Source: Betaproteobacteria bacterium
GTDB lineage: Bacteria; Pseudomonadota; Gammaproteobacteria; Burkholderiales; JAHFQX01
Assembly (NCBI GenBank): GCA_023259135.1
Contig: JAHFQX010000018.1
Coordinates: 1 to 54,213, forward strand
Length of the DNA: 54,213 bases
Direction: 5' to 3'
Shown: piece by piece, positions 1 through 54,213 of the stretch
How the letters are laid out: each line of letters starts with the position of its first letter
How positions within the stretch are numbered: the first letter of the stretch is position 1
Made by a program: the position numbers and the translations under genes
Notes under the pieces: model-generated
Told to the model about the DNA's origin: nothing
Database searches by the model: none
The model's input: only the letters and a program-made list of their open reading frames with translations

Positions 1-1043
1 AGCAGCTTCAGCGACAGTCGCCGCCGCCCCAGCGCCATCGCCAGGGCGCCGGTGGCGCCCATCGCCCCGCCCTCGGTCGGCGTCGCCACGCCGAGGAAAA
101 TCGTGCCGAGCACCAGGAAGATCAGCGCCAGCGGCGGGATCAGCACGAAGGTCACGCGCTCGGCGATCCGGGACAGCAGGCCGAGCTCGAGGAAATGGTT
201 GATCACCGAAGCCAGGAAGGCCACCCCAACCCCCACGGAGGTGGATACCACCAGCAGCATGTCCGTGGGCGCGTCGGGAGGGTAGTAGAGCTTGGCGAAC
301 GCGACGGATGCTCCTGTGGCGACGAGTGCCAGCGCGATCAGTGACGGCGTGCCGCTGCTGCCGTTGTCCTCGCGGAAGGTGCGCGCCTCCAGCGGCAATG
401 CCGGCGCCCACGACGGCTTGAAAATGGCGATGCCTGCCGCGTACAGCACGTACAGACCGGTCAGCGCCAGGCCAGGAACAAAGGCTCCCGCGTACATGTC
501 GCCCACCGACTTGCCGAGCTGATCGGCCATGACGATCAGCACTAGCGAAGGCGGGATGATCTGCGCCAGCGTGCCGGAGGCGGCGATGACGCCGGAGGCG
601 AGGCGCCGGTCGTAGCCGTAGCGCAGCATGATCGGCAGCGAGATCAGGCCCATGGAGATCACCGAGGCCGCCACCACGCCGGTGGTCGCCGCCAGCAGCG
701 CGCCTACAACGATCACGGCGAAAGCGAGGCCGCCCCGCAGCGGGCCGAACAGTTGGCCGATGGTGTCGAGCAGGTCCTCGGCCATGCCGCTGCGCTCCAG
801 GATCAGGCCCATGAAAGTGAAGAACGGCACCGCCAGCAGGGTATCGTTGGACATCACGCCCCAGACGCGCTGCGGCAGCGCCTGGAACAGCGAAGGTTCC
901 AGCAGGCCCAGTTGGATCCCGATCAGCCCGAAGAAAATGCCGTTGGCGGCGAGCGCAAAGGCCACCGGGTAGCCGAGGAGCAGAAAGACCACTAGCGCCG
1001 CGAACATCAGCGGCGCCAGGTTGTGGGTCAGCAATTCGATCAC
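1..1043 (-). CDS. dctM: TRAP transporter large permease DctM (partial, 3' end outside window)
   Basis: This is the large, channel-forming subunit of a TRAP transporter, which drives uptake of organic acids using a sodium or proton gradient. Translation from a GTG at 1043 gives a chain of hydrophobic helices with DctM hallmarks: an early VPFF segment, Gly/Ala-rich helices, and a TLAQIIPPS segment matching the family pattern GTLGxxIPPS. About 347 codons are present and the C-terminal quarter lies off the left edge. The GTG overlaps the stop of the dctQ gene before it by 4 bases (GTGA), so the two are translationally coupled. No ATG exists at this end, so the GTG start is inferred. The matching DctP receptor is not adjacent; it may lie beyond the left edge or be the one at 8672. 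Confidence 0.9.
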   Translation of the reverse strand, partial: MIELLTHNLAPLMFAALVVFLLLGYPVAFALAANGIFFGLIGIQLGLLEPSLFQALPQRVWGVMSNDTLLAVPFFTFMGLILERSGMAEDLLDTIGQLFGPLRGGLAFAVIVVGALLAATTGVVAASVISMGLISLPIMLRYGYDRRLASGVIAASGTLAQIIPPSLVLIVMADQLGKSVGDMYAGAFVPGLALTGLYVLYAAGIAIFKPSWAPALPLEARTFREDNGSSGTPSLIALALVATGASVAFAKLYYPPDAPTDMLLVVSTSVGVGVAFLASVINHFLELGLLSRIAERVTFVLIPPLALIFLVLGTIFLGVATPTEGGAMGATGALAMALGRRRLSLKL

Positions 1044-1630
1044 GCGGCCTGTCCCCGCTGCTTCCGTATCTCCTCGGCGAGTTGTTCCTCGGGGCTCGAC
1101 TCCTCCTGTTTTTCGGTCGGGTCGGGGATCAGCCCGCGCAGGAACGCGATGCGCTTGATCAACTCGGAGAGGCCCTGCAGCACCAGCAGGAAAAAGCCGA
1201 CCGGCACCATCAGCCGGGCCGGCCAGATGATCAGACCGCCGACGTTGGTCGAAACCTCATTGTGCCGGTAGGCATCGACGAACACCGGCCAGGACAGCCA
1301 CATGATGGCGATTGCCATCGGCAACAGAAAAAAGACGGTGCCGAGGATGTCGATCCCTATCTGCACCCGCTTCGACAGGCGCCCGGAGATGACGTCGATG
1401 CGCACATGCTGATTGTGCAGCAGGGCGTAGCCGGCGCAGAACAGGAACACGGCCGAAAACAGGTACCACTGGAGCTCCAGCCAGGCGTTGGAACTCATGT
1501 TGAAAGCGTAGCGGATAACCGCGTTGCCGGCGCTCACCAGCACGGCCACCAGTATCAGCCAGTAGGTGAGCCGGCCGATGCGCTCGGTGAGGCCATCGAT
1601 CAACTGGCTCAATTTCAGCAGTAAGATCAC
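1040..1630 (-). CDS. dctQ: TRAP transporter small permease DctQ
   Basis: This 196-residue inner-membrane protein has four predicted membrane helices (around residues 20-40, 55-75, 95-118 and 140-162), as usual for DctQ. The motif WLELQWYLF after helix one and the short charged loop HNQHVRIDV after helix two are typical of the family, where the region contacts DctM. The C-terminus is an unusually charged tail of about 30 residues rich in Glu, Gln and Lys. The gene is in one run with dctM (4-base overlap) and lies 170 bp downstream of the flavoprotein at 1800, so it could be the distal part of the operon that starts at 5873. Confidence 0.9.
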   Translation of the reverse strand: MILLLKLSQLIDGLTERIGRLTYWLILVAVLVSAGNAVIRYAFNMSSNAWLELQWYLFSAVFLFCAGYALLHNQHVRIDVISGRLSKRVQIGIDILGTVFFLLPMAIAIMWLSWPVFVDAYRHNEVSTNVGGLIIWPARLMVPVGFFLLVLQGLSELIKRIAFLRGLIPDPTEKQEESSPEEQLAEEIRKQRGQAA

Positions 1631-1799
1631 GGTATTTCCCCCTGAGAAATTTCAGCGTCCGCGGTCTTGATCTTCGTTGCCGGGTTCTGGCATGCCGGCT
1701 GGCGGGACTGGTCGGGATTATAAGCGGGAAAGCGGAGACATTTCCATTTGGCGTTGACGCTCCGCGAGCGTCTCCCCGTGCCGCTTGTGGACAGGCGCG

Positions 1800-3734
1800 C
1801 TAGAGCCGCAGCCCGACGCGCTGGCCGTCCGCCATGGCCTCGAGGATGCCTTGCGGCGTGACGCAGTCGCCGATGAGGTATACCTCAGCCCCTTTCTCCG
1901 CCAGTTCCTGCTGCAGGCTGCGCTCTGGCGTGCCCCCCGTGGCGAGCACGATGGTGTCTGCCGTGATCACCTCGCGCAGGCCCTCGGCGTTGGTAATCAC
2001 CACCCCCTCGGGCGCGATCGCCTCGTAGTGGACGCCGGTAAGCGTGCGCACCCCCTTGGCGGCGAGGCGACGGAGCAAGGCGATGCGCGGGCTGGGATTG
2101 ATCTTGGTGGCGAGGGCCGGACCGCGGCGCAGGACCGTCACCTGCTTGCCTGCCTCGGCGAGAAACTCGGCCGTCTCGCAGCCGACGAGTTCGCCGCCGA
2201 TCACGGCGACGCGGGCACCGACCGCGGCCTCGCCGGCGAGGACAGCGAGCGCGGTGACCCCCCGGGCTTTAGCCAGGCCGGGTAAATCGGGGATCGCGGG
2301 CAGCGTGCCGCTGGCAAGGACCACCGCATCGGGCTGCTGCTCGGCGACGAGCGCCGGAGTGGCGGGTCGGCCGAGCTCGACCTGCACCCCCAGCTTGGCC
2401 AGTTGCCCCACCAGGTACCGCCGCAGGTCGGCGATCTCCTCTTTCTCGGGTGGCTTGGCGCCCGGGACCAACTGTCCGCCAAGCTCGGGTTCTTTCTCGA
2501 AGAGCACCACGCGATGGCCGCGGAGGGCGGCGACGCGGGCCGCTTCCATGCCTGCCGGGCCGCCGCCGACCACCACCACCCGCTTCGACGGCGCGGCCGG
2601 GCGCGGCCGGGACTCGCGCTCCCGGCCCAGCGCCGGATTCACGGGGCAAATGATGGGCGCGCCGGTGGCAAGGAGGCCATCACGACACTTCACGCAGCCA
2701 AGGCAGGGGCGAATCTCGTCCAGCGCGCCATCGATCACCTTGCGCGGCAGCTCGGCATCGGCGATCAGCGCGCGGCCGAAGGCGATGAAGTCGGCCTGGC
2801 CGGCGGCGAGCGCCTGCTCGCCGAGCGCCGGGGTCATGCGGCCGACGGCGATCACCGGCACGGCGACGGCCTGCTTCACGGCGGTGGCGAGCGGCAGCAA
2901 AAAGCCCGGCGTACGCGGGGTGGACGCCCACATCACCGGATGCCCATAGCCGAAGGCGGAGACATGCGCGGCAGCGGCGCCGGCGACCGCGGCCATCGCC
3001 GCGACGGCCGCTGCCTCCTCGGCAGGGATGCCCTCCGGCATGCCGATTTCCTGGCCGTTGAGGCGCACCCAGACCGGGAAATCGGGACCCACCGCATCGC
3101 GGCTGGCACGGATGATCTCAAGCAGGAACCGGGCGCGGCCGGGCAGGTCGCCGCCATATTCGTCGGTTCGCTTGTTGGTGGCGCGGGAGAGGAAGTTGGC
3201 GATGAGATAAGAGTGGGCGCCGTGAATTTCGACGCCGTCGAAGCCGGCCTCCCGTGCCCGTCGCGCGGCGCCGGCGAAGCGCTGCACGACGGCGCCAATC
3301 TCGTCCCGGCTCAGCTCGCGGGGCGCCTCGCCGCCGCCGGGGGCGAGGGGCGAAGGCCCGACGGGCTGGGCGCCGGCCAGCCGCGATTTGGCGACCCGGC
3401 CGGCATGGAATAACTGAATTGCCGCCGCCGCGCCGGCCTCGTGGATGGCGTCGGCCAGGCGCGACAGCCCGGCGAGGCAGCGATCGTCGTCAACTCTGGG
3501 CTGGTTGAGCATGCCCATGCCCTCTGGAAAATCGACGCAACTGCCCTCGACGATGACCAGTCCGGCGCCGCCCCGCGCCCGCTCGGCGTAGTAGGCCACT
3601 TGCCGCTCGGTGATCAGGCCCTCGGCCGAGGCGAAGCCGGTGCCCATGGGGGCCATGACCATCCGGTTGCGCAACTCCAGCCGTCCAATCCGCCCAGGTT
3701 TCAGGAGCCGCTCGAAGGCCAGCTCAGCGTTCAT
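1800..3734 (-). CDS. Old-yellow-enzyme family NADH:flavin oxidoreductase (2,4-dienoyl-CoA reductase FadH-like)
   Basis: This 644-residue protein has the architecture of FadH and related enoate reductases. It has an N-terminal FMN-binding TIM barrel (about 1-340, with HGAHSYLIANFLS and NKRTDEYGG), a cysteine cluster for a 4Fe-4S centre, and a C-terminal FAD/NAD(P)-binding half (VVVVGGGPAGMEAA, then VAVIGGELVGCETAEFL). Such enzymes reduce C=C bonds conjugated to a carbonyl or thioester. The start at 3734 is chosen because GGAGG lies just upstream; the frame also opens four codons earlier at a TTG. The cysteines read CxxCxxC then C after 12 residues, one residue shorter than the CxxCxxxC I expect for FadH. 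Its position after an acyl-CoA dehydrogenase and a crotonase suggests work on an unsaturated acyl-CoA, but the substrate is unknown. Confidence 0.85.
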   Translation of the reverse strand: MNAELAFERLLKPGRIGRLELRNRMVMAPMGTGFASAEGLITERQVAYYAERARGGAGLVIVEGSCVDFPEGMGMLNQPRVDDDRCLAGLSRLADAIHEAGAAAAIQLFHAGRVAKSRLAGAQPVGPSPLAPGGGEAPRELSRDEIGAVVQRFAGAARRAREAGFDGVEIHGAHSYLIANFLSRATNKRTDEYGGDLPGRARFLLEIIRASRDAVGPDFPVWVRLNGQEIGMPEGIPAEEAAAVAAMAAVAGAAAAHVSAFGYGHPVMWASTPRTPGFLLPLATAVKQAVAVPVIAVGRMTPALGEQALAAGQADFIAFGRALIADAELPRKVIDGALDEIRPCLGCVKCRDGLLATGAPIICPVNPALGRERESRPRPAAPSKRVVVVGGGPAGMEAARVAALRGHRVVLFEKEPELGGQLVPGAKPPEKEEIADLRRYLVGQLAKLGVQVELGRPATPALVAEQQPDAVVLASGTLPAIPDLPGLAKARGVTALAVLAGEAAVGARVAVIGGELVGCETAEFLAEAGKQVTVLRRGPALATKINPSPRIALLRRLAAKGVRTLTGVHYEAIAPEGVVITNAEGLREVITADTIVLATGGTPERSLQQELAEKGAEVYLIGDCVTPQGILEAMADGQRVGLRL

Positions 3735-3828
3735 TTCTTCCTCCAATCCCGGCGGTAGCGCCAGGCGCCTGCTTGGTCACGCCCTTGATTGGGGCCAACG
3801 ATAGCCATCTCCCCCAATAGGCTGGCAT

Positions 3829-5025
3829 TCAATAAGATCGGGGCATGCCAAGGACATTCTGGCCGATGAACGCCAGGATCAGGTTGGTCGAGATGGGGGC
3901 GACGCGGAAATGGCGGCTCTCCCGCCAGACCCGTTCCACGTCGAACTCGCGGGCAACGCCGAATCCGCCGTAGGTTTGCATGCACACATCGGCCGCTTTC
4001 CATGCGGCTTCCGCCGCCAGATGCTTGGCCGCGTTTGCCTCGTAGCCGCAGGGCTTGCCGGCGTCCAGCAGCATGGCGGCACGGCGCGCCATGAGGTCGG
4101 CGGCGTCGAGTTGGGCATAGGTGTCGGCGATGGGAAACTGGATGCCCTGATTGGCGCTGATCGGGCGGCCGAAGACGACCCGCTGGTTAGCATAGTCCAC
4201 CGCCTTGCGAATGAACCAGTTGCCGTTGCCGAGGATGGCGCCGCAAGCGAGGGTGCGCTCGGCATTCATGCTGGATAGGATGTAGGTAAATCCTTCGCCT
4301 TCCTCGCCGATGCGGTTTTCCGCCGGCACGATGGCATCGTTGAAGAACACTTCGTAGGTAAGGTGGTTGGTCATGATGTCGATTGGGCGGATCTCGATCG
4401 TTTTGTCACGCAGCCCCTGTTTCACATCGACCAGAAATACCGAAAGCCCATGCTTTTTGTGCTTCATTTCCTCTACCGGGGTGGTGCGGGCGAGCAGCAG
4501 CATGAGGTCGGTGTGGCCGGTGCGGGAAATCCAGATCTTCTGCCCGTTTATCACATAGCGGTTGCCATCGCGCACTGCCCGCGTCTTGAGTCTTAGGGTA
4601 TCGGTGCCGGCGCCGGGTTCGGTAACGCCGAAGGACTGCAGGCGCAGCTCCCCGGTCGCGATCTTGGGTAGGTAATGTTCCTTCTGGCTTTCGTTGCCGT
4701 GCTTGAGCACCGTGCCCATGGTGTACATCTGGGCGATGCAGGCCCCGGCGTTGCAGCCCTCCTCGTGAACGGTTTGCAGAATGACTTGAGCGGCGCGGAA
4801 CGGCAGGCCGGAGCCGCCATATTGCTCCGGAATGAGAGCCGCCAGATATCCCCCGCTGGCCATGGCGTTGACGAAGGCGTCAGGATAGTCTCCCTTTACG
4901 TCCAGATCCCGCCAGTACTTTCCGGGAAAGGCCGCACAGAGCTTGCGGACGCTGTCGCGCAGCTCCGGATAATCCCGGTCGATCCGGACTGCGCTCCCGT
5001 CATGGGTTTGTTCCGTCGCTGTCAT
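3829..5025 (-). CDS. Acyl-CoA dehydrogenase
   Basis: This 398-residue FAD enzyme oxidises an acyl-CoA at the alpha,beta position and passes electrons to ETF. Family signatures are FGVTEPGAGTD (around 132-142), the FAD/substrate strand INGQKIWISRTG (159-170) and the C-terminal YGGFGVAREFDVERVWRE. The MCAD catalytic glutamate in YEGT is absent: the aligned stretch reads VAPIST. A Glu at about residue 256 (MNAER) sits where isovaleryl-CoA and long-chain dehydrogenases carry their base, so a branched or bulky substrate is plausible (inference). GGAG lies upstream of the ATG. It is 53 bp downstream of the crotonase and 94 bp upstream of the flavoprotein, in one operon. Confidence 0.9.
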   Translation of the reverse strand: MTATEQTHDGSAVRIDRDYPELRDSVRKLCAAFPGKYWRDLDVKGDYPDAFVNAMASGGYLAALIPEQYGGSGLPFRAAQVILQTVHEEGCNAGACIAQMYTMGTVLKHGNESQKEHYLPKIATGELRLQSFGVTEPGAGTDTLRLKTRAVRDGNRYVINGQKIWISRTGHTDLMLLLARTTPVEEMKHKKHGLSVFLVDVKQGLRDKTIEIRPIDIMTNHLTYEVFFNDAIVPAENRIGEEGEGFTYILSSMNAERTLACGAILGNGNWFIRKAVDYANQRVVFGRPISANQGIQFPIADTYAQLDAADLMARRAAMLLDAGKPCGYEANAAKHLAAEAAWKAADVCMQTYGGFGVAREFDVERVWRESRHFRVAPISTNLILAFIGQNVLGMPRSY

Positions 5026-5078
5026 ATCTCTACTCCATTTCGTCTAAGCAAACCAGCGGCGCCGGCAATGCCCGTTGT

Positions 5079-5873
5079 CTAGCGTCCCTTGAAAACGGGC
5101 GGGCGTTTTTCGTTGAAGGCGCGAATGCCCTCGTGGCGATCCTCGGAAGTCACCAGACGGTAATAGGCTTCCAGGGCAAAACGGTGAGACGTCTTGCGGT
5201 CCACGTCCAAGCTTACGTTCATCGACTTTTTGGCCTGCTTCACCGCCAGCGGGGCGTTGGCGCAGATTGCATTGGCGACGTCGAGCACTTCTTCCATCAG
5301 TTTCCCCGGCGCGCATATTCGATTGACCAGGCCCCATTCGAGGGCGGTCTCGGCGTTGATGGGGCGCGCGGACAGCACAAACTCTTTTGCCCGCCGCTCG
5401 CCGATGATCCGCGGTAAAACGGAAACTCCGCCGCCTCCCGGCATGATGCCGCGGCTCACTTCGGTGATGGCGAACTTGGCATGGGGAGCGCAATAGCTGA
5501 AGTCGCAGCCCAGCGTTATTTCCAATCCCCCCGCGTAGGCGACGCCGTTGACGGCCACGATGATCGGTACCGGGCAGTCGGCCATGGCGAAAAGTCCCCG
5601 CTGGCCGTCCAAATGCTGGTCCAGCCATTCCTCGTTGGTCATGTGGTTGCGTTGCTTCAGATCCCCTCCGGAGCAAAACGCTTTTTCACCGGCCCCGGTC
5701 AGCACGATGCAGCGGATATCCCCCGGCCTTTGGGTGAGCGGGACAAATATATCTCCCAGCTCGCGCATCATTTGGGTGTTCATGGCGTTGTAGACTTCCG
5801 GCCGGTTGAGCGTTACGATCATCAGCCCATTGTCGCAGTGCTCCACAATGATGGTTTCGTACTTATCCTGCAT
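5079..5873 (-). CDS. Enoyl-CoA hydratase/isomerase family protein with both catalytic Glu
   Basis: This is a 264-residue crotonase-fold protein. The oxyanion-hole region AFCSGGDLK (66-73) is intact. Two glutamates, E118 in AGGLEIT and E138 in AITEV, are spaced 20 apart as in mitochondrial enoyl-CoA hydratase (E144/E164), so genuine hydratase activity is likely. C-terminal EKRPPVFKGR is the usual family ending. It is the first gene of the leftward catabolic operon and is followed by the acyl-CoA dehydrogenase. The promoter proposed at 6133-6160 lies about 260 bp upstream, with a MITE in between. A purine-rich GGGGGAG lies just before the ATG. Confidence 0.9.
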   Translation of the reverse strand: MQDKYETIIVEHCDNGLMIVTLNRPEVYNAMNTQMMRELGDIFVPLTQRPGDIRCIVLTGAGEKAFCSGGDLKQRNHMTNEEWLDQHLDGQRGLFAMADCPVPIIVAVNGVAYAGGLEITLGCDFSYCAPHAKFAITEVSRGIMPGGGGVSVLPRIIGERRAKEFVLSARPINAETALEWGLVNRICAPGKLMEEVLDVANAICANAPLAVKQAKKSMNVSLDVDRKTSHRFALEAYYRLVTSEDRHEGIRAFNEKRPPVFKGR

Positions 5874-5927
5874 GGCTCCCCCTTCCCGATTGATTCACAG
5901 CTTCCGCCGGCATCCTTGGCAACTTAT

Positions 5928-6094
5928 CAGGGTGTTGAAAAACGCCCGAAATTCCCTTCGATACGCGCTTCGCGCTACTCAGGACGAACGGCAAGGTACT
6001 AATTCCGTTCGTCCTGAGTCGGCGGCTTGGCCGCCGTATCAAAGCCTGTCCTGAGCGAAGTCGAAGAGCGCCGTGGGCGTTTTTCAACACCCTG
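5928..6094. mobile_element. Non-autonomous MITE-like element, 167 bp
   Basis: Perfect 20-bp terminal inverted repeats (5928-5947, beginning CAGGGTGTTG; 6075-6094, ending CAACACCCTG) enclose a non-coding core. The 4-base sequence TTAT flanks both ends directly (5924-5927 and 6095-6098), as expected for a target-site duplication. The core carries further palindromic pieces (CAGGACGAACGG against CCGTTCGTCCTG) that resemble the repeat at 41292-41370. No transposase frame is present, so it must have been moved in trans. It lies between the predicted promoter and first gene of the catabolic operon, so the transcript would form a very stable hairpin in its leader. I do not assign the transposase family. 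Confidence 0.8.
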
Positions 6095-6132
6095 TTATGG
6101 GCCTTCGGGTTCGCTGCATTTAATGGGCATCA

Positions 6133-6160
6133 TTTTTATACACGGATCGGCCGATGTCAA
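6133..6160 (-). promoter_or_regulatory. Predicted sigma70 promoter of the leftward catabolic operon
   Basis: On the minus strand a perfect -35 hexamer TTGACA (6155-6160) is followed 16 bases later by TAAAAA (6133-6138); an overlapping TATAAA (6135-6140) would be at spacing 14. It abuts the LacI-type palindrome at 6161-6172, which would lie just upstream of the -35 box. It faces the crotonase at 5873. Prediction from sequence only. Confidence 0.5.
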
Positions 6161-6172
6161 TGAATCGTTTCA
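6161..6172. promoter_or_regulatory. Putative LacI-family operator upstream of the leftward operon
   Basis: TGAATCGTTTCA is a 12-base palindrome with one mismatched pair and the central CG typical of LacI/GalR-family operators. The half-site TGAAACG, on the minus strand here, recurs exactly in the palindrome at 8482-8493 next to the regulator's own transcription unit. It touches the -35 box of the predicted promoter. Confidence 0.5.
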
Positions 6173-6239
6173 ATTTGATCGTCAGCAAGCAGGCAGAGCC
6201 CGGCTCCGGATATTCTTGGGGGTTGCGGAAGGGGTCGGA

Positions 6240-7310
6240 TTACCGGCGGCGAACGGCTGCGCGGCGGGTTGCGGTTTTATTGCCCGCAACGGTCGGAGGG
6301 GCGGCGCAAGACTGGCGAACAATGAGTTCCGTGGGCAAAATGATCCGATGGGGCTTACTTTTCTTGGGTTGCGTCTCTCCCAGCCGCTCCAGCAGGAGTT
6401 GGGCCGCTACCGTGCCCATTCCCGCGAAATCTTTCCGGATCACCGTGATGGATGGCGTGGCGAATTCGGCGAGGTCTGAATCACAGCCGTTGATGATGGA
6501 AATATCCTCCGGAATGCGGAGATGGGCTTCATTGATGGCGCGCAGCACGCCGGGCAGCATCATCGTGCCGCCGATGATGATGGCGGAGGGGGGGGACTCC
6601 ATCGCCAGCAGGTCCGTCGTGCTTCGATAGGCTGAAGCGACCATGAAATCGCTGCGAACGATCAGCTGCTCTGCGGGGATCAATCCGCGGGCGGCATAAG
6701 CGCCGCGGAATCCGGCCTCGGTTTCGCGAGCCGGCCGGACCACCATGCTACCGGCCAGCAGAGCGATGCGTCGGTGGCCGAGTTCCAGCAAATAGTCGGT
6801 GGCCAAGGCGCTGCCGCCGCGATGATCTATCCATACCGTGTCGGTGTCGAGATCAAGTTCCCGGTCCAGCAGGATCATGGGTACGTTGACGGCCTTCAGG
6901 GCTTTTCGGAGTTTCGGTGAGCCCTCGTCGCATAGGGTCATCAACAGCCCGTCCATGCGGCGCCGCAGGAACATCTCGATGATCATCAATTCATGCTCGA
7001 CCGAGTCATTGCCGTTGGCAAACACTAAGACATAGCCGGCTTTGTTCAATATCGGTTCCGCGCTATTGATGAATCCAACCATCATCGGAAAGGTCAGATT
7101 CCGCGCCAAGCTGCCGATCATCTTGGTGGAGTCGGTGCGCATGCTTTGCGCGATTGGATGGGGGCGATAACCGAATTTCCGAATGACCGCTTCCACCCGC
7201 CGCCGATTCTCCGGGCTGACCGATTTATGCCCGTTGAGAACGCGGGATACCGTCCCGACAGACACGGAAGCCGCATGGGCGATATCGCGAATGGTCGGTT
7301 TTTTGATCAA
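6240..7310 (-). CDS. LacI-family transcriptional regulator
   Basis: This 356-residue repressor-type regulator has an N-terminal helix-turn-helix (TIRDIAHAASVSVGTVSRVL, about residues 6-25) and hinge helix (PHPIAQSMRT), followed by a periplasmic-binding-protein-like ligand domain to about 340. The frame opens at a TTG (7310) with AAGGA about 8 bases upstream; I accept this because the HTH begins immediately and the next Met is far inside the domain. It lies 13 bp after the CoA-transferase stop, so the two are likely co-transcribed. Two palindromes with central CG (6161-6172 and 8482-8493) are candidate operators, implying autoregulation and control of both catabolic arms. The inducer is unknown. 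Confidence 0.9.
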   Translation of the reverse strand: MIKKPTIRDIAHAASVSVGTVSRVLNGHKSVSPENRRRVEAVIRKFGYRPHPIAQSMRTDSTKMIGSLARNLTFPMMVGFINSAEPILNKAGYVLVFANGNDSVEHELMIIEMFLRRRMDGLLMTLCDEGSPKLRKALKAVNVPMILLDRELDLDTDTVWIDHRGGSALATDYLLELGHRRIALLAGSMVVRPARETEAGFRGAYAARGLIPAEQLIVRSDFMVASAYRSTTDLLAMESPPSAIIIGGTMMLPGVLRAINEAHLRIPEDISIINGCDSDLAEFATPSITVIRKDFAGMGTVAAQLLLERLGETQPKKSKPHRIILPTELIVRQSCAAPPTVAGNKTATRRAAVRRR

Positions 7311-7323
7311 CAGTTATTCCTTC

Positions 7324-8460
7324 TCAGGCCGAGAATTCGGCGCGAATCTTATCCGCGTGTTCCCCGAGAGCGGGAGCCCGGCCAATTCTATCAGCCTCCC
7401 CGGCGATGCGCAGGGGGGGCGCGACGATTTGCAGGGGCCCTTTCTCGGTTTCCATGGAGGCACGCCGCAGCGCCGGATGCTTGGCCAAATCGGCCACTTC
7501 ATTGATGACGCCGTAGGCTATGGCGGCCCGGCGCAGCCGATCAACCATCGTAGGGCGATCAAGGTGGGAGAAAATCTCCTCGATTGCGGCATTCAAGGAG
7601 TTCCGATTGATGTTGCGGGCCGGATTGTCCGCGTATTCCGGCTGCTTGGCGAGTTCCGGGCGTTGCAGAACGATTTCACAAAACCTGAGCCACTCCCGCT
7701 GGTTTTGCACGGCGATAACCAGTTGCGTCCCATCCCCGATGCGGAAGGCGCCATAAGGCGCGATCAGAGAGTGGCTAAATCCGGTCCGTGGCGGCGCCTT
7801 CCCCGTCAGTTCGTATAGCGAGAGAAAGACGCTCATCCAATCCGCCAGGCAGTCGAACAGCGAAATCGACAAGCCCGCGCCGACGCCGGTGCGCTGACGG
7901 GCGACGATGGCTTGCAGAATGCCGGCGTAGGCATTGGTGGCGCAGACCATATCGCATATCGAGATCCCGCATCTGCCGGGGGCCTCCGGGGTCCCAGAAA
8001 CGGCGGCCAGCCCGCTTTCGGCCTGAATCAACAGATCATACGCCTTCATGTCCCGGTAAGGTCCGTCCAGGCCATAACCGCTGACGTCGCAGGTGATGAG
8101 CCTGGGGTTGCGGGCACGCAATGCATCCGAGCCGAACCCCGCGCGCTGGGTGGCGCCGGGGGCCAGGTTCTGAATGAAGACATCGGCTTGATCTATGATT
8201 TTGTGCAGCAGCCCGGCATCCTCGGGGTTCTTGAGGTCCAGCGTGATGGATTCCTTGCCCCGGTTAAGATAGGCGAAAAACAGGCTATCCCCTTTCCAGT
8301 GGGAATCATAGGCTCGGGCGAAATCGCCTTCCAGGCGCTCCACCTTGATGACCCTGGCACCGGCTTCCGCCAAGCGCGTCCCGCAAAATGGCGCGGCCAC
8401 GGCTTGACCGATTTCGACGACCAGAATGCCTGCCAATGCATCGTTCATCATTGCCGTCAC
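7324..8460 (-). CDS. CaiB/BaiF (family III) CoA-transferase
   Basis: This 378-residue protein should transfer CoA from an acyl-CoA donor to a free carboxylic acid, the activation step for an imported substrate. The N-terminus (GILVVEIGQAVAAPFCGTRL) and RGKESITLDLKNP are class III signatures. The aspartate expected to form the acyl-anhydride intermediate is D142 in KAYDLLIQ, after DGPYRD. The start is a GTG at 8460 with AAGGGGG just upstream; ATGs lie three and four codons in. The gene faces away from dctP across 211 bp containing a LacI-type operator, and leads into the lacI-type gene. The CoA acceptor cannot be deduced. Confidence 0.88.
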   Translation of the reverse strand: MTAMMNDALAGILVVEIGQAVAAPFCGTRLAEAGARVIKVERLEGDFARAYDSHWKGDSLFFAYLNRGKESITLDLKNPEDAGLLHKIIDQADVFIQNLAPGATQRAGFGSDALRARNPRLITCDVSGYGLDGPYRDMKAYDLLIQAESGLAAVSGTPEAPGRCGISICDMVCATNAYAGILQAIVARQRTGVGAGLSISLFDCLADWMSVFLSLYELTGKAPPRTGFSHSLIAPYGAFRIGDGTQLVIAVQNQREWLRFCEIVLQRPELAKQPEYADNPARNINRNSLNAAIEEIFSHLDRPTMVDRLRRAAIAYGVINEVADLAKHPALRRASMETEKGPLQIVAPPLRIAGEADRIGRAPALGEHADKIRAEFSA

Positions 8461-8481
8461 AACAACCCCCTTGGTTCAAAA

Positions 8482-8493
8482 TGAAACGTTTCC
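8482..8493. promoter_or_regulatory. Putative LacI-family operator in the divergent CoA-transferase/TRAP region
   Basis: TGAAACGTTTCC contains a perfect 10-base palindrome GAAACGTTTC (8483-8492) with central CG, the form recognised by LacI/PurR/GalR proteins. It lies 22 bp upstream of the CoA-transferase GTG and about 180 bp upstream of dctP. TATAAA (8501-8506) and, on the other strand, TATAGT are adjacent, but I could not assign matching -35 boxes with confidence. Confidence 0.6.
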
Positions 8494-8671
8494 ATGATAC
8501 TATAAATGCGCGCCTGGGCGGGAAGCGGCTAGGCAGAAAGCCGCCGGCCGCGAATAATGCTGATTTTGGGCAATTCGGGTGGGAGTCGACCCCTGGCCCG
8601 TCATGGAGCAAAATACCATTGCCGCGCCAAGTGGTTGTTGAATATAAACCAACGTAGAGGAGGAGTGATTC

Positions 8672-9685
8672 ATGAGCAAGGTCCGAATGATCCAATGTGG
8701 AGCGCTGGCCGGGGTCCTATGGATGGCGGTCGCCACCGGTGTCCAGGCTGACCCGATCAAGATGCGGATTTCGGTCGATAGCCCGGCGCAGCACGTTAAA
8801 ACCAAAATTATGAGCAACTATGTCGCTGCGCTGAAGACCAAGGCCGGCAACAGGCTGGACATTGAGCTGTTCCACAGCGGCCAGCTTTTCAACGACCGCG
8901 ATGTGAGCAAGGCGATCCGCCAGGGCGCGGTGGAGATGGCGGCGCCCGGCGTTTGGCTGCTGGGGGGGATCGAGCCCAACGCCAACTTTTCGTCCTTGCC
9001 GGTATTCTATGGGATGGAGCTTGAACAGATGCGCAAGGTTACCGACGGCGAGCTCGGTCGGGAACTGAACAAGAGCCTGGAAACCAAGCTCAACGCGAAG
9101 ATCCTCGGGAGTTGGCTGGAAATGGGCTCGGCGCAGTGGTACAGCACCGGCAAGCCGATCAACAGCTACCAGGATATCCAGGGGATGACCATCCGCACCC
9201 CCGGCGGGGCGGCCAATGAGCTGCGGTTGAAGTTCTTCAAGGCCAATGTCGTCACCATAGCCTATCCCGACCTTGCGCTGGCCCTGTCCCAAGGCAAGGC
9301 TGATGGGTTCATTTCAGCTCACGACAGCGTTGTCTCCGCCAAGATGTGGGAAGCTGGCGTAAAGCACAGCTTTGAGGATTATCAACTCGCCGCTCACTAT
9401 ATTCCGATGCTTAACCGGGATTTCTGGGACAAGTTGTCGCCCGACCTGCAAAAGATTTTGGCCGATACCTGGCAGGAGCAAGTGCCCGCCCAGCGCGCGG
9501 CGGGGGTGGCGGCGCAAGCCCAAGCTCGGGATGTCTTGATCGCCAATGGAGTCAAGATCGTTACCCCCGATTCGAAGACCAGAGCAGCGGCGCGCGCGCG
9601 GATGATGCAGGAATACGATCAATGGGTTAAGGCGGTCAAGGTCGACCCGGAGTTCGCCAGGAAATTGTTGCAGGCTTTCCGTTAA
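8672..9685 (+). CDS. dctP: TRAP transporter substrate-binding protein DctP
   Basis: This 337-residue periplasmic receptor delivers an organic anion to the DctQM permease encoded next. A Sec signal peptide (about residues 1-26, ending GVQA before DPIKM) precedes the DctP fold. The family region GMTIRTPGGAANELRLKFF (about 170-188) contains the arginine that normally pairs with the ligand carboxylate. GGAGG lies 10 bases before the ATG. It heads the dctP-dctQ-dctM operon and is transcribed divergently from the CoA-transferase, suggesting it binds the acid that enzyme activates. A strong stem-loop follows the stop codon. Confidence 0.93.
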   Translation: MSKVRMIQCGALAGVLWMAVATGVQADPIKMRISVDSPAQHVKTKIMSNYVAALKTKAGNRLDIELFHSGQLFNDRDVSKAIRQGAVEMAAPGVWLLGGIEPNANFSSLPVFYGMELEQMRKVTDGELGRELNKSLETKLNAKILGSWLEMGSAQWYSTGKPINSYQDIQGMTIRTPGGAANELRLKFFKANVVTIAYPDLALALSQGKADGFISAHDSVVSAKMWEAGVKHSFEDYQLAAHYIPMLNRDFWDKLSPDLQKILADTWQEQVPAQRAAGVAAQAQARDVLIANGVKIVTPDSKTRAAARARMMQEYDQWVKAVKVDPEFARKLLQAFR

Positions 9686-9703
9686 GGCGGTGCTCCAAAT
9701 CGT

Positions 9704-9742
9704 GCGGGATACGGGCGCCGCACACGGTCGCCCGTATCCCGC
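9704..9742 (+). promoter_or_regulatory. Intergenic stem-loop between dctP and dctQ
   Basis: GCGGGATACGGGCG (9704-9717) pairs perfectly over 14 bp with 9729-9742 around an 11-base loop. There is no T-run, so it is not a typical terminator. Such hairpins between a receptor gene and its permease genes often protect the upstream mRNA and raise receptor level relative to permease (general knowledge, inferred here). Confidence 0.75.
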
Positions 9743-9788
9743 CTGCACACGGCGATTCAGCCTTGATTAGACTTTGGAAAGGAATGAA

Positions 9789-10310
9789 ATGTTGCGCGCA
9801 CTGCTATCCGGATGGAATTGGCTCGAACGCAACCTGATCGGCCTGCTGGCGATTGCCGCGCTGGCCCTCGCCACTTACCAGATGATTGGGCGATACTTTT
9901 CGTCTGCTGGCCTGCCGATATCCTGGACGGGCGAAATCATCATCTACCTGATCGTCTGGGCGGTGTTCGTGGCCGCCAGCCTGCTGGTCCACGAGGATGC
10001 CCATGTCCGCGCCGACTTGGTGTTGCGGCTGTTGCCGGCGAAATCCCACCGGCCGGTGGAGATTTTCAACATTGTTTTTGCCTTGGTCTTTTGCCTGGTG
10101 TTGACGTATTACGGCGTTCTGGCGGCGCTTGACTCGTGGCAAATGGACGAGCGGTCGATCACTGCCCTGCGTTTTCCAATGTGGGCTTATTACGCCGCCT
10201 TGCCGACGGGCTTCGCTTTAATGGCATTGCGCTATATCCGGCGGCTCTATCTTTATTTGCTCCGTTACGATCCGGAAACGATGTCGGTGCATTCAGGCCG
10301 TGAAAGTTGA
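9789..10310 (+). CDS. dctQ: TRAP transporter small permease DctQ
   Basis: This is the small membrane subunit of the P-Q-M transporter. Starting at ATG 9789 it has 173 residues; the frame extends five codons further to a TTG, but GGAAAGG directly precedes 9789, so the ATG is preferred. Four helices are visible, the family motif SWTGEIIIYLIVW is in the helix one-two region, and HEDAHVRADLVL follows helix two. The last 20 residues are polar. It lies after the dctP stem-loop and 59 bp before dctM. Confidence 0.92.
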   Translation: MLRALLSGWNWLERNLIGLLAIAALALATYQMIGRYFSSAGLPISWTGEIIIYLIVWAVFVAASLLVHEDAHVRADLVLRLLPAKSHRPVEIFNIVFALVFCLVLTYYGVLAALDSWQMDERSITALRFPMWAYYAALPTGFALMALRYIRRLYLYLLRYDPETMSVHSGRES

Positions 10311-10369
10311 CGGCAGTTCCCCATTCCCGTTGATCCGCCCGATCCATTATCGCTTTAAGGAGCGTTGAC

Positions 10370-11650
10370 GTGTCGAATGTTTTACTCGGACTGTTCTTTG
10401 TCTTCTTGGCCAGTGGCATGCCGATTTTCTTGGTCCTCGGCATGACGGCGATCATATTGTTCTGGGTGGATGGGCAGCCGTTAGTCAGTATTGCCCAGAA
10501 GATCGTCGATCAGTTCAATTCCGACACCCTGATGTCGGTGCCGTTCTTCGTCATCGCCGCCACCTTCATGCAGCGCGGCGGGGTGGCCGGGGCGCTGGTG
10601 GATTTCGCCGGCGCCTGGACCGGGCGCCTGCGGGGCGGTCTTGGCCTCGTCTGCGTGTTCGGTTGCACCATTTTCGCCGCCATCTCAGGTTCGAGCGTGG
10701 CGACGGCGCTGGCCATGGGCACGATCCTGGTGCCCGCGATGCTATCGCGCAACTATGAGCGACCGTTCGCCTTGGGCGTGGTGGGCGCCTCCGGCACCCT
10801 CGGCATTCTGATCCCGCCTAGCTTGGCCATGATCCTGTATGCCATCCTCGCCGAGGAATCGGTGCCGCGCCTGTTTCTCGCCGGCGTGGTGCCCGGCTTG
10901 ATTCAGGCGTGCATCTTCGCTCTCTATGTGATGTGGTACGCCCGCCGCAACAATTATCCGCGCGAGAAAACCCTGTCCCGGGAGGAGTTCATCCGCGTCA
11001 ACCTGCGCGCGCTGCCGGCCTTGGCGGTCCCGGTCATCATCGCCGTCGGCATCTACGGTGGCGTCGTCACCATCACCGAGGCCGCGGCGTTTGCCGCGGT
11101 TGTCGTGCTGATCGTCAGCGCTAGCGTCTACAAGGGTTTTAGCTGGCGCGAATCGATCGGCGTGATGGGCGACGCGATGAAAAGCGGCGCCAGCATCCTG
11201 GTGATCGTGGCCACCGCACTAGTGTTCGGTCATTGGATGACCGAAGCCGGCGGGCCGGCGCGCATCGTCAAGTTCATCGTCGACAACGGCTTTAGCGCCT
11301 GGCAATTCCTGCTGGCGATTAACGGCATCCTGCTGATTCTGGGCATGTTCCTGGAAGGGGCTTCGATCATGCTGATCACCCTGCCGTTGCTGGTGCCGGT
11401 GCTTAAGCCGCTGGGCATCGACCCGGTGCATTTCGCCGTGATCATCGTCATCAATCTGGAACTCGCCCTGGTGACGCCCCCGGTCGGCCTCAACCTCTAT
11501 GTGCTTTCCGGCATCACCCAGGCGCCGATGTCCGAGGCCATCAAGGGAGTCACTCCGTTTATTGTCCTCCTTGTCGGGCTGCTGATCGCGGTGACCTATG
11601 TTCCCGAATTGTCGCTGTGGCTGCCCAATCTGGTTTACGGGGCGAGGTGA
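10370..11650 (+). CDS. dctM: TRAP transporter large permease DctM
   Basis: This 426-residue multi-helix transporter is a complete DctM. Signatures include SVPFFVIAATFMQRGG (about 58-73), FAAISGSSVATALAMG, GASGTLGILIPPSLAMILY (about 140-158) and near the end NLELALVTPPVGLNLYVL. It starts at GTG 10370 with AAGGA 8 bases upstream. With dctP and dctQ it forms a full TRAP system for an organic acid. It shows no close similarity by eye to the partial dctM at the left edge, so the two systems are probably not a recent duplication. It converges with mpl 94 bp downstream. Confidence 0.93.
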   Translation: MSNVLLGLFFVFLASGMPIFLVLGMTAIILFWVDGQPLVSIAQKIVDQFNSDTLMSVPFFVIAATFMQRGGVAGALVDFAGAWTGRLRGGLGLVCVFGCTIFAAISGSSVATALAMGTILVPAMLSRNYERPFALGVVGASGTLGILIPPSLAMILYAILAEESVPRLFLAGVVPGLIQACIFALYVMWYARRNNYPREKTLSREEFIRVNLRALPALAVPVIIAVGIYGGVVTITEAAAFAAVVVLIVSASVYKGFSWRESIGVMGDAMKSGASILVIVATALVFGHWMTEAGGPARIVKFIVDNGFSAWQFLLAINGILLILGMFLEGASIMLITLPLLVPVLKPLGIDPVHFAVIIVINLELALVTPPVGLNLYVLSGITQAPMSEAIKGVTPFIVLLVGLLIAVTYVPELSLWLPNLVYGAR

Positions 11651-11744
11651 GGAGCCGGCATGCCGGGCTTCAGCCCGACACGGGCCTCGGCGCATGTTTC
11701 GTAATGGGTGTGTTCATGCGCTGGGCTACTCTCGCTACGCCGCT

Positions 11745-13085
11745 TCAGAGTTTCCTTAACAGTTTCTCGTGAATCCCGCCGAAGCCGCCGTTGCTCATCA
11801 CCAGTATTTGGTCGCTGGGGCGGGCCGCCGCGACGATTTCGTCCACCAGTTGGGATAAATCGCCGCGAATGACGGCTTTGTCTCCCAGGGGGGCCAACGC
11901 CTGGCGGGGATCCCAATCCAAGCCGCCGCTGTAGCAGAACACCCGGTCGGCGCCGGCCAAGCTGCCGGGCAGCGCATCTTTCATCACGCCCATTTTCATG
12001 GTGTTGGAACGAGGCTCCAGCACCGCCAGGATGCGCGCCGATCCGCTCCGGTCGCGCAGTGCGGCGATGGTGGCGGCGATGGCGGTGGGATGGTGGGCGA
12101 AATCGTCGTAGACCGCGATGTCGCGGACGCTGCCCCGCGCTTCCAGACGCCGCCTCACGCCGCCAAAGCGGGCCAGGGCTTGCAGGCCGGTGGCGACGGG
12201 GACTCCGGCGTGGCGGGCGGCGGCCAGGGCGGCCAGGGCGTTCAGGCGGTTGTGGTAGCCCGGCAGCGCCAAGCGGAGAGGCCCTTGGGCTTGGCTCCGA
12301 AACGACACCGGGGTTTCTCCGCTGGAATCCGTCGCGCCCAAGCGCCAGTCTCCGGCGTCGCCGAAGCGTTCCGCCGGCGTCCAGCAGCCTCGCTTGAGCA
12401 CGGTATCGAGACTCGGCGATTCACTGTTGGCGACGATCAGCCCATTGCCGGGCACCGTGCGCACCAGATGGTGGAATTGGGTTTCGATGGCGGCCAGATC
12501 GGGAAAGATGTCGGCGTGGTCGAACTCCAGATTGTTGAGGATGACGGTGCGGGGCCGGTAATGGACGAATTTGGAGCGCTTGTCGAAGAAAGCGGTATCG
12601 TATTCGTCGGCTTCCACCACGAACAACGGAGAGTCCGACAGCCGCGCCGAGACGCCGAAGTCCACCGGCACCCCGCCCACCAGAAAAGCCGGCCGCAGCC
12701 CGGCATATTCCAGGATCCAGGCCAGCAGCGCAGTGGTGGTGGTCTTGCCGTGGGTGCCCGCCACCGCCAGCACCCAGCGTCCCGCCAGCACGTGCTCGGC
12801 CAGCCATTGGGGGCCGGAGACATAGGGCAGACCCCGATCGAGGATGGCCTCCAGGAGGGGATTGCCCCGCGACACCACGTTGCCGATGACGAACATGTCG
12901 GGCTTGAGGTCCAGTTGGCGGGGCTCCCAGCCCTCGGTCAGGGCGATGCCCTGGGCCCGCAGTTGATCGCTCATGGGCGGGTAGACATTGGCGTCGCAGC
13001 CGGTGACCCCATGGCCCGCCTGCTTGGCCAGCACCGCGAGGCCGCCCATGAAGGTGCCGCAGATGCCCAGAATGTGGATGTGCAT
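11745..13085 (-). CDS. mpl: UDP-N-acetylmuramate:L-alanyl-gamma-D-glutamyl-meso-diaminopimelate ligase
   Basis: Mpl recycles cell-wall tripeptide by joining it to UDP-MurNAc with ATP hydrolysis in the cytoplasm. From ATG 13085 the product is 446 residues, normal for Mpl. The N-terminal motif MHIHILGICGTFMGGLA is diagnostic, the Mur-ligase P-loop is VAGTHGKTTTTALLAW (about 105-120), and further motifs include FVVEADEYDTAFFDKRSKF and VYDDFAHHPTAI. The reading frame continues open upstream, but that part lies antisense to the FecR-type gene and has no Mpl similarity. The gene starts 2 bp after the FecR stop, in an operon polA - fecR-like - mpl. Confidence 0.95.
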   Translation of the reverse strand: MHIHILGICGTFMGGLAVLAKQAGHGVTGCDANVYPPMSDQLRAQGIALTEGWEPRQLDLKPDMFVIGNVVSRGNPLLEAILDRGLPYVSGPQWLAEHVLAGRWVLAVAGTHGKTTTTALLAWILEYAGLRPAFLVGGVPVDFGVSARLSDSPLFVVEADEYDTAFFDKRSKFVHYRPRTVILNNLEFDHADIFPDLAAIETQFHHLVRTVPGNGLIVANSESPSLDTVLKRGCWTPAERFGDAGDWRLGATDSSGETPVSFRSQAQGPLRLALPGYHNRLNALAALAAARHAGVPVATGLQALARFGGVRRRLEARGSVRDIAVYDDFAHHPTAIAATIAALRDRSGSARILAVLEPRSNTMKMGVMKDALPGSLAGADRVFCYSGGLDWDPRQALAPLGDKAVIRGDLSQLVDEIVAAARPSDQILVMSNGGFGGIHEKLLRKL

Positions 13086-13087
13086 GA

Positions 13088-13786
13088 TCAATATCTGACG
13101 TCTGCCGGGTCGAAAGGCGGGCGGCGACCCACCAGGCTTTCCAGCATCGTCAATTCGGCATCGGTATGGTTGATGACTTCCGCCGGAACCATGGCGGTGG
13201 GCATCGCGGGATCGGCATGAATATAGAGGGGGTGGTCGTGGTGGCGGGTGATGATGGCTTCCCGCTGTTCCGGCTTGGCTGTCGGGACGATCTCGGCCTC
13301 GCCGTAGCACAGGCAGAAATAAGTGCGGCTCGGCTCGGCTTCGATGTAGCAGGCCGTGCCGCGGATGCCGATGGCGGCGGTGGGGACCCGGATGGTTTTT
13401 TCGCCGGCGCCGAATACCGACAGCAGCCGGCCCGTGACCACCCGCAACAGCTTGGGAACCGCCCCTCCGGCGAAGCTCACCCGCGAATCTGCGCGTTGCA
13501 GGAAAGCGTCCTGGCCGATGACGTAGATCGCCTCGGCGCCCGCCGCCGTCGCCACGGTATCGCCGGACCCTATTCGCCGGCCCTGGCGGGCCGGGACGCC
13601 ATTGACGGTGACCTGGCCCCGGAACGGATGCAGTCCCTGGGCCATCGACGCCGGGTTTGCCGCCAAGGCTTGCCGAATCAGGCCCAGGACGCCGGCGCTG
13701 CCCAGCAGTCCGGAGGCGGCGAGATGGCGCAGCAAGGCGCGGCGGCGAAAGCGCCGCGGGCTCATTTTTTCGGGCGACGGAGTCAA
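13088..13786 (-). CDS. FecR-domain protein with twin-arginine-type signal
   Basis: This 232-residue exported protein begins with a basic, arginine-rich stretch (RRFRRRALLRHLAASG) and a hydrophobic segment resembling a twin-arginine or Sec signal, cut probably after ALA. It then has a FecR fold: GDTVATAAGAEAIYVIGQDAF, VTGRLLSVF and TAAIGIRGTACYIE are the characteristic repeats. No sigma factor or TonB receptor is near, so this is not a FecIR system. It lies between polA (4-base ATGA overlap) and mpl (2 bp gap) and must be co-transcribed with them. Its role is unknown; envelope sensing or scaffolding is only a guess. Confidence 0.8.
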   Translation of the reverse strand: MTPSPEKMSPRRFRRRALLRHLAASGLLGSAGVLGLIRQALAANPASMAQGLHPFRGQVTVNGVPARQGRRIGSGDTVATAAGAEAIYVIGQDAFLQRADSRVSFAGGAVPKLLRVVTGRLLSVFGAGEKTIRVPTAAIGIRGTACYIEAEPSRTYFCLCYGEAEIVPTAKPEQREAIITRHHDHPLYIHADPAMPTAMVPAEVINHTDAELTMLESLVGRRPPFDPADVRY

Positions 13787-16521
13787 TGCGCCTCCTCCCA
13801 GTTGCGGCCGCTGCCCACATCCACCAGCAGCGGGACTTCCAGCCGGGCCACCTGGGTCATGAGCCGGGGCAAGTGCTCGCTAATAATGGACTGCTCGGCT
13901 CGGGGCGCTTCCAGCACCAGCTCGTCGTGGACTTGCAGGATGATCCGGCTGTCCAGCCGTTCCGCCTCGATCCAGGATTGCACCGCCACCGTGGCGAGCT
14001 TGATGAGATCGGCGGCGGTGCCCTGCATGGGGGCGTTGATGGCGGCGCGCTCGGCGGCTTGGCGGCGGGCCGGGCTGCCAGCGCGAATGTCGGGCAGGAA
14101 CAGGCGGCGGCCGAACACGGTCTCCACGTAGCCCTGGGAGCGGGCTGCTTCCCGGGTGCGCTCCATGTAGGCGGCGACGCCGGGGTAGCGGGTGAAATAG
14201 CGGTCCATGTATTGCTGCGCCGCGCTGCGCTCGATGCCCAGTTGCGATGCCAGGCCGAAGGCCGACATGCCGTAGATCAAGCCGAAGTTGATGACCTTGG
14301 CGTAGCGCCGCTGCTCGCTGCTTACTGCCTCGGGTTCGAGGCCGAAGATTTCCGCGGCGGTGGCCCGGTGCACGTCGGCGCCTTGGGCGAAGGCATGCAG
14401 CAAATGGGGATCGCGGGACAGATGGGCCATGATGCGCAGCTCGATCTGGGAATAGTCGGCCGAGACGAGCACGCTTCCCGGCGGAGCGATAAAAGCCTCC
14501 CGGATGCGGCGGCCTTCCTGGGTGCGCGCCGGGATGTTTTGCAGATTGGGGTCGGAACTGGCGAGCCGGCCGGTGACCGCCACCGCCTGGGCGTAGTGGG
14601 TGTGGATGCGGCCGGTGGCCGGATTGACCATGCGCGGCAGCTTGTCGGTATAGGTGGATTTGAGCTTGGCCAGGCCGCGATATTCCAGCAAGAGTTTGGG
14701 CAAGGGAAAATCCAGGGCCAACTGGCCCAGCACGTCTTCGTCGGTGGAGGGAGCGCCGCCGGGAGTTTTTTTCAGGACCGGCAATTTCAGCCGATCGAAC
14801 AGGATTTCCTGAACCTGCTTGGCGGAGTTGAGATTGAAGGGCGCCGCGGCTTGGCGATGGGCCTCCGATTCCAGGGCGACGAGCCGCTCCCCCAGTTCGC
14901 GGCTTTGGCGTTCCAGCAGCGAGGCATCCACCAGCACGCCGTGGCGCTCCATGGCGAACAGTACCCGCATCACCGGCATTTCGATGTCGCGGTAGACGCG
15001 GTACAGGCCGTCGTGGCGCTGCACTCGGGGAAACAAGGTTTGATGCAGGCGCAAAGCGATGTCCGCATCCTCGGCAGCATATTCGGCGGCCCGCTCCACC
15101 GCGACTTCCTCGAAGCCGATGCGCTTCGCTCCCTTGCCGGTGACCTCGTCGTAGCCGATGGTTTTGAGTTGTAGGTGGCGCGCCGCCAGATTGTCCAGAT
15201 CGTGGGGTTTGTGGCTCTCCAGGACGTAGGATTGCAACAGGGTATCGTGGGCGATCCCGGCCAAGCGGATGCCGTGGTTGGCCAGCACATGCCAGTCGAA
15301 TTTGAGGTTCTGCCCCACTTTGGCCTTGGCGGAGTTTTCCAGCCAGGGCCTCAGTTTCTCCAGGACGGCTTGCCGATCCAGTTGCGGCGGCGCCCCCGTG
15401 TAGCGATGGGCCAGCGGCAAATAAGCGGCATGGCCGGCGACCGCGCAGAAGGACAGGCCCACCAATTGAGCGGTCATGGGGTCGAGGCCGGTGGTCTCGG
15501 TATCCAGGCTGACCAGTTGCGCGCTGTCCAGGACCGCCAGCCAGCGCTCCACATCGGCCCATTCCAGCAAAGTTTCGTAACGGCGTTGCGGCGCATCGGG
15601 AGGATCGCCCGCGGGCGCGTTGGCCGGTTCTCCGCCCACGGCGAGCTCCCGGCGCCAAGCCTTGAATTCCAGCCGCTCGAACCATTGGGCCAGAACCGCC
15701 GTATCGGGAGGGCGGGGCGCCAGATCTTCCGGGGCCACCGGCAGCGGCACGTCGCGGCGGACCGTCACCAACCGTCGCGCCTGGGGCAGCCAAGGCAGCG
15801 CTTTGCGGAGGTTTTCCCCCACCACGCCGCCGATTTCCCCGGCCCGGGCCATGATGTTGTCCAACGAGCCGTATTGGGCGAGCCATTTGACGGCGGTCTT
15901 GGGTCCCACCTTTTCCACGCCGGGGACGTTGTCCACCGGGTCGCCCATGAGCGATAAATAATCGACCATGAGGGCCGGAGGCACGCCGAATTTGGCGGCC
16001 ACGCCGGCTTCGTCCAGCACCTCGTTGGACAGGGTGTTGACCAGAGTGACCGAAGGCCCCACCAACTGGGCCAGATCCTTGTCTCCGGTGGAGACGATGG
16101 CGCGGATGCCGTGGGCGGCGGCCAGAGTAGTCAGTGTCCCGATCACATCGTCGGCTTCCACGCCTTCGATCATCAACAGCGGCCAGCCCAGGGCTGCGAT
16201 GCAGCGGCGCAGTGGTTCGAGCTGGCGCACCAGGTCCTCGGGCATGGGGGGACGGTGGGCCTTGTATTCGGAGTACCATTCTTCCCGAAAGGTCTTGCCT
16301 TTTGCGTCGAAAACGCAGGCGCTATAATCGGCCGGGTAATCCTGCCTGAGCCGGCGCAACATTCCCAGCACGCCGTAGACCGCTCCCGTCGGCTCGCCGG
16401 CACGGTTGCGCAAATCGGGCAGGGCGTGGAACGCCCGATACAGATAAGAGGACGCATCCACCAGCAGCAGGGTTTTTTTGCCGGGATCCTGCGGTGTCGT
16501 TTCCTGGGAGGGGCCGGTCAT
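13783..16521 (-). CDS. polA: DNA polymerase I
   Basis: This repair and Okazaki-fragment-processing polymerase has 912 residues from ATG 16521. All three activities look intact. The 5' nuclease (1-300) has LLLVDASSYLYRAFHALP. The 3'-5' exonuclease has DTE at 340-342 and YAAEDADIAL. The polymerase has motif A SADYSQIELR near 690, the motif B helix RRYAKVINFGLIYG, and motif C QVHDELVLE near 865. The frame is open 29 codons further upstream, but that stretch has no family similarity and would run into the divergent LOG gene. It overlaps the FecR-type gene by 4 bases. Confidence 0.97.
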   Translation of the reverse strand: MTGPSQETTPQDPGKKTLLLVDASSYLYRAFHALPDLRNRAGEPTGAVYGVLGMLRRLRQDYPADYSACVFDAKGKTFREEWYSEYKAHRPPMPEDLVRQLEPLRRCIAALGWPLLMIEGVEADDVIGTLTTLAAAHGIRAIVSTGDKDLAQLVGPSVTLVNTLSNEVLDEAGVAAKFGVPPALMVDYLSLMGDPVDNVPGVEKVGPKTAVKWLAQYGSLDNIMARAGEIGGVVGENLRKALPWLPQARRLVTVRRDVPLPVAPEDLAPRPPDTAVLAQWFERLEFKAWRRELAVGGEPANAPAGDPPDAPQRRYETLLEWADVERWLAVLDSAQLVSLDTETTGLDPMTAQLVGLSFCAVAGHAAYLPLAHRYTGAPPQLDRQAVLEKLRPWLENSAKAKVGQNLKFDWHVLANHGIRLAGIAHDTLLQSYVLESHKPHDLDNLAARHLQLKTIGYDEVTGKGAKRIGFEEVAVERAAEYAAEDADIALRLHQTLFPRVQRHDGLYRVYRDIEMPVMRVLFAMERHGVLVDASLLERQSRELGERLVALESEAHRQAAAPFNLNSAKQVQEILFDRLKLPVLKKTPGGAPSTDEDVLGQLALDFPLPKLLLEYRGLAKLKSTYTDKLPRMVNPATGRIHTHYAQAVAVTGRLASSDPNLQNIPARTQEGRRIREAFIAPPGSVLVSADYSQIELRIMAHLSRDPHLLHAFAQGADVHRATAAEIFGLEPEAVSSEQRRYAKVINFGLIYGMSAFGLASQLGIERSAAQQYMDRYFTRYPGVAAYMERTREAARSQGYVETVFGRRLFLPDIRAGSPARRQAAERAAINAPMQGTAADLIKLATVAVQSWIEAERLDSRIILQVHDELVLEAPRAEQSIISEHLPRLMTQVARLEVPLLVDVGSGRNWEEAH

Positions 16522-16581
16522 GGTTTGGGGCGGGACGAGGTTCCGCGGGGGCCAGTGAGAGTGAAGAAAGGCGTCATCATC

Positions 16582-17310
16582 ATGAATCTGAAAAAGAAAT
16601 TGCCCCATCCCTTCGCTCCGGAATCCGTAGAACGCTCCTGGTCGGCCCGGGAATCCTGGCGGGTGTTCGGGATTATGTCAGAATTTGTCGAAGCTACGGA
16701 ACGCTTGAGCGCCATCCGTCCGGCGGTGAGCATCTTCGGCAGCGCCCGCATCCCCCCCGACCATGCCTATTACATGCTGGCCGAGGCCATTGCCCGGCAG
16801 CTTTCCGACGCCGGCTTCAGCGTCATTTCCGGCGGTGGGCCGGGGATCATGGAGGCCGTCAACAAGGGGGCGTTCTTCGGCAAATCCCCCAGTGTCGGCC
16901 TCAATATCCAACTGCCCCACGAGCAGCAAGCCAATCCCTACCAGGACGTGAGCCAGACTTTCCGCCATTTCTTCGCCCGCAAGGTGATGTTCGTGAAATT
17001 CGCCCTGGCCTACGTGGTGCTGCCCGGGGGCTTCGGCACCTTGGACGAGCTCATGGAGGCGCTGACCTTGGTGCAGACCGGCAAGACCCGCAAGATTCCC
17101 ATCATCCTGGTGCATGCGCCGTTCTGGAAAGGCATGCTGGATTGGTTCCGGGAGACCCTGGTGGCGGAGGGCATGATCGACCCCAAGGATCTGGACCTGA
17201 TCCGGATCATCGACGAACCCGCGGCGGTGGTGGATGCCATTTTCACCTATTACGAGAAGCGCGGATTCGAGCCTTCCGCGGCGGAACGGGAAATTCAACT
17301 GAATCTTTGA
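16582..17310 (+). CDS. LOG-family protein (TIGR00730), putative nucleotide phosphoribohydrolase
   Basis: This 242-residue Rossmann-type protein has the lysine-decarboxylase-like/LOG signature: SIFGSARIPPDHAYY, SGGGPGIMEAVNKGAF (about 81-96) and the catalytic PGGFGTLDELMEALT (about 151-165). Related proteins cleave nucleoside 5'-monophosphates, releasing bases or cytokinins. The ATG at 16582 is chosen; a GTG seven codons upstream (16561) is an alternative and sits nearer the divergent polA start. It leads the rightward run LOG - DUF2782 - thrB - BPSS1780. Confidence 0.88.
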   Translation: MNLKKKLPHPFAPESVERSWSARESWRVFGIMSEFVEATERLSAIRPAVSIFGSARIPPDHAYYMLAEAIARQLSDAGFSVISGGGPGIMEAVNKGAFFGKSPSVGLNIQLPHEQQANPYQDVSQTFRHFFARKVMFVKFALAYVVLPGGFGTLDELMEALTLVQTGKTRKIPIILVHAPFWKGMLDWFRETLVAEGMIDPKDLDLIRIIDEPAAVVDAIFTYYEKRGFEPSAAEREIQLNL

Positions 17311-17335
17311 TACACTGGTTGGCCACGGTGCCACC

Positions 17336-17689
17336 ATGCCTCTATTTTTTAAACTTTCCTTGAAACGTTGCTGCTGCGCTGCATTGCTGGCGGCGACGTT
17401 GCCGGCGTGGGCCCAAGCCCCGCGCCTCGAACCCTTGCCCGAGCCTCCGCCGCCGCCTCCGGGGATACAGAACGATCAATCGCCGGAGCCCCAGGTCACC
17501 ATCATCCAGCGAGAGGGGGAGACGGTGGAGGAATTTCGTATCCACGGTCGTCTTTACATGATGAAAATCACTCCTCGGGTGGGCCGCCCCTATTATCTGG
17601 TGGACGAGCGGGGGGATGGCCGCTTCAGCCGGTCCGAGGCCCACGATACGGGGGTCCGTCCCCCCATGTGGGTCATTCACTCCTTCTAG
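17336..17689 (+). CDS. DUF2782 family exported protein
   Basis: This 117-residue protein has a signal peptide (CCCAALLAATLPAWA, cut near residue 26), a proline-rich stretch of about 20 residues, and a compact domain with VTIIQREGETVEEFRIHGR, YMMKITPRVGRPYYLVD and a terminal MWVIHSF. This matches the DUF2782 pattern, a small family often found next to polA and homoserine kinase in beta- and gammaproteobacteria. The cysteines in the signal region do not form a convincing lipobox. Function unknown; periplasmic location inferred. It is 25 bp after the LOG gene and 38 bp before thrB. Confidence 0.8.
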   Translation: MPLFFKLSLKRCCCAALLAATLPAWAQAPRLEPLPEPPPPPPGIQNDQSPEPQVTIIQREGETVEEFRIHGRLYMMKITPRVGRPYYLVDERGDGRFSRSEAHDTGVRPPMWVIHSF

Positions 17690-17727
17690 GGCCCTCCCGG
17701 CTGCCGCCGGCGGAGTCCTTCCCGCAA

Positions 17728-18708
17728 ATGTCGGTATTCACCTCGGTGACGTCGGAGGATGTGGTCCCGCTGCTGGAGGCTTATGACCTGGGGTCCCTGG
17801 TGGATCTGCAAGGGATTCCTACCGGTATCGACAACACCAATTACTTTCTCACCACGACTCGGGGGCGTTTCGTTCTCACCGTATTCGAGCAGCTTACCCG
17901 GGGGCAATTGCCCGTCTATCTGGGTCTCATGGCCCACCTTGCGGATCGGAGCGTTCCCTGTCCCCGGCCCTTGCCGCGGCGCGGCGATGGCTATCTAGAA
18001 AGCTTGAAGGGCAAGCCTGCCGCGGTCGTCACCCGTCTTCCCGGCCGCGCGCTGGAACATCCGCGGCCGGAACACTGTGCCCAGGTCGGGGAGGTGCTGG
18101 CGCGGATGCATTTGGCGGGGGCCGATTATCCCGGTGCGATGCCCAACTTGCGAGGTCCCCGGTGGTGGGCGGAGGCGGCCCGGGAGCTGGAGCTCCTGTT
18201 GCTTCCGGAGGATAGGGGGCTGCTTGCCGACGAGTTGCGTCACCAAAGGCAAGCGCGGCTTGCGGAACTACCGCAGGGGGTGGTGCATGCCGATTTGTTC
18301 CGCGATAACGTGCTGTTCGACGGCGAGCGCATCGGCGGGATCATCGATTTCTATTTCGCCTGCCGGGACGCGCTGCTCTATGATGTGGCCATCACCGTCA
18401 ACGATTGGTGTATCGCTCCCGATGGGGAGTTGGATCTCGCCCGAGCCGGAGCGCTATTGAAGGCCTATCATGCCCGGCGTCCCTTTGGACCGGCCGAGCA
18501 CCTGGCCTGGCCGGTGATGTTGCGGGCCGGGGCGCTGCGTTTCTGGGTTTCCCGGCTCTACGACTTCTATCTGCCGCGTCCCGGAGAATTGACCCACGCC
18601 AAGGACCCGGAGCATTTCAAGCGCATTTTATTGCGTCATCGGGAAGCGGCTGCGGGGAAGGGCTGCGGGTTGCCGCAGACCTCCGGGGACAGCGCGCAAA
18701 CATCCTGA
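17728..18708 (+). CDS. thrB: Homoserine kinase (APH-fold type)
   Basis: This enzyme phosphorylates homoserine in threonine synthesis. The 326-residue product belongs to the aminoglycoside-phosphotransferase-like kinase form found in many proteobacteria, not the GHMP form of E. coli. It has IPTGIDNTNYFLTT near 37-50, the catalytic loop VVHADLFRDNVLF (about 190-202) and the metal-binding GIIDFYFACRDALLYD. ATG 17728 begins the family N-terminus MSVFTSVT; the frame extends further upstream only as antisense-like sequence over the DUF2782 gene. It is followed after 18 bp by the BPSS1780-type gene. Confidence 0.93.
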   Translation: MSVFTSVTSEDVVPLLEAYDLGSLVDLQGIPTGIDNTNYFLTTTRGRFVLTVFEQLTRGQLPVYLGLMAHLADRSVPCPRPLPRRGDGYLESLKGKPAAVVTRLPGRALEHPRPEHCAQVGEVLARMHLAGADYPGAMPNLRGPRWWAEAARELELLLLPEDRGLLADELRHQRQARLAELPQGVVHADLFRDNVLFDGERIGGIIDFYFACRDALLYDVAITVNDWCIAPDGELDLARAGALLKAYHARRPFGPAEHLAWPVMLRAGALRFWVSRLYDFYLPRPGELTHAKDPEHFKRILLRHREAAAGKGCGLPQTSGDSAQTS

Positions 18709-18726
18709 GGGCCGAAGAGGGGGAAT

Positions 18727-19464
18727 ATGCAATCGCAATCGCGCACCGTGGCAACCGGCCACGGCTGGGACTGGTTCAAGGGGGGCTTCGATCTGTTCCG
18801 CAAGGCTCCTTTGATATGGATCGTCTTCACCATAGTGCTGCTGGTGATGGCCATGGCTTTGAGCATGGTGCCCCTGGTGGGGCATTTGCTGTTCTATTTT
18901 GTGTCCCCGCTGTTCGTGGCGGGCCTGATGCTGGGCTGCCGCGATCTGGAAGCCGGCAAGGATCTGGAGATCGCCCATCTGTTCGCAGGGTTTCAGAAAG
19001 ACGCGGCCCAGTTGGTGACGGTGGGCGGCGTCTACCTGGTGGGCCAGGTGCTGGTGTTCGGGGCCATGGTGACGGTGGGCGGCGGGGTGGTGGCCGTCCT
19101 GTTCCGGGAGGGCGCGGGCGGCCTGGATCCGACCCTGCTGATGGAGGCGGCGGGCGGGCTGCTGGCCGCCGCCTTGGTGGGGATGGCGCTATCCGTTCCC
19201 TTGCTGATGGCGGTCTGGTTTGCGCCGCAATTGGTGGTGCTGGACGGCGTTCCGGCCCTGGCGGCGCTACGCCTGAGCTTCTCCGCCTGTCTGCGCAATA
19301 TGCTGCCGTTCCTGCTCTACGGTTTGGTGGTCCTGGTAGCGGCCTTGGTGGCGGCGGTGCCCTTCGGTCTGGGCTACCTGGTGCTGGTTCCGGTGCTCAT
19401 CGCCTCGGCGTACGTCAGCTATCGGGATTTATTCCCTCTTCCCGGCAGCGTCCCGACCCCCTGA
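18727..19464 (+). CDS. BPSS1780-family integral membrane protein
   Basis: This 245-residue protein has about six hydrophobic helices and no enzymatic motif. The N-terminus GWDWFKGGFDLFRKAPLIWI and SPLFVAGLMLGCRDLEAGKD match the BPSS1780 family common in betaproteobacteria. Its role is unknown. It is last in the rightward run after thrB and ends 7 bp from the convergent Bug receptor gene. Confidence 0.8.
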   Translation: MQSQSRTVATGHGWDWFKGGFDLFRKAPLIWIVFTIVLLVMAMALSMVPLVGHLLFYFVSPLFVAGLMLGCRDLEAGKDLEIAHLFAGFQKDAAQLVTVGGVYLVGQVLVFGAMVTVGGGVVAVLFREGAGGLDPTLLMEAAGGLLAAALVGMALSVPLLMAVWFAPQLVVLDGVPALAALRLSFSACLRNMLPFLLYGLVVLVAALVAAVPFGLGYLVLVPVLIASAYVSYRDLFPLPGSVPTP

Positions 19465-19471
19465 CGTTTTC

Positions 19472-20449
19472 TCATTGATCGGCTTTTGCTCCGGAAGCCT
19501 TCACCACTGGGGTCCATTTGGCGATTTCCGCCCGGATGAAGGCGGCGGATTGCTCCGGATTGGTGCCGATCACCTCGAAGCCGCTGCTGGGGCTGAAGAA
19601 CCGTGCCTTCACTTCCGGCGTGTTCATGGCCTTGATGATTTCCCCGTGCAGCTTGGCGGCGATCTCCTTGGGCAGCCCCGCCGGCCCGAGAATTCCCAGC
19701 CACGCGTAGGCATCGAACCCCGGAACGCCGGATTCCATTACGGTGGGGGTATCGGGTACCGCCACCGAGCGCTTGGGAGTGCCCACCGCCAGCAGCTTGA
19801 GCTTGCCGGTCTTGATGTGGGGCATGGCGGAGACAGGGTCGCTGAACATCATGGGAACCTGCCCCGCCAATACGTCAGCCAGACCTGGCGCGGCACCCTT
19901 GTAGGGGACGTGAGTCAAGTCGATCCCCGCCAGGGATTTGAACATCTCGCCCGCCAAGTGTGAGCCCTGGCCGTTGCCGGCGGAGGCGAAGAACAACTGG
20001 CCTGGCTTGGCCTTGGCCAAGGCGACGAGTTCCTTGACGTTGTTTACCGGCAACGATGGATGGGCCACCAGAAGAAGAGGTATCTGGGCCACCATGGTGA
20101 TGGGGGTGAAATCCTTTACGGTATCGTAGGGTAGTTTGGGGTAGAGGCTGGGATTGATGGCGTGGGCGGTAGCCACCACCAATAAGGTATAGCCGTCCGG
20201 GGCCGCCTTGGCACCCATCTCCGAGCCGATGATGCCGGCCGCTCCGGGCCGGTTGTCCACCACGATCTGCTGCCCCAGGCTTTCCGACATCTTCTGGAAT
20301 AGCGCCCGGGGCAGCACGTCGATAATGCCGCCCGCCGAGGAGGGAACGATCACGCGAATAGGCTTGTTCGGATAAGTCTGTGCCGTGGCCATGCCGGCGA
20401 CCGCGGCCGATAAGACGAATGCCGTTGCCCAATACCCCCATCGTTTCAT
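19472..20449 (-). CDS. Bug-family (TctC-like) periplasmic solute receptor
   Basis: This 325-residue receptor belongs to the tripartite tricarboxylate transporter family, hugely expanded in betaproteobacteria. A signal peptide (1 to about 23, GMATAQ) is followed by YPNKPIRVIVPSSAGG, the PGAAGIIGSEMGAKAAPDGY loop and the DTPTVMESGVPGF region. ATG 20449 with GGAGG upstream is chosen over a start 16 codons earlier. No TctA/TctB membrane genes are nearby, so it either borrows a distant permease or acts as a sensor. It lies 44 bp downstream of a second Bug gene. Confidence 0.9.
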   Translation of the reverse strand: MKRWGYWATAFVLSAAVAGMATAQTYPNKPIRVIVPSSAGGIIDVLPRALFQKMSESLGQQIVVDNRPGAAGIIGSEMGAKAAPDGYTLLVVATAHAINPSLYPKLPYDTVKDFTPITMVAQIPLLLVAHPSLPVNNVKELVALAKAKPGQLFFASAGNGQGSHLAGEMFKSLAGIDLTHVPYKGAAPGLADVLAGQVPMMFSDPVSAMPHIKTGKLKLLAVGTPKRSVAVPDTPTVMESGVPGFDAYAWLGILGPAGLPKEIAAKLHGEIIKAMNTPEVKARFFSPSSGFEVIGTNPEQSAAFIRAEIAKWTPVVKASGAKADQ

Positions 20450-20493
20450 AAATCCTCCGTTTTGCTCATGGTTTGTCGAACTTGCTGTTTGCC

Positions 20494-21468
20494 TCAATTC
20501 TGCTTGGGTAGATTGGCTTCCTTGAATACCTTATCCCACTTGGCGACTTCCGCCTTCACCATTTCCCCCAACTGCTCGGGGGTGCTGGTGGTCACTTCCA
20601 GCCCGTTTTGCCCGAGCTTTTCCTTTACCTCCGGGGTTTGCAGCGCCCGGGTGATTTCGGCATGGAGCTTGGCGACAATTTCCTTCGGGGTTCCCGCCGG
20701 AGCGTAAAAGGCTACCCAGGCGACGGATTCGAAGCCGGGATAGCCCGATTCGGCGACGGTGGGAACATCGGGCGCCAGAGCACTGCGCTTGGCGGAGGTT
20801 ACCGCGAGGGCTTTGAGCCGGCCGGCCTTGACCTGGGGCAGGGCCGAGGGGATGGGTTCAAAATGGGCATCCACCAGTCCCCCTACCAGGTCGGTGAAGG
20901 CCGTGACCGGGCTTTTGTAAGGGACGGGGGTCATATTGATCCCGGCGGTGAGCTTGAACAATTCCCCGGTTAACTGGGCGACGCTGGCGGCGTAGGAGAG
21001 GGTGTGCTTGCCGGGATTGGCCTTGGCCATGGCCACCAGATCCTTCATAGAGTTGAGCGGTGAGCCGGCGTTGGTCACCAGAAAGTACGCTACGTGTCCG
21101 ACGCGGGTAATAGGGGCGAAGTCTTTCACCGGATCGTAGGGCAGCTTGCTGAACAGACTCGAGTTGATGCCGTGGGTGCCGTTGGAGGCCAGCACGATGG
21201 TATAACCGTCGGGAGCGGCCTTGGCTGTCGCATCTGCGCCGATGATGCCGTTGGCGCCGGGGCGGATATCCACGATAACTTGCTGGCCCAGGTTTTCGGT
21301 GAGTTTCTGGCTGATGAGACGGGCGATCAGGTCGGTGCTGGAGCCCGCGGCGAAGGGGGAGATGATGCGGATGGGTTTGTTGGGAAAACCTTGGGAATGG
21401 GCGGCGAATCCCGCCAGAAAAATAGCGCATCCCAGGGCATAGCGTAGCGCGCCGCGCAATCGATTCAT
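20494..21468 (-). CDS. Bug-family (TctC-like) periplasmic solute receptor
   Basis: This 324-residue receptor has a signal peptide (1 to about 25, ending AAHSQG) and standard Bug landmarks: FPNKPIRIISPFAAGSSTDL, RPGANGIIGADATAKAAPDG and VPTVAESGYPGFESVAW. The start at 21468 is preceded by GGAGGAAACC. It is the first gene of a tandem pair with the Bug gene at 19472. By eye the two differ throughout, so this is an old duplication or independent acquisition. The ligand, an organic acid for most characterised Bug proteins, is not predictable. Confidence 0.9.
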   Translation of the reverse strand: MNRLRGALRYALGCAIFLAGFAAHSQGFPNKPIRIISPFAAGSSTDLIARLISQKLTENLGQQVIVDIRPGANGIIGADATAKAAPDGYTIVLASNGTHGINSSLFSKLPYDPVKDFAPITRVGHVAYFLVTNAGSPLNSMKDLVAMAKANPGKHTLSYAASVAQLTGELFKLTAGINMTPVPYKSPVTAFTDLVGGLVDAHFEPIPSALPQVKAGRLKALAVTSAKRSALAPDVPTVAESGYPGFESVAWVAFYAPAGTPKEIVAKLHAEITRALQTPEVKEKLGQNGLEVTTSTPEQLGEMVKAEVAKWDKVFKEANLPKQN

Positions 21469-21572
21469 GGTTTCCTCCAAAGATGGTCTGATTATCGTTT
21501 TATCGTCTTCACGGGCAGGCCGGAAGCGGAGCAAGCATAGCGAAATCGGGAGAGATTGGCTATTTTTTTGGA

Positions 21573-22214
21573 TTACGTTCCTCCCAGCACCGGGAACAAT
21601 TGCTTCAAGCCTGCGGCCATGGTTTCCACGGCGATACCCGTCAGCAGCAATCCCAGCAGGCGGTTGGCGACGTTCAAGCCCGATACACCCAAGGCGCGCC
21701 CCAGCCGGGTGGCCACCCGCAGCATCACCCAGAGCAATCCGCAGACCGCCAGGATGCACCCCAGGATGACCGCCCGGTGAGCCCAGCCGCCTTGCTGGGC
21801 GAAGAGGATGACGGTGCTGATGGCGCCGGGACCCGCCAGAATGGGGATCGCCAGGGGGACGATGCCCACGGTGGTGCGTTGCTCCAATTCGTCGGCTTCC
21901 TGAGAGGTCTGGCGTATGTTGCCAGTTTGGGCGTTGAGCATGGCCAGCGCCATCATCAGCAGCACGATACCCCCGCCCACCCGGAACGACGGCAGGCTGG
22001 CTCCCATCAGCTCCAATAGGGCATCCCCGGTGACGGCGGCCCCGATGAGCACCGCCAGCACCGTGGCAGCCACCAGCCCGGCGGCGCGCCGGCGGCCGGC
22101 GGGGCTTTGCTGGCCGGTGACGGCGAGGAACATGGGGATGGCGAGGAAAGGGTCCAGCACCGCCACCAGGGTGATCACGAACCGCACATATTCGATCCAG
22201 GGCAGGGTGTTCAT
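21573..22214 (-). CDS. MarC-family integral membrane protein
   Basis: This 213-residue protein has six hydrophobic helices and the MarC signatures VLDPFLAIPMFLAVTG near the N-terminus and PLAIPILAGPGAISTVIL in the middle. MarC was once linked to multiple antibiotic resistance, but its true role is unsettled and NAAT-type transport is only a family annotation. Its ATG overlaps the stop of the GGDEF/EAL gene by 4 bases, so the two are translated together. Confidence 0.9.
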   Translation of the reverse strand: MNTLPWIEYVRFVITLVAVLDPFLAIPMFLAVTGQQSPAGRRRAAGLVAATVLAVLIGAAVTGDALLELMGASLPSFRVGGGIVLLMMALAMLNAQTGNIRQTSQEADELEQRTTVGIVPLAIPILAGPGAISTVILFAQQGGWAHRAVILGCILAVCGLLWVMLRVATRLGRALGVSGLNVANRLLGLLLTGIAVETMAAGLKQLFPVLGGT

Positions 22215-25051
22215 GGCGAGTGCCGCGTGACGAAAGCGGGAATGGCCTCTGCCGGCATGGGGCGGGCGAAATAGTATCCCTGGGCCTCGTCACAGCCGTG
22301 TTCCAGCAACAGCCGGCGCTGCGCTTCGCCTTCCACCCCTTCGGCAATGACCGTCAGGCGCAGGGTGTGGCCCATGCTGATGATGGCGGCGGTGATGATT
22401 CTGGCATCGGCATCGTCGGCCATGTTGTGAACGAAGGATTGGTCTATTTTGAGCTTGTCGATAGGGAAGCGCTTGAGGTAGCTCAAGGAAGAATAGCCGG
22501 TGCCGAAGTCGTCGATGGATAGGGTTATGCCCAGCCACTTCAGGCTGTTGAGGAGGGAAAGAATATCGCCGGCATCTCCCATCAGGATGCTTTCGGTCAG
22601 TTCCAGTTCCAGGTAGCGGGGGTCCAGTTGCGTCCGGTCCAGGATCCCGGAAATGCGCGCCAGCAGATCTTTCTGAAATTGCCGGCCGGAGAGGTTCACC
22701 GCGACCCGCAGTGGCAGGTGGTGCTGACTGTGCCATATTTTTGCGTCGGCGCACGCCTGTTCCAGGACGAAGGCTCCGAGGGCCTCGATGAGGCCGGTCT
22801 CCTCCGCCACCGGAATGAATTCCGCCGGGGGCACCAATTCGGGGCCTCCCCGGTTCCAGCGGACCAGGGCCTCCACCCCCGTCACTTGGCCGGTCTGAAG
22901 CTTCACTTGGGGCTGGTAATGCACCAGAAATTCCCGCCGCTCCAGTCCCCGCTTTAAGGCTTGCTCCAGTTCCAGCTTGCGGCTGACGCGGAGATTCAGT
23001 TCGGGGGTGAAAAAATGGAATCGGCCGCCTTGAGTTTTGGCTTCGTGGAGCGCCGTGTCAGCGCACTGGATCAAGGTGTCCGGGTCGGTGGCGTCGGCGG
23101 GGAACAGGGCGATGCCGATGCTGGCCGATACGTAGATCGGGGTATCGGCGATAGCGAATGGCGACGCCAGGACGGCGAGCAGCCTGTCGGCCGTCTCCGC
23201 GGGGGTTTCTGGGTCGCCGATCCTGGGCAGTAGCACCGCGAATTCATCGCTGGTAAGCCGGGCCACGGTATCTTCCTGGCGTAGATTGGCGGTCAAGCGG
23301 CCGGCGGCTTCCTGGAGCAGCCGGTTGCCGGCGAAGTATCCTAAGGTGTCGTTGATGTTCTTGAAGCGGTCCAAATCTAGAAACAGCACGGCGGCGGAGC
23401 TGCCGGAGCGCTGGGCGCTGGCCAGTGCCTGAGCGGTGCGGTCGAGAAAGTGGGCCCGATTCGGCAGCCCGGTGAGGGGGTCGTAGTAGGTCAGGTGTTG
23501 GAGGCGGGATTGGGTCTCCTTGAGTTCGGTGATGTCCTCGACAAGGCCCACGTAATGGGTAATGGCTTCCGCTTCGTCGCGGACGGGGGCGAAGGTCAGC
23601 ACCGACCAATACGCCGTTCCCTCCTTGCGCCGCCCCATTAATTCCCCATGCCACTCTTTGCCGGCACGCAAGTTGTGCCAGATGCCGCGGCGCAGGGCTT
23701 TGTCAAAGGTTTTGGGCAGCAGGAAGCGGGAGCCGCGACCCAGGCATTGCTCGGCGGTATAGCCGGTGATTTGGGTGAACTTGGGGTTGACGTATTCCAC
23801 TCGGCCCCGGCTATTCAGGATAAACACCCCGCTGGCTCCCTGTTCCACCGCCCGGGAGAGCTTGCGCAATTCTTGTTCCGCTTGACGGCGTTGCGCCTCT
23901 TTGGCGATCGCGTCCTGGCAATAGGAGATGTCCGCGGCCAATTCCTCCAGTAACCGAACTTGCTGGGAGTCGAAAAACCCCTGCTCCCGGGAGTAGAGGC
24001 AGAACACCGCCACGACCTCGTCTCCTTGGAGCAGCGGCAGCGCCGCGCAACTGCGAAAATCCCTTTGCAGCAAGCGGTCTCGCCACGGTTCCATGGAGGG
24101 ATCGGTGGCGACATCGTTGATGAAGCGCAGCCGTTTTTCCCGCACCGCCGTGCCGGTGGGCCCCCGGCCGGTAGGGGTGTCGTCGATGGAAATCTGGAGG
24201 CCCTCCAGGTAGCCGATTTCCGCCCCCGCCTTGGCAACAGGGACTACTGCGTGACTTTGGCGGTCCACCACGCCCACCCAGGCCAGCGACATTTCCCCTG
24301 CGTCCACCGCCACCCGGCAGATGGCCTCGTAAAGCGCTAAGCCGCTGGTGGCGTGAATGACCGCGCTGTTGACGCCGCTCAAGGTGGCGTAGAGCCGGTT
24401 CAATATCCGGATGCGTTGTTCCTGGCGGATGCGTTCGGTCTCGTCCCGCCCGATGAAGATCGCCAGAGGGCCTTGCGGAATATCGGGGAGACCCCGCCCC
24501 TTGATCCGTAGGGAACGCCAAGCGCCATCCTTGTGGCGGATTCTGAGGGTGGCTTCCTGGAGTCTTTCGGGATGGGAGAAGGCGTCTTGGAGTATCCGTT
24601 GGGCAAGCGGAACGTCCTCCGGATGGACCAGGGAGACTCCCTCGACCCGCAGCAGTTGCCCATGAGGGAAGCCCAGGATGGTTTCACCCGCCTCATTCTG
24701 ATAAACGGTGCGGCTGTCTGGGTCGATGACGGTGACGATATCCGGGATGCCTTGGGCCAGGGAGCGGAACAGCAGCTCTTGTTGTTTGATTTCTTGCCGC
24801 TGCCGTTCGTGATAGCGGTTGTGGCGAAGCAGCGTTAGATACAGCAGCGCCCCGGTGAAGCAAACGAAGAACAGGCCTTTGAGATTTTGCCAGTAGGCGA
24901 GAGATGCGGGTTCCCGTGTCCAGGCCAGCAGCCAGTGATCCGACCAGAGAATCCAGGTGGCGCTGACCGCGATGTAAACAGCGGCCACCGCCGCCGGGAA
25001 AAGAGCGGGATGACGATAAGGGGAGGGATTGTTTTTCTTTTTATCGGCCAT
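22211..25051 (-). CDS. Membrane PAS-GAF-PAS-GGDEF-EAL protein (c-di-GMP phosphodiesterase type)
   Basis: This protein of about 946 residues has two N-terminal membrane helices (about 10-45 and 60-80), a PAS domain (about 90-210), GAF (about 220-380), PAS/PAC (about 400-510), GGDEF (about 520-680) and EAL (about 690-940). The EAL part looks active: EALVRW, ELTES, DDFGTGYSSL and the loop after it, and VIAEGVE are all present. The GGDEF motif is TSDEF with a preceding GN where GD is usual, so cyclase activity is doubtful and the domain may instead bind GTP to regulate EAL. The start at 25051 (MADKKK) is chosen over an upstream ATG lacking homology. It is coupled to marC. Confidence 0.88.
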   Translation of the reverse strand: MADKKKNNPSPYRHPALFPAAVAAVYIAVSATWILWSDHWLLAWTREPASLAYWQNLKGLFFVCFTGALLYLTLLRHNRYHERQRQEIKQQELLFRSLAQGIPDIVTVIDPDSRTVYQNEAGETILGFPHGQLLRVEGVSLVHPEDVPLAQRILQDAFSHPERLQEATLRIRHKDGAWRSLRIKGRGLPDIPQGPLAIFIGRDETERIRQEQRIRILNRLYATLSGVNSAVIHATSGLALYEAICRVAVDAGEMSLAWVGVVDRQSHAVVPVAKAGAEIGYLEGLQISIDDTPTGRGPTGTAVREKRLRFINDVATDPSMEPWRDRLLQRDFRSCAALPLLQGDEVVAVFCLYSREQGFFDSQQVRLLEELAADISYCQDAIAKEAQRRQAEQELRKLSRAVEQGASGVFILNSRGRVEYVNPKFTQITGYTAEQCLGRGSRFLLPKTFDKALRRGIWHNLRAGKEWHGELMGRRKEGTAYWSVLTFAPVRDEAEAITHYVGLVEDITELKETQSRLQHLTYYDPLTGLPNRAHFLDRTAQALASAQRSGSSAAVLFLDLDRFKNINDTLGYFAGNRLLQEAAGRLTANLRQEDTVARLTSDEFAVLLPRIGDPETPAETADRLLAVLASPFAIADTPIYVSASIGIALFPADATDPDTLIQCADTALHEAKTQGGRFHFFTPELNLRVSRKLELEQALKRGLERREFLVHYQPQVKLQTGQVTGVEALVRWNRGGPELVPPAEFIPVAEETGLIEALGAFVLEQACADAKIWHSQHHLPLRVAVNLSGRQFQKDLLARISGILDRTQLDPRYLELELTESILMGDAGDILSLLNSLKWLGITLSIDDFGTGYSSLSYLKRFPIDKLKIDQSFVHNMADDADARIITAAIISMGHTLRLTVIAEGVEGEAQRRLLLEHGCDEAQGYYFARPMPAEAIPAFVTRHSP

Positions 25052-25214
25052 GGCCCGCCTTGCTAGGGGATTCCCATGCGGCGGCTTGGGATCATCCGCG
25101 GCGGGGAGCAAGATTCCGGATGCCTTGTCGGCAATCCGGCTGGACGAAGCTGCATCTTTATTCCTCCCATCAAGATGATAATGGGATGCGACCGAGACTA
25201 CCGTGGAGTATAAA

Positions 25215-25236
25215 GGGAAAACCCCGAGCGGGGAAA
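25215..25236 (-). terminator. Rho-independent terminator downstream of rho
   Basis: On the minus strand CCCCG-CT-CGGGG (25222-25233) is followed by TTTTCCC. It lies about 105 bp past the rho stop and before the GGDEF/EAL gene, whose stop lies further left; it would separate the two leftward genes. Confidence 0.5.
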
Positions 25237-25340
25237 CCCGATCCTTGCCGTGGAGCGGCCGCGATGATTCCGGACGGGGGGAGAGGGGCCTGCTAGGCCG
25301 ACTATGGATAGGGCTGTCGGCCGTTGGAGAGCCCGCGGAT

Positions 25341-26600
25341 TCAGCCGCGGCGCATCGAGTCGAAGAAGTCCGCGTTGTTCTTGGTGGCCTTGAGCTTGTC
25401 CAGCAGAAATTCCATGGCTTCCAGATCGTCCATGGGGTAGAGCAGCTTGCGCAGGATCCAGATCTTTTGCAGATTTTCCTGTTTGATGAGCAGTTCTTCG
25501 CGGCGGGTGCCGGAGCGGTTGACGTTGATGGCGGGATAGCTGCGTTTTTCCGCCATGCGCCGATCCAAGTGGATCTCCATGTTGCCGGTGCCCTTGAATT
25601 CCTCGTAGATCACGTCGTCCATACGGGAGCCGGTTTCCACCAGGGCGGTGGCGATGATGGACAGGGAGCCGCCTTCCTCGATGTTCCGGGCCGCCCCGAA
25701 GAAGCGCTTCGGCCGTTGCAGGGCGTTGGCGTCCACGCCGCCGGTCAACACCTTGCCGGAAGCCGGCACCACGGTATTGTAGGCGCGGGCGAGACGGGTG
25801 ATGGAATCCAGCAGGATGACCACGTCTTTCTGGTGCTCCACCAGCCGCTTGGCTTTTTCCAGCACCATTTCGGCCACCTGGATGTGACGGGTGGCGGGTT
25901 CGTCGAAAGTGCTGGAGACCACTTCGCCGCGCACCGAACGCACCATTTCGGTGACCTCTTCGGGCCGCTCGTCGATGAGCAGCACGATGAGATGGATATC
26001 CGGATAGTTGGCGGCGATGGAGTGGGCGATATGCTGGAGCATCACCGTCTTGCCGCTCTTGGGGGAGGAGACGATGAGGCCCCGCTGCCCCTTGCCGATC
26101 GGGGCGACGATGTCGATGACCCGCCCGGTGATGTTTTCTTCCGACTTGATGTCCCGTTCCAGGGTGATGCGTTCGGTGGGAAACAGGGGAGTCAGGTTCT
26201 CGAACAGAATCTTGTGCTTGGATTTCTCCGGGGCTTCGTAATTGATTTTGTCGACCTTGACCAAGGCAAAGTAGCGCTCTCCCTCCTTGGGGGTGCGGAT
26301 TTCTCCCTCGATGGAATCCCCGGTGTGTAGGTTGAAGCGGCGAATCTGGCTGGGACTGATGTAGATGTCGTCGGGGCCGGCCAGGTAGGAGGTGTCGGGG
26401 GAGCGCAGGAAGCCGAAGCCGTCGGGCAGGACTTCCAGCGTGCCTTCCCCGAATATGCTTTCCCCTTTGCGGGCCTGGTTTTTCAGCAGGGCGAAGATCA
26501 AGTCCTGCTTGCGCATTCGGTTGGCGCCATCGACTTCGTTGGCGATGGCCATTTCCACAAGCGCGCTGACGTGGAGGTTTTTTAGGTCGGACAAATGCAT
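25341..26600 (-). CDS. rho: Transcription termination factor Rho
   Basis: This 419-residue hexameric RNA helicase has normal length. Its N-terminal helical region ([18 protein letters not shown]) is followed by the RNA-binding cold-shock-like domain ([17 protein letters not shown], about 53-69) and an ATPase with P-loop [11 protein letters not shown] near 178, [14 protein letters not shown], and the Q- and R-loop regions [20 protein letters not shown] and [11 protein letters not shown]. No insertion of the kind seen in actinobacteria is present. It lies downstream of trxA, the same order as in E. coli. Confidence 0.98.
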
Positions 26601-26730
26601 GATCGGCGGATCCGCTGAAACGGATAAAACCCAGAGAAATTTAAGGGAGCTGAGAAGGAGGGTGCCAGCGAGAGGCCATGGCTAAACTGCCGTGGGCCAC
26701 CTCCGGACAACGCTGGCAAGGTTATCCGGT

Positions 26731-27057
26731 TCAAAGATGACTGTCAATAAAAGCGGTGAGCTGGGATTTGGAGAGGGAGCCGACCTTGGTGGCTTCGATA
26801 TTCCCGTTTTTGAAGAGCATCAGGGTGGGGATGCCGCGAATGCCGTATTTCTGCGGGGTGGCCTGGTTTTCGTCGATGTTGAGCTTGGCTACCTTGAGCC
26901 GCTCGGCATATTCCTGGGCCACTTCGTCCAGGATGGGGGCGATCATCTTGCAAGGGCCGCACCATTCCGCCCAATAGTCCAGCAGGACCGGGAGCGAGGA
27001 TTGGAGCACCTCGGGTTCGAAGGTGTCGTCGGTAACGTGATGGATATGTTTGCTCAT
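26731..27057 (-). CDS. trxA: Thioredoxin
   Basis: This 108-residue cytoplasmic disulfide reductase has the active site WAEWCGPCK (about 31-39), the cis-proline [11 protein letters not shown] and the usual C-terminal helix. The partner would be thioredoxin reductase, not in the window. The start follows CCCCCATG; a clear Shine-Dalgarno sequence is not obvious. It is 130 bp upstream of rho and 130 bp downstream of tRNA-Thr on the same strand. Confidence 0.97.
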
Positions 27058-27187
27058 GGGGGTTGCCTTAACGAGTTGGGATCGACCGAAGAGGGGGAGC
27101 GTGCTCCGGAGCAGGACCGGAATCGCGGCCCCTGTTTGCTTATCCTAGCGAAAAAATCCGATGGGGAAAAGCGGCATAAGTGGACCG

Positions 27188-27263
<76 letters not shown>

Positions 27264-27308
27264 GCCGCGGCGGATTATAGCAAGGTCCGAAGGGCCTGAG
27301 CCATGGGG

Positions 27309-28109
27309 CTAGCCGGCCGAGGGGAATTTGGGCGCCCGTTTTTCACGGACCGCCGCCACTCCATGGGGCGCATCCTCGCCGAGGAAACACAGCATTTCCA
27401 GCGCCAGAGAGTTGTCGAAAATGGGGCTGGCGACCCGCATCCAGTTGTTGAGAGATTTCTTGGTGACCCGAATAGCCGCTTGGCTGCCCGCCGCCAGCTT
27501 GTTGGCGACCTCGAAGGCCTTGTCCATCAGTTTGTCGGGGGGCGAGCATAGGCTCACCAAGCCGATGCGCTCGGCTTCCTTGCCGTCGATGAATTCGGCG
27601 GTCATCAGATAGTACTTGGCTTTGGCCATGCCGCACAGCAACGGCCAGACGATGGCCGCATGATCGCCGGCGCCCACCCCCAGCCGCACGTGGCCGTCGG
27701 TGATGCGGGCGGTCTCCGACATGATGCTGATGTCGGCCAGCATGGCCACCGCCAGCCCCGCCCCCACCGCCACGCCGTTGATGGCGGAGATGATGGGCTT
27801 GTCCAGGTTGAGCATGTTGTAGACGATATCCGAGGCCTCCCGCATGGCTTGGGAAACGCCTTTGTGGCTGCCCACCATTTTGTTGACCCATTCCAGGTCG
27901 CCGCCGGCGGAGAAGGCCTTGTTGCCGGCGCCGGTTACCACCACGACTTTGGCTTTGTCGTCCTCGTCGATGGTGTTCCATACCTTGGTCAGCTCCCAAT
28001 GCAGCCGGGCGTTGGTGGCATTCATCACATCGGGGCGATTGATGGTGACGAGCAGCACGCCGTTGGGTTTCAGGTCGAAGATCAGGTGTTGATAGTCCGC
28101 GTATTTCAT
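27309..28109 (-). CDS. Crotonase-family protein lacking the hydratase glutamates
   Basis: This 266-residue protein has a crotonase fold with an intact oxyanion-hole region (AFSAGGDLEW, 66-74). Where hydratases have two glutamates, this protein has A120 (GAGLAVA) and H140 (DGHVRLG); the 20-residue spacing confirms the alignment. The following GVGAGDHAAIVWPLL pattern marks a distinct, widespread subfamily of unknown activity. Hydration is therefore unlikely without another base; isomerase, hydrolase or lyase chemistry is possible. It lies 33 bp downstream of the SDR gene, probably in one operon with it and the Bug gene at 29169. Confidence 0.85.
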   Translation of the reverse strand: MKYADYQHLIFDLKPNGVLLVTINRPDVMNATNARLHWELTKVWNTIDEDDKAKVVVVTGAGNKAFSAGGDLEWVNKMVGSHKGVSQAMREASDIVYNMLNLDKPIISAINGVAVGAGLAVAMLADISIMSETARITDGHVRLGVGAGDHAAIVWPLLCGMAKAKYYLMTAEFIDGKEAERIGLVSLCSPPDKLMDKAFEVANKLAAGSQAAIRVTKKSLNNWMRVASPIFDNSLALEMLCFLGEDAPHGVAAVREKRAPKFPSAG

Positions 28110-28142
28110 GGTGTTTTCCTCGTGTTGGGGTTTGTGGAGGGA

Positions 28143-29057
28143 TTACATCGGATCCCAGCGGAAGACGTCGCTCGTCTTCTCCAGGGGGTAGAAAGCGCTC
28201 TTGAACGCAGGCAGCATGATCTCGGCCACGGTTTGGGGCGTCCAACCGGTGCTCAGGTGGATTTGGCGGATGGGGCGGGATTGGCTCATCAAAAAGATTT
28301 CATTGCCGCGCACCGCTAGAATTTGCCCGGTGACTTCCTTGGCGGCGTCGCTGGCCAGGAAGGCCGCGACCGGAGCGATCTTGGCCGGCGTCATGCCTTT
28401 GATCTTCTCCACCCGGGCCCGTTGTTCCGGCGTGTCGGTGGGGATGGAGCCGATCAACCGGCTCCAGGCGAAGGGAGCGATGCAATTGGAGCGGACGTTG
28501 TACATGGCCATGTCCATGGCGATGGATTTCGACAAGGCGGCGATTCCCAGCTTGGCGGCGGCATAGTTGGCTTGCCCGGTGTTGCCGATTAAGCCGGAAG
28601 TAGAGGTGAAGTGAATGTAGGAGCCGCTTTCTTGCTTGCGGAAATGGGGGGCCGCCGCCTGGCTGATGTAGAACGCGCCATACAGATGCACCTTCATCAC
28701 CGCGTCGAAATCTTCCGGGGTCATTTTGTGGAAGATCCGGTCCCGCAGGATGCCGGCGTTGTTGACCACGCAGTCGATCCGGCCGAAGTTGTCCAGAGCG
28801 GTGGCAACGATCCGCTGGGCGCTTTCCCATTCGGCGACGCTGTCGCCGTTGGCAACGGCTTCCCCGCCGTTTTTTCGGATTTCGCTGACGACTTCCTGAG
28901 CCGGGGTCAGATCGGCTCCGGTGCCGTCTATTGCGCCCCCTAAATCATTCACGACCACTTTGGCGCCTTCGGCGGCCATCAGCAGCGCCATATCCCGGCC
29001 GATCCCGCGACCGGCGCCGGTGATGACTACCACTTTGTTTTTCAACATTTCTGACAT
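28143..29057 (-). CDS. Short-chain dehydrogenase (3-hydroxyacyl-CoA dehydrogenase type)
   Basis: This 304-residue NAD(P)-dependent oxidoreductase has cofactor motif TGAGRGIGRDMA (about 13-24), NNAG near 98, and catalytic Ser and YAAAK (HFTSTSG then QANYAAAKLG). The inserted DLGGAIDGTGADLTPAQEV after strand two, and the length, resemble the dehydrogenase domain of peroxisomal multifunctional enzyme 2, so a hydroxyacyl-CoA substrate is plausible. A C-terminal extension of about 50 residues ends in FRWDPM. The ATG at 29057 (MSEMLK) with GGAG upstream is preferred to one five codons earlier. Confidence 0.87.
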   Translation of the reverse strand: MSEMLKNKVVVITGAGRGIGRDMALLMAAEGAKVVVNDLGGAIDGTGADLTPAQEVVSEIRKNGGEAVANGDSVAEWESAQRIVATALDNFGRIDCVVNNAGILRDRIFHKMTPEDFDAVMKVHLYGAFYISQAAAPHFRKQESGSYIHFTSTSGLIGNTGQANYAAAKLGIAALSKSIAMDMAMYNVRSNCIAPFAWSRLIGSIPTDTPEQRARVEKIKGMTPAKIAPVAAFLASDAAKEVTGQILAVRGNEIFLMSQSRPIRQIHLSTGWTPQTVAEIMLPAFKSAFYPLEKTSDVFRWDPM

Positions 29058-29168
29058 TCTTGATCTCCTCAAGGTGACAAACCAAAAAGGGCGGATGCCC
29101 TGTTGAAATTAGAAATGATGCGGTCCGGGTCTGGAGGATCGGGCCCGGATTTGCCTGTTAGCTTGGCG

Positions 29169-30161
29169 TCATTCGATTTTCATCCCCGCGGCCTTCACGA
29201 CTTTGCCCCACTTGGCGAGTTCGGATTTGATATAGGCCGAGAATTGATCCGGGGTGGACGTGACGATTTCGGCGCCTTGGGCAGCCAATCGTTCCCGCAC
29301 TTCCGGCAGGCTCAGCACCTTGAGAATCTGGGTATTGAGGCGATTGACAATTTCCCTAGGGGTGCCGGCCGGAGCCAAAATGCCGAGCCAAGCGGTGGCT
29401 TCGTAGCCGGGGTAGCCGGATTCCGCCACGGTGGGCAGATCGGGGGCCACCGCCAGCCGCTTGGAACTGGTCACGGCCAAGCCGCGCAATTTACCCGCTT
29501 TGACCTGAGGGAGGGAGGAGACCACGCTGTCCACCAGCATGGGCACTTGCCCAGCCAGAGCATCGCCGACCGCCGGCGCGCTGCCCTTGTAGGGAATGTG
29601 AACGATGTCGACCCCGGCGGTGTGTTTGAGGAGTTCTCCGGCCAAGTGGGTCGAGGTGCCGTTGCCCGATGAGGCATAGCTCAACTGGCCGGGCTTGGCC
29701 TTGGCCATGGCGATCAAGTCTTTCAAGGATTGGGCCGGGACCGAGGGGTGGACCGATATGATGTTGGAGACCGATGCCAGCAGGGTGATGGGGGCGAAGT
29801 CTTTGACCGGGTCATAGGGCAGCTTGCCGAACAGCGAAGGGTTAATGCCGTGGGTGGCGATAAAGCCGATGAATAGGGTGTAACCGTCGGCTGGAGCTTT
29901 AGCGGCGGCGTCAGCGCCGATGTTACCTCCTGCGCCAGGGCGGTTCTCGATGATGACTTGCTGGCCGAGGTTTTCCGAAAGTTTTTGGGCGACGGTGCGG
30001 GTTACGATATCTAATACGCCTGCCGGGGTGGAGGGAACGATGATCCGCACCGGCTTGGTTGGATAGTCTGCCTGGGCTTGCGCTCCATGGTGCAGCACCG
30101 ACAGCGATAGGCCAGTGGCCAGCAGCAATGGGACCCGGCAACGGGAGAAGACACGATGCAT
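29169..30161 (-). CDS. Bug-family (TctC-like) periplasmic solute receptor
   Basis: This 330-residue receptor has a signal peptide (1 to about 30, GAQAQA), then YPTKPVRIIVPSTPAGVLD, RPGAGGNIGADAAAKAPADG and LPTVAESGYPGYEATAW. GAGGA lies 10 bases before the ATG. It is probably first in an operon with the SDR and atypical crotonase, linking uptake of an acid to its CoA-dependent oxidation (inference). Its promoter must lie in the 643-bp gap to its right. Confidence 0.9.
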   Translation of the reverse strand: MHRVFSRCRVPLLLATGLSLSVLHHGAQAQADYPTKPVRIIVPSTPAGVLDIVTRTVAQKLSENLGQQVIIENRPGAGGNIGADAAAKAPADGYTLFIGFIATHGINPSLFGKLPYDPVKDFAPITLLASVSNIISVHPSVPAQSLKDLIAMAKAKPGQLSYASSGNGTSTHLAGELLKHTAGVDIVHIPYKGSAPAVGDALAGQVPMLVDSVVSSLPQVKAGKLRGLAVTSSKRLAVAPDLPTVAESGYPGYEATAWLGILAPAGTPREIVNRLNTQILKVLSLPEVRERLAAQGAEIVTSTPDQFSAYIKSELAKWGKVVKAAGMKIE

Positions 30162-30804
30162 GACAAATTATCCTCTTTACGGTTGCTTACAACCTATCCA
30201 TAGGTAATAAGATTCGCGCAATTTCGAAAATTGGGAAGGGATCCGAGGGAAGTCGATGGAGTGATCGGACAGTCTTTATGTTATCGTCCAGGCTGCCTGC
30301 CTTCCGCAGGGAATTCTAACATCCTCCTGACGATAGGAGCGTATGGTTGCCAAGTAGATTTTTATTGAAACATTTTCCACATCTTCTGTGGATAAGTATG
30401 TGGGTACTTTGTAAGAATGATCCCTAAGTAAATTGCCCGTAAGCTATTTTTCCTTTTCGATTAAAAAATAATCTAAAAATTACTTATAAAAAACAATGTC
30501 TTATAAAAATACCCTGACCCCATGCGGACTTTCGTCCGGCGTCCTTCTCCGGGGCGCTCCGTTTGTGGATGAACTCCGGCCCGAGCACTTGTCAAGAGGG
30601 CTGGAATCCCGCTTGTATTGGAGAGCTTGGGCGGGACAATGAATAATGTTGCGGCGCAGATTTGATCGAAAACGGGGTAAAGGTTTGGCAGGCAAATTCA
30701 TTCCCTGCGGGTTGACGGTAGAGTGGTATTTTCGAAAGATGGCCCGGACCGGGGTTGTTCGCTGCGTCGGGGCCATCAGTTTAAGGTGATCCGTTTTAGC
30801 TTCC
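30162..30804. other. 643-bp intergenic region with AT-rich tract and DnaA-box-like sites
   Basis: There is no convincing gene here. The gap separates the leftward Bug operon from rightward xseA. A 51-bp tract (30460-30510) contains only 5 G/C bases in an otherwise GC-rich window. Next to it are TTTTCCACA (30373-30381, one mismatch to the DnaA box TTATCCACA), its exact complement TGTGGATAA (30387-30395), TGTGGATGA (30564-30572, one mismatch) and CTATCCATA (30194-30202, two mismatches). A weak xseA promoter may be TTGACG (30712-30717) with AAAGAT 17 bases on. This could be a DnaA-binding regulatory site or an origin; unproven. Confidence 0.45.
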
Positions 30805-32169
30805 ATGTCCAATACCGATATATTTCCCGGCACCGTACTGTCGGTTTCCGAGTTTAACCGAGCGGCGCGGCGCTTGATCGAAGCGGGCTTTCCCTTGCTC
30901 TGGATAGGGGGGGAAATTTCCAATTTTTCCTTGGCCCCCTCCGGGCATTGTTATTTTTCCCTTAAAGACAGTAGCGCCCAGGTGCGGTGCGTCATGTTCC
31001 GCAACCGAGCCGGACGGATGGGTTGGGAGCCGCGGAATGGGCTCCATGTGGAAGTCCAGGGATTGCCTACGCTTTACGAAGCCCGCGGCGATTTCCAGGT
31101 GAACGTGGAGAGCATGCGGGAGGCGGGGGTGGGGGTGTTGTTCGAGGCCTTCCTTCGATTGAAAGCCCGACTGGAAGCCGAAGGGCTGTTCGACCCCGCT
31201 CGCAAGCGGCCCTGTCCGTTTGTGCCCCGTCGTATCGGTGTAGTGACGTCTCCGGCGGCTGCGGCGCTGCGCGACGTGCTGGCGACGCTGCGGCGCCGCA
31301 TGCCCGGAATTCCCGTCATCCTCTATCCGACCCCGGTGCAAGGCGAAGGAGCCGGAGAGAAGATTGCGGCAGCGCTGTCGGAAGCCAGTCGGCGGCGGGA
31401 GTGCGATGTGCTGATTCTATGTCGGGGCGGCGGTAGTTTGGAGGATCTTTCGGCTTTCAACGAGGAGGGGGTTGCCCGGGCCATCGCCGCTAGCCCCATC
31501 CCGGTGATCAGCGGGGTGGGGCATCAGACCGATTTTACCATCGCCGATTTCGTGGCTGACGCCTGCGGGGCCACCCCTACCGCCGCCGCCGAGTTGGCCG
31601 CGCCGCACCGCGACGATTTGGCCAAGCTCTTGACCCGTCAGGCCGCCCGTTTTTCCCGAGCCATGGCAAGCCTTCTGGACAGTCTTACGCAAAAAACCGA
31701 TTTCCTCGGCAAGCGCTTGGCTCATCCGGGGGAGCGGCTCGCCCAGCAGCGGGAACGGCTGTCTCATCTGGAGACGCGCCTGTCCTCGGCATATAGGCGC
31801 GGGCTGGAAGGTCGGGAGAGTCAGCTCAGGGAGTGGCTGGGGCGGTTGCGGCTGGTCCGTCCCGGAATTTCGGCGGCAACGGACCGGTGCGAGGAACTGC
31901 GCCGCCGCCTGAGCACGGCGGCTTCACGGGACCTGGAACGGCGTCGGGCCGCCTTGGCCGGATGGGAAGGCCGGCTTCAGCAGCTCAATCCGGCGGCCAC
32001 CCTGTCGCGAGGTTACAGCATTGTGCGGGACCGGAGCGGCGTTATCGTACGGGACAGCCTGAGCTTGGCGGTGGGAGGAGAGATCCGGCTGACTTTTGCC
32101 GTGGGCGCGGCCCAGGCCACGGTAACCGAGGTACTTGCCGGCGAGGAGGGGACGGGCTTGGCGGGATAG
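30805..32169 (+). CDS. xseA: Exodeoxyribonuclease VII large subunit
   Basis: This 454-residue catalytic subunit degrades single-stranded DNA. The N-terminal OB domain (LWIGGEISNFSLAPSGHCYF, about 33-52) is followed by the nuclease core: RIGVVTSPAAAALRDVL, ILCRGGGSLEDLSAFNEEGV (about 207-226) and ISGVGHQTDFTIADFVAD (about 235-252), then a coiled-coil-like helical region (about 280-400) and the C-terminal RGYSIVRD. The small subunit XseB is not in the window. It is transcribed alone to the right of the AT-rich gap and converges on the Nudix gene 33 bp away. Confidence 0.96.
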   Translation: MSNTDIFPGTVLSVSEFNRAARRLIEAGFPLLWIGGEISNFSLAPSGHCYFSLKDSSAQVRCVMFRNRAGRMGWEPRNGLHVEVQGLPTLYEARGDFQVNVESMREAGVGVLFEAFLRLKARLEAEGLFDPARKRPCPFVPRRIGVVTSPAAAALRDVLATLRRRMPGIPVILYPTPVQGEGAGEKIAAALSEASRRRECDVLILCRGGGSLEDLSAFNEEGVARAIAASPIPVISGVGHQTDFTIADFVADACGATPTAAAELAAPHRDDLAKLLTRQAARFSRAMASLLDSLTQKTDFLGKRLAHPGERLAQQRERLSHLETRLSSAYRRGLEGRESQLREWLGRLRLVRPGISAATDRCEELRRRLSTAASRDLERRRAALAGWEGRLQQLNPAATLSRGYSIVRDRSGVIVRDSLSLAVGGEIRLTFAVGAAQATVTEVLAGEEGTGLAG

Positions 32170-32202
32170 ACATGCGCCTTGGCAGGACCGTTTGGCTGCA
32201 CT

Positions 32203-32781
32203 CTATCCGGTAGCGGCCGGTTTGATGGGGCGATCGGCGGATTTTCCCATGGGCTCGATGGTGCCTATGTGGAATTGGAAATGGTTGCGCCGCCGGTCGT
32301 TGAAATAGTGCTGGAGCGTGTTGCGGACCGTCACGAAGGCGATTTCATCCCAGGGAATTTCGGTTTCCGCGAATAGGCGGGTTTCCAAAGTTTCTTCCCC
32401 GGCGCCAAAATTCAGATCCAACAGCCTGGCTCGAAACAGCATGTAGACTTGGCTGATGTGGGGCAGGTTGTACAGCGTGTACAAGGACAGGATTTCCACC
32501 CGGGCGTGAGCCTCTTCCAAGGTTTCGCGAAGGGCGCCCTCGGCCGTGGTTTCGTTGTTTTCCATGAACCCGGCCGGAACCGTCCAGAGCCCATAGCGGG
32601 GTTCGATGGCGCGGCGGCAGAGCAGGATCTTGTCCTCCCATTCCGCCACGCAACCTACCACCATCTTCGGGTTTTGGTAGTGAATCGTGTCACAGGCGTC
32701 GCAGATATGCCTGGGTAGGGTATCTCCCGGCGGGATCCGGAATGTCACCCGGGCTCCGCAGTTGCTGCAATAGTTCATCAT
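32203..32781 (-). CDS. Nudix hydrolase with N-terminal zinc ribbon
   Basis: This 192-residue protein starts with a zinc ribbon (MNYCSNCGARV, then HICDAC) and continues with a Nudix fold. The Nudix box reads GFMENNETTAEGALRE then TLEEA (about 73-92); the metal-binding RExxEE core is intact, while the family glycine after it is replaced. Related proteins hydrolyse NADH, ADP-ribose or other nucleoside diphosphates; the substrate cannot be told. Two adjacent ATGs are possible starts. It is a single gene between xseA and the BadI-like gene. Confidence 0.85.
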   Translation of the reverse strand: MMNYCSNCGARVTFRIPPGDTLPRHICDACDTIHYQNPKMVVGCVAEWEDKILLCRRAIEPRYGLWTVPAGFMENNETTAEGALRETLEEAHARVEILSLYTLYNLPHISQVYMLFRARLLDLNFGAGEETLETRLFAETEIPWDEIAFVTVRNTLQHYFNDRRRNHFQFHIGTIEPMGKSADRPIKPAATG

Positions 32782-32926
32782 CCCCCGCCCCGTCGTGGTG
32801 ATACGATTTGCGTGCCGCCATTATCCCAGCATCCGCCGGGACGAAAAACCCCAATCTCGCGCGACTGGCTCCGGAAACGGCGACGGCCCCTCGTGGGGGC
32901 CGTCGTGGGCGGGCAAGCTTCGAGCC

Positions 32927-33709
32927 TCAGCGCCAGGGGCTAAAATTCGGCTTGCGCTTTTCCAGGAAGGCATTGGCGCCTTCCTGCTGCTCTCCGGTGC
33001 GGAAATAATTGGGCGCCACTTCCGCCAGCATCTCGTTCATATCCCGGCCCATGACAGGCGCCATGTGGTAGTAGAACGAACGTTTGACGATCTTCAGGCA
33101 AGTGGGGCTCAAGGACAGCAGCTCGTCGCACATTTTCCGCACTTCCTCATCGAGTTTCTCCTTGGGGACCACCGTGTTCGCCAAGCCCCATTCCAGGGCC
33201 TGCTGCGCGGTGTAGCGGCGGCATAGCATCCACAGCTCGCGGGCGCGCTTGTGGCCCAGCACATTGGCGGCGTGGGCGACGATGTAGCCGCCGGCCGGGG
33301 AGCCCACCCGCGGGCCGTTCTGGCCGAAGATGGAATGGTCGGCGGCAATGGTGAAATCGCAGAAGTAGGCGATATGATGGCCGCCGCCGATGCAATAGCC
33401 GCTGACCCGGGCGATGATGGGCTTGGGGCATTCGACGATTTGCCGGTTGAGAGTGAAATTGAGGTCTTCCAGACCGCTCTTGTCGGCAGAGCCTTTTTCC
33501 CAGTTGATATCCCCGCCGACACAGAATGCACGGTCGCCCGTGCCGGTCAGCACGATGACCCCGACGTTTTTGTCGTTGGCGGCTTTGTCCATCAACTCTT
33601 GCATTTCCTTGACGTTATCCCCGGTAAAGGCATTGAGTACCTTGGGCCGGTTGATGGTGATGGTGGCGACGTAATCCTTGACGTCGTAGAGGATTTCTTT
33701 GTCAGACAT
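32927..33709 (-). CDS. BadI/MenB-like crotonase (ring-opening 2-ketocyclohexanecarboxyl-CoA hydrolase type)
   Basis: This 260-residue protein has the length of BadI. GDRAFCVGGDINWE, PKPIIARVSGYCIGGGHH, FGQNGPRVGS and GHKRARELWMLCRRYTAQQA follow the MenB/BadI subfamily rather than ordinary hydratases. BadI opens the ring of 2-ketocyclohexanecarboxyl-CoA; MenB makes DHNA-CoA. With a BadH-like dehydrogenase upstream and no menaquinone genes nearby, the BadI role is favoured (inference). Recalled MenB and BadI sequences place a Tyr where this protein has F236 (NYFRTG), so the chemistry may differ. The ATG at 33709 has AGGAAG upstream; an earlier start is less likely. Confidence 0.75.
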   Translation of the reverse strand: MSDKEILYDVKDYVATITINRPKVLNAFTGDNVKEMQELMDKAANDKNVGVIVLTGTGDRAFCVGGDINWEKGSADKSGLEDLNFTLNRQIVECPKPIIARVSGYCIGGGHHIAYFCDFTIAADHSIFGQNGPRVGSPAGGYIVAHAANVLGHKRARELWMLCRRYTAQQALEWGLANTVVPKEKLDEEVRKMCDELLSLSPTCLKIVKRSFYYHMAPVMGRDMNEMLAEVAPNYFRTGEQQEGANAFLEKRKPNFSPWR

Positions 33710-33787
33710 GGGGGCTTCCTTAATGAATTGAGCGTAAGTGATAGTAGGGTAACGCAAGCGGGCAGGGATTCCCTGCCCGTTCTTGGA

Positions 33788-34582
33788 TTAGCCGATCATG
33801 CTGTAGCCGCCGGACACCGACAGCACCTGTCCGGTGACGTGGCCCGCTTTCGGCGAGGACAGGAACACCACCGCGTTGGCGATATCCCGGGGTCGCCCCA
33901 CCTTGCGCAGCGGCAGGGACTTGGCGATCTTGTCGAACTGTTCCTGGGTGAACATGGCGTTGGTGTTGGACCACATGCTGGTGGAGCCCACCTCTTCCTC
34001 GGTCTCCGGTACCGTCACGCCGGGACAGACCGCATTGCAGCGGATGCCGTAGCGGCCATTTTCCTTGGCGACGGTTTTCATGAAGCTGTTGACCGCCGCC
34101 TTGACCCCGCCATAGACCGCTTCCCGGGGCTCGCCCTGGCGGCTGGCGTCGGAACTGATGGAGACGATGGACCCGGCATTTTTCGGGATCATGATATCCA
34201 GCGCCGTCTTGGTGCAATTCAGGACCCCGACATAGTTGATCTGGATGACCTTCTGCCAAAATTCGGGAGTGGTTTGGGTGAACAGCATGAGATTGTCCCA
34301 GCCCACGTTGTTCACCAGGGCGTCCACGGTGCCGAACTTGCCGACCGCGGTTTTGAACAGATTTTGCACCTGCTCCAAATTGGTGACGTCGGTTTTTACC
34401 ACCTCTACACCACTGGCGCCTTTCTTGAGAGCCAGTTCCGCGACTTTTCCGGCCTGGACCGGGTCAATGTCGCCGATAGTGATGTTGGCGCCTTCCTCGG
34501 CGAAAGTCAGCACGATGGAGCGTCCGATGTTGGAGCCCCCGCCGGTCACCACTACCGATTTGCCTTTCAGTTCTAAGTTCAT
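33788..34582 (-). CDS. BadH-like short-chain dehydrogenase (2-hydroxycyclohexanecarboxyl-CoA dehydrogenase type)
   Basis: This 264-residue NAD-dependent SDR has cofactor motif VVTGGGSNIGRSI, VDALVNNVGWDNL, SISSDASRQGEPREAVYGG with YGGVK as catalytic pair, and VTGQVLSVSGGYSMIG at the end. The NNVGWD, SDASR and CPGVT elements resemble what I recall of Rhodopseudomonas BadH. The predicted reaction is oxidation of a cyclic 2-hydroxyacyl-CoA to the 2-keto form, the substrate for the BadI-like enzyme encoded 78 bp downstream. GGAGG lies before ATG 34582; the frame opens earlier at 34624. A 31-bp palindrome lies upstream. Confidence 0.78.
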   Translation of the reverse strand: MNLELKGKSVVVTGGGSNIGRSIVLTFAEEGANITIGDIDPVQAGKVAELALKKGASGVEVVKTDVTNLEQVQNLFKTAVGKFGTVDALVNNVGWDNLMLFTQTTPEFWQKVIQINYVGVLNCTKTALDIMIPKNAGSIVSISSDASRQGEPREAVYGGVKAAVNSFMKTVAKENGRYGIRCNAVCPGVTVPETEEEVGSTSMWSNTNAMFTQEQFDKIAKSLPLRKVGRPRDIANAVVFLSSPKAGHVTGQVLSVSGGYSMIG

Positions 34583-34629
34583 AATTGCCTCCTTGAGCAG
34601 AGCGTTCGTAATCAAATTTCCCAAAGTAC

Positions 34630-34660
34630 CTGACGGAAGGGGGAAATTGTTTTCCGTCAG
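34630..34660. promoter_or_regulatory. Inverted repeat upstream of the BadH/BadI-like operon
   Basis: CTGACGGAA (34630-34638) and TTCCGTCAG (34652-34660) form a perfect 9-bp inverted repeat with a 13-base spacer, ending 48 bp upstream of the BadH-like ATG. There is no T-run. Size and position fit a dimeric repressor operator such as those bound by TetR-type regulators, but no regulator gene is adjacent. Confidence 0.45.
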
Positions 34661-34740
34661 AATTCCAGTTTCCCCTTGGGGCCGGGCTGGATTCCGGGCC
34701 GCCGGAGGATTCGGTCAATCGCTTGCTTTGCGCTGGGCGC

Positions 34741-34773
34741 AAAAAAAGGCCGGCAACCGATGACGGCTTGGCC
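34741..34773 (-). terminator. Rho-independent terminator after rpmB-rpmG
   Basis: On the minus strand, directly beyond the rpmG stop, a GC-rich imperfect hairpin (AAGCCG-TCAT-CGGTT core, with flanking GGCC and GGCC) is followed by seven T residues (34741-34747). Confidence 0.7.
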
Positions 34774-34779
34774 GCCCCG

Positions 34780-34935
34780 TTATTTTAGTTTTGTTTCTTT
34801 GTAAGCGACGTGCTTGCGGGCGACGGGATCGAATTTCTTGATTTCGATCTTATCCGGCTTGGTCCGCTTGTTTTTGGTGGTCGTGTAGAAATGCCCGGTT
34901 CCCGCCGTGGATTCCAATTTGATCTTTTCCCGCAT
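34780..34935 (-). CDS. rpmG: 50S ribosomal protein L33
   Basis: This 51-residue basic protein starts [17 protein letters not shown] and continues [14 protein letters not shown], an exact L33 pattern. It lacks the CxxC pairs of the zinc-binding paralogue, so it is the zinc-independent form. It lies 48 bp downstream of rpmB, the classical rpmBG pair, and ends at a strong terminator. Confidence 0.97.
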
Positions 34936-34983
34936 TGCCGCTTCCGTACAGGGTATGTTGATAGGGGGCCGAACCCGGTCTCG

Positions 34984-35205
34984 TTAGAGACCCGTTTCCG
35001 CCAGAACCGCGTCCAGACCTTTTTTGTCGATGGTCCGCAGGCCAGCGGCGCTGACCCGAATGCGAATCCAGCGTCCTCGCTCTTCCGACCACAGCCTCCG
35101 ATACTGGAGGTTGGGGAGGAAGCGGCGCTTGGTTTTGTTGTTGGCGTGGGAAACGTGATGCCCAGTTTGAGGCTTCTTTCCCGTCACCCGACAGACGCGT
35201 GCCAT
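34984..35205 (-). CDS. rpmB: 50S ribosomal protein L28
   Basis: This 73-residue L28 has [19 protein letters not shown] at the N-terminus and [15 protein letters not shown] in the middle, with the typical KKGLDAVL near the end. The start at 35205 is fixed by homology; the open frame runs 22 codons further upstream with no ribosomal similarity. It is co-transcribed with rpmG. Confidence 0.97.
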
Positions 35206-35302
35206 GGTCCTGCTCCATTCGAGAATCGTTAAGAACCGATATTTATACCATAACCGGGCGCTGCTGGCCACAACCGGGTGAGGATTGCCTTACCTAGACC
35301 GG

Positions 35303-35977
35303 CTAGAGCAGGCCCCGTTGGGCAAAGGACAGCGTGCCGCCCCGACCGACCACGAAATGATCCAGCACCCGTACATCCACCAGGGCCAGGGCCGTCTTCA
35401 AAGCCTGGGTGAGAGCTTCGTCGGCGCGGCTGGGCTCGGCCACCCCCGAGGGATGGTTGTGGGCGAAGATGACCGCGGCGGCATTGTGATACAGAGCCTG
35501 CTTGACCACTTCCCGGGGATAGACGCTGGTTTGGGTCAGGGTTCCCCGAAACAATTCCTCGGCGGCAATCAGGCGGTTCTGGGCGTCCAGGAACAGCGCC
35601 ATGAAAACTTCATGGGGCCGATTTTCCAGGCTCAATCGCAGGTAATGGCTCACCGCCTCGGGGCTGCCCAATTCCACGGCATGGCGCAATTCCCCTTCCA
35701 AGGCGCGCCGCGCCATTTCCATCACCGCTTGGAGTTGCGCGTACTTGGCGACACCCAGGCCAGGGATCTCGCAAAAGGCCTTCTGGTCGGCGCGAAACAG
35801 GCCGGGCAGCCCGTTGAATCGGCGCAGCAGTTCCCGCCCCAAATCCACGGCGCTGCTGCCTTTGACGCCGACGCGCAGGAATACCGCCAGCAACTCCGCG
35901 TCGCTGAGGGATTGAGGCCCCTTGTGCAGCAGTTTTTCCCGGGGCCGCTCATTTTTGGGCCAGTCCTTGATGGTCAC
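35303..35977 (-). CDS. radC: RadC-family JAB/MPN-domain protein
   Basis: This protein has 224 residues from GTG 35977 (GGAGG upstream), the standard RadC length; an open stretch of 39 codons before it has no similarity. The N-terminal helix-hairpin-helix region ([29 protein letters not shown]) precedes the MPN+ domain with metal-binding AHNHPSG, a downstream Asp (SRADE) and the catalytic Glu region. Despite its name, RadC's role in DNA repair is doubtful. It lies next to rpmB as in many proteobacteria, and is divergent from the AtuA-like gene. Confidence 0.92.
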
Positions 35978-36105
35978 GGCGCATGCCTCCTCAAGCCCCA
36001 AGCATGCCCCAGGAGCCGGGCATCGAGCAAGCGCCCGATTGATTTGGCTGGGAAGGGGGGCGATAATCCGCCGGTCTGGGCGGCGGATGATCAAGGAGGG
36101 CTCAA

Positions 36106-37473
36106 GTGAAGAAGATACGCATCAGCAGCGGCTACGGCTTCTACGGAGATGTGCCGGGCCCGGTGAAGGTCAATATCGAGCGCGGCGCCGTCCAGTACGT
36201 GGCCTCCGATCACTTGTCGGAATTGACCCTGGCGATTTTGCAGAAGGATCGCCTCAAGGACCCCCGGGCCGGCTACACCCGCGACATCGTTCCCATGTTG
36301 TCGGCCCTGTATCCCGCCGCCCAGCCCAAGGGCATCAAGTTCCTGATGAATGCCGGCGGACTGAATCCCGAAGGAGCCCAGGCGGCGGTGATGGAGCTGT
36401 TCAAGAAGAAAGGCCTCTCCGCCCGTATCGCTATGGTCACCGGCGACGGCGTGCTGGAGCGGATCGACGAGCTCAAGGCCGCCGGCCAGGCGCTGGCCCA
36501 TATGGATACCGGCGCCGACATCGCCTCGGTGCGGGAGCGGCTGCTGTTCGCCAATGCCTATCTGGGCGCCCAGCCCCTGGTGGAGGCGCTGCGCCAGGGG
36601 GCCGATGTCATTATCACCGGCCGGGTGGCAGATGCCGCGTTGTTCCTGGCGCCGCTGATTTATGAGTTCGGCTGGCGCTCGGACGAATACGACAAGCTGG
36701 CCCAGGGGCTGCTGGTGGGGCATTTGCTGGAGTGCTCCAACCAGGGCAGCGGCGGGAATTTCGGCGGCGGCGACTGGCAGACCGTGCCGGATCTGGCCCA
36801 TACCGGCTTTCCCATCGCCGAGGTGTCGGAAGACGGCGCCGCCCTCATCACCAAGGTCCCCGGCACCGGCGGCAAGGTGAGCTTCGACACGGTGCGCCAG
36901 CAGATGCTCTACGAGACCCACGATCCCAGCCGTTACTATTCCCCCGACGTGATCCTCGATTTCACCACCGTGAAGATGCGGGATTGGGGAGAGGACCGGG
37001 TGGAAGTGAAAGGCGCCACCGGCCGCGCCCCCACCGACATCTTGAAGGTGGTGGCGGGCTACCACGACGGCTACATGGGCCACGCCATGATCGGCTACAG
37101 TTGGCCCGACGCCCTCAAGAAGGCCCAGGCCGCCGCCGACATCATCCGCATCCAGATGCAGGAAGCCGGCATGCGGCCCGAGCAAATTCACGTGGAATAC
37201 CTGGGATACAACTCCCTGATGGGCCCCGTGGCGGATGCCGCTTACGCCGACCAACTCAACGAAGTGTATCTGCGCTTTGCCATTCGCACCCCGGATAAGG
37301 CGCTGGCCGAGCGGCTACCCCGCTTGTTCCCACCCCTGGCCCTGGGCGGTCCGCCCTATGCCTCGGGTTTTCGTGGGGTGCCGGCGCCCCAGGTGCTGCT
37401 GGGCATCTGGCCGACCCTGGTGAAGCGGGAGCTGGTGGAAAGCCGGGTCAAGGTTTCCGTGGTGGAAGTGTGA
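36106..37473 (+). CDS. AtuA-like (DUF1446) acyclic terpene utilisation family protein, N-terminal part
   Basis: This 455-residue protein covers the DUF1446 domain. [14 protein letters not shown] at the start, [14 protein letters not shown] (about 77-90), [21 protein letters not shown] and [19 protein letters not shown] (about 205-223) are family landmarks. AtuA is required for citronellol/geraniol degradation in Pseudomonas, but its reaction is unresolved. In Pseudomonas a further domain of about 100 residues is fused at the C-terminus; here that domain is a separate gene 32 bp downstream. GTG start with AAGGAGG upstream. The cluster lacks the other atu genes (geranyl-CoA carboxylase). Confidence 0.85.
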
Positions 37474-37505
37474 TGCCGCGGATTTGAACGCTGGAGGAAT
37501 CATTC

Positions 37506-37844
37506 ATGAAAGTGCAACTGCTCAAGATCGCCCACGCCCGCAGTGGCGACAAAGGCGACCGGGTGGACATCGGCTTGTTCGCCTACGACGAACCTACCTA
37601 TCACGTGCTGGCCCGGGAAGTCAGCGCCGAGCGGGTGCTGGCCCACTTCCGGGGGTTGGTGGAAGACCGGGTGGAGCGCTATCTGTTGGAAAATATCTGG
37701 GCCGTGAAATTCGTGCTCAACGGCGCCTTGCAGGGCGGCGGCTCCCGTTCGCTGCGCAGCGACAACCTGGGCAAGATATTCGGCGCGATGCTGCTCAGAA
37801 TGGAAATCGACGCCCCCGACAGCCTGCCGCGGCTGCAAGGCTGA
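37506..37844 (+). CDS. AtuA-like C-terminal (ferredoxin-fold) domain protein
   Basis: This 112-residue protein starts KVQLLKIAHARSGDKGD and contains DIGLFAYDE and LNGALQGGGSRSLRSDNLGK, the pattern of the C-terminal region of AtuA. Encoded 32 bp after the larger AtuA-like protein with its own GGAGG and ATG, it presumably forms a complex with it. This is a natural gene fission: no remnant of a fused frame is seen between the two. Confidence 0.85.
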   Translation: MKVQLLKIAHARSGDKGDRVDIGLFAYDEPTYHVLAREVSAERVLAHFRGLVEDRVERYLLENIWAVKFVLNGALQGGGSRSLRSDNLGKIFGAMLLRMEIDAPDSLPRLQG

Positions 37845-37887
37845 AGCACCCGCGCTACGGGGGCCGTGGCCCCCTCGCGGCTTTCGA

Positions 37888-38676
37888 TCAGCGCCCCTTC
37901 CAGACCGGAGCGCGCTTCTCCGCGAAGGCTCGTGGCCCTTCCTGGGCATCCTCGCTGGCGTAGACTTCCCGATAGATGCGATTGGCCAGTTGCAGGCCCA
38001 TGTCGCAGCCCACGCTCATGGCGGTCAGTATCGCCTCCTTGCCGGCCATCACCGACAGCGGCGCGTTGTCCCGGATGCGCGCCGCCAGCTTCTGGGCCCG
38101 GGCCCGCACCGCGTCGGGGGTCGGCTCCAGGTAATTGATGAAGCCCAATTGCTCGAAGCGTTCGATGGGATAGAGCTCGCCGGTCAGCACCATCTCCATG
38201 AACATCGGTTGCGGTAGCATCCACAGCAGCGGAATGCCCCAGGGACTGCCGCGTCCGGCGATGCGGGTCTCGGTGATGCCCACTTGGGTGCCGGCCAAGC
38301 CGACCCGCAGGTCGCAATTGAGGCTCAGCATCATGCCGCCTGCCATCAGGTGGCCGGTCATGGCGGCGACGATGGGCTTCCGCACCTGGCGCATGCGGGA
38401 ATGGAACGGATCCTTCATCAGGGACAGGATGTCCACGTTTTGCTCTTTCTTGACCCGGGCGGCTTCCTTCAAATCCAGCCCGGCGCAGAAGGTGCCGCAA
38501 TCAGCCGAGGTGAGAATCGCCACCCGCACGCCGTCATCGGCATCCACCTGCTCCCAAATTTCATAAAGCCGGTTGGTGGCGTCCACCGAAAGCGAATTGC
38601 GATGTTCGGGGCGATTGATGGTGACGGTGGCGATACCGTTGTCCACTTGATAGAGGACGGCGTCGTTGCTGCTCAT
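37888..38676 (-). CDS. Enoyl-CoA hydratase/isomerase family protein with one catalytic Glu
   Basis: This 262-residue crotonase has an oxyanion-hole region reading CAGLDLKEA and C-terminal EKRAPVWKGR. E136 (GITETRI) matches the second catalytic glutamate of hydratases, while M116 (AGGMMLSL) replaces the first. A single glutamate at this position is also seen in delta3-delta2-enoyl-CoA isomerases, so isomerisation is at least as likely as hydration. It converges with the AtuA-like pair and may act on the same substrate. Confidence 0.85.
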   Translation of the reverse strand: MSSNDAVLYQVDNGIATVTINRPEHRNSLSVDATNRLYEIWEQVDADDGVRVAILTSADCGTFCAGLDLKEAARVKKEQNVDILSLMKDPFHSRMRQVRKPIVAAMTGHLMAGGMMLSLNCDLRVGLAGTQVGITETRIAGRGSPWGIPLLWMLPQPMFMEMVLTGELYPIERFEQLGFINYLEPTPDAVRARAQKLAARIRDNAPLSVMAGKEAILTAMSVGCDMGLQLANRIYREVYASEDAQEGPRAFAEKRAPVWKGR

Positions 38677-38980
38677 GGAGACTCCTTTCGTTATGGTGAC
38701 AAGTGACGGCGGGCCTTCGAGCGCCCGCCCGATTCAGGCTCCCTGGGGGGCCGCTCGCAGCCTTCCCGGGGGACGGGGTATTGTATGCGAAGATTCCCGG
38801 CCTCCAGCTTGCCGACTCCCGCCGGGGCCATCTCCCCCTTGCCGCCCGGCCGGGCCGGGCAAGCTTGATGAAGCGGCGCCCTGCAATGTTGACGCCACAA
38901 ATTACATCGGATAGGTTCCCTCAGCGTGCCCGACTTCGATTTCGAGGCGGCTTTTCACCCACCCACTCCGAGGAAGCTCA
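38677..38980. promoter_or_regulatory. 304-bp divergent intergenic region between crotonase and Dabb genes
   Basis: No gene is supported. It must hold promoters for the leftward crotonase and the rightward Dabb gene. A weak rightward candidate is TTGACG (38889-38894) and TAGGTT (38912-38917), spacing 17. A GC-rich stretch (38838-38856) made of repeated CCGGG units may form hairpins. Confidence 0.35.
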
Positions 38981-39289
38981 ATGATTAAGCACATCGTGAT
39001 CTGGCGCCTGAAAGAATCCGCCTACGGCAATGACAAAGCGACCAACGCCCGCTTGATCAAGGAGCGGCTTGAAGCCTTGCGCGGCAAGATTCCCGGCCTC
39101 CTGAAAATAGAAGTGGGAATCGACTTCTCGGCCGGCGACGCCAGCGGCGATATCGTCCTCTATTCCGAGTTCACCTCGCGGGAGGCATTGGGGACCTATC
39201 AAGCCCATCCCGAGCACAAGGCCGTGGTCCCCTTCATCAAGGGAGCGTGGTGCGAGCGCCGCGTGGTCGATTACGCAGCTTACTCATAA
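38981..39289 (+). CDS. Dabb (stress-responsive A/B barrel) domain protein, stop supplied by IS end
   Basis: This 102-residue ferredoxin-like-barrel protein has MIKHIVIWRLKESA, GLLKIEVGID, DIVLYSEFTSREALGTYQAHP and the family ending near VPFIKGAW. Dabb proteins dimerise; some act as cyclases or decarboxylases (olivetolic acid cyclase is a plant example), most are uncharacterised. The final two codons and the stop (TAC TCA TAA) overlap the left end of the IS630 element. Joining the flanks across one TA gives GCA GCT TAA, so the ancestral protein ended two residues earlier. It is near AtuA-like and crotonase genes. Confidence 0.85.
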   Translation: MIKHIVIWRLKESAYGNDKATNARLIKERLEALRGKIPGLLKIEVGIDFSAGDASGDIVLYSEFTSREALGTYQAHPEHKAVVPFIKGAWCERRVVDYAAYS

Positions 39290-40384
39290 GGTAATAATTT
39301 AGACAACATTTCATGAACTTTCTGTTGCGATGACAGCCGAATTTCGCGTGAAACGAGACGGGCGCAAGCTGGATCATCGTACGCTGGAAGAAATCCGCAA
39401 GATGGCGGTAGAGCGGGTGCGCGAGGGCGAGAAGCCAAGCGGAGTGATAGCCAGTTATGGATTTCACCGCTGCGCGGTCTATCGCTGGTTGCAGGCGGCA
39501 AACGGGCGCGGTCATGGCATCAGGGCACGGGCTGCGCGCAAGGGCGCGGGGCGTCCACGCAAGCTGACCCCGGCGCAAGAACGGCAGGTATTTCGTTGGA
39601 TCAACGGCAAGAATCCGATGCAATACGGGTTCGACTTCGGGCTATGGACACGCCGGATCGCGGGCGAATTGGTGGAAATGAAATTCGGCATCAAGCTGGG
39701 TCTCGCCTCGGTGGGGGCGCTGCTGGCGCGCCAGGGGCTGACGGCGCGAAAGCCCTTGCAGCGCGCCTATCAGCGCGACCCGGAAGCCATCGAGCGCTGG
39801 CAGCGCGAGACGTATCCGGCCCTTGCCGCAAAGGCCAAGCACCAGGGCGCGGAGATCAGCTTCTGGGATGAGTCCGGCTTTCGCGCCGACAGCGCGCAGG
39901 GCAAGAGCTGGGGGATCATAAGGGCAAACGCCGGTAGTGCAGGCGGCCGGCCAGCGGCAGAGCATCAGCGCGGCCTCGGCGGTCAGCGCGAAGGGGGCAT
40001 TCTGGTTTTCCACTTACCAAGGCGCGCTCAATGGCGAGTTGTTGGTGGAACGGCTCAAGAAGTTGATGCACCGGCGCAAGAAGCCGCTGCATCTGGTGCT
40101 GGATGGCCTTGCCCGCCCACAAAAAGAAGGGGGTGAAGACCTACGTTGCCTCCACCCAGGGCCGCTGACTTTGCATTTTTTGCCGGGCTATGCGCCCGAC
40201 CTGAATCCGGACGAACTGGCATGGAGTCATGCCAAGCGTACCGGCAATGCGCGCAGGCCGCTGCGAAAGGGCAAAAAACTGGAACCGCGCGTGGCCGCGC
40301 AGCTTGCCGAAATCGGCAACAACCCAAAACTGGCGCGTTCGTTCTTCAAACATCCGAGTGTCGCCTATATTTCTGACTTATGAG
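39283..40384 (+). mobile_element. IS630-family insertion sequence (inactive copy), 1102 bp
   Basis: The ends share a perfect 8-bp inverted repeat (CTCATAAG at 39283-39290 and its complement at 40377-40384), extending imperfectly (11 of the next 18 positions) to about 26 bp. A TA dinucleotide flanks each end (39281-39282, 40385-40386), the standard IS630 target duplication. The interior encodes a single DDE transposase broken by frameshifts. Insertion was exactly at the TA of the Dabb stop codon and 39 bp before an hsdM start codon. Confidence 0.92.
39330..40383 (+). pseudogene. IS630-family transposase, frameshifted
   Basis: The first frame (39330 onward) has the N-terminal HTH region (YGFHRCAVYRWLQAANG, GAGRPRKLTPAQE) and the first catalytic block ISFWDESGFRAD. 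It is broken at about 39919, where one extra T shifts the frame: removing it restores GGG ATC AAA GGG CAA ACG (GIKGQT). The second frame continues through FWFSTYQGALNGELLVERL and the last catalytic block LPGYAPDLNPDELAW. Within it, 40110-40163 is also out of frame: an extra T near 40109-40110 and a missing G near 40163 replace the expected PAHKKKGVKTYVASTQGR. Three indels make activity very unlikely; programmed frameshifting cannot explain the second pair. Confidence 0.9.
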
Positions 40385-40424
40385 TAATCAGCATTCCCTC
40401 CGCCGCCGCCCCAGAAGGTGGCCC

Positions 40425-40547
<123 letters not shown>

Positions 40548-40556
40548 CGCCGCGCC

Positions 40557-40610
40557 GTATCGAAGCGCATCGGGCCTTCGATACGCAGGCGATGCCCGTT
40601 GCTCAGGTTG
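40557..40610. repeat. Palindromic repeat remnant at the hsdM break
   Basis: GTATCGAA (40557-40564) and TTCGATAC (40577-40584) form a perfect 8-bp inverted repeat, followed by TTGCTCAGG. The TTCGATACG and CTCAGG words also occur in the core of the MITE at 5928 and in the repeat at 41292, suggesting one dispersed family. It marks the end of the hsdM similarity. Confidence 0.5.
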
Positions 40611-40680
40611 GCCGGAACGGGGTTTCGATCCTTTGAAAGTACTTACACTGGTTCAATTCTTGACGGAAATGGAATAAAAA

Positions 40681-41229
40681 ATGGCGATGATCTATCTGGT
40701 CCGGCATGGCGAGCCCAGCGGGAGCTGGCATAACTCCAAAGACCCGGGGCTGACCGAAAAAGGGCACGGGCAGGCGGAAGCGGTGGCGGTTCGATTGGCC
40801 GAATTCGGGGGCCTGCGGCTGTTTTCCAGCCCCTTGCTGCGAGCCCGGGAGACCGCCGCGCCCTATGCCCGCAACCGAGGGCTGGAGATGTCCATTGAAC
40901 CTCGTGTCGCGGAGATTCCATCACCGACCGAGGATTTGGCCGGGCGTACCGCCTGGCTGAAGGGGGTGATGCAAGGGCGTTATCCGGAACTCGGCGCCGA
41001 ACTCAACCGCTGGCGCGATTCCGTGCTGGCGGCGTTGAGCGGCATCACTGGGGACACGGTGTTTTTCACCCACTACCTGGTGATCAATGTCGCGGTCGGC
41101 GCGGCCCTGGGTGATGATCGGGTGGTGAACTTCCGGCCGGCCCACGCCTCGCTGACCCGTCTGGAGTTGCGCGACGGCCGGGTTCATTTGCTGGAACGGG
41201 GCCGGGAAGCGGAAAGCCTGATCTTGTAA
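40681..41229 (+). CDS. Histidine phosphatase superfamily protein
   Basis: This 182-residue phosphoglycerate-mutase-like protein has the catalytic LVRHGEPSG at residues 6-14 (phospho-acceptor His), [11 protein letters not shown] with the second arginine, and [10 protein letters not shown] supplying the second histidine. Substrates of this superfamily are diverse (sugar phosphates, phosphoproteins, cobalamin precursors) and none is indicated here. It lies between the hsdM stub and argJ and has no operon partner. Confidence 0.85.
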
Positions 41230-41291
41230 TGGCGCAACGTTATTTAAGACGCCCTATTTATCCTAGAACCGGCAGTCAAACGGTGTTTAAC

Positions 41292-41370
41292 CTTTCGACA
41301 CGCCTGTCCTGAGTGGAATCGAAGGGCCCGCTTCCCTCGATACGGCGCTTTGCGCCTCTTGGGATGAGCG
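41292..41370. repeat. Dispersed palindromic repeat related to the MITE core
   Basis: This stretch contains TTTCGACA, CCTGTCCTGAGT, a TCCCTCGATACGGCGC segment and TTTGCGCC, closely parallel to CCCTTCGATACGCGCTTCGC and CTCAGGAC in the MITE at 5928-6094. It has no terminal inverted repeats of its own and lies in the 304-bp gap between the phosphatase gene and argJ. Nothing else is apparent in that gap. Confidence 0.6.
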
Positions 41371-41533
41371 ACCGGGCTGCCCAGGCTGCGCCCCGAGATT
41401 GCCGAAGGGGCGAACGGCCTGTTTTCCATGTCGCCCACTTGGGTCATCCTCGATAGCAGAGTCCCAGCGCCCCTTGACCTTCATTGTGGCTTGACGGGAC
41501 AATCGGCTCCCGGTTTGCGTTCGAGGATGTTCC

Positions 41534-42763
41534 ATGCCTGTCGGCCTTGTTCCCCCTGATCCCGCTGCCTTGTTTCCCGTTCCGGGCGTTCGCCTGGGGG
41601 CTACGGCGGCCCGTATTCGCAAGGCAGACCGTCTGGATTTGCTGGTGGTGGCGCTGGATGCCGGAACCCGGGTGGCGGGGGTCTTTACCCGCAACCGGTT
41701 CTGCGCGGCTCCGGTATCGGTGGCCAAGGAGCATCTGGCAGGCCGGAGTGAGATCCGGGCGTTGGTGGTGAACACCGGCAACGCCAACGCCGGGACCGGC
41801 GAGGAAGGGGTGCGCCGGGCGCGGCAGACTTGCGAAGCAACAGCTCAGTTGCTGGGCTGCGCGGCCGAGGCGGTGCTACCGTTTTCTACTGGGGTGGTGA
41901 TGGAATCCTTGCCGGTGGAGCGCATCGTGGCGGGATTGCCCGGCGCGCTGGCCGATCTGGCGCCGGCTCATTGGGGCCAAGCCGCCGAAGCCATCATGAC
42001 CACCGATACCTGTCCCAAGGCGATCTCTCGGCGCATCATGGTGGATGGGGTGCCGGTGACGATCACGGGGATTTCCAAAGGAGCGGGCATGATTCGGCCC
42101 AACATGGCCACCATGCTGGGCTTCATCGCCACCGATGCGCCGGTGGGCCAAGTCCTGCTGGACGAGTGGGTGAGGGAAGTCGCCGATCAATCCTTCAACT
42201 GCATCACCGTGGATGGCGATACGTCCACCAACGATAGCCTGATGCTGATCGCCACCGGCCGGGCGCCCTTGCCCCCCATCGAGGACCGCCGCAGCCCGGC
42301 TTGCGCGGCGCTGCGGCAGGCGATTCTGGACGTGGCGGTATTCCTCGCTCAAGCCATCGTGCGGGACGGGGAGGGCGCCACCAAGTTCATCACGGTGCGG
42401 GTGGAGGGCGGCAAGAGCCGCGAGGAGTGCCGCCAGGTGGCTTTCGCGGTGGCCCATTCGCCACTGGTGAAGACCGCGTTCTTCGCCTCCGATCCGAACC
42501 TGGGACGGATTCTGGCGGCCATCGGCTACGCCGGGGTGGAGGACCTGGACGTGGGCGGCGTGCGGGTGCATCTGGGGGACGTGCTGGTGGCGGAGCGGGG
42601 CGCCCGCAGTCCCGCTTACCGCGAGGAGGATGGCCAGCGGGCGATGGCCGAAGCGGAGATCGTCGTGGCGATTTACTTGGGCCGGGGAAGCGCGCAAGCC
42701 ACGGTATGGACTTGCGATTTTTCCTACGACTACGTTCGGATCAACGCCGACTATCGCAGTTGA
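41534..42763 (+). CDS. argJ: Bifunctional glutamate N-acetyltransferase/amino-acid acetyltransferase
   Basis: ArgJ moves the acetyl group from N-acetylornithine to glutamate in cyclic arginine synthesis. The 409-residue precursor has the self-cleavage site MATMLGF (Thr nucleophile, about residue 190), dividing it into alpha and beta chains. [13 protein letters not shown] near the N-terminus and [13 protein letters not shown] in the beta chain are family motifs. Whether it also uses acetyl-CoA cannot be seen. Its stop overlaps the rdgB TTG start by 4 bases, giving an argJ-rdgB-hemW operon. Confidence 0.96.
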
Positions 42764-43374
42764 AGCCACCCGCCTTGCAGCGCATCGTCGTCGCCACCGC
42801 CAACCCCGGCAAGCTGGCGGAAATCTCTGCCCTGCTGGCGCCGCGGGGCGTGGAGGTGCTGCCGGCTTCGGCTTGGGGAGCCGAGGTCGTGCCCGAGCCC
42901 CATGCCACTTTCATCGAGAACGCGCTGGCCAAGGCCCGCCATGTCGCCGCGGCGACGGGGCTGCCGGCCTTGGCGGACGACTCCGGCTTGTGCGTGGGGG
43001 CTCTGGGTGGGGCTCCGGGCGCGCGTTCGGCGCGCTTCGTCGGCGAGGCCGCCACCGACGGGGACAACAACCGCAAGCTGTTGGAGGCGCTGCAAGGCGA
43101 AACGCGGCGCGGCGCTTATTACTATTGCGTGATGGTGCTGCTGTCGAGCCCCGACGATCCCCGCCCCCTGGTGGCGGAAGGCGAGTGGGGCGGGGAAATC
43201 GGTTTGGCGCCCAGGGGGACGGGGGGGTTCGGCTACGACCCGTTGTTCGTGGTGCCGGCTTTGGGCAAGACCGCCGCGGAACTCGCGCCCGAGGAAAAAA
43301 ACCGCTTGAGCCATCGCGGCCAGGCATTGCGGCGTCTGTTGGAGCAACTCGAAGCCCGGTGGTCCCTTCCCTGA
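42760..43374 (+). CDS. rdgB: Non-canonical purine NTP pyrophosphatase (RdgB/HAM1)
   Basis: This 204-residue enzyme cleaves ITP, dITP and XTP to protect nucleic acids. [15 protein letters not shown] near the N-terminus, [10 protein letters not shown] (about 69-78), GGFGYDPLF and [11 protein letters not shown] are characteristic. The N-terminal homology requires a non-ATG start; TTG 42760 overlapping the argJ stop (TTGA) is chosen, with a second TTG five codons later possible. It ends at a TGATG junction with hemW. Confidence 0.93.
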
Positions 43375-44591
43375 TGCCTATGGATCAGCCCATTCGTTTG
43401 TTGCGGCCTAAGGCCGAAGATCAAATCGAACTCAAGGTTCTCCCGCCACTGTCCTTGTATATCCACATCCCCTGGTGCGTGCGCAAGTGCCCCTATTGCG
43501 ACTTCAATTCCCATGAGGCCAAGGGCGATTTGCCGGAGGCTGATTATCTGGATGCCTTGGTGGCGGATCTCGACCAGGCCTTGCCGCTGGTCTGGGGCCG
43601 CAACGTGCATACGGTTTTTTTCGGCGGCGGCACCCCCAGCCTGTTTTCTCCGGAGGCAGTAGATCGGTTGCTGGCCGCCATCCGCGCCCGACTGCCGTTG
43701 CGGCCCCTGGCGGAAATCACCTTGGAAGCCAATCCCGGCACGGTGGAGGCCGCCAAGTTCCGCGGCTTCCGGCAGGCCGGGGTGACCCGCGTGTCCCTGG
43801 GAATCCAAAGCTTCAACCCGGAGCATCTCAAGGCCCTGGGGCGCATCCACGATGACCGGGAGGCCCGGGCCGCGGTGGATCTGGCTTTGGAGCACTTCGA
43901 CAACGTCAACCTGGACCTGATGTATGGCTTGCCGGGCCAGACGGCGGAACAAGCCGAGGCCGACATTGCCGCGGCGGTGGCGGCGGGGCCCCGGCATGTG
44001 TCGTGGTACCACCTCACCTTGGAACCCCATACGCCGTTTTACCGCCATCCCCCGGCTCTGCCCGCCGAAGATCTGATGGCCGAAATTGAACAGCGCGGCC
44101 GAGCGGCCTTGCAGGCGGGAGGGTACGAGCGTTACGAAGTGTCGGCCTACGCCCAACCGGGGGCGGAGTGCCGCCACAACCTCAATTACTGGCGGTTTGG
44201 CGATTATCTGGGGATCGGCGCGGGGGCCCACGGCAAGCTGAGTTTTCACGACCGGGTGCTGCGCCAAGCCCGGCATCGCGGCCCCCCAAAGTATATGGAA
44301 GCAGCCCTGGCTGGCCACCCCATGGCCCGGGAAACTCCGGTCCCTCCCGCCGAGCTGGGTTTTGAGTTCATGATGAACGCGTTGCGGCTGGCGCGGGGCT
44401 TTCCCGCCCCCCTGTTCGAAGAGCGCACCGGCCTGCCGCTGCTGACGATGGCGCGGCAGCTTGACGAGGCGAAAGCTCGGGGGTTGTTGACGCGGGACGC
44501 GGAACGGCTCCGACCCACCGAGCGGGGCTTGCTATTCCTGAACGATCTGTTGGGAGTCTTCCTCCCCGACAGGGCCGCCTCCTTCGTTTGA
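43374..44591 (+). CDS. hemW: Radical SAM family heme chaperone HemW
   Basis: This 405-residue radical-SAM protein carries heme and is thought to insert it into membrane respiratory enzymes. The iron-sulfur motif is WCVRKCPYCDF (CxxxCxxC, about 36-46); it lacks the additional cysteine that follows in true coproporphyrinogen oxidase HemN, supporting HemW. FFGGGTPSLF, SLGIQSFNPEHLKALGR and LDLMYGLPGQT follow. ATG 43374 shares one base with the rdgB stop; a second ATG two codons on is possible. The presence of bc1 and multiheme cytochrome genes in the window fits a heme-rich respiratory chain. Confidence 0.93.
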   Translation: MPMDQPIRLLRPKAEDQIELKVLPPLSLYIHIPWCVRKCPYCDFNSHEAKGDLPEADYLDALVADLDQALPLVWGRNVHTVFFGGGTPSLFSPEAVDRLLAAIRARLPLRPLAEITLEANPGTVEAAKFRGFRQAGVTRVSLGIQSFNPEHLKALGRIHDDREARAAVDLALEHFDNVNLDLMYGLPGQTAEQAEADIAAAVAAGPRHVSWYHLTLEPHTPFYRHPPALPAEDLMAEIEQRGRAALQAGGYERYEVSAYAQPGAECRHNLNYWRFGDYLGIGAGAHGKLSFHDRVLRQARHRGPPKYMEAALAGHPMARETPVPPAELGFEFMMNALRLARGFPAPLFEERTGLPLLTMARQLDEAKARGLLTRDAERLRPTERGLLFLNDLLGVFLPDRAASFV

Positions 44592-44641
44592 ATCTTCACG
44601 GGTTGCTCATCATGCGGCTATCGATCCAACGGGTATAGCGC

Positions 44642-45787
44642 ATGCTTGGAGCGAGGATGCTTCCCATGGTGGATCCTCTTATGAACGGGAAACGGCTGTT
44701 GCGGCTGGGCATGGGCCTGGGGGGACTCTTTCTGCTTTTTGCTTGTGCTTATACCCCGGACAAGGGGGAGGCGAACCCCCAGGCTGATGCCGGGCCGCCA
44801 CTCTGGCCGGCTCCGCCGGAACTGCCCCGGTTCGCCTACGAGGCCACCCTGCGCAGCCTCGCCGACATTATTCTCGAGTCCGAAGCAGATCGGTTGCGGC
44901 GGCTGGTGACCGGAGCCCCGTTGCCTGACAAACCCGTCTTCGCCAAACCTAGCGCGCTGGTTGCCCGCCATGGGCGGATTTACATGGCCGATACGGCTTA
45001 TCGCAGGATCGCGGTGTTTGACGTCTCCAGGCGGAGGGTTTTTGCCATCGGCTTGCGGGAAGCGGGACGACTGACCAAACCGGTCGGCTTGGCTTTGGAT
45101 GCCGCGGGCAATGTCTACGTGATGGATGCGACCGCCAAGCGGGTTTATGTCTATGACAGCCTTGGGTTATTCCGCCATGGCCTTGGCAATCCGGGGGATT
45201 TCGAGCGGCCGGTGGGCGTTGCCGTGAATCCCGCCGGAACCCGGGTCTACGTGGTCGATAGGGCCACCAACCAGAGCGACCGGCATCGAGTGGTGGCCCT
45301 CGATGGAGAGGGCAAGAAATTGTTCGAGATCGGTCGCCGGGGAGGAGCGGAGGGCGAGTTCAACGTCCCGGTACAGGCGGCAGTGGCCAGGGACGGCACC
45401 CTCTACGTGCTGGACGCCGGAAATTTTCGAGTCCAGGCGTTTGATCCGGACGGCCGGTTTCTGCGAGCCTTTGGTCGAGTCGGGGCCGGCTTTGGGAATT
45501 TTGCTCGTCCCCGCGGTATCGCCGTGGACAAGGAAGGCAACATCTATGTGGCCGATGCCAGCTTCGGCAATTTCCAGGTGTTTAACTCGGAGGGCCTCCT
45601 CCTCCTGGCGGTGGGCCGGCTCGGCCGTACCGACCAGCCCGGCCGATACGGCCTACTGGCCGGAATTGCCGTTGACGAGACGGGGCGGGTCTACCTGGCC
45701 GATCAATTGTTCAATAAAGTGGAAGTGATTCGCAAGCTTTCCGAAGAAGAGGGGCGCCGGCTGGTTACCGCGGCGCGTCTGCGCTAG
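44642..45787 (+). CDS. NHL-repeat beta-propeller lipoprotein
   Basis: This protein is about 381 residues, probably starting at one of the internal Met (MNGKRLLRLGMGLG). A lipoprotein signal with lipobox LLFAC precedes a linker and about six NHL repeats, each with GNVYVMDATAKRVYVY-like strands: VGLALDAAGN, VGVAVNPAGT, VQAAVARDGT, RGIAVDKEGN and LAGIAVDETG. Propellers of this type bind proteins or polysaccharides at the cell surface. It lies 32 bp upstream of a multiheme cytochrome, a pairing I associate with extracellular electron-transfer loci (knowledge-based). Exact function unknown. Confidence 0.82.
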   Translation: MLGARMLPMVDPLMNGKRLLRLGMGLGGLFLLFACAYTPDKGEANPQADAGPPLWPAPPELPRFAYEATLRSLADIILESEADRLRRLVTGAPLPDKPVFAKPSALVARHGRIYMADTAYRRIAVFDVSRRRVFAIGLREAGRLTKPVGLALDAAGNVYVMDATAKRVYVYDSLGLFRHGLGNPGDFERPVGVAVNPAGTRVYVVDRATNQSDRHRVVALDGEGKKLFEIGRRGGAEGEFNVPVQAAVARDGTLYVLDAGNFRVQAFDPDGRFLRAFGRVGAGFGNFARPRGIAVDKEGNIYVADASFGNFQVFNSEGLLLLAVGRLGRTDQPGRYGLLAGIAVDETGRVYLADQLFNKVEVIRKLSEEEGRRLVTAARLR

Positions 45788-45819
45788 AACAAGGGCATAA
45801 ATATTGCTTTCATGCCGCC

Positions 45820-46737
45820 ATGGCACAGCTAGGCTCCATAATAATGAGGGGGATGCTGATAGCCCTGGTTTGTTTCCGAGCGGGCGGCGCGTTGGCAGAC
45901 GTAGACCTGCCGACCAAGTTTCTCAACCAGGGCAGTGTGGCCAATACCCGCCACAATATGACTCAGCGCCAAGCCGCCGGGGGCGGGCCGGCCGGTGCTA
46001 CCATGGATTCGTACCGAAACGATTACGAGGAGGTGTGCGTTTACTGCCACACTCCCCACGGTGCGGCAAGTGGGCAGGTGCCTTTATGGAACCGGACCAT
46101 TAAGCCTACCACCTACACCACTTACAGCGCCATTAATTCGCCGACCATTACGCAACCGATCACCCAGCCGGGAGCCAATTCCCTTTCCTGCCTATCTTGC
46201 CATGACGGGCAAACTGCTGTCGACTCGATCATCAACATGCCGGGTTCAGGCCGCTACAATGCCTCCCAGGCGACCAGCCAGGACAACGCCTTTCTCAATT
46301 CCTGGACCAACACTCGCGGACCGGATGCCACGGTGCATATGGGGATGAAGGGGGGGGAGTGCTTGGCCTGCCATACCCCCACCGCCGGCTTTCTCGGAGC
46401 CGGAGCGACTGATTTCACGGTATTCGTCACGGGCACCGATCTGAGTAATGACCACCCGGTAGGTATCCGTTTTCCGGGTGGCGGCGTTGGTACCGATTTC
46501 AACGCCCCGACCGGAACCAAAGGCACCATTACTTATTTCGATACCAACGGAAGCGGCTCTCTGGATTCCAAGGACGTCCGTTTCTACGACACCGGCCAAG
46601 GAGCGGAAGTCGAGTGCGCGTCTTGTCATGATCCCCATGGAGTGCCTTCCGGCGCCCCTGGCAGCACTTTCAATCCGACTTTCCTGAGGGTTAGCAATAC
46701 CGGAAGCCAACTCTGCCTGACTTGCCATAGTAAGTAA
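45820..46737 (+). CDS. Five-heme c-type cytochrome with doubled-CXXCH type motifs
   Basis: This exported protein has up to 305 residues (ATG 45820; in-frame ATGs at 45844 and 45853 are alternatives, none with a good ribosome binding site). A signal peptide (LIALVCFRAGGALA) precedes five CXXCH heme sites: CVYCH, CLSCH, CLACH, CASCH and CLTCH. The N-terminal NTRHNMTQ and CVYCHTPHG, and later CASCHDPHG, follow the paired-CXXCH cytochrome pattern. The middle (about 215-260) is heme-poor and Gly/Asn/Asp-rich. It is likely periplasmic or extracellular and a partner of the NHL lipoprotein. A terminator follows. Confidence 0.88.
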   Translation: MAQLGSIIMRGMLIALVCFRAGGALADVDLPTKFLNQGSVANTRHNMTQRQAAGGGPAGATMDSYRNDYEEVCVYCHTPHGAASGQVPLWNRTIKPTTYTTYSAINSPTITQPITQPGANSLSCLSCHDGQTAVDSIINMPGSGRYNASQATSQDNAFLNSWTNTRGPDATVHMGMKGGECLACHTPTAGFLGAGATDFTVFVTGTDLSNDHPVGIRFPGGGVGTDFNAPTGTKGTITYFDTNGSGSLDSKDVRFYDTGQGAEVECASCHDPHGVPSGAPGSTFNPTFLRVSNTGSQLCLTCHSK

Positions 46738-46781
46738 GGATAGCAACCCCGGTTTACGGGAGCACGGGTTTTGCCTCTCCG

Positions 46782-46805
46782 CCCTCTCAAAGATGAGAGG
46801 GTTTT
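46782..46805 (+). terminator. Rho-independent terminator after the multiheme cytochrome
   Basis: CCCTCTC (46782-46788) and GAGAGGG (46795-46801) form a perfect 7-bp stem with a 6-base loop, followed by TTTT. It ends the NHL-cytochrome operon before the convergent trmB. Confidence 0.8.
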
Positions 46806-46850
46806 GCGTGTGTTTTTCTCAGAAAAGAGACAGGATGGGTCGGTGCTCGA

Positions 46851-47519
46851 TCATTCCGGGGGTTTCCTGAAGACCAAATCCCAGACGTTGTGACCCAGTT
46901 TTAATCCGCGGGCTTCAAATTTGGTCAGAGGCCGACAGGGCGGGCGTGGGGCGAAGCCCGTTGCGGTATTTTCAAGTTGCGGTTCGGCGACAAGCGTTGC
47001 CAGCATTTGCTCAGCGTAGTCCGGCCAGTCGGTGGCGAGATGCATGTGGCTCCCGGAGGCCAGACGCGAGGCGAGCAATGCGACGAACTCGGGTTGGATC
47101 AGGCGGCGTTTTTGATGCCGCTTCTTCGGCCAGGGGTCGGGGAAGAAGATGTGAATGCCGGCGAGGCTGTTTTCCGGGATCATCCGTTCCACCACTTCCA
47201 GGGCATCGTGCTGGATGATGCGCACGTTGGCGAGGCCCCGGGCGTCGATTTCCTTGAGGAGGTTGCCCACCCCTGGAGCATGGACTTCCACGCCGAGGTA
47301 ATCGTTTTCCGGGTGGGCTTGGGCCATCGTGGCGGTGGTTTCCCCCATGCCGAAGCCGATTTCCAGGATTTTCGGGGCCGGCCTGCCGAAGGCGCCGGCG
47401 AGATCCAAAATCTCTTGGGTAAAGGGAATGCCGTAGCGGGGCAGCAGTTGCTCCCGAGCCCGGCGCTGGGCTTCGGTGATTCGGCCCTGGCGCAGGACGA
47501 AGCTGCGGATGGTGCGCAA
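46851..47519 (-). CDS. trmB: tRNA (guanine-N7-)-methyltransferase
   Basis: This 222-residue SAM-dependent enzyme methylates G46 of tRNA. Motif I is [12 protein letters not shown] (about 51-62), then [12 protein letters not shown], and the diagnostic [19 protein letters not shown] (about 123-141) and [13 protein letters not shown]. It starts 11 bp after the thiG stop and is probably the last gene of thiS-thiG-trmB. Confidence 0.96.
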
Positions 47520-47530
47520 GAGCTGACGAA

Positions 47531-48346
47531 TCAGGGCCGGGCGGTGCCCGGGGCGATGATGCCGCCGGTCGGGGAACTGGGACTGGCGCGGTAGGGGCGT
47601 TTTTCCATGGGGCCCGCGAGGAAGGCTTGCCGGCCGCCCTCCACGGCTTTTTTCATGGCGGAAGCCATGAGCACCGGGTCGCGGGCCTGGGCGATGGCGG
47701 TATTCATCAGGATGCCGTCGCAGCCCAATTCCATGGCGATGGCCGCGTCGCTGGCGGTGCCCACCCCGGCATCCACCAGCACCGGGACCTGGGCGTTGTC
47801 GATGATGATGCGCAGGTTCCAGGGGTTGAGGATGCCCATGCCGGAGCCGATCAGGGAGGCCAGCGGCATGACGGCGACGCAGCCGATGTCTTCCAGTTGC
47901 CGGGCGACGATGGGGTCGTCGGACGTGTAGACCATCACCTTGAAGCCTTCCCGGACCAGGGTCCGGGCGGCTTGCAAGGTTTCCACGATGTTGGGGTAGA
48001 GGGTCGCGGGATCCCCCAGCACCTCGAGTTTGACCAGATCGTGGCCGTCCAGCAGTTCCCGGGCCAACCGCAGGGTCCGCACCGCGTCTTCGGCGCTGTA
48101 GCAGCCGGCGGTATTGGGCAGCAGGGTGTAACGGGAGGGCGGCAAGACATCCAGCAAATTGGGTTCGCCGGGATTCTGGCCGATGTTGGTGCGACGGATG
48201 GCCACGGTGACGATCTGCGCCCCGCTGGCTTCCACCGCCGCGCGGGTTTGCTCGAAATCCCGGTATTTGCCGGTTCCCACCAGCAGGCGGGAAGCATAGG
48301 CCTGGTCGGCGATGAACAGCGAATCGTTCATGGAATGGGGTGTCAT
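47531..48346 (-). CDS. thiG: Thiazole synthase ThiG
   Basis: ThiG forms the thiazole phosphate of thiamine from deoxyxylulose phosphate, a dehydroglycine/iminoacetate unit and ThiS-thiocarboxylate. The 271-residue TIM-barrel protein has [37 protein letters not shown], the active-site lysine region VKLEVLGD, and [18 protein letters not shown]. The ATG at 48346 follows the thiS stop with no gap; an alternative ATG at 48331 fits the usual N-terminus better. Confidence 0.96.
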
Positions 48347-48589
48347 TCAGCCTCCTCCGACGGCCACCACGATCTCCAGCCGGTCGCCCTCGCCAATCGG
48401 TTCATCGGCGTGGCGGCCGCGGGGAACGATGGCGCCGTTTTTTTCCAGCGCCACCCGCTTGCCCGCCAGGTCGAGTTGTTGCAGCAACTGCGCCACGGTG
48501 AGGGGCGGGACGAAGCGCCGGACCTCGCCGTTGACGGTGATCGTGATGTTTCGAAGGCTGCTGGCCAAGCGGGGTTCAGCGGTGTTCAT
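48347..48589 (-). CDS. thiS: Sulfur carrier protein ThiS
   Basis: This 80-residue ubiquitin-like protein ends in AVGGG, with the C-terminal Gly-Gly that is adenylated and converted to thiocarboxylate. Core elements are [32 protein letters not shown] and [13 protein letters not shown]. The first 14 residues exceed the usual ThiS length, so translation may start later. It is abutted by thiG and lies 21 bp downstream of tRNA-Thr on the same strand; no thiamine riboswitch fits in that space. Confidence 0.92.
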
Positions 48590-48610
48590 GGTAGTCGTTT
48601 CACATGAAAA

Positions 48611-48686
48611 TGGTGCCGGATACAGGATTTGAACCCGTGACCTACCGCTTACAAGGCGGTTGCTCTACCAACTGAGCTAACCCGGC
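48611..48686 (-). tRNA. tRNA-Thr (anticodon TGT)
   Basis: This 76-nt gene has encoded CCA. The acceptor GCCGGGT pairs with ATCCGGC (one G-T), the D-arm is TAGCTCAGTTGGTAGAGC, the anticodon stem ACCGC/GCGGT has loop CTTGTAA, and the T-loop is GGTTCAAATCC. It reads ACA and likely other ACN codons. It lies between sspB and thiS. Confidence 0.97.
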
Positions 48687-48722
48687 GGAAGGCGAATTAT
48701 ACGGGGTGGCGGTGGCGACGGG

Positions 48723-49121
48723 CTACTTGATGACTTGCAGCCGGGGACGATTGCCCGGGGAAGCGGGATCGGGTTGCCGGGGGTCCGTGGATGCCTCCGG
48801 CGCCGTCTCCGACGGGGTCTCGAAGAACAGTCCCTGGCCGTTTTCCTTGGCGAAGATGCCGGCCACGGCGTCCATGGGAATGGACAACTCTTGGGATACG
48901 CCGTTGAAGCGGGCGGAGAAGCGGATCCAGTCGTTGTCCATCTTCAGGTTGCGGGTGGCGGCCGGACTGACGTTGAGGACGATTTCGCCATCCTTGACGT
49001 ATCCGGCGGGCACCCGGGTGCGGGCATTGACCCGCACTCCCAGGTGGGGCGTGAATCCCTGGTCGCAGCACCATTCAAAAATGGCTCGCACCAGATAAGG
49101 CTTGGTGGAAGCCGGGCTCAC
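48723..49121 (-). CDS. sspB: ClpXP protease specificity-enhancing factor SspB
   Basis: SspB tethers ssrA-tagged and other substrates to ClpXP. The 132-residue protein has KPYLVRAIFEWCCDQGFTPH, VLNVSPAATRNLKMDNDWI and FSARFNGVSQEL in its substrate-binding domain. A disordered Pro/Ser-rich linker follows (about 100-120), and then the C-terminal RPRLQVIK, which matches the ClpX-binding XB tail. Its ATG overlaps the sspA stop by 4 bases. Confidence 0.95.
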   Translation of the reverse strand: MSPASTKPYLVRAIFEWCCDQGFTPHLGVRVNARTRVPAGYVKDGEIVLNVSPAATRNLKMDNDWIRFSARFNGVSQELSIPMDAVAGIFAKENGQGLFFETPSETAPEASTDPRQPDPASPGNRPRLQVIK

Positions 49122-49717
49122 TTGCGCATCACCTTTTCGGAGGGGGTCAAGGATTCCTGATAGGCCGGCCGGCTGAAGATGCGTTCCGCATATTTGAGGA
49201 TGGGGGCGGCTTGCCGGGAGACCTGAATACCGTAATGGTCCAGCCGCCAGAGCAAGGGAGCGATGGCCACGTCCAGCATGGAGAATTCGTCTCCTAGCAT
49301 GTATTTCTGCTTGGCGAAGACCGGCGAGATCTGGGTGAGATTGTCCCGGATCGTGATGCGCGCCTTGTCGGCGGCTTTCTGGCTGCCTTTTTCGATGGCT
49401 TCGATGTGGCAGAACATTTCCTGCTCGAAGCGGAACAGGAACAGCCGGGTGCGGGCCCGCATCACCGGATCGGCGGGCATGAGCTGGGGGTGGGGAAAGC
49501 GGTCGTCGATGTATTCGTTGATGATATTGGATTCATACAGCAGCAAGTCCCGCTCCACCAGCACCGGGACCTGGTTGTAGGGATTCATCACCGCCAGATC
49601 CTCCGGCTTGTGGAAGAGGTCCACATCGACGATCTGGAAGTCCATGCCCTTTTCGTACAGCACGATGCGACAACGCTGGCTGAAGGGGCAGGTGGTTCCC
49701 GAATAGAGAGTCATCAT
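49118..49717 (-). CDS. sspA: Stringent starvation protein A (GST-fold, RNA polymerase-associated)
   Basis: This 199-residue glutathione-S-transferase-like protein binds RNA polymerase in its E. coli form. The thioredoxin-like N-terminal domain (MMTLYSGTTCPFSQRCRIVL) has NPYNQVPVLVERDLLLYES and the helical domain has DVAIAPLLWRLDHYG. CPFSQRC is the cysteine pattern common to betaproteobacterial versions. It is the first of the sspA-sspB pair and lies downstream of petABC. Confidence 0.95.
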   Translation of the reverse strand: MMTLYSGTTCPFSQRCRIVLYEKGMDFQIVDVDLFHKPEDLAVMNPYNQVPVLVERDLLLYESNIINEYIDDRFPHPQLMPADPVMRARTRLFLFRFEQEMFCHIEAIEKGSQKAADKARITIRDNLTQISPVFAKQKYMLGDEFSMLDVAIAPLLWRLDHYGIQVSRQAAPILKYAERIFSRPAYQESLTPSEKVMRK

Positions 49718-49789
49718 GGTCGGCGCATCCCCGTGAGTGTCAGAGCTTGTGAATAAATCCGCCGCGAAAGCGGGCAGTCTCGAATGCCC

Positions 49790-50569
49790 TTAGTGCACGT
49801 CCTTCCAGTATTCCCGCTTCAAGGCATAGGCCGATACGAATAGCACCGCCAGAAAGAACAGGACGAAGATCCCCAGCTTGATCCGGAAATTCCGGGCCGG
49901 CTCGCCCATGTAGACCAGGTAGCTGACCAAATCCGCCGTTAGGTTGTCGTATTCCAGCGGCGTGAGTTTTCCCGGCTGCCGCAGCTTGAGCTTCTTGATG
50001 GCGTGGCCTTCATCGCCATGGCTTTCGCCGGCCGCGGGCTTCCCCGCTTCCAGAACCTGCATGCCTTGCAGCTCGTAAAGGGGATGGGGCATGCCCACGT
50101 TCTCGTACACCAGGTTGTTCCAGCCGGTGGGGCGGGAATCGTCCCGGTAGAAGCCGCGCATGTAAGTATAGAGCCAATCGGCGCCGCGGGAGCGGGCGAT
50201 GACGGTAAGGTCGGGAGGAGGGGCGCCGAACCATGCCTTGGCGTCTTGCGGCTTCATGGCCACCGTCATGGTTTCCCCCACCTTGTCGGCGGCGAACAGC
50301 AGGTTGTCCTTGATCTGCTGTTCGGTGAGGCCCAGGTCGGTGAGCCGGTTGTAGCGCATATGCGCGGCGCTGTGGCAACTGAGGCAGTAGTTGACGAAGG
50401 TTTGGGCGCCGCGCTGCAGGGCTACTTGATCGTTCAGCTTCAGCGGGGCTGGATCGAGGGGCACCTCGGCCAAGCCCCATGCTGCGAAGGGGGCCAATAA
50501 GGCCATCGGCAATCCTTTGGTGATTTTCCGCAGGAGGCCGAGGCGGAAGCCTTGCTGTTTGGTGTCCAT
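49790..50569 (-). CDS. petC: Ubiquinol-cytochrome c reductase cytochrome c1
   Basis: This membrane-anchored heme subunit of complex III has 259 residues from ATG 50569. A signal/anchor segment (about 17-35) precedes the heme site NYCLSCHSAAHMRYNRL (CXXCH near 61). The heme-ligand region FGAPPPDLTVIARSRGADWLYT, the WNNLVYENVGMPHPLYEL loop and a C-terminal membrane helix (KLGIFVLFFLAVLFVSAYAL) follow. The start shares one base with the petB stop (TAATG). The frame is open further upstream but that region is petB coding sequence. Confidence 0.96.
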   Translation of the reverse strand: MDTKQQGFRLGLLRKITKGLPMALLAPFAAWGLAEVPLDPAPLKLNDQVALQRGAQTFVNYCLSCHSAAHMRYNRLTDLGLTEQQIKDNLLFAADKVGETMTVAMKPQDAKAWFGAPPPDLTVIARSRGADWLYTYMRGFYRDDSRPTGWNNLVYENVGMPHPLYELQGMQVLEAGKPAAGESHGDEGHAIKKLKLRQPGKLTPLEYDNLTADLVSYLVYMGEPARNFRIKLGIFVLFFLAVLFVSAYALKREYWKDVH

Positions 50570-51813
50570 TATCCTGTCACCCTTTCCGGTTCGGGTTTGG
50601 TCTTGTCGATTTTGGTGTACCACGGCATCAGCAGGAAGAACGCGAAATAAACGGCCGTGAGGATCTGGGAAAGGGTAGTCGTCAACGGGGTCGGGGCTTC
50701 GGTCCCCAGGTAGCCGAGCCACAGGAAGCTGACGACGAACAGGGCCAGCGCCGCCTTGAAGACCGGACCCCGGTAGCGGACGGATTTAACCTTGCCGCGG
50801 TCGAGCCAGGGCAGCGCGCAGAAAATGAGCACCGCCAGCCCCATGATCACTACCCCCCAGAATTTGGCGTCGATCCCGAACAGGGGGTAAGTCACTGCCC
50901 GCAGCATCGCGTAAAAGGGCGTGAAGTACCACACCGGCGCGATGTGGGGCGGGGTTTTCAGGGAGTCGGCGGGAATGAAGTTGTTGTGCTCGAGGAAATA
51001 TCCGCCTACCTCGGGAGCGAAGAACACGATGACGCTGAATACGGCGAGGAACACCACCACGCCGACGATGTCCTTCACGGTGTAATAGGGATGGAAGGGA
51101 ATCCCGTCCAGCGGGATGCCGGTCTTGGGATCCTTGTGTTTCTTGATCTCGATGCCGTCGGGGTTGTTGGAGCCCACTTCGTGGAGCGCCACCAAATGCA
51201 CCGCCACCAAGCCCAGCAGCACTAAAGGCATGGCGATGACGTGGAAGGCGAAGAAGCGGTTCAGGGTGGCGTCGGACACCACGTAATCGCCGCGGATCCA
51301 CAGCGCCAGGTCCGGTCCCACGAAGGGGATGGCGCCGAACAGGTTGACGATCACCTGGGCGCCCCAGTAGGACATCTGCCCCCAGGGCAGCAGGTAGCCG
51401 AAGAAGGCCTCGCCCATCAGGCAAAGGTAGATGCCCATGCCGAACAGCCACACCAATTCCCGGGGCTTGCGATAGGAGCCGTACATGAGGCCCCGGAACA
51501 TGTGCAGGTAGACCACGATGAAGAACATGGAGGCCCCCGTGGAATGCAGATAGCGGATCAGCCAGCCTCCCGATACATCCCGCATGATGTATTCCACCGA
51601 CGCGAAGGCCAGGTTGGCATCCGGCTTGTAGTGGATGGTCAGGAAGATGCCGGTGACGATCTGCAGCACCAGCACGAACAGCGCCAGAGAGCCGAAGTAG
51701 TACCAGAAATTGAAGTTTTTCGGAGCGTAATACTCGGAAAGATGGGTTTTCCAGGTGGCGGAGAGGGGGAAGCGTTGGTCCACCCAGGCCAGAACAGCGG
51801 AGGTGCGTTTCAC
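50569..51813 (-). CDS. petB: Ubiquinol-cytochrome c reductase cytochrome b
   Basis: This 414-residue di-heme membrane protein is the quinol-oxidising core of complex III. FWYYFGSLALFVLVLQIVTG marks helix A, RYLHSTGASMFFIVVYLHMF carries one histidine pair, WGAQVIVNLFGAIPFVG is the Qo helix, and FFAFHVIAMPLVLLGLVAVH the second pair. PPHIAPVWYF is a minor variant of the Qo PEWY neighbourhood, where a distinct PEWY-like motif is not evident. It starts 2 bp after petA. Confidence 0.96.
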   Translation of the reverse strand: MKRTSAVLAWVDQRFPLSATWKTHLSEYYAPKNFNFWYYFGSLALFVLVLQIVTGIFLTIHYKPDANLAFASVEYIMRDVSGGWLIRYLHSTGASMFFIVVYLHMFRGLMYGSYRKPRELVWLFGMGIYLCLMGEAFFGYLLPWGQMSYWGAQVIVNLFGAIPFVGPDLALWIRGDYVVSDATLNRFFAFHVIAMPLVLLGLVAVHLVALHEVGSNNPDGIEIKKHKDPKTGIPLDGIPFHPYYTVKDIVGVVVFLAVFSVIVFFAPEVGGYFLEHNNFIPADSLKTPPHIAPVWYFTPFYAMLRAVTYPLFGIDAKFWGVVIMGLAVLIFCALPWLDRGKVKSVRYRGPVFKAALALFVVSFLWLGYLGTEAPTPLTTTLSQILTAVYFAFFLLMPWYTKIDKTKPEPERVTG

Positions 51814-51815
51814 GG

Positions 51816-52415
51816 TCAGGCTCCCTTGGTGTCTTCGCCGATGATCAGGCGGGTATCGCTTAAGTACTTATAGGGCGGGATTTCCAAATTGTCCGGAGCC
51901 GGCATGTGCTTGTAGACCCGGCCGGCCAAATCGAAGAGGGAACCGTGGCACGGGCACAGGAAGCCGCCGGGCCAATCCTGGGCCATGCCCTCGTCGGCGC
52001 CCAGCTTGAATTTGGCGGTGGGAGAGCAGCCCAGGTGGGTGCAGATGCCCACCACCACCAGAAAATCGGGCTTGATGGAGCGGGCGTCGTTTTTGGCGTA
52101 CGCGGGTTGCATGGGCTTTTGGGAATCTGGATCGTTCAAGCGCTCCTTGATGCCGGACAGCTTGCCCAGCATTTCCTGGGTCCGATGCACGATCCAGACC
52201 GGCTTGCCGCGCCATTCGATGGTCAGCATCATGCCCGGCTCGATCTTGCCGATGTCCACTTCCACTGGGGCTCCGGCGGCCCGGGCCCGTTGGCTCGGGG
52301 TCATGCTCATGACGAAGGGGACGGCGGTGGCCACCGCTGCTACTCCGCCGAGGGCGCCGGTGGTGGCGATGAGAAAACGCCGTTTGCTTTTATCCACTTG
52401 CTGCTTGTCACTCAT
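51816..52415 (-). CDS. petA: Ubiquinol-cytochrome c reductase Rieske iron-sulfur subunit
   Basis: This 199-residue protein begins with a twin-arginine-type anchor (KRRFLIATTGALGGVAAV). It carries the Rieske 2Fe-2S site CTHLGC (about 127-132) and CPCHGS (about 155-160), with the four Cys/His ligands and disulfide cysteines intact. It is first in petABC, which passes electrons from ubiquinol to cytochrome c. The gap to the upstream nif3-like gene is 143 bp and should hold the promoter. Confidence 0.97.
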   Translation of the reverse strand: MSDKQQVDKSKRRFLIATTGALGGVAAVATAVPFVMSMTPSQRARAAGAPVEVDIGKIEPGMMLTIEWRGKPVWIVHRTQEMLGKLSGIKERLNDPDSQKPMQPAYAKNDARSIKPDFLVVVGICTHLGCSPTAKFKLGADEGMAQDWPGGFLCPCHGSLFDLAGRVYKHMPAPDNLEIPPYKYLSDTRLIIGEDTKGA

Positions 52416-52558
52416 GGATCGGGTTCCTGGATGAGGGTCCTGTTACGAAAAAGCGCCGCCAGCGACGACGTGAAATAAAATCGCGCCATTTTACCCGAAG
52501 GCCGGCAAAAACTTAAATTTCTCCGTAGCCCGGACCGGCCGGGGACCGTGGATAGGGG

Positions 52559-53305
52559 CTAGACGGGGATCGGCCGGTCCACGAAGCGGTGCTCCAGGCC
52601 GAAGCGCTGCGCCAGATGCTCCCCCAGGGCCCCGATGCCAAATCGTTCGGTGGCATGGTGGCCGGCGGCGATCAGGGCGACTCCGGTTTCCCGGGCCAGG
52701 TGGGCCGCCGGTTCGGAGGCTTCCCCCGTCAGGTAGGCATCCACCCCCAGATCGGCCGCCTGGGCCAGCCAGTCCGGAGCCGCTCCGCTGCACCAGGCGA
52801 TGCGCCGAATCTTGGCCGACGGCTTGCCGATGACCAGAGGGGGGTGGCCCAGCCGATTCGCCACTTGCCGTTGTAGGGCCGCTAAAGAGAGCGGGCGGGA
52901 CAGGCGGCCATGGGCGGCGACGTTTTGCTCGCCGAACCAAGCGTCCAACTGGAAATCCAAGATTCGCGCCAGTTGGGCGTTGTTGCCCAGTTCCGGGTGA
53001 GCGTCCAGCGGCAGATGATAGGCGAACAGATTGATGTCGTGGGCCAGCAGCAGGGCGATCCGGGCTTTGCGGGTGCCCAGCAGGCGAGGATCCTCCCCCC
53101 GCCAGAAGTAGCCGTGGTGCACCAGCACCGCATCGGCCTTGCCCCGGACGGCGGCTTTCAGAAAGTCCAGGGAAGCCGTGACTCCGGTGACGATTTTTTC
53201 GATCCGGCGGCGGCCCTCGATTTGCAGGCCGTTGGGGCAGGAGTCGCGGAAACGGGGGACTTCCAGCAGTTGCCCGGTATAATATTCAAGCTCGTCTCGC
53301 GTCAT
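52559..53305 (-). CDS. Nif3-like dinuclear metal centre protein
   Basis: This 248-residue member of the Nif3/YbgI family forms toroidal hexamers with a two-metal site. DSCPNGLQIEGRRRIEKIVTG near the N-terminus, VLVHHGYFWRG (metal ligands HH), HLPLDAHPELGNNAQLA and the C-terminal GHHATERFGIGALGEHL are the family landmarks. GTP cyclohydrolase activity has been suggested for some members; the role in bacteria is unsettled. It is divergent from the HtrA-type protease, 80 bp apart, the usual neighbour upstream of petABC. Confidence 0.9.
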   Translation of the reverse strand: MTRDELEYYTGQLLEVPRFRDSCPNGLQIEGRRRIEKIVTGVTASLDFLKAAVRGKADAVLVHHGYFWRGEDPRLLGTRKARIALLLAHDINLFAYHLPLDAHPELGNNAQLARILDFQLDAWFGEQNVAAHGRLSRPLSLAALQRQVANRLGHPPLVIGKPSAKIRRIAWCSGAAPDWLAQAADLGVDAYLTGEASEPAAHLARETGVALIAAGHHATERFGIGALGEHLAQRFGLEHRFVDRPIPV

Positions 53306-53385
53306 CGGGGATTCTCCGGTCTGCCGACTACTGCGGGAGACGCAGCCTCCCGGTTATTTGATTGAGAAGGGCTATACTCCATCCC

Positions 53386-54213
<828 letters not shown>

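Follow-up and report, generated by a model that had tools for sequence, protein, structure and literature searches.

In a 2014 survey of LacI regulons, 176 of the 182 groups with an assigned pathway serve carbohydrates and the rest nucleosides and similar compounds, according to its main text (PMC4052901). The same text gives even palindromes with a central CG, together with autoregulation, as the rule for local LacI regulators, and reports palindromes of 16–22 nt as operators of the family (PMC4052901). Catabolic regulons of the local type collected in RegPrecise, as that text presents them, place the regulator gene within the cluster, comprise few target operons, and have sites upstream of transporter and enzyme genes that are in tandem in some genomes; all of this holds for the locus described here, whereas its targets are TRAP, CoA-transferase, beta-oxidation-type and 2-oxoacid-oxidoreductase-like genes (PMC4052901). 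The terms CoA and TRAP are absent from the main text of the survey (PMC4052901). Among titles and abstract openings, mostly from outside the subscription journals, none describes a LacI regulon with TRAP, acyl-CoA dehydrogenase/CoA transferase, aromatic/CoA or itaconate genes; nor does any describe one with PrpD and a 2-oxoacid oxidoreductase (IOR), a statement about those titles and openings and not a claim of absence from print.

The regulator resembles most closely the RbsR/PurR branch of the family. Its closest relatives are RbsR (199.9 bits) and PurR (191.5 bits) among curated families and chains of PurR and the ribose repressor among solved structures, and its putative operators have the same palindrome geometry with a central CG. 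Two of the five distant regulator homologues fetched (37% identity), L058 and L060, lie by eye in ribose-type clusters, and a third, L056, stands beside TRAP genes. Neither identity is supported, however: the scores fall short of the cut-offs for RbsR (199.9 bits against 382 for NF047341, 181.4 against 531 for NF007743) and PurR (191.5 against 501 for NF007979), and the recognition-helix stretch reads VGTVSR instead of TTVSH. No ribose or purine genes were seen at the locus, where the neighbours are TRAP, CoA-transferase, crotonase, acyl-CoA dehydrogenase and flavoprotein genes.

Genes of the locus

The window is the whole stretch of DNA analysed, 54,213 nucleotides. The genes considered are as follows.

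1800..3746, minus strand: FadH/old-yellow-enzyme type flavoprotein (PF00724 and PF07992)
3829..5025, minus strand: acyl-CoA dehydrogenase (PF00441, PF02770, PF02771)
5079..5873, minus strand: crotonase-family enoyl-CoA hydratase/isomerase (PF00378)
6240..7310, minus strand: LacI-family regulator (PF00356 and PF13377, over cut-off)
7324..8460, minus strand: CoA-transferase family III (PF02515, 2.4e-100)
8672..9685, plus strand: TRAP solute-binding protein DctP (PF03480)
9774..10310, plus strand: TRAP small permease DctQ (PF04290)
10370..11650, plus strand: TRAP large permease DctM (PF06808)

The regulator has an N-terminal LacI helix–turn–helix (HTH) domain (PF00356, 61.6 bits against a cut-off of 27) and a periplasmic-binding-protein-like effector domain (PF13377, 121.6 bits against 26.5), and its gene at 6240–7310 is the sole PF00356 match in the assembly (2,581,219 bases, 98.99% complete). 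The CoA-transferase gene lies upstream of lacI with 13 bases between its stop and the lacI start, so that the two probably form one transcription unit behind operator 2 (below), and the regulator would therefore be autoregulated. Behind the flavoprotein gene, a second TRAP dctQ (1040–1630) is followed by a DctM-like frame reaching the contig end; no dctP was seen with it before the contig ends (window 1–1630).

Putative operators within the window

The first-pass annotation had described two 12-mers sharing the half-site TGAAACG, one touching a perfect −35 box that faces the crotonase operon and the other between the CoA-transferase–lacI unit and the TRAP operon. Both were found exactly where it had placed them, and in the surroundings it gave.

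6155..6160, minus strand: TTGACA, a −35-like hexamer adjoining operator 1, invariant in four sequences
6161..6172, minus strand: operator 1, which precedes the crotonase operon and reads TGAAACGATTCA on the minus strand; identical 12-mer in 4/4 genomes
8482..8493, no strand: operator 2, between CoA-transferase–lacI (minus) and the TRAP operon (plus); identical 12-mer in 4/4 genomes

Operator 1 reads TGAATCGTTTCA on the plus strand (6161–6172), with its half-site TGAAACG on the minus strand; operator 2 reads TGAAACGTTTCC (8482–8493), with the half-site on the plus strand, and is bounded by the starts of the CoA-transferase (8460, minus) and TRAP dctP (8672, plus) genes. Both differ from the perfect palindrome TGAAACGTTTCA at a single base, and at no more than one mismatch they are the only matches in the window, two against 0.07 expected (mean of 100 dinucleotide shuffles, sd 0.26, none reaching 2). 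At up to three mismatches the window has no excess (14 against 11.31). The perfect TTGACA (6160–6155, minus) that faces the crotonase operon has a weak best −10 candidate, AAAAAT, at a spacer of 17. Positions 5920–6110, between operator 1 and the crotonase start, hold a dispersed repeat with inverted arms. It gives 20 match rows in the genome, spread over 12 contigs and including this copy, and because of it the distance from operator to start is 294 b here, against 62–126 b in the orthologues.

A putative third operator elsewhere in the genome

Drawn up from the two window sites alone, the pattern TGRAWCGWTTCM matches three places in the whole assembly: operators 1 and 2, and positions 849–860 of contig C78 (operator 3). 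The same pattern written backwards matches none. About 2.1 places are expected from base composition, and the number is therefore not evidence; the place of the third site is. It lies between a divergent MmgE/PrpD-like gene (minus) and a gene for a 1161-aa protein (plus). The PrpD-like gene is cut by the contig end and is 91% identical to a gene of the orthologous locus L034 that has both MmgE/PrpD domains. We call the 1161-aa gene IOR-like (2-oxoacid-oxidoreductase-like) because its L034 orthologue, itself cut by the locus end, scores 27.3 for the pyruvate-ferredoxin-oxidoreductase domain against a Pfam cut-off of 27.4, and a 49% identical gene at L035:13387–16896 exceeds that cut-off (60.3). 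The weight of the motif lies in two of the three strict places flanking the sole lacI and in an operator standing at all three positions in 4/4 genomes.

With looser matching, the genome holds 54 places at up to two mismatches to TGAAACGTTTCA (26 for the control) and, at up to one, four beyond operators 1–3. Three of these were set aside, being inside long frames that by eye are NuoF-like (C6), sensor-like (C53) and dihydrofolate-reductase-like (C70); the fourth, TGAAACGTTTCG at C46:62101, is itself within a short frame of doubtful status and precedes a short-chain-dehydrogenase-like frame by about 160–210 b.

Conservation in orthologous loci

A regulator 88–90% identical to that of the window turned up at three loci, L034, L035 and L036, in one scan of the genome collection. 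They belong to metagenome-assembled genomes (MAGs) of which two are titled Betaproteobacteria bacterium and one Polaromonas sp.; the conservation reported below rests on these three, all fairly close relatives. Further afield, the other 398 genomes of the order sample contain five regulator homologues at 1e-60, none above 41% identity, the best homologue among 60 nearer relatives is 34% identical, and 0/368 other genomes of the class sample have one at 1e-75.

Each orthologous locus carries the TRAP operon, CoA transferase, lacI, crotonase, acyl-CoA dehydrogenase, PrpD and IOR; the flavoprotein gene is present in L034 and L036, with no match in L035. Both sites reported by the first-pass annotation are kept in all three loci, and with the third site added, operators occupy 12/12 positions (three sites in four genomes, the window's own included). 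Operator 1 is TGAAACGATTCA and operator 2 is GGAAACGTTTCA in 4/4 genomes; operator 3 is GGAAACGTTTCA in three and GGAATCGTTTCA in L035. In the orthologues, operator 3 is on the same contig as the crotonase gene, about 7.0–8.5 kb from its start, which suggests that contigs C78 and C60 may lie side by side in the genome of the window. Extra operator copies, CGAAACGATTCA, precede crotonase once in L034 and twice in L036, and the operator–promoter unit there is tandemly duplicated (L034:11136–11187, L036:6942–7008); CGAAACGATTCA and TGAAACGATTCA copies are 40 b apart in both loci, and the third L036 copy is at 15 b.

These conservation data bear on the proposal that the palindromes arose by chance and merely look conserved through the close kinship of the genomes. 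That the regulators are 88–90% identical and that the genome-wide count is near expectation speak for it. Yet operators 1 and 2 are invariant within intergenic sequence that has otherwise diverged and acquired indels, while four-fold degenerate sites of lacI are 79–82% identical between the window and the orthologues. The longest invariant run in the four-sequence alignment is TGAAACGATTCATTGACA (18 bases) at site 1 and TGGAAACGTTTCAT (14 bases) at site 2, each with its operator inside; column shuffles with gapped columns removed (the IG2 run counting as 24 there) reached the observed run in 0/20000 and 7/20000 cases. The footprint of site 3 is not significant, in keeping with a chance origin: its longest run, of 9, is not the operator and was reached by 17501/20000 column shuffles, because the region is conserved throughout and the L035 change falls inside the operator. 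The same motif is nevertheless kept in three separate regions. Chance, which the genome-wide count alone would not reject, is disfavoured by position and conservation, and we consider it scarcely credible.

Matches outside the locus weigh against the regulon. Besides nine on-locus places, the broad pattern TGRAWCGWTTCM has 15 off-locus ones across the orthologous genomes (six in G764, three in G765, six in G766), with backwards control counts of 0, 0 and 1; 13/15 of the off-locus places begin TGG, a form absent at the conserved sites. The narrow form TGAAACGWTTCM occurs at nine on-locus places and a single off-locus one (G764 C23:14152), which lies, by eye, in an ABC-permease-like frame. The control comprised 14 loci (57,951 bases) of the order sample, each surrounding one of the closest homologues of the acyl-CoA dehydrogenase or the CoA transferase. 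Nine came from the 109 other genomes in which a dehydrogenase match reached the cut-off, and the transferase contributed 5/5. A simple regular expression found no LacI-type HTH in them, and the motif matched once, in a frame that by eye is thiamine-enzyme-like. As to matches unlinked to the regulator, on which the first-pass regulon was to be judged, the own genome thus has one further strict place, itself conserved beside catabolic genes, and the orthologues have 15 off-locus. With both sites conserved and few strict matches in the own genome, the regulon idea therefore holds, in a larger form than proposed: the original units stand, and the PrpD-family and 2-oxoacid-oxidoreductase-like genes, which that version lacked, are also included.

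A different regulator could bind the palindromes, the LacI-family protein having other targets, since its binding here is deduced from sequence. Similar palindromes lie near other LacI-type genes (38–40% identical, in other genomes): GGAAACGTTTCC at L059:12318–12329 and GGAAACGTTTCT at L057:10414–10425, within about 3 kb and 1 kb, respectively. The motif is therefore not unique to this orthologous group, and these palindromes may themselves be operators, belonging to a broader class of motifs. However, palindromes with a central CG fit the LacI family, two of the sites flank the only LacI-family gene found in the assembly, and in 4/4 loci the orthologous regulator is accompanied by the sites, which makes a different regulator improbable.

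Candidate substrates

TakP belongs to a TRAP transporter, for which it binds 2-oxo acids, as the source describes it (PMC1839085). It is matched (2hzk, 1.6e-129) by a second DctP protein, L034:15640–16761, encoded co-directionally behind PrpD and operator 3; a TakP-like gene is so placed, on the strand of PrpD, in L034 and L036. None was seen in the window or the C78 stretch, nor did L035 give a match. In L035, PrpD is followed on its own strand, behind operator 3, by a gene resembling HMG-CoA lyase and by a second one of the IOR-like kind. The TRAP binding protein of the window (8672–9685), in contrast to the L034 protein, gives weaker matches to many TRAP binders, the best at 6.4e-24. Two short pieces at L034:16857–17077, between PrpD and the TakP-like gene, resemble the L035 HMG-CoA-lyase-like gene (80% over 59 aa, 92% over 24 aa), and judged by these alignments look like its decayed remnant. 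At L035:19880–21029 the IOR-like match is split into two overlapping pieces, which suggests a frameshift or assembly error.

Itaconate or aconitate was considered, given the resemblance of PrpD to cis-aconitate decarboxylases; PrpD gives a better match to iminodisuccinate epimerase (4.4e-61) than to IRG1 (1.5e-46). Branched 2-oxo acids (IOR, the TakP-like protein, the L035 HMG-CoA-lyase-like gene and acyl-CoA carboxylase genes of L034) and a carnitine-like route were also weighed, and none is proposed with confidence. Among the curated-model matches listed, the general TRAP models NF037995 and TIGR00786 alone exceed their cut-offs, and we therefore claim no substrate.

Discussion

The analyses presented here are best explained by an autoregulated local LacI-family repressor regulon with three operators that would govern an acid-degradation route, a reading to which we assign a probability of roughly 0.78. 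The regulator (6240–7310) would recognise sites reading (T/G/C)GAAACG(A/T)TTCA in three promoter regions: putative operator 2 serving CoA-transferase–lacI and the TRAP operon, putative operator 1 the crotonase/acyl-CoA dehydrogenase/flavoprotein genes, and putative operator 3 the divergent PrpD and IOR genes. When substrate is absent, the regulator most likely blocks transcription at all three, and the acid or a breakdown intermediate would release it. The gene set suggests a route of TRAP uptake, activation by the CoA transferase, oxidation and hydration of the CoA ester, and a 2-oxoacid oxidoreductase step. One regulator thus appears, on the genomic evidence, to control uptake and breakdown of one organic acid through three conserved operators, as the first-pass annotation had put forward for uptake, activation and oxidation with two. 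From the sites, their conservation, the gene sets and the sole lacI, all computed here, we infer binding, repression, an effector and the service of all the genes to one acid. Against a regulon stand a symmetric core of about 12 nt, with the central CG in all sites, where the family criterion is 16–22 nt, the near-expected number of motif matches genome-wide, the footprint result at site 3, the 15 off-locus places of the broad pattern, and a crotonase start further from operator 1 than in the orthologues.

The positions of the sites relative to promoters also bear on the sign of regulation. An invariant TTGACA immediately precedes operator 3, so that a dimer bound to this site would lie over the promoter, and operator 2 lies among promoter-like sequence between the divergent units. 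Operator 1, in 4/4 genomes, adjoins the upstream side of its invariant TTGACA, and the same regulator and sites might accordingly activate the crotonase operon while repressing or autoregulating elsewhere. A dimer beside a −35 box can, however, also block polymerase. Members of the family mostly bind DNA as ligand-free repressors, according to the survey's passage on RbsR (PMC4052901). We regard activation as unlikely, though worth keeping in mind, and prefer repression at all three promoters.

In form this is an ordinary LacI regulon; its non-sugar target set is unusual. We would give even odds to the suggestion that a LacI repressor of the sugar/purine branch has been turned to sensing an acyl-CoA or a carboxylic acid, whether a 2-oxo acid or some other, and that it governs the whole route of uptake, CoA activation and oxidation, in which a 2-oxoacid:ferredoxin oxidoreductase and an enzyme of the MmgE/PrpD family take part.

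The proposed regulon is a clean one, with one regulator, three conserved operators and five transcription units on two contigs. Common operators predict which enzymes act together on one acid, as gene order alone would not in a fragmented assembly. If the effector is a non-carbohydrate, the LacI family, whose known ligands are mainly sugars and nucleosides, would gain a further kind.
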